Origin: Erinaceus europaeus
Lineage: Eukaryota > Chordata > Mammalia > Eulipotyphla > Erinaceidae
Assembly: GCF_950295315.1 (NCBI RefSeq)
Contig: NC_080165.1
Location: 6,698,417 to 6,762,416 of the forward strand
DNA length: 64,000 nucleotides
Reading direction: 5' to 3'
Below the pieces are notes generated by a model, which was not told the DNA's origin, did not search any database, and saw nothing but the letters and a program-made list of their open reading frames with translations. The number at the start of each line of letters is the position of its first letter. Positions within the stretch are counted from its first letter, which is position 1. The position numbers were made by a program, and so were the translations under genes. Below are positions 1-64,000 of the stretch, one piece after another.

Positions 1-1445
1 TTACTTAGATAATTATAGAGAAGGGACATTAACATTAAAGACAATATTGTTTGCTAGGTATTATTTGTAATACAGCCTGTTTAATATTGATGAACCTTTG
101 AAACAGTGAAAATGAACTTTTGATGGTTTTTCTCTGACTGATCTGTTATATTATAATTACTGATATGATTTATTCGTACTGTGTCATACGCAAAGGTCAT
201 GGATTTTTTGCACACTAAAGAAATCTATTGCTATTTGTTCTCTGCGGCTTGAGGTGAGCTCTGCTTCCAGCTTGCACTGAGCAGACTTGCTTTATGTGAG
301 GAGGGAGAGAGAGGTGCAAGGGAGAGACTGAAGGGAGGTGTAAATAGACCATTCTTTTATTTTAGGATTTCAGTGAAGATGGGGCGTGTTCAAGGTGGTA
401 TGGCTGTCATATCTTAGAGTCTCAAGTCAGCTTATCTCCCTGCTTTAAAATGCACCTGCCTGGCTTTCACACCTCAAGTTTGAGCCCACCCTTCACTGAG
501 CTGAAGGAAGCTTTGCTGATTGTGTTGTCTTTCTCTCTGCCCTTCTGTATCTGTCTTGGTCTTCTTATCTGAAAAAGTTGACCCAGAGCAATGAAGTTCT
601 GTTGACTACAAATAATAATAGTAATAATAACGGTAATAATAATAGGTATGTACAGCTTTTTAAAAATAATGTTCTATCATTTTGTTGAGGGTTTGGTGTT
701 TTGTAGTACTACTGAGTACCTATGGGTAGCGTTTCTCATCTCCCCATCTTGTGTCTGCAAAACACTCTCACCCCTCCTAGGGGTTATTTTCCATCGTCAC
801 CAGGATCCTGCAACCCTCTCTTCTAATTTCTTCACCACTTTGCCAGAGTCCTTTGCTTTGATTTGGTATACCTGCAACCTCATGAAACAATTAAAAAGAA
901 AACTGAATTATTCCCCACACATTTTTAGCTGAGAAAAAAAATGTATATGCTAAGTTCACTGTGATCATATTTAATTTTTTTTTCTGGCTAGGTATTACAG
1001 ACTTAGATAAACCTTACATAATAGATTTTTTAATATATATAATACTCTCCAAATGATATTTTGAATTGTATGAACTTTTCATAAGACATTGAGTAAATTG
1101 AATTGCTACCATGTCGTTCGTTTCTGTAGGATATGGAGTCACACAAATTGAGATTAAAATATTATGTCTGTCTAGTAACGGTCATATTAGTGAAAATTAA
1201 TTTATCTTAAAAGTGCCTTAATAATAATACTGTTGCCTCCAGTTGCCTTGGAAACTAAATTGAGAAAAGCGTATCAAGTTTCACAGTAGTCAGTACAATT
1301 TATCAGCACCGGTGCTTAGCTTCCTTTATTTTCTCCGGGAAATATTTGTTGGAAAATAGCGGGAGAATTGTCCAGTGTGGTTCTATCAAAAACTATACAG
1401 ACAATATAATTGTCTGTTCACTTTTCTATTCTTACTTCTAAAACC

Positions 1446-1651
1446 TTTTTTTATCTTTATTTATTGGATAAGAGACAGCCAGAAGTCAAGAGGGAGGAGG
1501 TGGTAGAGAGGGAGAGAGACAGAGAGACACCTGCAGCCCTGCTTCACCACTCGTAAAACTTTCCCCCTGCTGGTGGGGACCGGGGGGCTCGAACCTGGGT
1601 CCTTGTGCCCTGTAACACATGCGCTCAACTAGGTGCGCCACCACCCGGCCC
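1446..1651 (-). repeat. SINE-B, near complete
   Basis: Minus-strand tRNA-derived SINE. It runs from a T-rich tail (TTTATTTATTGGATA) through the CT-rich body to the GGCCGGGTGGTGGCGCACC head at 1651. The B-box region reads GGTTCGAGCC on the minus strand. Confidence 0.85.
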
Positions 1652-2015
1652 TGTTCATCACTCTTTGACAGCTTCATCGCTGAGTATGCAGGCAACGCCT
1701 GAATTGTCAGATGGGGGTTTATATGATACTTTTCCTGCTTGTTTCTCCATGGAGAATGTCCTTAAACATGCTTTGCACATTTTAGTGTGCTATCTATGTG
1801 TTAGATGGAGTAGAACATGAACTCAGAAAAAAATCATTAACACCAGATCATATGAGAGTTGAGATGTGGTGATTTTTATTTGACTTTGGTTGTTTACTAG
1901 TTCCTTTGGTAAACTTCCTTAATACCTCTAGATTCACATGTATAACTCTTACTAGATAAATCTTAGAATCACTGGTTTCATGTAGAATGAATGTATTTTC
2001 TTTTTTGCCTTTTTA

Positions 2016-2341
2016 TTTTTTTTGCCTCCAGGGTTATCACTGGGGCTCAGTGCCTGCACTACGAATCCACTGCTCCTGGAGGCCATTTTTTTTCTCTTTT
2101 GTTGTCCTTTTTTTGGTTGTTACTGTTGTTATAGCAGTTGTTAGATAGGACGGAGAGAAATGGAGAGAGGAGGGGAAGACAAAGAGGGGGAGAGAAAGAC
2201 AGACACCTGCAGACCTGCTTCACTGCCTGTGAAGCGATCCCCTCCCTGCAGGTGGGGAGCCGGGGCTCGAACTGGGATCCTATGCCTGTCCTTGTGCTTT
2301 GCACCACATGCACTTAACCCACCGTGCTACCGCCCGGCCCC
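2016..2341 (-). repeat. SINE-A, long form
   Basis: Starts with poly(T) and TTTGCCTCCAGGGTTATC, has the long-form 3' module and CAA-type spacer, and ends with the head complement CTACCGCCCGGCCCC. Full length on the minus strand. Confidence 0.88.
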
Positions 2342-2361
2342 CAGAAAGAACGTGTTTCCCA

Positions 2362-2413
2362 GGGGCCAGGCGGTGGCACACCTGGTTAAGCGCACACAGT
2401 GCAGTGCGCAAGG
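2362..2413 (+). repeat. SINE-B head fragment
   Basis: GGGGCCAGGCGGTGGCACAC and GCAGTGCGCAAGG match the first 50 bases of SINE-B; the body is missing. Confidence 0.65.
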
Positions 2414-2746
2414 CCCTGCTTGCTTCACTAAGAATTATCACCCTCCTTCAATCCATTTTGTCCCAAAGGATATAATGTCATCTATTTATTTTTGTTTAAT
2501 GACTTTTATCAAATGGTCCAATTAGATAGAATTTGTTTTAGAACCTGGCAGGTGCTGTTTTTTTTCCTTACCTCAAATTCACGTGTAAAGTCACTCTTTT
2601 TGACCTAGCAGCTTTCATACTGATAGGAATCCAGTTCAAAAAAAAAAAAAATTCTTGGATTTGCCCATTTGTCTTGGATGAAAGCATAGACTAGCATAGT
2701 GCTATTGAATCAACAGTATCTCCAATAACGTCTCTTTGTTTTTCAG

Positions 2747-2807
2747 CATCAGTCCAGCTGCCGTGGCAAAGATCCATTTCCCATAATAAAGTGCCCTATT
2801 ACATCAA
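2747..2807 (+). CDS. UTRN: Utrophin exon, equivalent of dystrophin exon 62 (WW domain, first half)
   Basis: A 61-bp exon between TTTCAG and GTAAGTGA. It begins with the last two bases of a split codon and ends with the first two (AA) of an Asn codon completed by the C of the next exon. It reads [20 protein letters not shown]. This is the N-terminal half of the WW domain, containing the first signature Trp (in LPWQ) and the aromatic YY of the central strand. The WW domain packs against the EF-hand region to bind the PPxY motif of beta-dystroglycan. It is too short to appear as an open reading frame and was found by homology and splice signals. The next exon lies 16.1 kb downstream. Confidence 0.97.
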
Positions 2808-3309
2808 GTAAGTGAATTTTTATCTCAGAACATAAAGTAACATTGATAACTTAAGGAGTCCCATGCCGTTTAAAAATGTAAATCTGTCTTATTTTCCAGT
2901 GAAAGTGATACACATTTATTATATGAAAGGTGCTAGTTTAAGAGTCGGAGTAAAAAAAAAAAAGAAAAGAAATCAGAATGACATTTTGTAGTTCATTTAT
3001 GACTTCAGGTCTTCAGGTATATTTGTTTTCTTTCGGTTTTGTTTTTACTTGCAACAGAGATGAAAGTCTTTGGAGGGCAGGTGCAATGTCTAGATGCCCT
3101 TGACATATGATGTTTCTTACAGAAACGTTCATGTGAAAACATTTTAATTTCTCTCAGAAAATAATGTAGAAAGTCCTTACACTGTTCTAACCTTAATGCA
3201 ATAAAAGAAAGCATTTCCCCATTTTTCCTTGACTAATGAAAGTTACCTACAATGTTTGTTAGATCCAGATTTCATTTTCTTATCACCCTGAGTTTCTGCT
3301 TCTTTGTTT

Positions 3310-4520
3310 TGTTTGTACGGAGGGGGTTAATGTTTAGAGTGCGGTCAGTGTAATTTCATTATGCGCCAGAACCTGAAAACTGTCTCACCCCTCACCTCAC
3401 TCTCCTTCCCACAGTCCTTTGCTTTCACGCCATACGCCTTGCCCAGTCCACGTTTTACTTGTGTTCTCCCTCTCCACCCTTAAGTCCTGCTTATAAGTAA
3501 GATCATTGCATAGTCATCCTTCCCATTTTGCTTATCTTACCTAACACAACGTCACCAAATGCCATACAAGATGATACAAAGGAGACGACTGCATCATTTT
3601 AAATAGCTAAGTAGTAGTCTATCATGTACATATGCCACCATGATGATTATTAGTATTACTTAGCTACTCATCCATCATTGGGCATCTGAGTTGCTTCCAC
3701 ATTTTGGCAATCACAGTCTGTGCTGCTGTGAACATAGGTGTAGATAGGTATTTTCTGATACATCTTTATGCTTCCTTTGGGCCAATTCCCTGGAGAGAAA
3801 GAAATAGCAAATAGAAAGAAATATAGAAAGAAATAGAATATGTCTATTTCTAGCACTCTTAAGAAATCTGCAGACTGGTTTCCATAGGGTTCTGACCATT
3901 TACACTCCCACCAACATTATAGGAGTGTTCCTTTTCCTCCATATCCTCTCCAACATTTGTTGTTACTGTCCTTTCTAATGCGTGTGATTCTCACAGCTGT
4001 GAAGTGGTATCTCATTTTTGTCTTTACTTGCTTTTCTCTGATGATCAGTGACTTGCACACTTGCTCATGTGTCTCTTGGTCTTCTGAATCTCTTCGTTGG
4101 TGAAGTTGCTGTCCAAGTACTCCCCCATTTTCTGATGGGGGGGTGCTTTTTGTTTGTTCTTCTATTAAGATTACGGAGCTCTTTCTGTCTTTTGCTTATT
4201 AGTTCTTTATCTGTGGTATGTTGTGTAGAGATTTCTACACTGTAGGGTGTCTTTCTGTTAGGGTGGTGGTCCGTTTTGCTGTGCAGATAGAGTTCCACTG
4301 ATTTTTTTTTGTTTGTTTGTTTTCATTTTTGCTTTCTTTGCTGTTGGATTTGAATCTCTGGAGAGGCTTGCAGCATAGGTCACAAAGTGTTCTGCCCAGG
4401 TTTCCTACTATGTATTTGGTAGTTTCTGTTCTAATGTATATGTCCTTGGTCTACGTGGAGTTCACTCTTATGCATGGTAATACGTAGTGGTCCAGTTTCA
4501 TTCATTTGCATGTTTCCATA
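3310..4520 (-). mobile_element. L1 LINE, 3' UTR and end of ORF2, decayed
   Basis: 3310-3730 matches the L1 3' UTR pieces seen elsewhere in the window (phrases such as CAGAGTCCTTTGCTTT and the GTGAGATCATC region). From about 3880 it matches, in reverse, the generic mammalian L1 ORF2 end: 'ttacactcccaccaacat', 'tatctcattttt' and 'ttctctgatgatcagtga'. It has no long frame and is an old copy. Confidence 0.8.
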
Positions 4521-4641
4521 ACATGTAATTACTATAGCAAGTGATGCATACTATATTATCTTATGGAAATGAGTACTTTCACTATTGTATAACATATGTC
4601 ATGACAACCTTTATTTTAAATTAGCAAAGAAATTGAATTGT

Positions 4642-4798
4642 AGTGGTCTCGGAGGTGGCACAGGGATAAGGCTTTGGACTCTCAGGCATGAGGTCCTGAG
4701 TTCGATCCGTGGCAGCACATGTGCCAGAGTGATGTCTGGTTCTTTCTCTCTCCTTATATCTTTCTCATTAATAAATAAAAAAAATCTTAAAAAAAAAG
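4642..4798 (+). repeat. SINE-C, complete with target-site duplication
   Basis: GGAGGTGGCACAGGGATAAG head, B-box-like GAGTTCGATCC, body ATGTCTGGTTCTTTCTCTC and tail AATAAATAAAAAAAATCTT. Flanked by TTGAATTGT at 4633-4641 and 4799-4807. Confidence 0.85.
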
Positions 4799-4831
4799 TT
4801 GAATTGTGCTGATTTTCTATTAATATTATTA

Positions 4832-5030
4832 TTATATGTATTTTTTGGATAGAGACAGCCAGAAATCAAGAGGATGGGGGAGATAAAGAGGGAGACAGAA
4901 TGAGAGACACCTGCAGCACTGCCTCACTACTTGCAAACCTTTCCTGTTGTAGGTGGGAATGGGGGAGTTGAAGTCTGGTCCTTGCACATTCTAATATGTA
5001 CGCTCAACCAGGTGCACCACCACCCGGCCC
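4832..5030 (-). repeat. SINE-B
   Basis: Minus-strand copy from a T/A-rich tail (GTATTTTTTGGATAGAGAC) to the head complement CACCACCCGGCCC. Confidence 0.85.
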
Positions 5031-5721
5031 GCCCCATTGATGCTAAATTTCTACAAAGAAGGCCGAGATTGTGCACTGTTATCAATATGAAACATTAGGT
5101 TTGTTGTAAATATATGTAGTTTTAGTGTTAAATGTCTTTGGAACTTTCAGATCTTTAGCAAATTTCTCATGTGTATAGAATGAATTCTCCTATTTTGAAA
5201 AGCTGGTTTAACCCGATTCTTTCGTGATTTATTCTCTTGTGTCACTTAACCTTTCGTTTCCTCATAAAGAAGGAGCGTGAATCTCTTAGAGACTGGCTAA
5301 CACGAGCCTGTGTTTCCAGATGAAGAATTGTCATGAAAGCAAAACTTAATTCCCACATAAATCACTAAGCCAGTCAATGATGAGTGAAAAGGCTTTTACT
5401 ACACCTCTCTCTGCGTGGCTGCACAAGTAGAAGAAAAATGTTAAAAACAGATTTAGTATAATTGTCAATCAACTAGACTTTCCTGGAGCGTGTAAGATTT
5501 TATTAACCTGCACAACAATAAATTAGTATTGTTATAGAACTATTAGATGTTTTCAGTATTGAATACATTTTCATATGTTCCAACGTTAAAATCTAGGTTG
5601 ACAGAATGGGGACCCATTTTTCATATTTTAATTTTATAAATTAGTTAAAGCAACTTTGCTGGCTTTCTGATATGTTTTTAGCTTCTTTTAATAATTTGAA
5701 GTGTGCTGCAATGGTTCTTTT

Positions 5722-5915
5722 TTAAAAGTTTTTTTTATTACCTTTATTCATTGATGGGATAGAGACAGGGAAGCGGGGGATAGAGAGGGAGAGAGACACC
5801 TGCACCCCTGCTTTCACTACTGGTAAAGCTTTCCCCCTGCAGGTGGGGGCTGGGAACCTGGGCCGTTGCGCATTGGAACACGTGGGCTCAACCAGGTGCG
5901 CCACCACCCGGCCCC
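5722..5915 (-). repeat. SINE-B
   Basis: Minus-strand copy ending CGCCACCACCCGGCCCC. Likely direct repeats GCAATGGTTCTT and CACAGTGGTTCTT flank it. Confidence 0.85.
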
Positions 5916-6149
5916 ACAGTGGTTCTTCAGCTCATTTGTTTCTGCAAAATGAAAGGCTCTAAAACTGCACTGTAAGGGTCTCTATGGGCTACATCCTGCT
6001 ACATAGACATCTTAACTCAAAACCGACCTGCCGTGTGCCCTTGGCTGTGTTCTGGCTGCCTCTGATGAGTAGAGATCTCAATCAAGACTTTTCCTCAATT
6101 TAGTATAGCTCCTTTATATCTTCCTTTTGAATATATATATTTTAAATTT

Positions 6150-6405
6150 TTTATTTATTTTTGTTATGCTGGGACTTGATGCCTGCACAAAGAGTCCACC
6201 ACGCCAGGCAGCTTTTATTTTTATTCATTTATTTTTATTTCATAGGACAGAAGGGTTTGTAAGGGAGGAGGAGGGAGGTAGAAGGGGCCCGCAAAACCGC
6301 TTAACCTCTCTTGAAGCTTCTCGGCTGGAGGTGGCAAGCAGAAACTTGAACCTGGGCCCTTGGGCATGGCGATACATGTGGTCTCCTAGGGGTGCCACTG
6401 CCTGC
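6150..6405 (-). repeat. Old diverged SINE-A-like copy
   Basis: Shows the order of a long-form SINE-A in reverse (GGGACTTGATGCCTGCAC, a GAGAGG-type body, AACTTGAACCTGGG, GGTGCCACTGCCTG) but with many differences. Confidence 0.5.
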
Positions 6406-6421
6406 ACCTTTGCACCTTGCC

Positions 6422-6767
6422 TCTTTTTTTTTTTTGCCTCCAGGGTTATCGCTAGAGCTTGATGCCTGCACTATGAATCCACTGCTCCTGGAGGCCATTT
6501 TGCCCTCATTTTGTTGCCTTTGTTGTTGTATTTATTGATATTGTTGTCATTGCTGTTATTGTTGGATAGGACAGAGAGAAATGGAGAGAGGAGGGGAAGA
6601 CAGAGAGGGGGAGAGAAGAGCTCCAGTGGCGCAATCGGTTAGCGCGTGGTACTTATACAGAGAGGGGGAGAGAAAGACAGACACCTGCAGACCTGCTTCA
6701 CTGTGAAGTGACTCCCTTGCAGGTGGGAAGCCGGGGGCTCAAACCCACTGCGCTACCGCCCGGCCCC
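6422..6767 (-). repeat. SINE-A, long form, carrying a tRNA-half insertion
   Basis: Minus-strand copy from TTTTTGCCTCCAGGG to CTACCGCCCGGCCCC. Its body is interrupted at 6618 by tRNA-Ile-like sequence. The head region between the B box and A box is also shortened. Confidence 0.85.
6618..6657 (+). pseudogene. Inserted 5' half of tRNA-Ile(UAU)
   Basis: Bases 6620-6657 (38 nt) match the start of tRNA-Ile(UAU) as I know it: GCTCCAGTGGCGCAATCGG, TTAGCGCG and the anticodon-loop sequence CTTATA. It stops right after A37, where the intron of this tRNA gene begins. There is no 3' half, no CCA and no poly(A). The flanking SINE sequence CAGAGAGGGGGAGAGAA occurs at 6601-6617 and again from 6658, which looks like a target-site duplication. 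It cannot be a functional tRNA. Confidence 0.85.
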
Positions 6768-7194
6768 CTGCCCCTTGCTTTTTTATGCTTTTGTTCATCA
6801 TGGATAACCCTGTGGTTCTCTTTTGCACCCATTTTCTCTGCTCATTCCCTCCACCACTGCAGCCAGAACACTCGGTACAAACCCTGTAGTGCAGAGACTA
6901 GATTTTACCTTCCCACCTTCTGGGGAATCTTTACTGCTCTAAGCTAACACTTGATGGTGGGAAATGACGTTTATAGTTGTATATGGAATTGTGAGAGAGC
7001 AGGTAGTTATTCCTTATAACAGCCATACGGTTCATTGGCATAAACTCCATATACTTCTCTCATCAAAACTATATTATTATACGTACAGGTTAAAGAGAAA
7101 ATAGATGCCTTGTTCTGTGGATGAATTGTGAACTCAGCTTAAATGATGTCAGAGAAATATCTCTTCCCTAAATAAGAACAGAAATTAGTGGCAA

Positions 7195-7195
<1 letters not shown>

Positions 7196-7254
<59 letters not shown>
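7196..7254. repeat. (AT)n microsatellite
   Basis: About 58 bases of uninterrupted AT dinucleotide. Confidence 0.95.
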
Positions 7255-7256
<2 letters not shown>

Positions 7257-7595
7257 CATATTTTGTCTATACAGTTCAAAGAAAACCCATCTTTGAACAA
7301 AAATAAACCTATAGCAAAGCTCTAGTTGGCACTGAAAGATAAATACAGTTATCTCTGTAAGGTTGACTACAGCAGCCTTCATGTCTTTCTCCTTACTAAG
7401 GATGAAGGATTTACCCTTTTGGTCCTAGACTTAAGTAGAGAATTCCTGGGCATACTTTCAGTCTCTTCCCAGAAGTGGGGCTTAAGGTGTTCATCTTAGT
7501 GATTCTGAAGTAAGTGAATAGAAACAAAAGGAAATGTATAAGGAAGCTGTTTTCCTAAACAATGGCCTTTGACTTTATCTTTTTTTTTTTTTCAT

Positions 7596-8046
7596 AAAAA
7601 TATGGAATGCGGGGGTCGGGCAGTAGTGCAGCGGGTTAAGCACATGTGGCACAAAGCACAAGAACCAGCATAAGAATCCCAGTTCGAGCCCCCGGCTCCC
7701 CATCTGCAGGGGAGTCGCTTCACAAGCAGTGAAGAAGGTCTACAGGTGTCTGTCTTTCTCTCCCCCTCTCTGTCTTCCCCTCCTCTCTCCATATCTAACA
7801 ATGACATCAATAACAACAATAACCACAACAAGGCTACAACAACAAGGGCAACAAAAGGGGGAAAAATGGCCTCCAGGAGCGGTGGATTCATGGTGCAGGT
7901 ACTGAGTCCAGCAATAATCCTGGAGGCAAAAAAAAAAAAAAAAAATTATGGACGGCTTCACGAGTGTGCGTGCCAGTCTTGTGTAGGGGCCGTCCTAATC
8001 CTCTGTATCATTTCAATTTTAGTATCTGTGCTGCCAAAGTGAGCAC
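7596..8046 (-). pseudogene. U6 snRNA retropseudogene, split by a SINE
   Basis: Read on the minus strand from 8046: GTGCTCACTTTGGCAGCACA, then ACTAAAATTG, GATACAGAG, GATTAG, GGCCCCT and CGTGAAG, which follows U6 snRNA over its full length with about 15-20% changes. The last bases (CCATATTTTT) are duplicated: 7941-7956 and 7596-7610 are the two copies of the SINE target site. A T run at about 7579-7592 (poly(A) on the minus strand) follows the U6 end. Non-functional; it lacks a recognisable U6 promoter. Confidence 0.85.
7611..7943 (+). repeat. SINE-A, long form, inserted into the U6 pseudogene
   Basis: GGGGGTCGGGCAGTAGTGCAG head to CCTGGAGGC plus 17 A. Flanked by AAAAATATGGAATGC (7596-7610) and AAAAATTATGGACGGC (7941-7956), both derived from the end of U6. 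Confidence 0.9.
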
Positions 8047-8059
8047 ATCAACTTCCTCT

Positions 8060-8290
8060 TTTAAAAAAATATTTTATTAGTGATTTAATACTGATGAACA
8101 AAATTGTAAGATAACGGGAATATAATTCCACACAGTTGCCACCACCAGAGTTCTGTGTCCGACCTCCTCCCCTGACAGCTTTCCTGTTCTTTATCCCTCT
8201 GGGAGCATGGACCCAGGGTCATTGTGCGGTGCAGACGGTGGAAGGTCTGGCATCTGTAATTGCTTCTCTGCTGGACGTGGACACTGGCGT
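8060..8290 (-). mobile_element. LINE-B 3' end
   Basis: Minus-strand copy: TTTTATTAGTGATTTAATAC at its poly(A) side, then the family phrases CCACCACCAGAGTTCTGTG, CCCTGACAGCTTTCCTGTTC and GGACCCAGGGTCATTGTG. Confidence 0.75.
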
Positions 8291-8305
8291 GTTTGACTTT
8301 ATCTT

Positions 8306-8427
8306 TTTCTTTATTAAAGGACAGAGAGATACCTGTTGCACTGCTTCACCACTTGCAAAGCTTTCCCCCTGCTTGAACCTGGGTCCTTGCACACTGTAAT
8401 GTTGTGCGCTCAACTAGGTGTGCCATT
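8306..8427 (-). repeat. SINE-B, internally deleted
   Basis: TTTATTAAAGGACAGAGAG tail side to AACTAGGTGTGCCA head side. TTTATCTTT lies on both sides (about 8298 and 8428), suggesting the target site. Confidence 0.75.
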
Positions 8428-8632
8428 TTATCTTTATTGAAAATAAACAGATATTGAAACTTATCAGGCCAACTCTACTGATGAGGAGGTATAAATGAAA
8501 TTGCTTTATGGAGAATATGAGCATGTGGGGATCACCAAGTCTGAACATTCTCTAGCTAACTGGAAAATTCAGTAGCAGCGGTCTGCCCTGAACTTGACCA
8601 GCCATAACTGGATACTTTGTGCAGAAGTGCGG

Positions 8633-8692
8633 TTAGCAGGGAGCCCGGGTTTTTAGCAGGGAGCCCGGGTTTTTAGCAGGGAGCCCGGGTTT
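8633..8692 (+). repeat. Three exact tandem copies of a 20-bp unit
   Basis: TTAGCAGGGAGCCCGGGTTT repeated three times without change; GC-rich in an AT-rich setting. Confidence 0.97.
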
Positions 8693-9030
8693 ACTGACAT
8701 GATTCAGAGAGAGTTGCTGCTCTCTTAGCAAGACACTGACTAGTTCAGGATTTCAAAGTGGACCACTTTTCCTAACACTCATCAATTTCTGCACCCACGA
8801 TCATTTTATTACCATAGAATGAGGTAGAATTAAATCTTAGAATCCTGTAGAATCCTTAGAATCCTGTAGAATTAAATCTTAGAATCCAGCTCAGTTGCAT
8901 TGTAACAGCACTGTGTTACAGTCTTACTTCTAAGGTCAGGAATGTGATGGATAAAGGATTATAAATGGAAGAAATATATATATTTTTAATTTATAAAGAT
9001 TAAATTTTTAGTCATTAAAATCCCATGAAA

Positions 9031-9150
9031 TGATGGTGGAGGAGGACCTATGTGTGGGGGGGGGGGGTGTGTGGAAAACTGAGAAATGTTACACATGTAT
9101 CAACTATTGTTGACTGTCAACCATTAATCCCCCCAATAAAGAAAAAATTT
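9031..9150 (+). mobile_element. L1 3' terminus
   Basis: Sense-strand end of the local L1 3' UTR: a G run, GAAATGTTACACATGTATC, the ATTGTTGACTGTCAACCATT region and CCCCCCAATAAAG followed by A-rich tail. Confidence 0.7.
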
Positions 9151-9207
9151 TGCAAAAGTACAGAATAGTGACCAAATAATCTGAATAAATAGTGTTTCAT
9201 ATATATA

Positions 9208-9392
9208 TATATGGATAGAGACAAAGAGAAATTCAGTGGAGAGATAGAGAGGGAGAGAGACAGAGAGAGACCTGAAGTACAGCATTGCTACTTGCAAAGC
9301 TTCCTCCCTGCAGGTGGGAACTGGGGGCTTGAACCCAGGTCCTTTTGCATTGTGGCTTGTTGGCTCAACTGGGTGTACCACCATCTGGCCAC
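9208..9392 (-). repeat. SINE-B
   Basis: Minus-strand copy with ATATGGATAGAGACAAAG near its tail and GTACCACCATCTGGCC at the head. Confidence 0.8.
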
Positions 9393-9462
9393 TGAAATGT
9401 TTTTCTGCTCTTCTAAGTGAATCCATGAAGTAGAAGGCCCAGTCAGTACAACCATTTGCAGC

Positions 9463-9519
<57 letters not shown>
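9463..9519. repeat. (CA)n microsatellite
   Basis: About 55 bases of pure CA. Confidence 0.95.
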
Positions 9520-9521
<2 letters not shown>

Positions 9522-10861
9522 ACATTCTCCTTTAAAATATAATGTAAGAGATAAAGTAGCTTTTTAAAACTAAATTATATATATATATTCCATTTAAAAA
9601 AAAAGTATACTCAAGAAATTCAACCATGATGGGGACATTACCACCCCCAGGAGAAGTATCACCACTCCCAGTTTTATTAATAGTAGTTGAACATGCAGGG
9701 ATGGGATGGGATGGGATGCTGACTGATGGCCGGAGAGCCTTAGCTGAGGTACCGCTGAAAGTTACCTCGGGGTACATGGGGTACATGTTCCGTCTGAATT
9801 CTGGGCTCAAATAGAGACGCCACCGGAATAGTGAGAGCTCCAAGTTCACTGATACGTATGGTCATTCTTCATCCAGTGTCCTCACTGCAACACCACCTGT
9901 CTCTTCCCTCTCACTCAGGTGAATTCATTTTGATCATTCGTTTGATCACTTCAAAAGAATCACAAACAAACCCTGTGTTCATGTGCTCTCCTGCCCGGAA
10001 TGTTGATGTTTGTCTGTGGCCGTGTGCTGTAGCTTTCTTGTCCTAACTCTCTGGCACTGATATGTTTATATTGTGTCTTTAAAACGGTTTCAATTCTGAT
10101 GTATCAGTTTTATGAGAGGGAGAGGAAGGGAAGAGACCAGAGCATCACTCCAGCACAGACAGGTTACAGAAACAGTGGTTTGTGGTTCACTTCTCAGAAG
10201 GCCAATTCACCAAGAGTCGGTGCAAGAAAAGTAGATTTGATCAGCTTGTAGCAAAACCTGAAATGGTAGCAGAGTTGTGTCTTAAAAAACAAATCACACT
10301 TTGATGTGGGGTTTCAGGGTTTTTATAGGATAGTGGAGGGCCAGGAGATAGCACAATATTTTATATAACCAGCTTTCATCCTGAGGCAACAAAGTTAAAA
10401 AGTGTTCTGGTGGGGAAAAAATGTGCGTGAATATATTTCTCTTTGTAAAAAAGAAAAAAAAAAGTGGAGATCACTAGAAAAGAAAGGGTGTTGTGACACA
10501 GCCTTCCATGTAGCTAGAACAAAGGAAGTCTTATCTCAGGGATGTTTGTCAGAAGGAAAAGGTCCTGTCAGGAGTTTATTTGCCCAAGCTTATCTGTCTG
10601 ACTAGAAAGGGCCCTGTCATGAGTAATAAAGTGCAGGAGCCTAGCAGGCTGTGAAACTTAGCGACGGAATCATTAATAATACCTTCCTCCTCCATTCTGT
10701 AATAATAGGTTCTTTTTTTTTTTCCCCTCCTGGAGGGGAACGCACAGACTTCTAGATGTAGCTTTCTTCAGTATAAGGGAAAATGTCTATGTGCAGAGGA
10801 GAGGAGAGGAGTTCTGGGATGCTTACTTGTACCTCCCTGATGTTAAATCTGCTTCTGGTTG

Positions 10862-11126
10862 GGAGTTGGGCAGTGGCACAGCAGGTTAAGCATAGGTGGC
10901 ACAAAGTGGAAGGATCCTGGTTTGAGTCCCCGGCTCCCCACCTGCAGGGGAGTCCCTTCACAGGCGGTGAAGCAGGTCTGCAGGTGTCTGTCTTTCTCTC
11001 CGCCTCTCTGTCTTCCCTTCCTCTCTCCATTTCTCTCTGTCCTGTCCAACAATAACAACATCAATAACCACAACAATGTTAAACAACAAGGGCAACAAAA
11101 GGGGAAATAAATAAATAAATAAAAAT
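10862..11126 (+). repeat. SINE-A, short form, young
   Basis: Full-length short form ending AATAAATAAATAAATAAA. Exact 14-bp target-site duplication TCTGCTTCTGGTTG at 10848-10861 and 11127-11140. Confidence 0.92.
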
Positions 11127-11799
11127 TCTGCTTCTGGTTGTGAATCAACTTCATTTTAGAGTGGAAGCCTACTAACTTGGAGTTATCTGTTGATTCTTGA
11201 ATGATTAACGTGGAGCTTTCTTAGGCTTCCCTTTATGTTTATCCTTACGTTTCCAAAAGTATAACGTTGGATTTCCTGACTTCAAGAAGTCTAGAGAATG
11301 ATAAAGTGTTTGTGAGGGTTCAGAAAGTTTCATATACTATGAAAAACACATAGGTCTGCTTCCTACACAACAAACACAGAGAACCAACATTGCTGGTCAG
11401 CATGTCCTGTAGCATGTCCTGTGGTTTTCGTATATTCCGATCTAGGTGAAACAAAGGTTGAGAGTATTATATATCGCCAAATGAAAATGTTACCTGTTAG
11501 ATTGTCAGGAATCGGTTGCACTGAGAAAGTCTGCCACATCAGATTGTCAGGACCTGTTTTCATCTTTGCGCTGCTGCTAATGGAACTTCCGTTTGATTAT
11601 CTGGGAACTTGAGCTCCATTCCTTGCCACCTTTGGTCACCACAGGCTCCTGTATCAGAGGCAGCATCTTACCTGCCTTCTGGAGATTTTGTGTGTGTGTG
11701 TGTGCATAATGAGAGATGATGCACTAGGTTAGTATGTATAACACTATTACAGTAAGAGTTACCATTCAAGTGGGCAATTTATACCAGGTATTCTTTTAA

Positions 11800-12057
11800 T
11801 ATTTTAATATGTATTTATTTATTCTTTGGTTGCCCTTGTAGCTTTATTGTTGTAGTTATTAATGTCGTCGTTGTTAGATAGGACAGAGAGAAATAGAGAG
11901 AGGAAGGGGAGAGAAAGATACCTGCAGACCAGCTTCACCACTTGTGAAGTGACTCCCCTGCAGGTGGGGAGCCGAGGGCTCGAAACGGAATCCTTACACC
12001 ACTGGTCCTTGCGCTTTGTGCCACGTGTGCTTAACCCACTGCGCTACCGCCCTACTC
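11800..12057 (-). repeat. SINE-A, short form (left side of the inverted duplication)
   Basis: TATTTATTTATTCTTTGG to CTACCGCCCTACTCC on the minus strand. Confidence 0.85.
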
Positions 12058-12130
12058 CTGATAAATAAATATATTTTTTAAAAAAATAGTAAAGATACCT
12101 TTTTAAAAAAGAGTTTAAAAGAATACCTGG

Positions 12131-12366
12131 GGAGTCAGGTGGTATTGCAGCGGGTTAAGTGCACGTGGCTCAAAGCGCAAGGACCAGCAAAAGGATCCCG
12201 ATTCGAGCCCCTGGCTCCCCACCTGCAGGACAGTCACTTCCCCCTCTCTGTCTTCCCCTCCTCTCTCCATTTCTCTCTATCCTATCCAACAACAACGACA
12301 TCAATAACAACAACAACAAAGGCAACAAAAGGGAATAAATAAATAAATATTTAAAAATATATAAAA
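12131..12366 (+). repeat. SINE-A, short form (right side of the inverted duplication)
   Basis: GGAGTCAGGTGGTATTGCAG to the AATAAATAAATATTT tail, with a deletion of the middle (CAGTCACTTCCCCCTCTCTG). AGAATACCTGG flanks both ends and belongs to the right arm, so this SINE entered after or at the inversion. Confidence 0.85.
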
Positions 12367-13178
12367 AAAGAATACCTGGTATAAATTGCCCACTTGAATG
12401 GCAGCTCTTACAGTAATAGTTTTATACAGACTAACGTAGTGAGTCATCTCTCATTATGCACAACAAAGAGAAATGTCTCTCTTTCCGTAATTGTCTTAGC
12501 ACTGAGCAGTATACATACTTTTCACTCCCAGCATATTTTTTAATGCACACTCCATTTTTTTTCTCTCTTACATATCTTTTTGATAACAACTGGAATGGAA
12601 TAATAAATGTAGAAAACTTTCAAAATCCAGTTTTAAGCATAAAGCAGGGTAGATGAGGAAAATATTTGTCAGATTAATTGCCATTTTTTGAACAAACAGG
12701 CCACTTTCCCATTTTTTTAAGGTTTCATAGGGAAAAAAAGTCCATTCTAGTAAGGACAAATGAATTTCAAAAGTTTCTTCCTCAGAGATGTCTTTTGTGT
12801 AGGAACTAGAATCTTATCAGTCTAACAAAACTGCAAGTGTTTTGATATAATCTTGATTCAACTCATATGCTGCGCAGCTTTGTGACACATCATTTCTGTG
12901 TTCTGTTCACAGACATACAGTTGTGTGTTTCTCTTCTGTAGCTTAGTAGCGATGCATAATGCATGCTAAAAAATAGAAGGGCTACTGCTTATTGACCTTA
13001 CTGGTTTAACATTTCATGATAAGCCATAAAATAAAGGGATCACATGCTATCCTAACTGGACATGTGAGATTAAAGAGACACTTTTAATTATTATACAGGG
13101 CATAATGTAATAATTATACAAGCATGAACAACTACTGGCCTAGTTGTTGAAAGTTAAGTTTTAAAAATAAGTAATCGA

Positions 13179-13880
13179 GGGAGTCGGGCGGTAGCATAGT
13201 GGGTTAAGCGCAGGTGGCACAAAGCGCAAGGACCCACAGAAGGATCCCTGTCAAGTCCCAGGCTCCCCTCCTGCAGGCCTACAGGTGTAGATCTTTCTCT
13301 CTCCATCTCTGTCTTCCCCTCCTCTCTCCATTTCTCTCTGTCCTGCCCAGCAACGAAAACAACAATAATAACTACAACAATAAAACAACAAGTGTTGTTT
13401 TCGCCGGGCTATGTTGTTTTCGCCGGGCTGGCTTCACGGGCGGGTAACAGACGACCAGGGACTCATGGTTGAGCTATAGGCAGTATCTCTTTATTCATGC
13501 AGGACGCAGCACAATCTAAGACGAGCTAAGTTAAACTCAAAGTACAGTACTCTAAAACTCACAATGCTGTCTTTATATATACTTCCCAAGTAGGGCGTGA
13601 ACAGGATGTGACATAGAGAGGGTGGAGAGAAAAGTGACTGGTGAAAATCAGAGTGTGACAAGGAGAGGGGGCAGAGCAAAAACATATCATGAAACAGTGG
13701 GGATTGAACCAATGCCCTGGAGGGAGGGTGGTGCTTGTTAACAGTGGTTATGTAAATAGAATGAAGTGGTTATGTAAATAGAATAGTGTTAAGCAGGGGG
13801 GATTTAAACCAAATGAAACAGAAGGGGTTTTTAAAGCATACCAACAAACAAGGGCAACAAAAGAGAATAAATAAGTAAAT
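13179..13880 (+). repeat. SINE-A, short form, split by an LTR
   Basis: Head GGGAGTCGGGCGGTAGC to CAATAAAACAACAAG at 13392, resuming at 13847 with AACAAGGGCAACAAAAG and the AATAAATAAG tail. Confidence 0.88.
13393..13846 (-). mobile_element. Solo LTR of an endogenous retrovirus, 454 bp
   Basis: Bounded by TGTTG and CAACA and by a 6-bp target-site duplication AACAAG (13387-13392 and 13847-13852). On the minus strand there is a TATA box (TATATATAAAG, 13571-13582) and, about 80 bp further, an AATAAA signal (13490-13495), as in U3-R-U5. A 6-bp duplication is typical of betaretrovirus-like (ERV class II) integrase. An 18-bp motif, TGTTGTTTTCGCCGGGCT, is repeated at 13393 and 13412 at the U5 end. 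There is no internal or coding sequence. Confidence 0.85.
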
Positions 13881-16119
13881 AATTTTTGAAAGATAAGAAA
13901 CAGAGATCGAATGTACAGTGTTGGCTTTATAGTAAACAATACTGTATTGTGGAGCTCAACGTTGCTGAGAGAACAAATCTGAAATGTTTCTGCCACAAGA
14001 AAACAATGTTGTGGCCTGATAGGACTGAGAGCTAATGTTACAACGGTAATTACACTGCATGGCATTAGTGTATCAGATCCACAGATTGTATCTCTTTACA
14101 TTACATACAGCCAGATAGCAATCAGGATGCAGAAAAGACTAAGTGAATGAAGGAACAAACAGGTAGGATCTTGACTCACCTAAAAATACAAAAAAAAAAA
14201 AAATGTGTCAAAGATGACACTGAAGTCCTTCGTTAGTAAGGGAAACTTTACAAAGATAGTCCAGGACTCAAGAAAGCACAGAGAACTGCGTCTTTATAAC
14301 AGGTGCTAAAATGAATTTACCAGTCGATGCAAAGCTGACATCTACCGGACAGTAATCGATGGCATTCCAGTGGATGCAATTTGCATTTCTGTGGACAAAA
14401 ATTCATTTGCATTACTATCAGTTTTCTGCAGTCTGCAGAGTTTAAAATAGCTCACAGGTAATTTTGGCTTTTCTCAAACTCAGTTTCTGCCCACATCCAA
14501 GACCCTTGCAGATTCCCTTAAACAAGCAAGTCTAGCGTGGTGGCTGGACATTCAGCTTGTATGTCAGGCATTTTAGCTAATGTTTCATTTTTGGACTCAA
14601 CTACAATGGCTATTTCGCTAGATTTTTTTTTTTTTGCATTTTACTTTTAGACAGATACTTGTCTCTTCCTCCCCCCCCAAAAAAAAAAAAACTGGATTTT
14701 AATTTAAAACTGAATTTTCACCTTATAGTTTGTCAAACTGTGCAGGATGAAAGCCCACTTGTCTTTTGTATGTGGGCAGGGCCATAACTTTCAACTGTTG
14801 TTATCCGTGGTGGGGATAATTCTTTCAGTCTGTTTGGGTTGTGAGCCTGGGGAGGGCTGCAAGCGCATTGGCTGGAGGAGCCCAGTTATTTGCAGCTGTG
14901 CAAACATGTTCAGCCTTTGCATTGATTGTAGTTTTTGCTTTCACCCCATTCCCAGCCTCCCCTCCCCCTCCCACCACTTCAAAAAAAAAAAAAAAGAAAG
15001 AAAGAAAATTCAACTCATCTGTTACATTTCTTTTTTTCTCTAAAACTGTTTGGCAAGTAGCAGCTATACTTTTGTAACCAGAGGCTGTGTTTATTTTCAA
15101 TGTTGGCAGTTCTGCCTAATGAATCAACGGGTCCTGAATTCACAAAGGGAGAAGCTGTTTTTCCCCCCCATCTGTTTGCCAAATGTGTATGTTTTCTCGG
15201 CTGCTAGTAGTGATGATTTCACTCAAAAGAGCCACTAGCGAGTGGGAGTTCCCAGAAAATTCTCGGCCTCCTGCCTGACTGCATAGTGGTATTTCTCCCC
15301 ACATGGATCTGTAGGGGTTGCTTGCCAAAGCACCATATTTAGGATTCTAGAGAGCATAGCTTACATTTGTTTTAAGCTCTGTACTGCTCACAGGTTTTGT
15401 TTGGTTCTTAAGCTTTGACGTGGTCCATCTCTATGAGTTGTCCATTTCGATAGTCATGCTACTATGGGGAGGAAAATTCTTGAAAGAGGACACAAGAGGT
15501 CAGCTGAATTCTAGTCGACAAAAGACTGGGAGCCCATGATGAATTTATATGAATGACACTATAATGTCAGCAAATCTGTCTTTAGTCTTTTAAGAGTTAT
15601 TTTATTAGAGAAATATTATTAGAGAAGTCTTATTTTACACACACACACACACACACCCCTCTTTGATTTAAGCATTAAGAGCTTTTTCTGGGATTGCTTC
15701 AACATGAATATGCATCTGGACCAGCTGAGATTTTGGTAAGATGAAAGTCCTGACAGAACAAGGAGATGGCATTCCTGGTAGAGTGCACTCCACACCCCCC
15801 AGGATAAGTCTTGGCAGCATTTGGGAACACCTGGATAGATGTGCCTGTGGAGACTCCTGTCGATGGTGGAACGGTGTTGTGGTATGCCACTCTGTCTTTA
15901 TCTGAATAAAATAAAATATCAAGTCAACCCATGAGCAGTAGAATCTTGTATATGCTTGGCCTTGCTACCCACCCCCTCTCCTCAACCCTCCCACCCCTGC
16001 CCAAAGAAAAAAGTTTTAGTAGAAGCAGTGACTTGAGATTCTCCATTGCTGTTACACTCTGGCCACACTGCAAGTATTTAGCTGTTGGAGAAGTCATGAT
16101 GCCGTTTTCTGTTTGTTTG

Positions 16120-16336
16120 TTTCTTTTTAATTTTGTAATCATCGTTATTTATTGGATAGAGACAGAAATCAAGAGGGAAGGGGGTGGGAGAGAGGGAGAG
16201 AGAGACAGAGAGATACCTGCAGCCCTGCTTCACCCCTTGCAAAGCTTTCCCCTGCAGTTGGGGACAGGGGCTCGAACCTGGGTCCTTCTGCTTTGTAACA
16301 TGGGCGCTCAAACAGGTGCGCCACTGCCCAGCCCCT
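16120..16336 (-). repeat. SINE-B
   Basis: Minus-strand copy from TTATTTATTGGATAGAGAC to GCGCCACTGCCCAGCCCC. Confidence 0.85.
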
Positions 16337-16543
16337 CAGTTTTCAGTTTTCCTATGCAACAATGTATCGTGATTTTCCTGACAACCCAGTAATGAGAAGT
16401 CTGGGTGAAACAACTTCACCATTTCAGTTCCATGCTCTCTGGAGCAATTTATATTATAATCAGGAGGAACCTTTTGGTTGCTAACAAAACACAAAGTGAA
16501 AATAATCTGTCTCTGCATTGGTAGAGGAGTCAGACAACTTCTT

Positions 16544-16829
16544 TTTTTTTTTAATATTTTATTTATTTATTCCCTTTTGTTGCCCTTGTTGTTTTATTGT
16601 TGTAGTTATTATTGTTGTTGTCATTGTTGGATAGGACAGAGAGAAATGGAGAGAGGAGGGGAAGACAAGAGAGGAGGAGAGAAAGACAGACACCTGCAGA
16701 CCTGCTTCACCACCCGTGAAGCGACTCCCCTGCAGGTGGGGAGCCGGGGTTCGAACCGGGATCCTTATGCCGGTCCTTGTGCTTTGCACCACCTGCGCTT
16801 ATAACCCGCTGCGCTATAGCCCGGCTCCC
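16544..16829 (-). repeat. SINE-A, short form
   Basis: Poly(T)-TATTTTATTTATTTATTCCC to CGCTATAGCCCGGCTCCC. Direct repeats CAACTTCTT at 16535-16543 and 16832-16840. Confidence 0.9.
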
Positions 16830-18072
16830 GTCAACTTCTTAACTCTTTCTGAGGACATCACATTTTGAGCGTGCCATTTTATTTAAGAATTTGACATTTT
16901 CAGTACTTGTTTTTTAATATGTGTAATGTGTTTATTGTGCTATATTAATTTCAGGAATAAAATTTCAGAACTATATATATCACCATGGCTTCCACTAAAG
17001 GACTTATTAACGTCTACCACCATCCATTCTCCTTCAGATATAAACTTAAACTCTTCCTCAATACAAATTATGGATTATTTTTGGATTTTGTTACCTAGGT
17101 ATATATGACAGTGATTAGGTCATTTCCCAGTGACCAGCCTTACTTTTTGTTCTTTCAGTCCTTATTGGCATTTTAAAAATTGCTTGGGTTTAAAAATAAA
17201 TTCTCTTCAGTTTTATTGTGTATTTTAATAGCACTCTCTCTTGTGTACTGTGCCATTTCACTTAGCTTACTAAACAGTTTTGTAAGAACTGAGTGTCATC
17301 CAAGAAGTCTTTTGAGTACTATTAAGTGTTATTACTCTATTCTGACCTACATAAGGAACATAGAACTATTTTTTTTTTAAAAAAAATATAAAGCCACTAG
17401 CACATTGAAGAGCTATTTACATCAACCCCCCAACACACAGAAAGAGAAAAACAACTTTTCCTCTACCTTCTGTTAAGTTCTGGGGTTCTGTGACTTGAAC
17501 TGATAGACGAAAGCAGGAGGAAAGGAAGAATTTATATGTGCATGGGATGTGTAAATTGTAATGACTTGATTCAATAGATGATTTAAAAAATGGGGTTTAG
17601 ATACCTAACATAGGGAGAAAGGAATTTAAAAGAACAATTTCCTATGAAGAGAACTGGTAGGTTACTATTAAGAAATAATTTTTGTGAGGAAAATAAGTAT
17701 CAGATAATTCAACATGTGTACATGTTTGTTTACCAGCTGGGAGCAGTTTTTTCTGTCTTCCTTGTGGCCACGAAACTCCTTCAAAAGAGGGGACTTGTGT
17801 TAGACTCATTTCTCAGACAGTGCTGTACTCGGTCAGAGAAAGGAAGCTTCTTTCTGCATTTGTGGATGTTCCAGATGCCGTCAACTTAGAATTATCTTCT
17901 TCTGTCTCGTCCTTGCCCTGCATTATCCCCTGTTGCCTAGTCTTTGCCTGCTGAGTGATTGGACCATCACATGGCAAAAGAGAATTATTTGCACTGAGGA
18001 AGGACACTCAATATTGAAGAAGAGGAAGGGAGGCTGCCTAGATTGTGATAGAGAGAACGCATTCACAGCTGA

Positions 18073-18231
18073 ACCCTTCCTTCCTTCCTTTCTTCCTTCC
18101 TTCCTTCCTTTCTTCCTTCCTTCCTTCCTTCCTCCCTTCCTTCCTTCCTTCCTCCCTCCCTCCCTCCCTCCCTCCCTCCCTCCCTTCCTTCCTTCCTTCC
18201 TTCCTTCCTTCCTTCCTTCCTTCCTTCTTAA
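18073..18231. repeat. (TTCC)n/(CCCT)n tract
   Basis: About 155 bases of TTCC repeat with a CCCT block in the middle. The leucine/proline/serine/phenylalanine 'peptides' it yields are not genes. Confidence 0.95.
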
Positions 18232-18495
18232 AATTTTCTAGGAGTTTTCAAGCCGACCAACTCTTCACAGCACTTGTCTCTGACAGTCTGTTTGGAATGA
18301 AGTTCTACATTTTCCTGATTCATGTGGGCTAATTTTGCTGCCTATATTGATCAGGCTGTACCATATCCACGATAGCTAAAGTTTATATTTAAGTTTTCAT
18401 TTAAATTTTCATTTTTCAATTAAGTACCACTTATGTGCATGGAGCAAATTTTAATCTAGATTTTTCACAAATAGCTGATGCAATAAAAGTAACTT

Positions 18496-18650
18496 GCAGT
18501 TGGTCAGAGGAATGACTCACAAGATAGGGCACCTTCTTGACTGTGTCCTACTCAGGTTTGGGGCCTGGAGCCATGGCGGAGTACTGTGGCCTGAGGCCAG
18601 CTGGTACAGTGTTTCCCCCTTTCTGTCTGTCTCTATCTGAACAACAAAAA
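18496..18650 (+). repeat. Old SINE-D-like copy
   Basis: GGTCAGAGGAATGACTCAC, GGTTTGGGGCCTGGAG and CTTTCTGTCTGTCTCTATC followed by A-rich bases resemble the older tRNA-type SINEs here. Confidence 0.4.
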
Positions 18651-18909
18651 CAAGTGGTTAAGGAGTGCTAAATTAATTAATGGATCAGCAAAATTAAGGC
18701 TTGTCCAAAAAAAAAAGAGAAAGAAAGGGATTATTTTGTTGGCATTCCACTTGGTAAGTAAGAATGGTTATCAGGTTTCTAGCTTATCCTTCAGGAATAA
18801 TTTTACATGGATTTTGTAAGAAAATGAATAAAAATTCTACTTGCATATCTCTCAAGAGACATAATTTTATGTGTTATTTAAATTTAATACTTTTTTTTTG
18901 TGTGTTCAG

Positions 18910-18971
18910 CCATCAAACTCAAACAACGTGTTGGGATCATCCAAAAATGACTGAACTCTTTCAGTCTCTTG
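18910..18971 (+). CDS. UTRN: Utrophin exon, equivalent of dystrophin exon 63 (WW domain, second half)
   Basis: A 62-bp exon after a long pyrimidine tract ending TGTGTTCAG and before GTGAGTGT. Its first base completes Asn, and its last G opens an Ala codon. It reads [25 protein letters not shown] holds the second signature Trp and the C-terminal Pro of the WW domain, so the WW domain is intact across a 16.1-kb intron. The Phe of ELFQSL, as I recall it, is utrophin-like (dystrophin has ELYQSL). Confidence 0.97.
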
Positions 18972-20449
18972 GTGAGTGTTGTTTTATTCAATAGTGACAT
19001 GCCATCGCAAATAGCTGAGAACTACGTCTTCCTAGGTGGAAACTAGGTACCCACTTTCCTCGTATGGCGTATGCTATTTAGAAGGTCATATTACTGAAAC
19101 ATGAAGTGCTTAATCTCTAAGGGCAATGCTGTCCTTAGGTTTTAAATCTTTCTTAAGAGGACCTGAAATATCATGAGCCAGTGACTTTAGAAGAAGAAAT
19201 GTGATTGGTGGTTTTGATTCCCTTACACTGAGTCATCTTAAACTTCAGCATTGTTGGAAAAACAAACAAACAAACAAACAAAAAACCAAGAAATTACAGC
19301 ACAAGGCAGAAGAGACCCTATAACTGTGATGCAAAAGGCTTTCATGCCTGAGGTTGTGAGATCCTGGGTTCAGTTCCCAGCACTACCATCAGCCAGAGCT
19401 GAGCCATGCTCTGGTTTTTCTCTCTGTATCATCTCATTAAAATAAAATATCAATAAAATTATAGCACAGTAACCTCTAGTCTACTGCATTAAATTTGCTC
19501 ACTTTTTATTTAGTAAGTCTTATTAAATTAGCTACCCTAATTTCAATTAGTCTAAGTAACCACGAAAAACTAAATTTGTTTTTAATTTGAGAATGCAAAG
19601 AAATGTAAATTCATTTTAATCTGAGATTACAAGAAAACGTGAGATAAGAATTCTAATCTGGTAGGTTTCTAGGAGAGTATAACTCAGACCTGATTATTTT
19701 GTCCAATTCTTTAGGCTGTCCTGGGTCTATTTGTTTAAAAAAAACGTTTTAGTCTTTGAGTTGGCTATCAAAGGGTCAGCTGCAGAGGGAATGAGCTTTA
19801 ACTTGGTTGGATAAGCAAGAAAAATCGTCATTGGTCTGTTCAGTGTGTGTTGTGAGGAGTCTGAGTTTGATGATTTCCATGTTCTCTTCGAACTCTTGTC
19901 ACTTTGTACTGATGACACTGGATCTTTAGGGGACAGAGAAGGAGATGGCAATATTGTTTTTCTCAAAGACTTGAGTATTTATTACAGGGTTATGTTAACT
20001 AGATCTATTAGAGGATAGAAGGAACAAATAGACCAGGCCAAAAGCAGCACAGATGAAAGACTAACTTCATGAGCAGTGTGAGAGATGGGTCGCCTTTTCA
20101 GAGGATTGACTGTACCTGGCATGTAAATGCCCACACTGGAGAAGCCCTCTTGGCAGTAAGAAAGGGGCCCTCAGCTTACCTGTGGTGCCCCTTCTCAAGC
20201 CATCAAAAGCTAACAGAGGAATTTTCTTTCTTTTCCTTTACTTTGCTTGACATTTTCTGTCACCTTGCTTTGAAATGTCTCTCACCACCGTGCTAAGGAG
20301 TATTTAGCTATCTTCTTAAATTCTGAGGGAAGTTAGAAGACTTTCTTGAATGCAAACAGATGTATTACTTTGCCATCATCGGAAGTAAGTGAATTCTTAC
20401 TGCTCAGTTTAAGTTAAATAATAAGCTTCTCTTCCTGTTTCCATCTCAG
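18972..20449 (+). other. UTRN: Utrophin intron (1.5 kb)
   Basis: GTGAGT...CAG intron between the second WW exon and the linker exon. The only repeat I can name is a diverged SINE-D copy at 19270-19455; the rest is plain AT-rich sequence. Confidence 0.9.
19270..19455 (+). repeat. SINE-D
   Basis: TGCCTGAGGTTGTGAGATCC, GGTTCAGTTCCCAGCACTAC and TTTTTCTCTCTGTATC, then TTAAAATAAAATATC. B-box-like GGTTCAGTTCC. Confidence 0.65.
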
Positions 20450-20524
20450 CCGACCTGAATAACGTCCGCTTCTCCGCCTACCGCACCGCCATCAAAATCC
20501 GGAGACTGCAGAAAGCGCTGTGTT
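20450..20524 (+). CDS. UTRN: Utrophin exon, equivalent of dystrophin exon 64 (WW to EF-hand linker)
   Basis: A 75-bp exon, acceptor CCATCTCAG and donor GTAAGTTA. It reads [21 protein letters not shown] then KALC, ending one base into a Leu codon. It covers the start of the first EF-hand-like region (helical segment) after the WW domain. AIKIRRLQ distinguishes utrophin from dystrophin (AMKLRRLQ). The exon is clearly more GC-rich (CCGCCTACCGCACCGCC) than the flanking introns. Confidence 0.97.
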
Positions 20525-20789
20525 GTAAGTTATTCTGCCAAAGTTAATCATTCTGTTCTTTAGATTGACTTTTTTTTTTTAAGACAAAGATAATTTGGGA
20601 GGGTAATGAGTTTTGGAGTTAATGCGATCGTCAGTGTACCTTGCTCAAAGAGTTGATTGTGTTTGTCCTAGTGCTCTATTATTTATCCCATCAGCATACT
20701 TGCAGTAGTAAAAACAAATGAATGCATGCCGTTCTCAGTTTAGGGGCAAAATTAAACTATATACATGAATAGCACAGAAAGATTTTTCA

Positions 20790-21076
20790 GAAGTTGGATG
20801 ATAGCACAGCGGGTTAAGCACACATGGCATGAAGTGCAAGGACCTGTTCGAGCCCCCGGCTCCCCACCTGCAGGGGAGTCGTTTCCCAGGCGGTGAAGTG
20901 GGTCTGCAGGGGTCTGTCTTTCTCTCCCCCTCTCTGTCTTCCCCTCCTCTCTCCATTTCTCTCTGTCCTATCTCACAATGACAATAATAACTACAATAAC
21001 AATAAAAAAACAAGGGCAACAAAAAGGGAAAAATAAATAAATAAATATAAAAAGATCTTTAAAAAAAGAAATCAAA
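20790..21076 (+). repeat. SINE-A, short form
   Basis: GAAGTTGGATGATAGCACAG head to an AATAAATAAATATAAAAAG tail. Direct repeats AAAGATTTTTCA at 20778-20789 and 21077-21088. Confidence 0.9.
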
Positions 21077-21194
21077 AAAGATTTTTCAAAAATTATGCTA
21101 CCACCTTATTTAAAAGGATCAAAGCGATGAGTGAGTAGTGAAGCCTGTGTGGACACTTGTAGTATTCAGAGTGACAACCTGTTTATTTAAGGGC

Positions 21195-21682
21195 TACTTC
21201 TCCCCCCACCCCATGCTGGGAAATTGTGCAGATGCAGTCACATCTGCCATGTTGCCCCCTCAGGCTACTGCTAGTTCCCACGAGAGTTGGGACATTCTCA
21301 GAGAGCCTGTGCCCTCAGGGCACTGTCAATTCCCTGCCATAGTTGCAGCGCTCTGGTTACTCCTCCCTCTTCCCATTCCCATGAGAGTTATTATCCTACC
21401 CTGGAGTGCTATGGCTACTCCTCCCCCTTCCCATTCTCACGAGAGCTACTCCCATAAAAGCCCTTCTTCTTCCGCACCTCGCTCTCTCTTGCCCGCCTTT
21501 CACTTGGGTGATTAGACGCAGGGAAGGTTGCTGCGCGAGGCGGCCATTTTTGCTACCTCCACGTGGCCCACACTGCTTCTCTCTCACCCAACTCTGAGGT
21601 GCCAGCGCAAATAAAGGATTGTGTTCCCTTTCTGCTCCAAACCTCCTTTTTCTGCATCCCGCCGCTGCAAGTGACGCCCCCA
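21195..21682 (+). mobile_element. LTR-like element (probable solo LTR)
   Basis: A GC-richer block with two copies of a roughly 55-bp promoter-side repeat (CTCCTCCCTCTTCCCATTCC... and CTCCTCCCCCTTCCCATTCT...), a TATA-like CCCATAAAAGCC at 21451 and an AATAAA signal at 21610-21615, ending near GACGCCCCCA. This U3-R-U5 order suggests an LTR. I could not find a clear target-site duplication, so both ends are approximate. Confidence 0.6.
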
Positions 21683-21884
21683 TGCTTATAAAAAGTATTG
21701 ATGACATTATCTGAATTGTATTTCCGATTGTAGTTTCACTGCTGAGTCTGCTCGTAAATCACTTAGCTGTTTTCAGTCACTATGCAAAAGGACATTTGCC
21801 TAAAATGTCAAGGCTGGATAGTTAGGATCATTCTCCATATTCTTGGATTTTTCTAACTCCAGCTATTTTCTCGTCATTTTTTCT

Positions 21885-22010
21885 GGGGGGGTTAATGGCT
21901 TGGAGTGCAGGTCTTCATACGTGGCTTCTTTCTCCTATTCCTGCAGTCGGTGTCTGCAGAACTTGCTCACTCCCATTTAGGCCCTTTCTCATCATCCTGT
22001 TCGCTGCTCA
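21885..22010 (-). mobile_element. L1 3' UTR scrap
   Basis: GGGGGGGTTAATGGCTTGGAG and CTGCAGTCGGTGTCTGCAG resemble the start (minus strand) of the L1 3' UTR pieces at 36690 and 50985. Confidence 0.45.
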
Positions 22011-22118
22011 CATGTTTAGCAAGTTCGGTGAGGCATGGAAAGTTATCCTGAGAAAAATCATGTATTAAAGTTAAAAACCTGCTGCTTTCCATTTAATAGA
22101 AGTTAGACATACATTTCT

Positions 22119-22410
22119 TTTTTTTAAATTTTTATTTATTTATATATTCCTTCTTGTTGCCCTTGTTGTTTTATTGTTGTAGTTGTCGTTGTTATTGCTG
22201 TCATCATTGTTGGACAGGAGAGAGAGAAATGGAGAGAGGAGGGAGAAACAGAAAGGGGGAGAGAAAGACAGACACCTGCAGACCTGCTTCACCGCCTGTG
22301 AAGCGACTCCCCTGCAGGTGGGGAGCCGGGGGCTCAAACCAGGATCCTTACGCCGGTCCTTGCGCTTTGCACCACATGCGCTTAACCCGCTGCGCTACCG
22401 CCTGACTTCC
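22119..22410 (-). repeat. SINE-A, short form, young
   Basis: Full-length minus-strand copy with an exact 15-bp duplication TAGACATACATTTCT at 22104-22118 and 22411-22425. Confidence 0.92.
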
Positions 22411-22493
22411 TAGACATACATTTCTGATGAGTACCTGATGGGAGTTGAAAAAGGAGACAGGAAGCAGCTAGGTGAGGTGGCTTAATGGGACAT

Positions 22494-22498
<5 letters not shown>

Positions 22499-22545
<47 letters not shown>
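22499..22545. repeat. (TG)n microsatellite
   Basis: About 46 bases of TG, inside what may be an old SINE-D copy (22450-22660) that ends in a run of T. Confidence 0.9.
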
Positions 22546-22548
<3 letters not shown>

Positions 22549-24007
22549 AGGGGGGGGCAGGGAGGGAGACAGGTTATGTGGTCCTCGGTTTGACCCCAGT
22601 ACCTCATAGTGCTCAAATTTCTCTCATTAAATAAATAAAGTTTTTTTTTTTTTTTTTTTTTAAGAAAGAAGAGAGGGACAGATTGATTCTTGGGGTAAGG
22701 AGGAGAAGGGGGAGGGGGAGGAAGGGAGTTGGAGTCCTGGTGCATGGTGGTGTGGACTTACATCAGCTGACAGTGACTGGCAGACATCTGTGTGGGGAGA
22801 TGAGAAAGTGAACCCCTGTGTGAGCAAATGTAGTGTGAGCCATTAAGCCCTGATAAAATGATCAGAAAGACAATGCAAAGAATATAAAGCCATGTAAAGA
22901 TCTAAAACATGCAAAGGTTAAGCTGTGTGTGGAAGAGGAGTCGAAACAGCTGAAAACCAACCTCAGATGAGGTAACGGAAGAGAAGCTGACCTGGGCTCG
23001 GGATCGATCTCCAGAGCCCAGAGGTGACCTGCAGGTGGTGCAGGTTGCAGTAGATGTTGCCGCGTTACCAGTACAAAAACAAATACACACACACAAACAC
23101 ACACACACAAACACACATATCAAATACCCGGCACTCTGGCTAGCAGTCTGTAGGCTGAGCTGGCTGGAAGGGAATAGGAGGTGGATTAACGGCACACAAT
23201 GGATATTCAGTGAGCCCTCAGTGAGGCCAGCGTGAGGACCCTTTGGAACGAGACTCAGCTACATGTCCAGCTGATGGATCTGGAAGGTCTGCTCAGGCCT
23301 GATGGGCTATGGAATGAGGTCAAACAAGTCAGCCACACAATCTCTGTTGACGGAAGGCTGCTTTGTATGATCCATGAGCAGGGCTCTAGTTCAGGGCAAT
23401 ACTTCTGGGAAGATAAAACATCTGAGCACATTGGGTGGTTTCTTGTTGGTTTTGTGGACCCGTAGAGGACAAAGTTCCCTCCTCTGACTCATGGCTTCCA
23501 TCTTGAAAGCAGTGAAACACACACATACACACGTACGTGCGTGCACACACTTTTAAATTCATACCGTACCATAGCACACTTTAAAGTGTGTTCAGTAGAG
23601 CAGCAAGGGACCACCTCACCCAGAGGTCGAATCGAGTTGTAAATATCCCCAGTGCAAGTCTTTGACACACCTGGCCTCCAATTTTCCTTCTGCCCCAGTG
23701 AGCAGAAGGAGCCTTTGCACCCTGGGCCAGAGCTCACCTGTTTATAATGAATGCGCTCCTCCCCTCCTGGCTCTTCTGTTTACTTAAAGCACCATGACCT
23801 TTCTTCTGTAGTGGTCTGGAAGCCTTTATTCCTCCCAGATCCTGTTAAAAATTGACTTGTTTTGGAAACGTTTGCGAGCTGGTCCACCTGGCTCCAATTT
23901 TGATCAAAGCGCCTCCATTTTATGATCCTCTGCAACCAGCGTTTGATACAAGGGAGCCTTTGTGTGACGCAGACTACTGGGGGCCCACACCACCTTCACT
24001 GAGAACG

Positions 24008-24272
24008 GGTCATCCTGGGGCTCGCTGCCTGCACTGCAAATCCACTGCTCCTGGAGGCCATATTTTTCCCTTTTGTTGTTGCTGTTGTTGTTGTTGTGAT
24101 TGGATAGGACAGAGAGAGATGGAGAGAGGAGGGAAAGACAGAGAGGGCGAGGGAAAGATAAGAAACCTGTAGACCTGCTTCACTGCTTGTGAAGCAACAC
24201 CCCTGCAGGTGGGGGGCCGGGGGCTCGACCCTCACGTGTGCTTTACACCCAGTGTGCCTCTGCTCCCCCACC
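24008..24272 (-). repeat. SINE-A, long form, shortened
   Basis: GGTCATCCTGGGGCTCGCTG, TCCTGGAGGCCATATTT, GGGGCTCGACC, ending near CTGCTCCCCCACC. Confidence 0.8.
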
Positions 24273-24670
24273 ATCTTTCATTCCCTTGCCTCCAAGATTG
24301 TAGGGGAGATGCAGCAATGCAGACATTGGGTTCCCACATCAAGTTGTTGGGATTCACAGAGAGCACATTGTACCCGATTAGAACTCTCGTTTCCAGCAGT
24401 CCTAGGAATGGAGTGGCCTTTTCCTCTGTTCATCTTTTTGTTTTCTTCCATCACTTTCCACTGAAGGCTCTCATCAGTTCTTGTGGGCACTGGAGTTGGC
24501 AGGCTTTATATTCTGTTCCACTCGCCGGAAGAATTCTTGCCCTAGTTCTTTCTGCTTATGGACTTCCCAAGGCTGCTATGTTCTCTCCCTTTAGGATTCT
24601 TTCCGATTTAACTGCCACTTGTGTTTCATGAGACTTGGGGCACTCCTGATACTCCATCTCATACATTTAG

Positions 24671-24951
24671 TTTTTTGTTAAATATTTATTTATTTTTCCT
24701 TTTGTTGCCCTTGTTCTTTTATTGTTGTAGTTATTATTGCTATTGTTGTAGTTGGATAGGACAGAGAGAAATGGAGAGAGGAGGGGAAGACAGAGAGGGG
24801 GAGAGAAAGACAGATACCTGCAGACCTGCTTCACCGCCTGTGAAGCGACTCGCCTGCAGGTGGGGAGCCGGGGGCTCGAACCAGGATCCTTACTCCGGTC
24901 CTTGCGCTTTGTGCCACGTGCGCTTAACCCGTTGCACTACCGCCCAACTCC
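24671..24951 (-). repeat. SINE-A, short form
   Basis: TTTTTTGTTAAATATTTATT to CACTACCGCCCAACTCCC; ATACATTTA and TTACATTTA flank it. Confidence 0.88.
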
Positions 24952-25009
24952 CTTACATTTAATTTTTATGGCATTTTTCGTAAGTTGTGGCACTCACATA
25001 CTTGTTTAA

Positions 25010-25148
25010 TGTCTCTCTCTCTCTCTCTCTCTTTACCAGAGCACTGATCAGCTCTTGGTTTATAGTGGTGCAGGGGATTGAACCTGGGACTTCGGAGCTT
25101 CAGGCATGAGCGTCTCTTTGCATAACCATTATGTTCTCTACCCCTGCC
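25010..25148 (-). repeat. SINE-D
   Basis: A (CT)n-rich tail side, then TTTACCAGAGCACTGATCAG, GGGATTGAACCTGGGACTTC and CTTCAGGCATGAG. A tRNA-type B box is readable in reverse. Confidence 0.7.
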
Positions 25149-25844
25149 CTCTTATTGTCTTTCTCTCCAAATGAGTTGACCTCTCATGTTAGGTCTGAGA
25201 GGGCTTTCTTCTCCACTCAAGGCCTCCTGTAGTGTCTCGCACAGAACACTATCCTAGGGTGTATTGAATCAATTATTTGAGTGTGAAAACTGCAAAACTA
25301 CAACACAGAATATGTCTGAGGAGATTCGTAGCACCAGCTTAATAATAGAATCCATCTAATTTAGGCATGGTTCATAAATGTGATGATTGAATGTCAGCAC
25401 AATTTAAAGTTAAATTTAAAAACATAGCAGCAGTAGCAGCAGTAGTAGAAGTTACACCTCTCTTACCAGCTGTCCCTGCTCGATGCAACCTCTGTGTGAC
25501 TTACTGTGCTTCTGGTGTCTCTAATGTCTACCTTGGAATCTGACAGATAGTGCTAGTAGGTATACAAATATTTGGTAGTTTGATTCCATTTATAAAGACT
25601 CTGAGGGTTTGCTTATTTATTACAAGAGAGAGATGCACAGTGAGTGCAAGAGGGAGAGAAGGAGAGAACAAGAAAGAATAACACTCAAATCTGACGTAAC
25701 GTCACGCCCAGGTCTGAGTGTGTGGCCTCTGTTCCCTGAGTCATGTAAGGTAGTTCGGGAACGGGTTGAACTATCTTCCAGGCCCTGTATGTAGTTTATA
25801 AATATGTACAATTAAAAGCTATATTACAATAACTTGGGTCCACC

Positions 25845-26376
25845 TGCATATCAGAGGTCAGGCTCAGGAAAAAACTAGTATAGTCATGGGCCCTTTGGAA
25901 TATAACTGAAATAGGCCTACCAGCTATCTTCAAAATGGAGACCCCCCAAATCTTCATCTGCACTACTCCAGCCTTTAGGTTCACGAGTAATCAACAACTT
26001 GTTTGGCTTTCTACGTTTATTCGTCTTTCAGTGATGCCAACCAGACTTCCCTGGACAGACAACCCCACCAATGCGTCCTGAAGCCCCATTTCTCCAGAGC
26101 CCTGCCCCACTAGGGAAAGAGAGAGGCAGACTGGGAGTATGGATCGACCAGTCAACGCCCATGTTCAGCGGGGAAGCAATTACAGAAGCCAGACCTTCCA
26201 CCTTCTGCATCCCACAATGACCCTGGGTCCATGCTCCCAGAGGGTTAAAGAATAGGAAAGCTGTCAGGGGAGGGGATGGGATACGGAGTTCTGGTGGTCA
26301 GAATTGTGTGGAGTTGTACCCCTCTTATCCTATGGTTTTTGTCAGTGTTTCCTTTTTATAAATAAAAATTTAAAAA
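25845..26376 (+). mobile_element. LINE-B 3' end, longest sense copy
   Basis: GGGCCCTTTGGAATATAACTG, AAAATGGAGACCCCCC, GAGCCCTGCCCCACTAGG, CAGACCTTCCACCTTCTGC, CTATGGTTTTTGTCAGTG, then TTTTTATAAATAAAAATTT. Sense orientation, with the A-rich tail at the right. No long open frame is conserved between copies. Confidence 0.8.
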
Positions 26377-26624
26377 AGAAATAGAACCGATAAAATGGGG
26401 CAGAGGAGGGGGTTACGGATGGTTATGTTGCAAGGGTGAATGCAGGAGAGTATGAACATACCTTGGGATTTTCAGACTGGTGGCCCATAAAATGCAGTAG
26501 CACAGTCGTCCTAGATTTCAGCCTGACAAGAATGCAGGCACTTTCTCTGGCACATATTAAGGTGAGGTTCCCAGAAGAGATCTAGTTGAGTGTACAGCAG
26601 CAGGGGCATGGGTCTGCTGTCAGT

Positions 26625-26780
26625 CCCTGGGAAGTGGCACAGTGGGTAAGGCACTGGCCATTCAACCTTGAGGTTCTGAGTTTGATCCCTGATACCACAT
26701 GTCTGAGTGAGTTTTTGGTTTCTTCCATTTCTCCTCCTGTTGTATTATTAACTCAGTCTTCTTTTTTCAAAAAGAAAGAT
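26625..26780 (+). repeat. SINE-C
   Basis: GGGAAGTGGCACAGTGGGTA, GAGTTTGATCCCTGATACC, then a pyrimidine body and A-rich tail; diverged from the copy at 4642. Confidence 0.7.
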
Positions 26781-26907
26781 CACTATGAGAGAACATCTTC
26801 AGTCACCCAGAGGGAAGTAATAAGGGGAGTACTGACCGTGACGGCCCCATGCTTATAAAGAAAAAGGGAAGGAGATGATTGAAAAGGAGCTATAAAAAAA
26901 TGTAGTG

Positions 26908-27210
26908 TCGGGAGTCGGGCGGTAGCAAAGCGGGTTAAAGCGCACGTGGCACAAAGCGCAAGGACCGGCATAAGGATCCGGGTTCGAGCCCCCGGCTCCC
27001 CACCTGCAGGGGAGTGACTTCACAGGTGGTGAAGCAGGTCTGCAGGTGTCTGTCTTTCTCTCCCCCTCTCTGTCTTCCCCTCCTCTCTCCACTTCTCTCT
27101 GTCCTATCCATCAACGACGACATCAATAACAACAACAATAATAACTATAACAACAATAAAAAGACAACAAGGGCAACAAAAGGGAAAATAAGTAAATAAT
27201 TGAAATTTTT
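26908..27210 (+). repeat. SINE-A, short form
   Basis: GGGAGTCGGGCGGTAGCAAAG head, intact B box GGTTCGAGCC and AATAAGTAAATAATTG tail. GTAGTGT occurs on both sides. Confidence 0.9.
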
Positions 27211-27272
27211 TTTTAAAAGTAGTGTGGAAGCTTGGGGCAAGGTGTATGTGCACGGGGGAGGTGGGGGTTAGG

Positions 27273-27400
27273 GTTGGGGAGACAGTTGGCTTGTTAGAAG
27301 ACAACGTACATGCTGGAAGAACCAGAGGCCCCAGGTTCAATCCCCAGCACTATCTTATGCTTTTTCTCTTCCTTTAAATTCTCATTCAGAGCAAACAAAC
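27273..27400 (+). repeat. SINE-D
   Basis: GGGGAGACAGTTGGCTTG, CCCAGGTTCAATCCCCAGC and TTTTTCTCTTCC are the same family as 19270 and 35226. Confidence 0.6.
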
Positions 27401-27519
27401 ATTGAAAAAACATAGTAATTAATTGAAAATAAAGCTAAAAAGTAGGTAAATAAAAGTTGTAAAGAGGGATAGATATAGACTAACAGTTTGAGAATGAGAG
27501 AAGAGTATAAAAATGGGTG

Positions 27520-27732
27520 GGGGAGGGGGCCAGGATGTGTCGCACTTGGTTAAACACACACATTACAGTGATCAAGGGCCCAGGTTCAAGTCCCTGACCC
27601 CTGCTTGCAGGGGAGGAATGCTTTACAACTGGTGGAGCAGGGCTGCAGGTGTCTCTGTCTCTCTGCCTCTATCTTCCCCTCCCATCTCAATTTCTCTCTA
27701 TGTTTACCCAATAATAAAAAATAAATTTTAAA
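27520..27732 (+). repeat. SINE-B
   Basis: GGGGCCAGGATGTGTCGCAC head, CCCAGGTTCAAGTCCC, CTCTCTATGTTTACCCAAT, then AATAAAAAATAAATTTT. Confidence 0.85.
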
Positions 27733-28379
27733 CAATGGGTAGTGGTGGGGTGGGGGGTTGGTTAGAAAATGATTCAGCTATTTGTTTCATTTGCCACACG
27801 ACTGAGCTGTCACTTATCTCCCTGTGAAGAGAGAGAATCATTCTTTTCTGTGATTTAAATGTAGTCAGTTCTTTACAGGTACCTAGATGTGACATACTTC
27901 AGCAAGACAGATGCCTTGCTTAGACACTGAAGCAAGGATGTCAGAGTAAATCACTAGAAATTGAAGACATGATGGTCTTCCAGAGGTGGCAAATTTCTGT
28001 CACACTACAAAATCCATTACAAAGGTTTTTTTTTTTTTTTTTTCAGAACAAATGCCAGGACAGCCTGGTCCAGGGAACCATCTTTTTAAAATTTGGTAGA
28101 TGGTCACTTTCTGCCATGTGAGGAAATGTTATAGCAGGGCTGTGTGTTGCCGGAATAGTTAGTGTTGAGATTCAGAAAGTACGGAGCATTTTTGGCAGTG
28201 TTTGAATATGTTTATTTGTGTCTGTCTGGAATTATAGTTCTGTAATTGCTGTTAATTATTAGGTACTCACATTTGTTAGGCACCTTGAAGATTTATTTGA
28301 ATTTGTCTCCTGCCCTCTATAAGTTCATGATTGAAATATTCACCTAAAGCCAAGAAGTGGAGTAAACATTTTGACAAGA

Positions 28380-28680
28380 GGGAGCCGGGTGGTGGCATGG
28401 CAGGTTAAGTGCACATAATACAAAGCGCAAGGACTGGCGACCAGCTTCAGGATCCTAGTTCAAGCCCCTGGCTCCCCACCTGCAGAAGGGTCGCTTTCAC
28501 AAGCAGTGAAGCAGATCTGCAGGTGTCTGTCTTTCTCTCTCCCATTCTATTTTCCCCTCCTCTCTCAATTTCTCTCTGTCCTGTCCAATAAAATGGAAAA
28601 AATGGCCTCCAGGAGCAGTGGATTTGTAGTGCAGGCACCGAGCCCCAGTGAGTACCCTGGAGGCAAAAAATAAATTAATT
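28380..28680 (+). repeat. SINE-A, long form
   Basis: GGGAGCCGGGTGGTGGCATG head; the spacer is shortened so that CTGTCCAATAAAATGG joins the 3' module GCCTCCAGGAGCAG...CCTGGAGGC plus A-rich tail. Confidence 0.88.
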
Positions 28681-28683
28681 AAA

Positions 28684-28838
28684 ATTGGGAACAGTGTGAC
28701 AGCTCATCTGAAAGGATGTGTGCTTTACATGTACTTGGCCAGGTGGGAGTCCAGCCCCCTTATCCTGTGGGGCAGGAGGGGAGTTTCAACACTGTTCTGT
28801 CTCTCTCTTTCTCTGTCTCTGTCGCTCTCTTTTTTCTA
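28684..28838 (+). repeat. Old SINE-D-like copy
   Basis: GGGAACAGTGTGACAGCTC, GGTGGGAGTCCAGCCCC and a CT-rich end with T run. Confidence 0.45.
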
Positions 28839-28977
28839 AAAAAGTTGGTTAGGAGTGGTAAGACCTTTGCAACAACCAAAAAAACAACAACCCAAGAAAT
28901 AAATAAATAAAATTAGCAGTTATCCAGTGATTGAAAATAGGCAAACACATTTATTTAATGATCAATAGTGTTATATT

Positions 28978-29850
28978 TTTTATTTTAATTGGGGAGATAA
29001 TGACTTGCAATAATATAGTCTTGGCCGCACAAGCTCACTGTCTCCCCTCGATAGATGTCTGAGAGACACTCAGTCCCCAAACCTAGGAGCCCCTCTGCCA
29101 TCATCCACCAGGACCCCAATGTCCCTCCATTCTGTCCTCCTTCCTCCTTACCCAGAGTCCTTTGCTTTCGTGCAAGACACCACATTGCGTCTGAGTTTCA
29201 CCTCATGTTTTTCCTTCCTGTTCTTTATTCTTAAGTCCCACCTATAAGTGAGACTATTCAATATTGGTCTTAACTCTTTCTGGCTTGTCACACTCAGCAT
29301 GATGCCTTCATTTCCGACCAAGATATTGCAAAGGAGATGACTTATTACAGTGTGTCTATGTACCACAGCTTTATCAGTCATTCATCTGTCCCTGGGCATC
29401 TTGGTTGCTTTAAAGTTTGGACTGTTACAAACTCTGTTACTATGATTACACATGTCTTTGCACATAGATGTCCCCCCTCAGGTTATATTATATTCCCAGG
29501 GGAGGGATTACTAGATCCTAAAGTAGGTTTATTTCTAGTGTTCTGATAATTCTCCACACTGTTTTCCATAGAGGTGGAAGAAATTTACATCCCTACCGGC
29601 AAAGTAGGAGAGTCCTTTTCCCTCCATCCTCTCTGACACTTGATGTTTCTATCTTTCTGGTGCCTGACAGTCTTGTGTTTCCTTGCTGTCTTTGTTTGTG
29701 TTTCTCTGATCATTGGGGACTTTATGTACTTTTTCATATGTCTGCTTGGCCCTTTGCATCTCTTCTTTGGAGAAGATTCTGCCCATGTCCTCTCTTCACT
29801 TTTTACTGGGATGGCTTGTGCTTTTATTGTTGAGTTTGGTGAGTTTGCAG
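28978..29850 (-). mobile_element. L1 LINE, 3' UTR and end of ORF2
   Basis: TTTTAATTGGGGAGATAATG is the 3' end in reverse. AGTCCTTTGCTTTCGTGC and TGAGACTATTC follow, then ORF2-end phrases such as 'tttacatccctaccggca' and 'ttctttggagaagattctgccca'. Decayed, no long frame. Confidence 0.75.
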
Positions 29851-30034
29851 CAAGAAGGAATAAAGGACTTGAGCAGAAAATGGACAGTGTGCTGCCAGCG
29901 GGCACCGTATTTGCAGTTGCTTCAGAGACATGCCGTCCATTTCCAGGGCCCATGTAGCTTCAGTCAAGTGGCTTTAAAGACTGAGCAGAGGATAGACTAA
30001 CCACAAGGAACCATTCATTGGAAGCTGCATGTCT

Positions 30035-30160
30035 CACTAGGTATTCCCCCTCCCCATCCTTATTTATTAAGTTCCCCATATAAGTACTACCACATGGTAG
30101 CTATCTTCTTTTTGGCTTACCTCACTTAGCATGATGTCTTCAAGTACCATCCAAGATGGG
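30035..30160 (-). mobile_element. L1 3' UTR fragment
   Basis: TATTCCCCCTCCCCATCC, CCATATAAGTACTACCACATG and ACCTCACTTAGCATGATG match the middle of the other L1 3' UTR pieces. Confidence 0.55.
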
Positions 30161-30361
30161 GGAAGAGAAGAAAGCCTGACCAGCAGAGCCAGGGTGACGC
30201 ACCCACTGGTAGTGATTTTGCTTGGCAAACCGGAAAGGCCTCAGGTTGAAGATCCACAGAACAGGAGAGAAACTTTTAATATCGTAAAGGTTTCTAACAC
30301 ATATGTAGTTTATATAGTCATCTTTTAAAAGCCAATGTATAATCATGCTATGCATATTTTT

Positions 30362-30633
30362 AAAATATGTATTTATTTCCTTTTTGTTGCCCTTGTTTTT
30401 ATTGTTGTTGTAGTTACTGTTGATGTCATTGTTGGATAGGACAGAGAGAAACGGAGAGAGGAGGGGAAGACAGAGAGGGGGAGAGAAAGACGGACACTTG
30501 CAGACCTGCTTCACCGCCTGTGAAACCACTCCCCTGCAGGTGGGGAGCCAGGGGCTCAAACCGGGATCCTTATGCCGGTCCTTGCGCTTTGTGCCATGTG
30601 TGCTTAACCCGCTGCATTACTGCCTGACTCCCA
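30362..30633 (-). repeat. SINE-A, short form, young
   Basis: Full-length minus copy with an exact 14-bp duplication CTATGCATATTTTT at 30348-30361 and 30634-30647. Confidence 0.92.
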
Positions 30634-30719
30634 CTATGCATATTTTTGAACCAAATTCACTTTGCCTCCACAAGTTTGATGTTGAAACTCTAAGCAATCT
30701 TTTTTTTAAGAATAATATA

Positions 30720-30936
30720 TATATATATATAGTTTATTTACTTATTTTTTATTGGATAGAGACTAAGAGAAATAGAGAGAGGAAGGGAGATAGAGAAGGA
30801 AAGAGACAAGACACCTGCAGCCCTGCTTCATCACTCATGAAGCTTTCCCCCTACAGGTGGGGATCAGGGACTTGAACCTGGGTCCTTGTGCAGTGTGATA
30901 TGTGCACTCAAACAGGCGTGCCACCACCTTCCCCCT
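30720..30936 (-). repeat. SINE-B
   Basis: ATATATAGTTTATTTAC tail side, TTGGATAGAGACTAAGAG, and a head side GTGCCACCACCTTCCCCC. Confidence 0.8.
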
Positions 30937-31420
30937 TAAGAATCCTATAGTCTATTGCACTGAGATTAATTTGAAGAATGGTTTTCCCAGTGAAAGTTCA
31001 GATAGAAGCAAATTAAAGTGGAAATAACATTCAGTTGTTTTGAGTATGTTGACAAAGTTATGAAACAAACTGGTCTGGGTGTTATGAGTATGTTAAGATG
31101 GCCAAATGTTGCTGAGCCATAGTCTTGGGAGGATATCACCCAAGTTCTTTATCTCAAACAGTGATGAAGGCAGTTGGTTGAATACCAGCTTCTCAGCTCT
31201 CTCTGTGAAAGGTTTAGGAGCAAAAGAGTAGCTCTAACAGTATGATTTTTTTTTTTTTTTATGTTTTAAAGTAGAAAGAAACTAGAGAGAGGGAAACCAT
31301 AAAAGTATGGACTATCAATATTCCAAAAAAGCAAGAAGTGGGAATAGCCTGATAAGAGTTCAGAGTCAAAAGCAGGAAACTTTAGGTAATGGAAGAGATT
31401 TAAAAAAAAAAAAGAAATGG

Positions 31421-31703
31421 GGGAGTCGGGCTGTAGCTCAGTGGGTTAAGCACAGGTGGCGCAAAGCACAAGGACCGGCATAAGGATCCGGTTCGAACCC
31501 TGGCTCCCCACCTGCAGGGGAGTCGCTTCACAGGCGATGAAGCAGGTCTGCAGGTGTCTGTCTTTCTCTCCTCCTCTCTGTCTTCCCCTCTTCTCTCCAT
31601 TTCTCTCTGTCCTATCCAACAACGACAACAGCAATAATAATAACTACAACAATAAAACAACAAGGGCAACAAAAGGGAATAAATAAATAAAATAAATATT
31701 TAA
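31421..31703 (+). repeat. SINE-A, short form
   Basis: GGGAGTCGGGCTGTAGCTCAG to AATAAATAAAATAAATATT; AAAGAAATGGG on both sides. Confidence 0.9.
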
Positions 31704-31721
31704 AAAAAAAAGAAATGGGAG

Positions 31722-31922
31722 TGAGGGCTAGCGAAATCCTTCACTTGAATAATATGTTTCTGACTACGTCTGAGACTCAGGTCCAAGCCTGACTCCCCAC
31801 TACACTGAAGGGGGCTCTGGTGATAAGGTCTCTTTATTTCTCTCTTTTCCTCTCTCCCTCTTTCCCTCCCTCTCTGCCTTCCATGTCTCTGTCTGAAAAA
31901 CAAAGCAAAACTAACAAATAAA
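31722..31922 (+). repeat. SINE-D
   Basis: GAGGGCTAGCGAAATCC head, GAGACTCAGGTCCAAGCC, TCTTTATTTCTCTC body, CTGTCTGAAAAACAAAGC end. Confidence 0.55.
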
Positions 31923-31994
31923 AAAGTGGAAATGCTACTTACTTTTTGTTTAAAAATTGAAATTAGCTTAAAAGAGTTGCCTAGCGGATACAGG

Positions 31995-32195
31995 CAGTTC
32001 TGTTCCTGGTGAATCACACACATTACAGTGCGCAAGCGCCAGAGTTCAAGCCCCTGGCCCCCACCTGCAGGAGGAAAGCCTCGCGAGTGGTGAAGCAGGG
32101 CTGCAGGTGTCTCTCTGTCATTTGCCTCTCTGTCTCTTCCTCCCCTCTCAATTTCTCTCTTTCTCTATCCAATAATAAATAAATAAGATTTTTAA
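31995..32195 (+). repeat. SINE-B, head truncated
   Basis: Starts in GGTGAATCACACACATTACAG and ends CTATCCAATAATAAATAAATAAG. The following SINE-A was inserted at its tail. Confidence 0.8.
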
Positions 32196-32211
32196 AAAGA
32201 AGGGGATTGCA

Positions 32212-32497
32212 GGAGTCGGGCTGTAGCACAGCGGGTTAAGCGCAGGTGGCACAAAGCACAAGGACCGGCATAAGGATCCCGGTTTGAACCCCAGCTCCCC
32301 ACCTGCAGGGGAGTCGCTTCCCAGGCGGTGAAGCAGGTCTGCAGGTGTCTGTCTTTCTCTCCCCCTCTCTGTCTTCCCCTCCTCTCTCCATTTCTCTCTG
32401 TCCTATCCAACAACGACGACAACAACAATAATAACTACAACAATAAAACAACAAGGGCAACAAAAGGGAATAAATAAATAAAATAAATATAGAAAAA
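32212..32497 (+). repeat. SINE-A, short form, young
   Basis: Exact 16-bp duplication AAAGAAGGGGATTGCA at 32196-32211 and 32498-32513. It ends about 115 bp before an exon acceptor. Confidence 0.92.
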
Positions 32498-32610
32498 AAA
32501 GAAGGGGATTGCATTAAATTGGCTAGATGAGACGTATACTTGAGGCTAGAAACATTTTTTAAGGGAATATAATGTTACAATTGATCATATTCTTTTTCTT
32601 CTCATGTTAG

Positions 32611-32812
32611 TGGACCTCTTAGAGTTGAATACAACGAATGAAGTGTTCAAGCAGCACAAGTTGAACCAAAATGATCAGCTCCTCAGCGTTCCTGATGTCA
32701 TCAGCTGTCTGACAACAACATATGATGGTCTTGAGCAATTGCATAAAGACCTGGTCAGTGTCCCACTCTGCGTGGACATGTGTCTCAACTGGCTACTCAA
32801 CGTATATGACAC
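32611..32812 (+). CDS. UTRN: Utrophin exon, equivalent of dystrophin exon 65 (EF-hand-like region 1)
   Basis: A 202-bp exon, acceptor CTTCTCATGTTAG and donor GTAAGTTT. It starts with two bases completing Leu ([20 protein letters not shown]) and ends in NWLLNVYD plus two bases of Thr. It encodes most of EF-hand-like region 1, which with the WW domain and EF-hand-like region 2 forms the beta-dystroglycan-binding unit. Two Ser residues (DVISCL and LVSVPL) stand where I recall Asn in human utrophin; dystrophin also has Asn at both positions (IINCL, LVNVPL). A short-form SINE-A was inserted 72 bp downstream of the donor. Confidence 0.97.
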
Positions 32813-32884
32813 GTAAGTTTGCATTTGCTCTTAGAAGACAATTATCGAGTCAACTATCTTAGTGACACAGAATGTCTAACTTTT

Positions 32885-33157
32885 TAAAAAATATATTTAT
32901 GTGTTCCATTTTGTTGCCCTTGTTTTATTGTTGTAGTTATTATTGTTGTTGTCACTGTTGGATAGGACAGAGAGAAATGGAGAGAGAAGAAGAAGACAGG
33001 GAGGGGGAGAGAAAGACAGACACCTGCAGACCTGCTTCACTGCCTGTGAAGCGACTCCCCTGCAGGTGGGGAGCCGGGGGCTCGAACCGGGATCCTTCCA
33101 CCATTCCTTACGCTTTGTGCCACCCGTGTTTAACCTGCTGCACTACCGCCCGACTCC
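32885..33157 (-). repeat. SINE-A, short form, young
   Basis: Exact 17-bp duplication CAGAATGTCTAACTTTT at 32868-32884 and 33158-33174. It starts 72 bp after an exon donor. Confidence 0.92.
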
Positions 33158-34194
33158 CAGAATGTCTAACTTTTAAGGGAAAGTTTTCTAAAAACTATTT
33201 TCTAAGCACTTTTCCTAGTGAAAATCTTTCTGTCAATTGCTGAAAAGGACTTTCGAGATGCCCAACTCCACCAACTGTAGACTAGAAGATAGCGTTCGTC
33301 CGTTCTGCGTGAACATTGTTTATTAATGACAAGAGAAAGGGAACGAGAGAGAAGAGGATCAGAGCCCTGCTCTTCTCTGGCACAAAGAATTGCTAAGACT
33401 TGAAGTAGCAGCTCTGTGACCTCACCTATGCTTATTAGGGTTTGAATAGAATATGCAGAACTTCTCCCTTGCTGGATTCATCTATTACTGAAGATGTCTG
33501 TTTCAGTATATACCGACTGTCAAACTCACAATGCTTTTTTGCCAGCTTGGTAGATGACAGCTCATATAAATGAATCTGACTTCCTCCTCCTACTGTGACA
33601 CCTTACAGTGCATCTTTAAAGGCAGCAACTATGTTTGCCATTACAAATTCCAGCATAGAATATATCGACATATATTAATCTTCTCTGGACTTTTTTTTTT
33701 TTTTTGTATGACAGCTTGAGAGCTATTTGAATGTCAGTTAAAGAGATTTCCTTTGTCTTTTGCTGTGAACTATTTTTTTTTCTTTTATTGCAGTGATGGT
33801 TCTGTGTGTATATGGTATTTTAAATCATTTTTGCTATAGGATACTCTGTTGTCTGTAATTAATTAGCTGTTCACTGATAGGTCAAGAATACCCTGAACTT
33901 CCAACCTACTCATTTACCATGAATCTGGCCTTTTTGAATTGGACAGTGTGTTTGGGAAATAATCAGTTCTGGACAGCCTGCTGTGGGCTGACATTTCTAA
34001 AATATTAGGAAGTATCCGTTCTTCTGGCAGGGGGTTAAAGTATGCAAAGATTGAATAAAAATGCAGAAGTATTGTTTTTCCATTAATTAGCTGAATGAGA
34101 ACTCTATCAGTCTTTGAGTCAGATACAAAGAATACAGATGATAGTTCGCTAATGTTCACATGGTTAGCAGTCGATTAACTATAGAAGTAGGAAT

Positions 34195-34448
34195 GGGGTT
34201 CGGGCGGTAGCACAGCAGGTTTAAGCACTTGTGGTGCAATACACAAGGATCCACGTAAGGATCCCGGTTCGAGCCCCCGGCTCCCCAACTCCGGGTGGTG
34301 AAACAGGTCTGCAGGTGTCTCTCTTTCTCTCCCCCTCTCTGTCTTCCCCTCCTCTCTCCATTTCTCCATTTGTCCTATCTAACAACAACATCAGATACAA
34401 CAACAATAGAACAAGGGCAACAAAAGGGAAAATAAATAATAATAATAA
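34195..34448 (+). repeat. SINE-A, short form
   Basis: GGGGTTCGGGCGGTAGCACAG head, intact GGTTCGAGCC, AATAAATAATAATAATAAAG tail. AGAAGTAGGAAT and AGAAGTAAGGAAT flank it. Confidence 0.88.
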
Positions 34449-34556
34449 AGAAGTAAGGAATATTAGTAATGGTAGAGATGATTTCGTTGAAATTTTAACT
34501 TAATCTTTTGATTAGAAAAATACTTGATTTTTCTATTTTTATATGTAACAGCAACA

Positions 34557-34975
34557 TTTTTAAAATTTCTTTATTGGGAAATGAATGGTTTACAGTCAAC
34601 AGTAAAATATAGTAGTTTGTACATGTGTAACATTTCCCAGTTTTCCACATAACAATTCATCTCCTCCTCTGCCGGACCTGAACCCTCTCCCACCCCCAGA
34701 GTCTTTTACTTTGGTGAAATAAACCAGCTCTAATCCAAGTTCTGCTGTGTGTTTTCTCTTCTGTTCTTGTTTTTCAACTTCTGCCTCTGAGTGAGATCGT
34801 CCCCTATTTGTCCTGCTCTTTCTGACTTATCTCACTTCACATGATTCCTTCAAGCTTCATCCAAGGTGAGGTGCAGAAGGTAAATCCACCATTTTTAATG
34901 GCTGAGTAGTATTCCACTGTGTATAGAGACCACAACTTACTCAGTCACTCACCTGTTGTTGGACACTTGGACTAG
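34557..34975 (-). mobile_element. L1 3' UTR
   Basis: TTTCTTTATTGGGAAATGAATGG at its 3' end in reverse, then CATGTGTAACATTTCCCAG, GAGTGAGATCGTC and CTGAGTAGTATTCCACTGTG. Confidence 0.7.
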
Positions 34976-35225
34976 TAGCGACATGTTTTATACTAATAGT
35001 AGAACATCGTGTATTTGAGGACTGGATAGCTTGAAAGTAGGTGTTTAGAGTCTCGGTCGCCATGATCAATGCAGGGCTTGCCTCCTCTCTGCCTGGCGTC
35101 TTGAAGCATTGATACATTTCATTTTAATAAGAAAAAAGTTTGTCCTCCGAAAGGATAAGATCATGTCTACCTGCAGTAATCCTCTATTAAGTTGATCTTG
35201 AACATTTGAAAAGTGACATTTTCTG

Positions 35226-35640
35226 GATTGGGGAGACAGCTTAATGGTTACGGAAAAGAATGTAATGCCTGAGGCTCAGAGATCCCAGGTTCCATCCCCA
35301 GTGCCACCGTTAACCAGAGCTGAGCAGTTCTCCTTCTCTCTGTCTTTCTCTCCCCCTCCCTCTCTCCCTCTCTGTATCTTTCTCCCTCTCTCTTTTTTCT
35401 CTCCCTCCCTCTCCCTCTCTTTTATCTATCTCTCTCCCTCACTCTGTCTCCCTCTCTTTCTCTCTCTCTCCTTCTCTCTCTTTCTCTCTCTTTCTCTATC
35501 TCTCTCCCTCTCTCCCTCCCTCTCTCTCCCTCTCTTTCTCTCTCTTTCGCCATCTCTCCCTCTCTTTGTGTCTCTCCTTCCCTCCCTCTCCCTTTTCCTC
35601 TCTCCCTCCTTCCTCTCTCCCTCTCTCTCTCTGTTAAATT
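35226..35640 (+). repeat. SINE-D with expanded CT-rich body
   Basis: GGGGAGACAGCTTAATGG, TGCCTGAGGCTCAGAGATCC and GGTTCCATCCCCAGTG are the tRNA-like head. Then about 300 bases of CTCTCC/CTTTCT-type repeat replace the usual 40-base pyrimidine body. Confidence 0.7.
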
Positions 35641-36149
35641 CACACGCCAAAGGTGTCAGTGGACATTTTTTTTAAACTACAGAGAAAGCCTGTAACTTAA
35701 TTTTTGCATTGTAGAAAGAATGCTAAATCCATGGGCTACTAGGATCAGTGATTTTCTCACTCAGACCTGGAGCATTGTAGAGTTGTATATCTTGAGCCAC
35801 ATTTGTGGGGACAAAATGGAGATGTCCGGTCACTGTCCCCCAGCACGGAGACTCTGTTGCACTCTGCTAATCTGCGGAGTCTTTGTACCAAATTGCCACA
35901 GACAGGTCAACTTAACAGTGAAAATCACTTTGTCACAGATTTGTATACTCGTTGTCACAGTTACTTCTGTGATCTTCCCGCTAGACCCGTAGGGGGCTGT
36001 CTTCTTGTATCTTCTCATGGTCTTTCTGCTGTGGGTCATCATCCTCTTCTTGTAGAGACACCTGTCACACCAGATGATGGATGACACACCCTAAACGACC
36101 TGGTTTGAACTGAATTACCTGTAATGTCCTATGTTCTAATGTAGTAATA

Positions 36150-36376
36150 GTCACCCCCCTCTCTGTCTTCCCCTCCTCTCTCCATTTCTCTCTGTCTTAT
36201 CCAACAACAATGACATCAACAACAACAATAACCACAACAAGGCTACAACAACAAGGGCAGCAAAAGGGAGGGGGAAGGGCCTCCAGGAACAGTGGATTCA
36301 TGGTGCATCAATGGAGCAATGGATTCACTGAGCCCCAGCAATATCCCTGGAGGCAAAAACAAAACAAAACAAAAAA
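36150..36376 (+). repeat. SINE-A, long form, 5' truncated
   Basis: Starts inside the body at CCCCCTCTCTGTCTTCCCC and ends CCTGGAGGCAAAAACAAAAC. Confidence 0.85.
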
Positions 36377-36654
36377 CATGTGCAGGCTGCTTTCACCGGA
36401 CAGCCCAGAGGAAACTGTGTTATTATTTTGAAAGCAAGCACTATGGGAAATGTTCTGATTCGTATCCTAAGGAGTTAAACACATGTATAGTCCTACTTTC
36501 CATCATCAGGTATTAACAACAGAAAATCATTTCACTAAGGTAACTGTTTTTTAGTTACCCTGGGCCACGGAAAAACATGGACGGTATCAAAATTTACTAT
36601 TGTTGATCACCAAGGTACCATCCTTTCCCCGTTCTAGCTTACGTGGCTCTTACT

Positions 36655-37155
36655 TTATTACTTTTTATTTCATTTTATTGGGTGGGCATACTGGCTTCTA
36701 GAACAATTGCTGACACATGGGTAAAATTTCTCACCCTGCCACAGTAGATATCTGCAGAACAGTCACCCCCCAAATTAGGGCCTTTCCCACTTTCCTACAC
36801 TAGGGCTTCAGTCTCCCTCCACCCCCAACCCCACTCTCTTCTCTGCTCTTCTTTCCCAGAGTCCTTTGCTTTGGTTCAACACACCAAACCCAATCTAGGT
36901 TCTCCTTTGCGTTTTCTCTTTCTGTTCTTATATCTTAACTTCAGCCGATGAGTGAGACCATCTGTATTCATCCTTCTCTCTGTGGCTTATCTCAGTTATG
37001 ATTCCTTCAGGCTCCATCTGAGATGGGGGCAAAGGAAGATGACTTCATCATTCTTGATAACTGGGGAGTATTCCATTGTGTATATATAACATAACTTTCT
37101 TAGCCATTCATCTGTCATTGAACACCTGGGTTGCTTCCAAGTTTGGACCACTTTT
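36655..37155 (-). mobile_element. L1 3' UTR
   Basis: CAGAGTCCTTTGCTTTGG, GAGTGAGACCATCTGTATTC, GATTCCTTCAGGCTCCATC and GGGGAGTATTCCATTGTG. Confidence 0.65.
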
Positions 37156-37529
37156 TATTTAGAAAAACAGTATCTTGAAACTGTCTCGTTTAAGAGAAAA
37201 TAAATCTTTGAAGGTTTATATCCCTTCCATATAGATAGTGAAGATCAGGTTTTTTTTTTTTTTTTTTTTTTAGAACAGTTTCTGTTTAAGGTTGGGTGAA
37301 AGCTTACTCCACAGAGAGTACATTAAAATTTCTGGTGGGACTCAAGAAGTTTGAGCTCCAAATGACTCTATGTGAGAATTGTGCAAAGGGAAAGCTTCAA
37401 GGCTGGTAAAATTGTTGTATCTCGCCTTCTCTCTTAAAAGAAAAAAGGGGGGGAAAAGCACCAAAAGAATCTACCAGGAGGGGGGAATCATATGGCAAAC
37501 AAATTTTCATTCATTCCATCTATCTAACT

Positions 37530-37667
37530 TAAGGTGAAATGTTGTCAGTTACACCTCATTAGAAAACACAGTTCTTAACTGGGAAATGTTCTGCATGTAC
37601 AAACTATTGTATTTACTGTTGAATGTAAAACATTCATTCCCCAATAAAAAAACTTAAAAAAAAAAAG
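37530..37667 (+). mobile_element. L1 3' terminus
   Basis: GGGAAATGTTCTGCATGTAC, then TATTTACTGTTGAATG and CATTCATTCCCCAATAAAAA with an A-rich tail. Confidence 0.7.
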
Positions 37668-38049
37668 TTCTTCATGTGGCCGTAGTCTTACAGAACCATG
37701 TCTGGGTGCCTGCTATATTTCAACTTGCTATTTCATCTACGCCAATAGCATGGACATTTTTTTTTTTCATACCAGTTATTCCTTCTGATAATCTGATGGA
37801 GCTGGGTGCATTGTGCTTAAGAACTCTCTGAACTATGGCAGTGGTATCACATTCTAACCCTTCTGTTCTTCCACTCACCTGCTGTGCCATTTCTTCATTC
37901 ATCACATTCTTTGACTTCCTTGCTTTGCTTACTCATTGACTTATTTTTATTTTATTGTCAGCAAGTTTATTGCCAGAGCTCAGTGTATTACTACTCCACT
38001 TCAGACACCCACTCCCCACCCCACTCCACCCACTCCCTCCCCACTTTTT

Positions 38050-38205
38050 TTCCCTCTTTCTTTTATCTCATAGAGACACAAAGGTGGGGGTGGATAGAGA
38101 AGGGCAGAGAAAGAGAGACATCTGAAACACTGCTTCACTTGGGAACCAGGGGCCTGAACCCAAGTCCTTGCACTCTTGTCCTTTCCCCACTGCTTGGTCC
38201 TCTTG
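38050..38205 (-). repeat. Possible old SINE-D
   Basis: ATCTCATAGAGACACAAAGG, AGACATCTGAAACACTGC and GGGGCCTGAACCCAAGTCC resemble the reverse of a tRNA-type SINE, with large differences. Confidence 0.4.
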
Positions 38206-39318
38206 CTTTGCCTGCATGATGTAGTTAGAACAGCTGTTTCCATCTCCTGAATGTCATGAGTGATACACACATAGCAAAATATGGGGAAGTAGAAGGACTT
38301 TGAGAATTTTCCATTAGTCCAGCTTCATTTTATCGACTGAAAAATTAATCAGAAAGAAAGTTAAGACAGAGAAGAAAGTTATTCACAGCCATCTAGTACC
38401 TAGAAGACTTAGATATGGAAGAGGCACTTTTATATAATTTCTTACCATCGTACCTTATCTATGAGAAATAGTAAGGTATAAATTATATTCACTTAGTTTT
38501 CTTAAGTTTTAGCATGTACTCAACTTTTAATATTCTGAATTCTGTGAAAAGAAAAAATCCATTTTCTTCTGAAATAGATGAGACGAATCTGAATTTTTAG
38601 TTCCGGTGGCTGTGAGACTTGGCATCCACTTAACCTTTTGGCATCTCAATTTCTCATCTGCAGAAAGTGAGATAAAAATATCTGCTGGCTTTGCCACACA
38701 TCAGGTGACTGAAGGGTAGGTGAAGTAATATCTACAGCAGAGCTTTTAGAAACTATAAAGATGAAATTGATTCCTTTTCTAAGTTCACAGTATCACTCAG
38801 TCTTCATTTTCCCAGGTTAAAAAAATCTTAATTTCCCAGTCTGCCTTCTAGATTTAATGGAAACCAAGAGTGTTTAAATCATGATTTAAAGCTACACAGT
38901 CTGCCACATTTGCTTTGAATATTTTCATCGCTACAGAAAATATTAACCTCATTTGTTACAGGGCTAAATCATTTTCCCTCTTATTTCAGGATGGCCCTTG
39001 TTTTATAAGATATCTACTTCCCAGTTAAACTAATTTTGGGAGTTATCTATAAAAGTTGTCAGAGAACCAAATACTTAAATTTCATGAGCTCTCAGTTGAC
39101 TTTCACATCGAAATACCCCATTCAACTTCAAAACCCTTGGTCTTCTGGCCCCTTGTGGCCTCAACTTTATCAACCATTTAACCTTGATGCCAGTTCTTGT
39201 TATAGTTGAATCAGTCTTATCTCCAGTGATCACACTATTTATTCCCTTTGTCCCCAGGCCCCAAATTTCCCCCTGATAATCTATTTTATCCTAGTTGGAG
39301 CATTTTCAGTTATGTCAT

Positions 39319-39669
39319 TTTTTTTTTTCCTCCAGGGTTATTGCTGGGCTCCATGCCTGCACCATGAATCCACCGCTCCTGGAGGCCATTTTTCCCCCTT
39401 TTTGTTGCCCTAGTTGTTGCAGCCTCGTTGCGGTTATTATTGCCATTGTTGACATTGCTTTGTTGTTGGATAGGACAGAGAGAAATGGAGAGAGGAGGGG
39501 AAGACAGAGAGAGGGGGGAGAGAAAGACAGACACCTGCAGACCTGCTTCACCGCCCGTGAAGCGACTCCCCTGCAGGTGGGGAGCCAGGGGGCTCGAACC
39601 AGGTTCCTTACACCGGTCCCTGCGCTTTGCGCCACGTGCGCTTAACCCACTGCACCACCGCCCGACCCC
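39319..39669 (-). repeat. SINE-A, long form
   Basis: Poly(T)-CCTCCAGGGTTATTGC to CACCACCGCCCGACCCC. CAGTTATGTCAT (39307-39318) and CAGTTATGCCAT (39670-39681) flank it. Confidence 0.9.
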
Positions 39670-40320
39670 CAGTTATGCCATGTTTTAAGTGTCTCATGTA
39701 ACATTCCATGACTAATGCCTACTTAGATTAGCCACCAATCAAATCATTAATGAGTCACAACCATCCTGTACTTTATTGCTCTTCTTCACCAAGGTTGGTC
39801 TCCGATTTTTTTTGAGTCTCTAGTTGTTTTACTGTCTTACTTTCCTACCTTATATGTAAGACATTATCATCAGAAAGAATTGTGTCTTATACTTTTCTAT
39901 CGGTTTCTATGGCATATGTTCAATGCAAATATTAAATTGAGTCTTCATTTCTGTTCATAGCAAACTGAATGTGTTACCAAAAAAAAAAAATGTTAAGAGC
40001 AGAAATATTAACCCTCAGCAGAGATTCAAGAGGCATTCCAGGAATGTGAGGAGAACACAGTCTGTTAACGGTAATGGCCACCACGGAAAGAGCTCCTGCT
40101 CTTGGGGGCCTCTGGGCCCTGAACAAAGGGAAGGTGCGGCTTCTGCCTACAGGGGCTGCGGGCTGCTAGCAGACAGCTCAGCGCAGAAGCGGAGGTGGTG
40201 AGCGTCGGAGGCTTGGGACCTTCAGCTCACTGCTCAGGGTCTGGTTGTCTCTATCACTGTCACTTTTCCCTGCATAGCTGTGTCTGGGGGAAGGTTAGTC
40301 TCAAGGTTCACGGGATTATC

Positions 40321-40351
40321 ACTATAAGGGGGCTGGGGGCTGGGGGCTGGG
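40321..40351 (+). repeat. GGGGGCT short tandem repeat
   Basis: Four copies of GGGGGCT/GGGGCTG. Confidence 0.9.
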
Positions 40352-40531
40352 GGCTGGGCATTCAGTGGCCGCCTTGGAGACTGACTAGTATATTAAGACA
40401 TTGAGGCTAGAATATTAAGTAGAAATACTGGATTTGGCTTTTTCTTAAATGCAAACATTAGTTATTTACCAATCCTTAAGTATGCCTTTTTTATTTATTT
40501 ATTTTATTTTGTTTTGTTTTATTTTATTTCA

Positions 40532-41016
40532 TTTTTTGCCTCCAAGATTATTGCTGGGGCTCAGTGCCTATACTACGAGTCTATAGCTCCTGGAGGCCAT
40601 TTTTCCCCCTTTTTGTTGCCCTTGTTGTTACCCTTGTTGTTAAGGTTGTTGTTGCCATTGCTGTTGTTGTATAGGACAGAGAGAAGTTGAGAGGTGGGGG
40701 AAAGGCAGAGATGGGGAGAGAAAGATAGACACCTGCAGACCTGCTTCACCGCCTGTGAAGCGACTCCCCTGCAAGTGGAGTCGCTTCACAGGTGGTGAAG
40801 CAGGTGTCTGTCTTTCTCTCCCCTTCTCTGTCTTCCCCTCCTCTCTCCATTTCTCTCTGTCCTATCCAACAACGATGGCATTAATAACAACAGAAATAAT
40901 AACAACAACAAGATAACAACAAGGGCAACAAAAATGGGGCAAAAAATAGCCTCCAGAGTAGTGGATTTGCAGTGCCGGCACCAAGTCCTAGCAATAATGC
41001 TGGAGGCAAAAAAAAA
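40532..41016. repeat. Head-to-head pair of SINE-A long forms (palindrome)
   Basis: Left arm (minus) runs from TTTTTGCCTCCAAG to CGACTCC at 40767. Right arm (plus) runs from GGAGTCG at 40777 to GCTGGAGGCAAAAAAAAA. At the centre, 24 bases (40744-40767) are the exact reverse complement of 40777-40800 with a 9-base loop. Both arms lack the tRNA head, and both A/T tails point outward. Confidence 0.9.
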
Positions 41017-41169
41017 AGATAGAATTCTGTCTGAGTTTCATGTCTATTATTAACAAGTAAAAGTCGCAATGTAATTGTTGACTTATCCTCAAGAAAATAT
41101 TGTTCAGAAATGAGTAACATACTTATATACTTTTTAATGCAAGTAACATTGAGATTTTTTTAATTTCAG

Positions 41170-41255
41170 GGGTCGGACAGGAAAAATAAGAGTGCAGAGT
41201 CTGAAGATCGGATTGATATCTCTTTCCAAAGGTCTCTTAGAAGAAAAATACAGAT
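41170..41255 (+). CDS. UTRN: Utrophin exon, equivalent of dystrophin exon 66 (EF-hand-like region)
   Basis: An 86-bp exon, acceptor TTTTTTTAATTTCAG and donor GTAGGTAT. It reads [21 protein letters not shown] then GLLEEKYR, ending one base into the next codon. It links EF-hand-like regions 1 and 2. The phase (1 base in, 1 base out) fits both neighbours. A head-to-head palindromic SINE ends about 155 bp upstream of this acceptor. Confidence 0.97.
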
Positions 41256-41473
41256 GTAGGTATCCTATTTCCTATACCAATAACAGTTTTTGGTAAAAAT
41301 TGATAATAATTTATTAGAGACTTACTTTATATGATTTCCCAGTAACAACTGTTCTTATTACAAATCATTAATTCTTAGAATAATTTCTTATTACTGTGTG
41401 CAATAATTTTTAAAAAATTTGTAGCCAAAAAAGAAAAATGCTACGTAGGTTAAAAATGCTAACTTTTTAAAGT

Positions 41474-41664
41474 TTTTTTTAAAGCTTTATTTATTTAATT
41501 TGATAATACAAAGAGCAATTGAGAGGGAAGGAAGATAGAGAGAGAAACACCTGCAGTGCTACTTGACCATCTGTGAAGCTTTCCCCCTGCAGGTGCCAGA
41601 GGCTTGAACCCACATCCTTGCATGATAGCTTGTGCACTTAACTAGATGTGCCATTGCCTGGCCT
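41474..41664 (-). repeat. SINE-B, diverged
   Basis: TTTATTTATTTAATTTGAT tail side, CTTTCCCCCTGCAGGTG centre, GTGCCATTGCCTGGCC head side. Confidence 0.75.
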
Positions 41665-42375
41665 GGTTAACAATGTAGTCAGAGACTTCAGACATAAGCT
41701 CTAAGACTAGAATTAGACTGTGTATACTTCTGACTCTAAAAGCCAAGATTTATTTGTTCCCATGTGTGCTCCTACCTAAAACTCTAAGAAATTAAGAACC
41801 AGAACTCTATAATGTATGGGTGAGAACTTTCAGTCTATACATTATTTGTTTTCACTGCCAGAGAAAGATAAGGTGACCTAGAAATTTTAAAAATAGAGAC
41901 AACAGTATAATTTGAGAAAATAACAATAAATATTTTTAATTTTGATATTTCTTTTTATTCACCAAATAATAAACCCAAAGTAGCTGATAGTGTAGGTGAC
42001 TGTGGTAGGTGGAAAGGGCTTCACCATCAGCTCTCAGCCCTTCCATTCAGTACTGACTGCGTTTGGGTAGGTTACAGAATCCATTAGCTTCTGCTGTTGA
42101 GGTAAGTCCACTTCACAAATTAAGATACAAAACACTTTAACTGACAAGCAGGGCTGATGGTTACTGCTGAGAAAGGAATTTGTGATAACATACCAAAGTC
42201 TCTTAAGTAGCGTTTATTGAATATGTGGTAGCAGTTGCCACTGTCTGAAAATTGCTGTCTATTCCAAAATAGTGATTTCATTCATGAAATAAAGTCAGTT
42301 CAGCCATGAATATTCTCAGATGATACTTTCCAGAATCATCCATTATTTGAGAGAGGGATAGAAATATGAATGTAG

Positions 42376-42645
42376 CACAGTGGGTTAAGTGCAGGTGGCG
42401 CAAAATGCAAGGACCAGCGTAAGGATTCTGGTTTGAGCCCCCAGTTCCCCACCTTCAGGGGAGTCACTTCACAGGCAGTGAAGCAGGTCTGCAGGTGTGT
42501 GTCTTTCTCTCCCCTCTCTGTCTTCCCCTCCTCTCTCCATTTCTCTCTGTCCTATCCAACAACAACGACATCAGTGACAATAACAGTAATAATAAAACAA
42601 GGGCGACAAAAGGAAATAAATAAATATTAAAAATATTTATAAAAA
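42376..42645 (+). repeat. SINE-A, short form, 5' truncated
   Basis: Starts at CACAGTGGGTTAAG, lacking the first bases of the head. Direct repeats AGAAATATGAATGTAG at 42360-42375 and 42646-42661 (16 bp). Confidence 0.9.
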
Positions 42646-43382
42646 AGAAATATGAATGTAGAGGTATAAAAGAAATATATATTTGACTATGATTCTTTTA
42701 CATTTAGTTCATTTGTATCGTAAATGAATACCTATACATGAACGTCTTGAGGGGATGGCTATGAGCCATTTTGATGTGTGAGTTTCTGACACACTGTGAC
42801 AAGTATGTTGGAGGAATAAAAAAATGTGACTCTTTGAAACAAGAGGGTCAGGAGGTGAGGTACTTGATGCAGTCATAACCTCATAACTGTGCAGAGAAAG
42901 ATGTCATGTGAAACTATATAGTTCCAGGGCAATATATTGATTCAGAAATTAAAGCACCGTTAGTATCATAATTTTCAAAAGATATCATTGTCAAAGCTAA
43001 AAAACAATAGTTACTCCTATAGTGAGTGGGAAAAGACAATATTACCAAATAAGTAAACCAGAATTAGAGAAGTTTTTAAAAAGTATTGTTTGATTTGAGT
43101 TTTCCTGTGCTCCTGGAAGCTGTCAGATTCTCTGAGGTCATTATATCACAGTGCTCAGTTTGCTCTGAAATGTTGTAAATTTAATCTCAAAGGTTATCGT
43201 AAACCTTAAAAATGTAAACAGAGTCTGGCTTCCTAGATCAGTGATCGTGTCCTTCTTTTTTCTTTCTCAAGCTTGTTATCCAGGAATAACTAAAAGGAGT
43301 AATTGTGTTGTGCTTGTAGCTTAAAGCAGAAAAAGCAAGTTCTGCACAAAATGACATATAAAGGATATCTTTTACTTAAATC

Positions 43383-43466
43383 TTTTTTTTTTACATTTTT
43401 TTAAAAAAATTATTAGTAAATAATGATTAACAAGATTATAAAATAAGAAGGGTAGAATTCCAATTA
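43383..43466 (-). mobile_element. LINE-B 3' scrap
   Basis: TAATGATTAACAAGATTAT and AAGGGTAGAATTCCAATT match the last 80 bases of the family. Confidence 0.6.
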
Positions 43467-44272
43467 AATCTTTAAACTAGTCTTGAAAGATGTGTCTGAA
43501 TAATGTGGTCTTTTCAGATTAACTTAGCTTTCAGCTACTTTGGAGGGCATTTTCCTATAAGTCTTAAACAACAATCTAATTTATATTAAACTTTCAGATG
43601 ATAGTGAAGGGAAGCAAAGCCTCTGTAATGCAACAGAGAGATATTTAATTTAATTAGCAGTGTATGCCATTTTAGGACTTAATTACACAATCTCTTGACT
43701 TGAAGTCTTTAAATGTTTCCTTGGAATATTGAAATTCCGGAAGTGTTCTCATAGTATGCTCTGCGCTTGACTTTAAAGTTTTTAGCAGCTCCAATTTCGG
43801 TTTTTGATTTCCCCAGAGATAACAAAGCATTTGCTCATTATTACTTCTTTGGCTAAAATTAATATTCAAGACAGTTTACTCTCCAAAGTGAACTGTGCGA
43901 AGGTACAGTGCCATTCTGGGTCATTGGTACCATCTGCACAGTTATTTTGCTGGAGTCTGTCTCTTTCTTCATGACTTCCTAATGATACCCTTGGATTAGT
44001 TTGTTGCATTACCCAGACCTGCTGACACCCGATGACTTTGCCTCATCTGGGACATTTACAAAGTGTCCCTTTGAATGGTCTTTAACCTCTTCTGTGCTGC
44101 CTTTGTTGAAATTGGGATTGTAGATTGTGACTTTTCTCCAGTCAACTCCCAAATCGACCACTCCCTTTTGTAGCTGGCTGTAATCGAAACATGTTAACTT
44201 GTCTGAGATTTCAGAAGTGTTGAATATTTAAGGAATTTTTCTCCTGTTTTTGTTTGAGTTTTTTAATTTTTT

Positions 44273-44603
44273 AATATTTTTGCCTCCAGGCTTATTACTG
44301 GGGCTTGGTACCTGCACTATGAAGCCACTGCTCTGGAGGCTATTTTTCCCATTTTGTTGCTTTTGTTGTTGTGCTTGTGGTAGTTGTTATTGTTGTCATA
44401 GCTGATATTGTTGTTGTTGGATAGGACAGAGAGAAATGGAGAGGGGGGAAGACAGAGAGGGGGAGAGAAAGACAGACCTGCTTCACCACTTGTGAAGTGA
44501 CCTCTTGCAGGTGGAGAGCCGGGGGCTGGAACCGGGATCCTTACGCCCACCCTTGCACTTTGCGCCATGTGTGCTTAACCCACTGTGCTACCACCTGACT
44601 CCC
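44273..44603 (-). repeat. SINE-A, long form
   Basis: TTTTTGCCTCCAGGCTTATT to CTACCACCTGACTCCC on the minus strand. Confidence 0.88.
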
Positions 44604-44821
44604 GTTTGTTTGTTTTTGCTTTATCTTAATTGTACCGTAGTGGTATGTATCTCAAGAGAGGAGAGGTAGGCATCTTTGATCTTGCTGACACTGTGCCCTT
44701 CTCTGTAAAGATTATCATTCATATTCATCGACTGTGCATTTGCCTAAAAGGTCTTGTCCCAGAGACAGGTTATCAATAAGTACTGCAGTAAGAATCCTGA
44801 ATAAATATATACATATATATA

Positions 44822-45290
44822 TATTTTGGCCTTCAGAGTTATCGCTGGGGCTCAGTGCCAGCACTACAAATCCACTGCTCCTTGGTCCATTTCCCCCCCC
44901 CATTGTTATTGTTATTGTTGCTGTTGTTGTTGTTGCTGCTGCTGTTATTGTTGTTGGATAGGACAGAGAGAAATGGAGAGAGGAGGGGAAGACAGAGAGG
45001 GGAGAGAAAGACAGACACCTGCAGACCTGCTTTACTGCCTGTGAAACAGCCCCCCTGCAGGTGGGGGAGCTTGAACAGGAATCCTTGCCTGGGTCCTTGT
45101 CCTTCTTACTGTGTGTTACCCACTGTGCTACCACCTGACTCTCGTTTGTTTGTTTGTTTGTTTTTGCTTTATCTTAATTGTACCGTAGTGGTATGTATCT
45201 CAAGAGAGGAGAGGTAGGCATCTTTGATCTTGCTGACACTGTGCCCTTACTGTGTGTTTAATCTGGTGCATCAACGCCCGGCCCCCAAGA
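44822..45290 (-). repeat. SINE-A, long form, split by a duplicated segment
   Basis: TTTGGCCTTCAGAGTTATCG to CTTACTGTGTGTT at 45117. It resumes at 45246 with the same 13 bases and ends GCATCAACGCCCGGCCCCC. Confidence 0.85.
45118..45248 (+). other. Duplicated insertion of 44578-44700
   Basis: 131 bp copy of 44578-44700 (123 bp). It comprises the head end of the neighbouring SINE plus unique flank (TTTGCTTTATCTTAATTG, GTACCGTAGTGGTATGTATC); the 8-bp difference is two extra GTTT units. CTTACTGTGTGTT flanks it at 45105-45117 and 45246-45258. Confidence 0.9.
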
Positions 45291-46223
45291 AATATTTTAT
45301 AGTTGTGATACTTTTTTTTTCCAGAAAGGAAAGCTATAATTCTAACCAGATCTCAGTGGAAGAATAATAAACATGAAATTTATCTTAAATATGCTAACCT
45401 TATGTATGCTGAAACTAAAGTAGCATTTCATTATCATTACTATGTCAATATCACTGAACTTGTTTTAGCTATTTGAAACTTTGCTATTGAAAAGGTTGGT
45501 GCTAATATGATCAGTTAAACTAAAGGAATGATTCCTTTTGACCTGCAGTTGTTTGAAAATGGTCTTTAGGATCCAATAAATGTTTACTTACCTTTTGTTT
45601 TTGGAAACCCAAATGAAAAGTATTTACAATGTGTAATTATGAATTTATACCAACTGGGCATTTCTTTTCAAAAGGTATTAATTTCTTCAGGGGAGTGACT
45701 TGTTTTCACTTTTTATTTCTCCAGACTTTGGCTTCTTGAAGTATACTCTGAGGCTTGTTACTAGAAATATGGTAGTCATTTTAATCTTAAAAAGTTTACA
45801 AATGGTGAAGCTGAGTCAGTGCTGGAAAGATTGCCTCAATGAATCAAGAAAATTGTAAAACATCTTAGTCTATCTTTTAAGACTAGAAAAAGCCCAAGAG
45901 CTGTACAGAAGTATGTACAATTTTTTGTGAATGAGCATTTTAAATTTGAATAAACTGTACTTTACATGAACTGAAGTAGAACAAACAAAAAAAGTCTTTG
46001 TAGCCAATAGGAATGGAAGATCCTTTGAGCTTTAAGTCTTATTAAAAATCTGCTTATGTTATGTTTCTTAAACTCTTAAAATTTCAACACTTACTTCAAT
46101 ATAGAAATATTTAAAAAGAAATAGCTTTAAAACTTTCATTTCTTAATTTATTCATATATTTATAAGAGGAGAGAGAGAGAACCAGCGTACCACTCTGGCA
46201 CGAGTTCAGGACCTCACCACCAG

Positions 46224-46375
46224 GTGAAAGAAAGAAAGAAAGAAAGAAAGGAAGGAAGAAAGAAAGAGAGAAAGAAAGGGAGGGTGAAAGAAAGGGAGGG
46301 ATAAAAAGAGAAGGAAGACAAGAGCAAGATAAAAAGAAAAAGAGGAAAGGGAGGAAGGGAAGGAGAAAGAGATCT
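46224..46375. repeat. GAAA/GGAA purine tract
   Basis: Imperfect GAAA and GGAAGG repeat, at the end of a diverged SINE-D fragment (46145-46222). Confidence 0.85.
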
Positions 46376-46630
46376 ATAGTAAAAAATATTAATTTAATAG
46401 AATATCGAATTTGAACCAGTACACAAAATGGGCAACCAATCTATTTTTAGTGGAGGTGTGTTTATTCCTTTGATATGCCATAAAAGAAGCTTCCTTTGAA
46501 TCTTGGGCTTTCTCAATCAGAAGGAAGTCTTATTCAGACTATTGAATAAACCTACATGAATTTGAAAAGACCTGTTTGTAAGTATTGACATATGAACAGA
46601 TGGAAGTTAGCCTCTCCCCTCTCCTTGTAG

Positions 46631-46788
46631 ATCTCTTCAATGAGGTGGCAGGACCAACAGAAATGTGTGACCAGAGGCAGCTGGGCTTGTTGCTTCATGA
46701 CGCCATCCAGATCCCCCGGCAGCTGGGGGAGGTAGCGGCTTTTGGAGGCAGTAACATTGAACCTAGTGTACGCAGCTGCTTTCATCAG
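46631..46788 (+). CDS. UTRN: Utrophin exon, equivalent of dystrophin exon 67 (EF-hand-like region 2)
   Basis: A 158-bp exon, acceptor CCTCTCCCCTCTCCTTGTAG and donor GTAAACAT. It reads [21 protein letters not shown], continues through [20 protein letters not shown] and ends on a codon boundary at SCFHQ. It forms most of EF-hand-like region 2. With T from the previous exon, the first two bases give TAT (Tyr), where I recall Cys in human utrophin and Tyr in dystrophin. FNE and FHQ differ from the remembered human FKE and FQQ. Confidence 0.97.
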
Positions 46789-46884
46789 GTAAACATGAGG
46801 GTCACTGGTGTTGGGGAGGGCACTGATGACATTATAGTAAGTGCTGGACCAAAGGTAGGGAACATCAAGTTTGCATTCCAGCTT

Positions 46885-47365
46885 TTTAAAAAATTTTTTT
46901 ATTTATGAAAAGGAAACGTTGACGAAATCATAGGATATGAGCGGTACAACTCCACACAGTTCCCACCATCAAAACTCCGTATCCCATCCCCTCCCCTGAC
47001 AGCTTTCCTGTTCTTTATCCCTCTGGGAGCATGGACCCAGGGTCATTGTGGGATGCAGAAGGTGGAAGGTCTGGCTTCTGTCATTGCTTCCCCGCTGAAC
47101 ATGGGCATTGACAGATCGATCCATACTCCCAGACTGTCTCTCTCTTTCCCTAGTAGAGCAGGGCTCTGGGGAATCGGAGCATTTAGTTGAAAACAGAGTT
47201 AACATATAAAACCAAACAAGTTGTTGACTAATCATTAACCTAGAGGCTGGAATAGTGTAGATAAAGAGGGGGGGGGATCTCTGTTTAATAGATAGCTAGT
47301 AGGCCTATTTTAGTTATATTCCAAAGGGCCTGTGACTATACTAGTTTTTCTTATGGTAAACCCTT
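46885..47365 (-). mobile_element. LINE-B 3' end
   Basis: TTTATTTATGAAAAGGAAACG tail side, CCCCTGACAGCTTTCCTG, GGACCCAGGGTCATTGTGG, and upstream GATCTCTGTTTAATAG and GGCCTATTTTAGTTATATTC, reaching as far as the 26-kb copy. Confidence 0.8.
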
Positions 47366-47606
47366 CCCCCAACACAGCCCCTCCCCAAAAAAAAAAAAAA
47401 ACACCTCTCAGGAACGGAAGTCATCGTCTTTAGTATGTGTTGTTAGGTTCTGTGGTTTAGCCCTGACTTTGCCCTGGGTCATCTTTGGCCTCTTACTGTC
47501 TCACTGTTGCACATCATTCATTCCATATGCCTTTGGGTGTGTGCTTTCTTTTTGAAAAGTACTTACTTACCCTTATCACTGCTAATCTTCTTTCTTTTAC
47601 TTTCTC

Positions 47607-47840
47607 TCCTTTTTTTTTTTTTGCCTCCACAGTTATCACTGGGGCTCAGTGTTTGCACCACGAATCCACTGCTCCTGGAGGCCATTTTTCCTACTTTTGT
47701 TGTCCTTGTTGTTGTTACTGCTATTGTTGTTGAACAGGACAGAGAGAAATGGAGAGAGGAGGGGAAGACAGAGAGGGGGAGAGAGGGGCTCAAACCAGGA
47801 TCCTTGTGCTGGTCCTTGAGCTTCGCACCATGTGTGCTAT
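47607..47840 (-). repeat. SINE-A, long form, head truncated
   Basis: Poly(T)-GCCTCCACAGTTATCAC to CTTCGCACCATGTGTGCT; the tRNA head is missing and part of the body is deleted. Confidence 0.85.
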
Positions 47841-49072
47841 GGACTAATTCTTAATCATTCTTTAGATCTTCACTTAACATTCATATCCAATGAAAACCTT
47901 TTCTCTGCCCCCTTTGTAAGAAGTTGTATGTCTATACTACATTCACCTGGCCTTCCTTAGACTTATTAAAATGCCCACAATGGTCACGTCATCTGTATCA
48001 TTTGTTGTTCAGTGTTATCTATAATCTTAGGTGCATTTCTCTCTTCTTACTTTTGTATTTTTATGTGTAGCACTTGGAATATCATAGTTATTTAGTACTA
48101 TAATACTGGTAAATATTTGCTAGATAAATGAATAAAAATGTCATGAGTTCCTTGGGTAAAGAACTCAAAATATAAATGTATCGTCAAAACAACAGTTCTC
48201 TTTAAAGAGAAAATACATACCATGAATTATGATGTTCCGAATTTTGTGTTGATCTAGGTCTGGTCCAGATTACTAATATTAAACCGGAAAAGAACTTTGG
48301 TCTCTTTCCTAATGTCTTCTTATAGGAAAACATTTTAGAAATGTTGCTAGTGATATTATAAACATGCATAGAAGGACAAGCCCATAGAAATGCTGCCAAC
48401 ATTTATCCAGAGGTTTAGCATCGCTAAGAGAAAAAAAATGCTCTCAAAGTCTCTGTAAGACATATTAGTCTAATCGCTTACCATATTTAGTCGTTTCCTT
48501 TCTTCTTCTCTTAGAGTAGAAAAATAACACATGAATATTTTAAATATTACAATGATGGTTCACAGTAATTTGGCACATATGGTAATTAGTAGGAAGGCTT
48601 AGCGATTAAACATTTTTTATAATTAATCATGATGATTCTGAGGCATTGCAAATTACCACAGAGTAATACAGTCCAGATGTGCTACCTTAAAGATTAGAAC
48701 AGGGTATAGAAATAGGTTTGTTTGGCTTTGTTTTTTAGCATTTTCAGTGTTCTTCAAGTTCATGGATTCCACAAGTCTTTCACTAAATTCTACTGCTTGA
48801 GATAATTTAGTTTTAGAGACTTAAGTTATTTATTACACTTACGTGTATTTTGTTTTTACTTTCTAGAATCTGTCTCTGTTAAGGTAATGAGATTTCCCTC
48901 TTACCTATATGAAAAGTTCTCCTTTTATATTCTAGAATGTCCTTTTCTTGAAGAACTTGAATTCCCGGTTTATCCAGTCTAGAGTTAATGTAACTTTAAC
49001 TATGCACAGATTTTCAGAAAATATGGAAACAGCACTCACTTCAATTTTATGAAGATTTTTTTTCTCACTTTT

Positions 49073-49407
49073 TTTTTTTGCCCCCAGGGTTATTGCTGGG
49101 GCTCGGTGCCTGCACTACAAATCCACTGCTCCTGGAGGCCATTTTTTCCTTTTTGTTGCCCTTCTTGTTTATCGGTGTTGTAGTTACTATTATTGATGTT
49201 GTCATTGTTGGATAGGACAGAGAGAAATGGAGAGAGGAGGGGAAGACAGAGAGGGGGAGAGAAAGACAGACACCTGCAGACCTGATTCACCGCCTGTGGA
49301 GCAACTCCCTGCAGGTGGGGAGCCGGGGGCTCGAACTGGGATCCTTATGCCCGTCCTTGCGCTTTGTGCCACGTGCGCTTAACTCGCTGTGCTACCGCCT
49401 GGCCCCC
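49073..49407 (-). repeat. SINE-A, long form, just upstream of an exon
   Basis: TTTTTGCCCCCAGGGTTATT to CTACCGCCTGGCCCCC. Duplication TTTTTTCTCACTTTT at 49058-49072 and 49408-49422. It ends 37 bp before exon 49445. Confidence 0.92.
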
Positions 49408-49444
49408 TTTTTTCTCACTTTTAATATGTTTGTTTCTTCACCAG

Positions 49445-49611
49445 AATAACAATAAGCCAGAGATAAGTGTGAAGGAGTTTATAGACTGGATGCATCTGGA
49501 ACCACAGTCCATGGTCTGGCTGCCAGTTCTACACCGAGTAGCTGCTGCTGAGACTGCAAAGCATCAGGCTAAATGCAACATCTGTAAAGAGTGTCCGATT
49601 GTCGGATTCAG
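49445..49611 (+). CDS. UTRN: Utrophin exon, equivalent of dystrophin exon 68 (end of EF-hand-like region 2, start of ZZ finger)
   Basis: A 167-bp exon, acceptor TTTGTTTCTTCACCAG and donor GTAAGAAG. It starts on a codon boundary ([20 protein letters not shown]) and ends two bases into Arg after [13 protein letters not shown]. It carries the end of the EF-hand-like module, the invariant stretch around [11 protein letters not shown], and the first zinc ligands (CNIC, KEC) of the ZZ finger. The ZZ finger in this family stabilises dystroglycan binding. A SINE-A copy ends only 37 bp before the exon. Confidence 0.98.
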
Positions 49612-50664
49612 GTAAGAAGTGCTCAGCCCTGTGGTGCAGTAAGAGAATGAACAAGCAGGTGGTCAAGCAGACCCACCGTAAGCTTAGCAGCCAAGGTAAA
49701 GGGTATCTATCCTTTAAAAGGATAGAAGTCAAGGGCAACTGTTGGGAGAAATTTGAATACAGCAAACTTCTTGGAGTAAATGGATCTGAAATGCTTCATA
49801 GTGGGAGATGGACAGAGAGAGGAGGACGTGACTAGGAGAAGTCGGGAGTACTATAAAGAAGTGATCCAAATGCAAGATAAAGGCATCACAAATAAGAATC
49901 ACTGTCACTGTCATTTTTCAAGCTAATTCCATGACAAACACTATGCTAAGTCATTTTGAATTTGTTATCTTGTTTACTGGTCATAAAAAATACAGTGAGA
50001 TTGGTCGTACACTTACTGTTGTCCATGGATTTTGGAATACTATGACTTTACCTGAATCTGTGTTGAACAGCGTGGCATTATTTGAGGACTGGATATTTTA
50101 TCTCCACATAATAGAACAGGGACTCAAATATTAGACAGTTTGCCCTTGGTCAGATATCCAACAGACAGAGACAACGCTGGGATTCAGAGTGACACATTTT
50201 AGTGTTAAGAGTTTGTGCTCTTAATCAGTGTGTTATTAAAAAACAGTCTAGATTTGCTAGGAGAGGAGATGTGTGACATTAAGACCAATTAGATGATGTT
50301 GAGCAGAGCAGTTGATCTGAGAGGTTGATTATTAGACCAAGAATATTATATTCTGCATGTAGACCTAACGTGATACTATAGGAAGTATCCTAATCCACTG
50401 ACTTGGGACGAGACTGACAAACAGAAATCACCATTTGAGGAATCAGACTTCTCTGAGAAGTGTCAGCCACATTGCCAAGTCATCCTGATAGGTCAAGGAC
50501 CCATGCCAGTATAGGCTTTTGTTTCAGATCAGCTCACATCCCTATCAACATAGGCTGAATGTAGAATAATGAGATTGATTAACTTGAAATCAGTTTTCAA
50601 GCAAATTTGCGGTGATTTTTGAAGCTCCTCAGTACTTAGGGGTTTACAGTATTAATGCATAGAG

Positions 50665-50984
50665 CCTTTATGTTTTATTTTTTATTGATTTAATAATGAT
50701 TGACAAGATTGCAGGATAAGAAGGGTACAATTCCATATAATTCGTACCACCAGAACTCCAAATCCCATCTCCTCCATTGGAAGCTTTCCTATTCTTTATC
50801 CCTCTGGGAGTATGGACCCAGGGTCATTATGGAGTGCAGAAGGTGGAAGGTCTGGCTTCTGTAATTGCTTCCCCGCTGAACATGGGCCTTGGCAGGTTGA
50901 ATCATACTCCCAGCCTCTTTCAGTCTTTCACTGTGGGGCAGGCCTCTGGTGGATAGTGGGGTGAGGGGTGTCCAGGACACATTT
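50665..50984 (-). mobile_element. LINE-B 3' end
   Basis: TTTTTTATTGATTTAATAATG tail side, then CCACCAGAACTCCAAATCCC and GGACCCAGGGTCATTATGG. Confidence 0.8.
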
Positions 50985-51356
50985 TATTTTTCTTTATTGG
51001 GGGGATTAATGGTTTACAGTAAACAGTAAAACACAGTAGTCTGTCCATGTGTAACATTCTCAGTTGTCCCGATAACAATTCCGCCTTCCTCTAGGTCCTC
51101 CTCTGCCATCCTGTTCCAGGACCTGAACCCTCCCCCACTCCTTAGTGTCCTTTATTTTGGTGCAATGCACCGACTCCAGTTGAAGTTTGACTTTGTATTT
51201 TCTCTTCTGTTCTTATTTTTCAACGTCTCTCTATGAGTGAGATCGTCCCATATTCATCCTTCTCTTTCTGACTTACCTCAGTCAACATGATTCCTTCAAG
51301 CTCCAACCAAGATGAGGTGAAGAAGGTGCAGTCACCATTTCTGATAGCTGAGTAGT
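50985..51356 (-). mobile_element. L1 3' UTR
   Basis: TTTCTTTATTGGGGGGATTA is the 3' end in reverse; GTAACATTCTCAGTTGTCCC, GAGTGAGATCGTCCC and AGCTGAGTAGTAG follow. Confidence 0.75.
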
Positions 51357-52121
51357 AGAACCTTTATGTTTCATTTCCATCCTCAGTTTGTGGTTCAGTG
51401 TTTCCCCCCTATAGATAGGACCGCATTCATGTTCATAATCATGGCTATGTGTTCTGGCAGACGGAAGATCTGAAAGATGACCACAGAGTTTTGAGATTTA
51501 GATCTTTGTTCCTCTGAATCAGATTCTACAAAAGAAAGTCAGTGTACAGTGTCATCATTATGTGAAAGACTTAAGTGTTTCCATCCAGAATGCATCATGA
51601 AGTGAATTTTATTACATAGTGTTCCCTGCTCCTTAATGTATTGTTTCTTCTAACCAAATATGAAAATGTTTATTGTCAAAAACCATGCCATTGTAAGGGA
51701 ATGTGTGTGTATGTGTTTCAACTCTTACTGATGGTAGAAATAATATTTTAAAACTTGATGTCAAGCTCATAAACAGATTCTTCTTATATTCTCTGCTCTT
51801 TTTTCTTCTTCTTTTTTTCTTTTTTTGCTTTCACATTCAGACGTTATAGAAAATCCTAGGAAACTTAATGTTGAACAAGATGAAAATGCTTTTTAGACAT
51901 TTGAACTCTCAAACAATGCTTTTCTCTTACTCACTTCGGAGGTATTTCTATTTTTGCAAAATTAACTTTTCTCTTGGCCCTAATTTGGAACTGACTCCCT
52001 GTTTGCGGTTAATAAACCTTTTATTCCTGTGGTGATTTAGATGAATGAATTTTTTTCTCATATGATTATTTGGATGAGTAGAAGTACCTTAAGTCAGCCC
52101 ATTTTCTTTTGCTCTCTCTAG

Positions 52122-52233
52122 GTATAGAAGCCTAAAGCATTTTAACTATGATGTCTGCCAGAATTGCTTTTTTTCTGGTCGAACAGCAAAAGGTCACAAA
52201 CTCCATTATCCAATGGTGGAATACTGTATACCT
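52122..52233 (+). CDS. UTRN: Utrophin exon, equivalent of dystrophin exon 69 (ZZ finger, second half)
   Basis: A 112-bp exon, acceptor TTTTGCTCTCTCTAG and donor GTAAGTAG. It reads [20 protein letters not shown] then [18 protein letters not shown], ending on a codon boundary. The second Cys pair (CQNC) and the His pair (HKLH) complete the ZZ zinc-binding set begun in the previous exon. Asn in CQNC stands where I recall Ser (CQSC) in human utrophin and dystrophin; the Cys ligands are unchanged. Confidence 0.97.
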
Positions 52234-52546
52234 GTAAGTAGTCAGTTACTATGCTTTGGTTTTTAGTTTATTACTTTTTACTTCACTTGTGTCCAAAATG
52301 ATTCATCCTAGTAAGGCTTAGCTTTATTTTTTTCCCCCTAGAATACCACTTTCAAGATTGCTTAATCACATATCTTGTGTTGTTTTCTGTAAGTATGGGT
52401 GTAGTTCATTACACAGAGTAATACTATTTCTGAAAAATAATTTTAATTTAGTGTTTTGACTTTAAGCTTAACTTTCCTGGTAGCAAATTATTTTAAGAGT
52501 TCATACTGACCTATATTATCAACGACACTATGAGTAAGGCATGTTA

Positions 52547-52552
<6 letters not shown>

Positions 52553-52586
<34 letters not shown>

Positions 52587-52611
52587 GTGTATATACATAT
52601 ATATATATATT
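52553..52611. repeat. (TA)n microsatellite
   Basis: About 58 bases of AT/TA with a few GT steps. Confidence 0.95.
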
Positions 52612-52890
52612 ATTGATTTATTGATGATCAACAAGACTATAAGATAAGAGGGGTACAATTCCACACATTTCCCACCACCAGAGTTCCATGTTCCATCTTC
52701 TCCATTGGAAGTTTCCCTATTCTTTATCCCTCTGGGAGCATGGACCAAAGATTTTTATGGGATGTAGAAGGTGGGAGTTCAGTTGCTTCTCCACTGGACA
52801 TGGGCACTGACAGGTAGATCCACATCTCCAGCCTGTCTCTCTCTTTCCCTAGTGGGGCAGGACTCTAGGGAGGTGGGGATCCAGGACACA
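52612..52890 (-). mobile_element. LINE-B 3' end
   Basis: TTGATTTATTGATGATCAAC tail side, CCACCACCAGAGTTCCATG, TATCCCTCTGGGAGCATGG and CTAGTGGGGCAGGACTC. Confidence 0.78.
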
Positions 52891-53027
52891 TTGGTGAGGT
52901 CGTCTGCCCAGGGAAGTCAGGTTGGCGTCATGGTAACATCTGTAACTTGGTGGCTAAAAAGCATTAAGATACAAAGCAGAACAAAACCACTTTTATCACA
53001 TACCTTTACATAAAAAATATAGAAAAT

Positions 53028-53305
53028 GGGGAGGTAGGCAGTGGTGTTCCCAGTTGAGTACATGTCACCATGTGTAAGGACCCGGGTTCCAGCCTCTGCT
53101 CTCCACCTGTAGGGGAGATGCTTTGCAAGGGATGAAGTAGGTCTCTAGGTGTCTGTCTTTCTCTCTCTCTCTCTGCCTCCCCCCTCCTTTCAATTTCTCT
53201 GTCTTATCCAATTAAAAAAAATAGAAAAAATGGCCACTGAAAGTAGTGTATTCATGGTACTGATGCCAAGCCCTAGCCATAACCCTAGTGGCAAGAAAAA
53301 GAAAA
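53028..53305 (+). repeat. SINE-A-like, long form, divergent subfamily
   Basis: GGGAGGTAGGCAGTGGTG head, CACCTGTAGGGGAGATGC, and a 3' module with GGCCACTG...TAGTGGC in place of GCCTCCAGG...CCTGGAGGC. ATATAGAAAATG flanks both ends. Confidence 0.75.
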
Positions 53306-53538
53306 TATATATAGAAAATGAAGGGGGGAAAAAAACTCTATAAGTCTATATCCTGAATAACCTAGCTTCTAACATAATTCTGTTTCTGAATTTGTTGAGA
53401 CTTATTTATTTTTATCTTTAGTCTTATTTGATTCATACTTGATTGAATGAATCACTGTGAGTTACATAATCACTCTCTTAAATTGGATTATTTCTTTAAT
53501 GTTCTGATAATGTAAATAACACCAATGAATGTCTTTGT

Positions 53539-53760
53539 TTTTTTTTTAAATACATTCTTTTAAATTTTTTTAAAAATGATGTTTATTTATTTATTGGCTA
53601 GAGCCAGAAATCAAGAGGGAAAGGGGAGATAGAGAGGGAAAGAGACAAAGAGACACCTGTAGCCATGCTTCACCACTTGCAAAGCTTTCCCCCTGCTGGT
53701 GGGGACCAGGGGCTTGAACCCAGGTCCTTGCACTCAACCAGGTGTGCCAAAACCTGGCCC
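53539..53760 (-). repeat. SINE-B, young
   Basis: Exact 17-bp duplication CCAATGAATGTCTTTGT at 53522-53538 and 53761-53777. Confidence 0.92.
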
Positions 53761-54049
53761 CCAATGAATGTCTTTGTGATGATAGTTTTCTCCATAGTTC
53801 ACAAAAGTTATATTTTTGTCAGATAAAGCTCTACAAGTAGAAGTTCTTTACCAATAAATATGGTAAAATATAAAAATAAAATAAATATTTTATTCCACAT
53901 TAACTTGTTTTTCAAAAGGACAAATCTCATACATGTGCTGGCTTTACTGCAGGCTCACTTGTACTGGGGACTAGTCCTGTTGCTCCTCTGATCTAAAGCC
54001 GCTTTTTTCTGGGATTACTTCTCATTTTTCTCTCAGCAGCTATTTTTTT

Positions 54050-54152
54050 AATTTTTTATTTATAAAAAGGAAACATTGACTAAACCATAGGATAAGAGGG
54101 GTACAACTTCACATAATTCCCACCACCAGAACTCTGTATCCCATCCCCAGCA
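54050..54152 (-). mobile_element. LINE-B 3' fragment
   Basis: TTTTTTATTTATAAAAAGGAAAC and CCCACCACCAGAACTCTG; only the last 100 bases. Confidence 0.72.
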
Positions 54153-55224
54153 GCTGGTTTTTTTTTTTATCTTTATTCCAGATAATAAGCCAAAATTTAT
54201 TCACAGGATTGTCCATTTCCTTTGGTTAGGGAATTGAGTTTTTTTTTTTTTTTAACTTAACAGAATGGCACAATATTTATAAAAAGCCTTCTTCACATAT
54301 AAATCTTGGATTCTTAGCTCTCTTATCCCAAATAAATATTCACCCCCATATGGAGAAAAAAAACCTCCAGAAAATATTGCTGACTTATATAGAGGGTTAA
54401 TACCCAAAATGTACAGTAGCTTCAGGGGAAGACATCCCCCCAGTGAGATTTCTGAAACACCATTTGTTACTATGATTAAGCTACTGATTCACTCAGTCTA
54501 GGAATATTGACTACCCACCATGTGTCAGTAGCGAGTCTTGGTTTTATATGTTCATCACTGTACACCAAGCACAAGCTCACTGACTCTTCTGATGCTTTTC
54601 ACTCAGGAGGAGGGGATGTGTGCCAGGGAACAAGGAAACAAGAAATGAGATAATTATCCATTTTAGTGAGTGCCTTCAAACAAATAAGTGAATGATGAGA
54701 TTGAAGATTAACGAAAACACTTTACATAAAGAAATCAGGGAGTGTCTTTCTGAGAAATTGGCATTTGTATTGAGATTGAAGGGTGAGGGGAAAGAAAAAA
54801 AAAAAACAGCTGTGTAAATAACCAGCAGGAGAGTATAGAAAGGAAGAGAGGGCACACAGCAGGACACAGAATGGGAGAGTTTGGTCTGATCAGGAAGAAA
54901 CTGAAGAAACTGAAGCCTATTTCACAAGGGGAGTCTAGAGAGAGCACTGACAAAATAGTGCCAGGAACCCAGAGCATAATCAAAACATTTGGCTCTGTAT
55001 TTAAAAAATGGCTCATATATTCAAGATAGCAACAAGGGGAATGTTTACACCAAGCTTAGAGTCATGGTAAGAAGTCAGAGCAGGGGGAAATACAGAACAT
55101 GATTTCCATCATGATGGGTAGAAATTTAGGGAACTTACAAATGACTACTAACAGATTGAAGAAAAAAAAAAAAAACATAGATTGTTCCAGTGTTAAACAA
55201 GATACATCAAAATTATCAGTTTTA

Positions 55225-55390
55225 GGGTCCGAGATATAAATCACTCAGCAGAGCATACGCCTTACCAAAGGGGAGTTCCTGGGTTCAAGCACTGGCGTCA
55301 CCCAGGAGTCCCACAGGGACCTTCATGGACAGAGACATGTACAGTGAAGCCTCACTCTTCTCTGTCTTTCTGTCATTTCCCTCTCCCATT
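55225..55390 (+). repeat. SINE-D
   Basis: GGGTCCGAGATATAAATCAC head, CCTGGGTTCAAGCACTGG, then CTTCTCTGTCTTTCTGTC. Confidence 0.55.
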
Positions 55391-55426
55391 TAGAATGGAA
55401 AAGTGGTCTCATGAGGCTGCTCATTT

Positions 55427-55676
55427 TTTTAAAAAAAATATTTATTCCCTTTTGTTGCCCTTGTTTTATTGTTGTAGTTATGATTGTTGTCGTCATTGTT
55501 GGATAGGACTGAGAGAAATGGAAAGAGGAGGGAAGACAGAGAGGGTCCCCACCTGCAAGGGGAAAGCTTTGTGAGTGGTGAAGCAGTCTTGCAGGTGTCT
55601 CTCTGTTGTTCTGCTTCTCTCTCTCTCCCTTCCCCCTTGATTTCTGGCTGTCTCTATCCAATAAATAAAATAAAGG
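55427..55676. repeat. Head-to-head chimera of SINE-A (minus) and SINE-B (plus)
   Basis: 55427-55547 is the tail half of a minus-strand SINE-A (TTTATTCCCTTTTGTTGCCC to GGAAGACAGAGAGGG). At about 55548 it switches to plus-strand SINE-B body (CCCCACCTGCAAGGGGAAAG to CTATCCAATAAATAAAATAA). Neither part has a tRNA head. Confidence 0.85.
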
Positions 55677-55723
55677 TAAGGTAAGGGAAAGGGAAAGGGA
55701 AAGAAAAGAAAATTCTCTGGTGG

Positions 55724-55868
55724 TCCAGGAGGTGGTGCAGTGGATAAAGCATTAGACTCTCTAGTGTGAGTTCCTAAGTTCAAACCCCGGCCGCATGTAT
55801 GTCAGAGTGATGTCTGGTTCTTTCTCTCCTTCTATCTTTCTAATTAATAAATAAGTAAAATCTTTAAA
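55724..55868 (+). repeat. SINE-C
   Basis: CCAGGAGGTGGTGCAGTGG head, GTTCAAACCCCGG B box, GTGATGTCTGGTTCTTTCTC and the TAATAAATAAGTAAAATC tail. Confidence 0.85.
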
Positions 55869-57212
55869 AAATTCTCTAACTACATTACTAATCTTATTTA
55901 TTTACCCATGCCCTTTTTTTCACTTGAATTTGAATGTTTTTATTGTTAAGAAGCTTCTTAAGTTTGTCAGTCTTTTTTTAAACCCTTCCAACTCCAGAAA
56001 TATTTCAAGCCGTCTTGATTAAGTTTACCCATTCTAAAGTGATCAAGATAATAATTTAAGAGAACAATTTAATGTTGTTCTTATTACCTATGCACCATAT
56101 TTTATTTCAGAGATCACTGCTTATTTTAATACTAGTTCTGTGTTATATTTAAAATGTCCAAGTTTTAAGTTTCATTTTTATCAGAAGGATCGTTTATTTT
56201 CAACTAATTTATAGTGTAAAAGACCCTAATTCTATCTTTTAAAAAATCATTTATATCCTCTGTTGCAAATAACTGAAATTTTATTCAGGTTAGTAAAAAT
56301 GCACGTTTGGGTATTTAAAAGGAGTCTTTTAATTTGAGAGCGGATGATGGGTTTCGTCTGTGACTTGTAAGTGTTGAGATCGTTGCTGTCAGTGAGGACT
56401 GAGTAGGGTTGGGTCTCAAGGGAATAGAAACTATCTGGGGTTGCTCTCAGGAGTAGCAGGAGATGAGTCAGTTTTGCCACAATACCTGCCACAAAAGGGC
56501 AGCTTAAGTTCATTGGCAGGAACTTGCAGTCATTGCTCAGCCAGTTTAGCCTTAAAAGATGGTGGGTACTGATGAAGGCCAAGGAGTGACTGATTCAAAG
56601 GTGTTGTTAGTCCTGGGTTTGGTCTGGGCTCTCTCCATGCTGAAGAAATGCCGAAAGAGGCTGGATGTCTCATGTTCCAGATGATGGAGGAAAGAACAGA
56701 TTGAGTCTTAATCGAGGTCCAGAAGGTGCAAGGATGAGAAGTTCTAAATCAGTGAAAGAGTTTTCAGATGAGAAACTTGAGGCAGAAAGACATTTTGAGT
56801 CGCAGTGACTGAGGTATGGCTACCTCCAGGGGGTAACTGGAGTGGATCATAGAGGGCTGGAAAGGTGAGCACACTCCCCCCCCCCCCCAGGGCATTGCTC
56901 AGCTCTGGCGTCTGGGATTGAGCAAAGTGAACTAGCATTTAGAAAATCATCAGTTCTGTCTCTACACATGCCAGGTGGTAGCTTGATAATAGTCAAGTAG
57001 CAGTGAAAGGACACTAAAGAAGCACACTGGGTTTAGGAAAGAAGACCAAGGTTTAAAAGGAAAAAAAAATGTGAGCCTTTGTTCTTGACCTTTGTAAAGA
57101 AGAGATTACAGAGCTCTTAACACTGAAGATGATGAGGACTTCTTGTTATCATCAGAATTCACTAAAGAGGAAAGGTTAGGGGCGTAGTTAGAAACCAAGT
57201 GCATGGGGCTGT

Positions 57213-57359
57213 CTTCTTCTAGCGTTTGCCCTTCTTCCGTAGCCAGTCAACAGTGTCAGGTTGAGCCTGATGTAAAGTTTCGAGACCTCCTTTGAATGTG
57301 GAGAGGTGGCAGTCATTGACTATGTGGGTCGTAGTCTGTCTGGAGCCGCAGGGGCTGTT
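57213..57359 (-). mobile_element. Jockey-type LINE, 147-bp 3' fragment with target-site duplication
   Basis: Minus-strand 3' end of the same element as at 60303. Read on the minus strand it encodes CGSRQTTTHIVNDC, then GGLETLHQAQPDTVDWLRKK and GKR with a stop, followed directly by AAGAAG. CATGGGGCTGT flanks it at 57202-57212 and 57360-57370. It is 5' truncated, as is usual for target-primed reverse transcription. The codon at the site of the premature TGA in the longer copy is TTA (Leu) here. Confidence 0.88.
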
Positions 57360-60149
57360 CATGGGGCTGTGCTTCTAAATAAATCAAAGGACTTAGAATT
57401 CATGAGGGTGGGGAAAGGAAGTCAACAGAGAGGAACCCTGTCTGATGAGGGAGAGTGGCCCAGTCTAAGTCAGGAAAACACAAAAAAGGGAAAGGCAGTA
57501 GGATTACCTGTTCGTAATACAGATATCAGGAATTGCAAATAAAAGAAGTAAGTGGCTTTAGAAGCTTTTAGCTTGGGGAAAAAGAGACTGGATACTTGCA
57601 AAATTGCTTCCTATTTGAAAGCAGATACAAGTATATTCTTCCCAACTAAAATATAGGGAAATAAACTAAAATTGTATTGCTAGAAGACTGACAATAGCCC
57701 CTTTTTGCTTTCAAAATGTGGGCTAGAATCCTTGAAGAATTCTCTGCATGCAAGCCAGCTTTGGACTATTGATAGTTTGCACTGGCAGTTTTGCTTAAAA
57801 AATAGAATGACAGGAAACGAATAACTGGATGGAAAGCTTTAGCAGAACTTAACAAGATTTTTAAAGCAGATGCAGTTGTAAGACAACAGGTTCAAGTATA
57901 TTCTTATCAGTTAAGCCATGGAGAAATCAATGACTATTTCACACTTGAAGTGTTTTTGGAAACAACCGAAGAATCGTGACTTTCTACTAAAGGAAAAAAA
58001 AATCTATTTATTTTTATTTAACAGTGAAATCTATCTTTTCTTTGCAAGATAGATGTTGTTCACAAGAAACAAAGAAAAAAATGGCAAAAGAAAAAAAATT
58101 AAATAGCTGCTTTGTCCATTGTTTCCCCACTTTAGCCAGTGTCCTTATGTCAATGAGACTATAAAATGCAGATATAAGAATGCTGATTCTTTTTCTCTCT
58201 ACACTGAGTTAATGTAATTTGTTTTTGGCATTGTTGCTTCTTCAGATGAGACTTGTGATATCTGCCAGTATGTTAAAAATGCAGTATCGTTGCTATTTTC
58301 CTGACCTCAGCATTCTGAAGTAGTTTTCAGTTCTTATTTACCTTACACTGTGTCCCCAGTAGTTGGATGCATTTTGACTGTCTCAGTTTTTAAGGTGAAG
58401 AAATTTGGACAAGATGCATTTTTATCACTTAGTCACAATCCATAATCCCTTGGTGATTTTGTTAATTCTATTGTTTAATGTATGCATCTGTTTATGTATG
58501 GATTAGTAAGAGCAGAGAAGGAGAGAACCTGAGCCTTACTCTGGTACACATGATGCCAGGGATCAAAGACAGGATTTTATGCCTAAGAATCCAAAGCTTA
58601 ACGCACTGTACCATTTCCCAAGATGATAATTCTTTTTTTTTAATTTCACATTTTTTTCCCATGAAAGCTGGAGTCTTTGAGTTTATCCTCCTGCTTTCTT
58701 TGTACTCAATAGAATTTAGTGTGTCTGAATTTGAAATTAGTTGTAATGAGTGAAATTTTCATAAAAACTCAGAGTTTGTTTTGCAATTCTAAAAAGACTG
58801 TAGACAGATTCTGTTCTAAAGAATGTTCCTGCCACAGGAGGTGGTGGTGGGGGGGGTTTGGACACTTGTACCTCTTGCTGAGAGGGAAGCTCTTGCTTCT
58901 TCAATTGGAATGTTTGTAGTTTTGAATGCTAGAAACAGTAATATTTAATTATTCTCCTAGTTTCATTTGACTTTCCTCTTTCATGTAGGACTGACTCTTT
59001 AAAATTTCACTTTCTCTAGGAGTTAAAAATGGTGATGCTCTCACTGACCTTAGCAGTTAAATGAGCTGTCCCGGTCTGTGCCCTTGCTTCATCTACTGAG
59101 AGCTATAAGCTCCTGTTCTTTTATGGTTTTTCTTTCAACAATGAAAGAAAACCTGGCTTTCAAGAAATGCACATTTGAAATGTAAGATAATGTCTGCATT
59201 AATGAATGATTCCTTTAATTTCACATTCATGTTTGTCAATAGTAGTTGCTATGTGAAAGATCGAATTTAATCGGATTCTATTTATTATCGTGTGTGTGTG
59301 TGTGTGTTTAAACCAAACCCTTACACTAGAACTGTAAAATAGAGAAAATTACTTACTCTCATCAGGTGGAAAATTACATTTCACATCTATTCTTGGGGGG
59401 TAGTGGTGAGAAAATGGGCTTATTTTATTTTTCTTGCTCTGTCCCAACTCTAAAATTACAGTCTGCTAATCTGAAATTAATACCCAAATGCATTTCATTC
59501 ATTAAATAAATTTATGCTTTTAGATGATAACTACTGGTAGCAGTTTTCCCCCTCAACTTGTAAAGACTAATGAGGAGTTGACATGTGCTATTTCTGTGCA
59601 TGTCTATAGATAACAGTATTTGAGTATTCTCAGGAGCTCAAAGTTAATTTCAGAAGCTGCCGTGAGTATTTTGGACTGAGTGTGTGTTATTCATCTGTGG
59701 AGGAGAGAGGTGACAGAGTTTTGTTGGTTAATTGATTTTACTTTATTTGTGCTTGTTTTGTTTTATTTAGTTAAAGAATGTATAATGTGGAGTGAGAATA
59801 GTATTTCTATGATGTCTCAGTACCCCCAAGCAAGAGTTCATATTAAAACCCAGTAATACTCAGCTAAAACATTGCGTGTCGTGAAAGAAACCAGTGACGA
59901 AAGGCCATTAGATTTTGTAATCTGATTTAGAAGGAAGTCCAGCACAGATAAACATATAGAAACACTAAGTAGAATAGAATTTCCCAGTAGCTGCCGGTAG
60001 GGAATGGGAGAAGAGAGGGGGCTTGCATTGCTAGGGTACAGGTTTCTGTTTCCTGTTTTTTAATATGTTGTCAGAATAAAGCCCAGTGCTTTCCCACAAG
60101 TGTGTTGCTGATTAGCTGGGTCCCAGACCCAATTTTTTTTCCACCCATT

Positions 60150-60302
60150 TTAGACTTTCAAAGGTCACAGACTCCAGGATGTTTCTAGCTCTACCCACTT
60201 CTGTGGCTAGGTGGAATGGGATATGGCTGTCTGGTGGTGAGGTGGGAATTGTATGAATTATACCCTTCTGATCCCACCATCTTGTCAATCATTATTAAAT
60301 CA
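60150..60302 (+). mobile_element. LINE-B 3' end abutting the jockey-type LINE
   Basis: GTGGGAATTGTATGAATTAT, CCCTTCTGATCCCACCATC and TTGTCAATCATTATTAAATC match the last part of LINE-B in sense orientation. Confidence 0.65.
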
Positions 60303-61216
60303 CTTCTTCTTCTAGCGTTTGCCCTTCTTCCGTAGCCAGCCAACAGCGTCAGGTTGAGCCTGATGTCAAGTTTCGAGACCTCCTATGAATCTGGAGAGGT
60401 GGCAGTCGTTGACTATGTGGGTCATAGTCTGTCTGGAGCCGCAGGGGCAGTTCGGGTCGTCTCTGGCTCCCCAGTGATGGAACATAGCGGCGCACCGGCC
60501 ATGGCCTGTTCGATAGTGATTGAGGAGGGCCCAATCATAACATGCTAGGTCAAAGCTGGGTTGATGCTTGCAGGGGTCTGTGATGAGGTGTTTGTTCTTT
60601 ACCTCAGCTGACTGCCAGCTCTGTTTCCAAGAGTCTGGAACAGAGAAGTTCAGTGTAGGCGTAGGGGACCAGATTGGGTGACGAGACGTCAAGCGTTGGA
60701 CAGGGTGGGCGAAGATATCCGCGTATATTGGCAGGTCCGGTCGAGCGTAGACGTGGGAAATGAACTTAGATGATGCCGCATCCCGACGAATATCTGGCGG
60801 GGCGATGTTGCTAAGAACTGGCAGCCATGGAACCGGGGTGGAACGATGGTTCCAGAAATGATTCTCATGGAGGAATATAATTTGGAATCGACCAAGTGGA
60901 CATGGGGGCTACGGAACCATCCTGGGGCACAGTATTCTGCAGTGGAATAGCATAATGCCAGAGATGATGATCCTAGTGTGGAAGCGCTCGCGCCCCATGA
61001 GGAGCTGGCCAGTCTTGCAATGATGTGATTCCTCGCGCCCACCTTTGCTGCAGTTTTTATGAGATGTTTGTGAAATGACAGGGTGCGATCGAGAGTAACG
61101 CCAAGATAGACTGGCTGGGCTTCATGCCGGATTCTCGTACCGCCAAGCTGCACATTAAGCTCACACGAGGCCGAGGCATGGTGTAGATGGAAAACAGATG
61201 ATACCGTTTTTGCAGT
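60303..61216 (-). mobile_element. Jockey-type non-LTR retrotransposon, 3' part of the polymerase ORF, decayed
   Basis: About 910 bp on the minus strand. Minus-strand peptides begin KTVSSVFHLHHASASCELNV, pass PVYLGVTLDRTLSFHKHL, VGARNHIIARLASSSWGAS, LALCYSTAEYCAPGWFRS and RIISG (the region after the reverse transcriptase palm, ending in its thumb), then GHGRC, HHWGARDDPNCPCGSRQ and HIVNDC (a C-terminal Cys/His motif), to GGLET and a stop followed by AAGAAGAAG. One frameshift near 60690 and a TGA at 60366-60368 break the frame. The family is known to me from arthropods, cnidarians and other invertebrates, not from mammals. The 5' side ends in a TAA/TTA microsatellite at 61217-61245. It is CpG-rich compared with its surroundings. 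Confidence 0.88.
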
Positions 61217-61283
61217 AATAATAATAATAATAATAATAGTAATAAATAATAAAAAAGTTGAAACATAAGAAAAGGATAAAACT

Positions 61284-61540
61284 CCAGGAGTGGCGAAGCA
61301 GTGCTGCAGGCCCATCTCTCTCTCTCCCCCCACCTCCTACCACCCCCACCTCTCTCTTTTTCTTTCCCTCTCGCTCTTTGTCTCTCTCCTTCTCTTCCCC
61401 TCTCTGTGCCCTTCTCTTTCCATTTCTTGTTGTATCTTTCCTAGAAGGAAAAAAATAATAGATATGACCACCAGGAGCAGTGGATTGATCATGCACACTG
61501 AGTCCCAGCACTAACCCCAGGGGCAATTAAAAAAAATACA
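61284..61540 (+). repeat. SINE-A/B-like copy, long-form end, 5' truncated
   Basis: CAGGAGTGGCGAAGCAGTGC, an expanded CT-rich body, CACCAGGAGCAGTGGATTG and CCCAGGGGCAATTAAAAAAA. Confidence 0.7.
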
Positions 61541-61599
61541 ACAGTAAATCTCTAAATCTTGACTTGGGATTTAGTTGCCTTTTCCCTTCTTTCCTTTTC

Positions 61600-62105
61600 T
61601 TTTTTGTTATTTATTTATAAAATAAAATATATCAACAAGACCACAGGATATTGGGGGTACAATTCCACACAGTTCCCACCACCAGATCTCCATATCCCAC
61701 CCCCTCCCCTGACAGCTTTCCTATTCTTTATCCCTCTGGGAGTATGGACCCAGGGTCATTGTGGGATGCAGAAGGTGGAAGGTCTGGCTTCTGTCACTGC
61801 TTCCCCGCTGAACGTGGGCGTTGGCAGGTGGATCCACACTCCCAGCCTGTCTCTCTTTTTCCCTAGTGGGGCAGGGCTCTGGGGAGGTGAGGTTCCAGGA
61901 CACATTGGTGAGATCACCTGCCTAGGGAAGTCAGGTTGGTGTCATGGTAGCATCTGCATTAAGAAATAAAACAGAAAAAATTATTTAATAGTCAGGAACC
62001 TAAAGGAAAGAATATAGCAGATGAGTTTTGGGGTCTCCATTTTGGAAAAAAAAACTAGTAGGTCTATTTTAGGTCTATTCCAAGGGTCCCATGACTTTAC
62101 TAATT
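61600..62105 (-). mobile_element. LINE-B 3' end, long copy
   Basis: TTATTTATTTATAAAATAAAA tail side, CCCTGACAGCTTTCCTATTC, CACATTGGTGAGATCACCTG, TTTTGGGGTCTCCATTTTGG and CCATGACTTTACTAATTTTTG; co-linear with the copies at 25845 and 46885. Confidence 0.82.
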
Positions 62106-62188
62106 TTTGCCTGAGCATGACAGCTAACATGCAGTTGAACCAAAAGCATTGTCTAGGGAGATGGTATCAGAGTTGAAAACAGGACTAG

Positions 62189-62455
62189 GGGTTAAGCACA
62201 TGTGGCGCAAAGCTCAAGGACCGGCATAAGGCCTAAGGATCCCAGTTCGAGCCCCCGGCTCCTCACCTGCAGGAGTAAAGCAGGTCTGCAGGTGTCTGTC
62301 TTTCTCTCCCCCTCTCTGTCTTCCCCTCCTCTCTCCATTTCTCTCTGTCCTATCCTACAATGACGACATCAACAACAACAATAATAACTACAACAATAAA
62401 ACAACAAGGGCAACAGAAAAGGGAATGAATAAATAAATAAATAAATATAAAAAAA
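62189..62455 (+). repeat. SINE-A, short form, 5' truncated
   Basis: Starts at GGTTAAGCACATGTGGCGC; ends AATAAATAAATAAATATAAAAAA. GAAAACAGGACTAG (62175-62188) and GAAAACAGGGCTAG (62456-62469) flank it. Confidence 0.9.
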
Positions 62456-63353
62456 GAAAACAGGGCTAGAAAGCTGGATCAGGGCAGAGAGTAGCTCCCA
62501 GATATGGGAAATGTATGTAAGTATCATTTTACAGTGTGTGGTTTTTTTTTGTTGTTGTTGTTTGTTTGTTTTTTAGGTTGTTCTGTTTGCTTGCTGTTTT
62601 GGGTCACTGCAAACTATTTAGTTATTTATTTATTGTTCACTTTTGCTTTAAAGTGTATATTTCCCCCTAACCTATGGGTGTACGTGTTCTGTCTCATGGG
62701 CCCTGGTCTATATCTAGGTTCTGTGGCTTTGCTTGGAGGTGCACCACCTGGCATGGTATTAAGGAGTCCTGTGAGCTAGGCCTGGGCTCACTAGAGTGCT
62801 GTTGGTGAAGAGCTGACATTCCACGCCTGGGGTCTCTGGACACAGTCCGGAGTGAATCATGGTGGGGTGGCACTGGTCACACTGATCGGGTTCAGCTCAG
62901 CAGATGCTGTATCAATGGTCTGGATCGAGTGGGGTGTGCAGAAGGACATCACGCCCTGGAGTTTCCAGGACTGGGGAAAAATATGGGTTTTATAGAGAAT
63001 GAGGAGATTTCTCGCTGTCTTGGAGTTTAAGAAGACAATAGATAGTTATTATTGTAACCAAGTTATTAGAGAATTTGGGTGACTTTGAAAATCCTCTGGT
63101 TAGGATTTGCTGTCTCATTTAAGACCTTACCATGATTTATGCTATTTAATGCTATTTACATACAGCTGTCTCTTACCTACTGACACAAGCAGTTGCTTCT
63201 GGTCTCCTTGGTCTAAGACTATAGATGATTTAATATTTTCATTAAACAATCATTGTTAGAAATGTATTAAAAATATTTGAACCCACTGTTAAAATCAAGT
63301 AGGTTACAGATTTGAAAACTTAAGTGCTTAGATTGAAGGAATCTTTACTGGAA

Positions 63354-63385
63354 TGCTTAACCCACTGCGCTCCTGCCCAGCCCCC
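63354..63385 (-). repeat. SINE-A head fragment
   Basis: TGCTTAACCCACTGCGCTCC then TGCCCAGCCCCC, the reverse of the SINE-A head only. Confidence 0.7.
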
Positions 63386-63669
63386 GAGTTTCTGGTTTTG
63401 AACAGCTGTTATGAGTCCTGAGCATACCTGCCAGGAACTAATTGCTGCCTGTTAGGAGAAATTAAAAGAATAAATAAACTAAATGTTGGATATATTGAAT
63501 TATAAGTCCTTACTGCCATGCACTTTTCTGAGATTACATCATGTTCTAAAAGTACATGGAGTTACTAGAACCATGGTCATTTAATTTTATCAATTTGTGT
63601 ACATTTTTAATTAATTGTGATTTTCTCTTATCTGAATGAGTGCATTGTTATTTTTTTTTCACCTCACAG

Positions 63670-63806
63670 ACAACATCTGGGGAAGATGTTCGAGACTTCA
63701 CAAAAGTGTTAAAGAATAAGTTTAGATCAAAGAAGTACTTTGCCAAACACCCTCGGCTTGGCTACCTTCCTGTCCAGACAGTTCTTGAAGGCGACAACTT
63801 AGAGAC
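63670..63806 (+). CDS. UTRN: Utrophin exon, equivalent of dystrophin exon 70
   Basis: A 137-bp exon, acceptor TTTTTTTTTCACCTCACAG and donor GTAAGTTT. It reads [20 protein letters not shown], then [20 protein letters not shown] and GDNLE, ending two bases into Thr. It lies just after the ZZ finger and leads towards the syntrophin/dystrobrevin-binding C-terminus encoded beyond the window. [13 protein letters not shown] is the utrophin version of dystrophin RTKRYFAKHPRMG. Confidence 0.97.
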
Positions 63807-64000
63807 GTAAGTTTCATTTTCCTATTAAAATCGACCTCTTCTTTCATATTGCCTTATCTTGTTTTAGTGGAATAAGAGATTGCTTAATCCCAAAAAGCAT
63901 TTGTATTTTGGCAAGTCATTTTTTTAAGAGTCAGACTAAACTTGAAATCGATTTGCACAGCATGGCATTTTGCTAATAGCTTTTGACAACATCACAGCTA
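63807..64000 (+). other. UTRN: Start of the next utrophin intron
   Basis: Begins with the donor GTAAGTTT; plain AT-rich sequence to the end of the window. Confidence 0.85.

Follow-up and report, generated by a model that had tools for sequence, protein, structure and literature searches.

Two copies of one retrotransposon lie about 3 kb apart in the window, by which we mean the whole 64-kb stretch of DNA that was analysed. The longer, copy 1, occupies approximately positions 60305-61216 of the minus strand, within a few bases of the limits first proposed for it (60303..61216). Copy 2 does not appear in the earlier note and was found by self-comparison of the window. To judge from its homologues, copy 1 is the C-terminal polymerase part of a non-LTR retrotransposon (LINE) of the I/Jockey group. 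Its limits and frames were read against P0236, a protein of 582 aa coded as an open frame on a public contig of 2,072 bases. The features referred to below are as follows.

60305..61216, minus strand: copy 1, a 5'-truncated LINE copy (3' part of the polymerase gene with a very short tail), delimited by its match to P0236 and, at the 3' limit, by copy 2
60845..61213, minus strand: first open frame of copy 1, from the end of the RT region onward (LGVTLDRTLSF ... RIISGTI), agreeing with P0236 in 118 of 123 codons
60315..60842, minus strand: second open frame of copy 1, past the frameshift (... CPCGSRQTMTHIVNDC ... RKKGKR), agreeing with P0236 in 166 of 176 codons
60305..60311, minus strand: AAGAAGA 3' tail adjoining the stop codon, with a 3' UTR of nearly nil; identical in copy 2, the flanks diverging beyond it
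60216..60304, plus strand: L1 3' end adjoining copy 1, 73-81% identical to four further L1 3' ends of the window
57212..57360, minus strand: copy 2, the final 149 bases of the same element, with a more severe 5' truncation and 94.6% identity to copy 1
57203..57212, plus strand: target-site duplication (TSD) of copy 2, one side, ATGGGGCTGT, a perfect repeat of 57361-57370
57361..57370, plus strand: TSD of copy 2, other side, a perfect repeat of 57203-57212

Copy 1 is 912 bases long, with its 5' cut-off at about 61216. Two frames on the minus strand are separated by a frameshift at about 60843: the first runs through 123 codons from 61213 to 60845, and the second through 176 codons from 60842 to 60315, with one internal TGA. 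The true stop is a TAG on the same strand (60314-60312), followed by AAGAAGA (60311-60305). All of the LINE polymerase signature peptides that the earlier note had listed on the minus strand are present, including the Cys/His region CPCG...HIVNDC, after which the stop codon comes. Its count of one frameshift and one stop was likewise correct, and so was its description of the segment as CpG-rich, the observed/expected ratio being 0.55-1.05 in four 200-base bins (60401-61200) versus 0.284 in the whole window. A complete polymerase gene is contained in neither copy, and no hint of a role in the host was noticed.

The frames of copy 1 match residues 283-582 of P0236 with a tblastn E value of about 1e-152, and since both match one and the same 582-aa protein at this level, the match is not due to chance. 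Compared frame by frame, with the frameshift codon excluded, 284 of 299 codons are identical (95%); a simple alignment of the read-through translation gives 92% (271/293). In P0236, RVT_1 spans residues 79-322 (profile positions 2-204 of 205), and copy 1, which matches from residue 283, therefore begins in the last 40 residues of the RVT_1 match. RVT_1 was also found with Pfam in the relatives P0122, P0126, P0164 and P0240, the last of which (996 aa) carries the endonuclease families PF14529 and PF03372 ahead of it, and sub-threshold matches to zf-RVT were obtained in P0126 and P0164. An RNase H family was not detected at E≤0.1 in the two window peptides or in seven relatives (Pfam). Taken alone, the two window peptides matched no Pfam family at E≤0.1, and the class assignment of copy 1 therefore rests on its homologues. 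Residues 1-20 of P0236 correspond to the element's own antisense strand (window 60674-60733, plus strand; 17/20 identical), which suggests that the start of this protein is a 5' inversion (twin priming) or that the contig is chimeric.

Three protein searches retrieved 127, 352 and 220 proteins at E≤0.001, of which the best 120 were listed in each case; the query that gave 127 consisted of most of the first frame and about 11 residues read beyond the frameshift. Among the matches listed, the protein identity of relatives besides P0236 does not exceed 70%, a value that covers part of the query, and is 53-55% where nearly the whole region is aligned. The top 15 relatives show 57.5-61.4% identity to P0236 itself. 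Given that no listed relative other than P0236 exceeds 70%, and this over part of the query, no recent donor is seen. Neither P0236 nor the C-terminal peptide found a relative in scans of viral contigs.

Copies 1 and 2 have exactly the same 3' end and different 5' truncation points. They differ at eight of their 149 shared bases (5.4%; K2P 0.056), a stretch too short to date the copies, and three of these eight differences are transitions of the CpG type. The young look that the earlier note had remarked on fits this distance and the 95% codon identity to P0236. The TSD of copy 2 is perfect over 9 bp, or up to 11 bp if bases that also belong to the element ends are included. Of 200000 random places in the window, 185 showed a 9-base repeat at the spacing of copy 2, with ends free by 2 bases. 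For copy 1 no TSD was found, the best candidates having 5/6 bases and lying within AT-rich tail sequence.

Copy 1 is a true host insertion. It lies at the 3' end of an L1 on the opposite strand, whose A-rich tail resumes at about 61217-61256 on the far side. The joined flanks of copy 1 can be aligned over the junction with L1 ends lying near 8060, 50640 and 52590; the left part of this alignment consists of AT-rich tail and counts for little. One L1 3' end is present in several copies in the window (61595-61939, 8110, 26037-26381, 46895, 50667, 52627 and 54045). In the self-comparison, from which one extra 24-base match was left out, these are 77-87% alike, and they offer a possible age yardstick for nested insertions. 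Beside the A-rich tail of the L1, a SINE-like sequence, presumably of a hedgehog SINE type, extends over 61280-61560 and apparently lacks the usual 5' part. A CT-rich tract at 35336-35604 gave many cross-matches to the pyrimidine tract of the SINE-like sequence nearby. Downstream of copy 1, at about 63670-63806, lies an exon of a gene that we take to be utrophin, the dystrophin paralogue. The peptide of this exon matches two dystrophin chains (PDB); of the utrophin setting originally claimed, with exons on both sides, it is this downstream part that was recovered.

Differing 5' truncations, a fixed 3' end, a near-nil 3' UTR and a TSD together form the pattern of target-primed reverse transcription (TPRT). 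The marks of this process were observed for copy 2, and membership of the same family suggests it for copy 1. The element RNA would have been reverse-transcribed by its own polymerase at a nick, which for copy 1 would have been placed within the intron, at the junction of the L1 3' end and its A-rich tail. An early stop of the cDNA would then have left 912 bases. Later drift may have introduced the frameshift, the stop and several Arg-to-Cys/His changes of the kind expected from CpG loss.

Phylogenetic placement was based on a tree of 136 rows, comprising two queries and 134 of 354 other proteins. Proteins were included if at least 80% of P0236 was covered or if they had an organism label, not every named match was given a label, and several short named matches of the search that gave 127 proteins were left out. 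Copy 1 and P0236 form a pair with an SH-aLRT of 100, on a long branch (0.52), inside a clade of 58 rows with an SH-aLRT of 97. Most rows have no organism label, and the host range of this clade is read from four labelled rows: two from Synaphobranchus (eel), one from Trachemys (turtle) and one from Latimeria (coelacanth). Labelled insect and pseudoscorpion rows fall outside the clade, as does one row from an Antarctic fish, which sits with little certainty on a long branch. An earlier tree, built from the C-terminal part alone (95 rows, the query and 94 of 235 proteins), recovered a clade of 50 rows (SH-aLRT 98) with the same two eel, turtle and coelacanth labels inside it; outside it lay two rows from Antarctic fish and one from a mantis shrimp. 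With Antarctic fish rows outside the clade, vertebrate hosts are not confined to it, and the split is not plainly one of vertebrates versus invertebrates.

The earlier note had regarded the element as one unusual for mammals, and this view is supported. An ordinary mammalian L1, L2, CR1 or RTE was set aside on the strength of the protein searches and trees, which show copy 1 to be close to one clade of I/Jockey-group proteins. The note's further proposal of an invertebrate, 'Jockey/Daphne-like' kinship is not supported as far as the labelled rows go, as the labelled arthropods lie outside the clade and the labelled rows within it are those of eel, turtle and coelacanth. Arthropod Jockey-like elements do belong to the broad group that includes copy 1, their labelled proteins being 41-53% identical to P0236 over the aligned stretches. 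However, their labelled rows fall beyond the supported clade that holds copy 1.

Copy 1 is very probably a dead, 5'-truncated genomic copy of the Vingi non-LTR retrotransposon of hedgehogs, an assignment made by description and not by comparison of letters. The name Vingi-1 would apply to it, the family presumably being Vingi-1_EE of Erinaceus europaeus. The host species is judged from the element itself and from SINE and L1 types that look like those of hedgehogs. Kojima, Kapitonov and Jurka (2011, MBE 28:17-20) reportedly wrote that Vingi is without RNase H and was not detected in the other mammalian genomes examined; they are said to have considered horizontal transfer to the hedgehog as implied, with vertical descent still possible. 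The lack of a C-terminal RNase H is what separates Vingi from Ingi. Other clades are also without RNase H, so this absence cannot single out Vingi. Papers that cite the description (Kojima et al.) present Vingi, in the parts available, as a clade related to Ingi and reported from hedgehogs in 2011. The accessible text of another paper of that year (PMC3183009) mentions 'likely horizontal transfers in mammals such as Vingi TEs in hedgehogs', calls them older, and records 311 copies of Vingi-1N3_EE at <1% divergence in Erinaceus europaeus. As far as these partial sources go, Vingi-1 resembles copy 1 in its hedgehog host, its recent activity with many copies, its suspected horizontal origin and the absence of any reported C-terminal RNase H, and no differing feature was found between the two, which were compared by description only. 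Relatives of Vingi-1 are reported from reptiles in the same partial sources, and the clade of copy 1 includes a turtle row; the turtle, eel and coelacanth labels thus fit a lineage reported from reptiles. Copy 1 is almost certainly an ordinary copy of an already known element, described in 2011, and not a new one.

Other published cases were compared as far as their texts were available. In the African hedgehog Atelerix albiventris, I-Jockey elements are reported at 4,476 copies and 2.232 Mb, with four consensus sequences, three of them de novo (PMC12026660, 2025, in part). Like copy 1, these have a hedgehog host, are multicopy and belong by name to the same LINE group, and they may well represent the same family; the word 'horizontal' does not appear in the main text of that paper, so far as it is accessible. 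RTE1_Sar of the common shrew is another eulipotyphlan LINE with an inferred horizontal transfer, as is suspected here, according to the part of PMC6542046 available. It differs in belonging to the RTE clade and in its nematode link, and hedgehog reads gave its authors no significant matches (same source, in part). In the available main text of a screen of 307 vertebrate genomes (PMC7070016), neither Vingi nor hedgehog is mentioned.

Three other readings of copy 1 and its family were weighed against horizontally acquired Vingi. Copy 1 might derive from an I/Jockey-group family of this host that is distinct from Vingi-1 and has yet to be described, likewise a recent entrant. The long branch of 0.52 leading to copy 1 and P0236 leaves some space for such a family, as do the four I-Jockey consensus sequences, three of them de novo, in the available text of PMC12026660 and the fact that Vingi-1 and copy 1 were matched by description, not by letters. 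Nevertheless, this reading has to assume that hedgehogs carry yet another young LINE family of foreign origin from the same group, and the literature, in the parts available, names Vingi as a hedgehog family of this kind; we consider an undescribed family quite unlikely. A foreign contig piece or assembly contamination, suggested by GC and CpG values above those of the surroundings, is scarcely credible. Two copies with host flanks occur in the 64-kb window, copy 2 inside a clean TSD and copy 1 at a host L1 3' end. The second copy and the host flanks led us to reject contamination, and the earlier note had been right to regard a foreign contig piece as the less likely case.

The remaining alternative concerns how the Vingi family came to be in hedgehogs. 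It would have arrived in the hedgehog line by horizontal transfer, a sensible hypothesis when the earlier note raised it and one in agreement with the published view (PMC3183009, as partly available). Nothing that came up in the searches made here, which had other aims, points to the parasite vector that the note had thought of. Alternatively, Vingi was inherited vertically in mammals, lost elsewhere and has remained active in hedgehogs, without horizontal transfer. A human repeat, X12_LINE, is entered as a trace of Vingi in the accessible part of PMC5753468, which gives room for an old vertical presence in mammals, and all four labelled rows in the clade of copy 1 are vertebrates. However, with copies that differ by 5.4% and a copy 1 that is 95% codon-identical to P0236, activity looks recent. 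One 2011 paper, in its available text, regards the transfer as likely to be horizontal (PMC3183009). No other mammal occurs among the named proteins in the best 120 of 127, 352 and 220 matches, a weak argument, as dead copies are rarely annotated. Vertical descent is on this evidence improbable, more probable all the same than an undescribed family; the estimate concerns the origin of the family and overlaps with the Vingi identity of copy 1, so that the likelihoods given here do not sum to one.

For horizontally acquired Vingi, the contig that codes for P0236 is the sole lead found here toward a donor. There is a very small chance that this contig comes not from the hedgehog but from an animal associated with it, for instance a tick, a flea or a worm, in which case it would mark a recent exchange partner of Vingi. 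The probable horizontal transfer of Vingi into hedgehogs is a point already made in 2011, in the available text of PMC3183009. What copy 1 confirms is that a LINE lineage unusual for mammals has spread in this genome, apparently recently, intron sites included.
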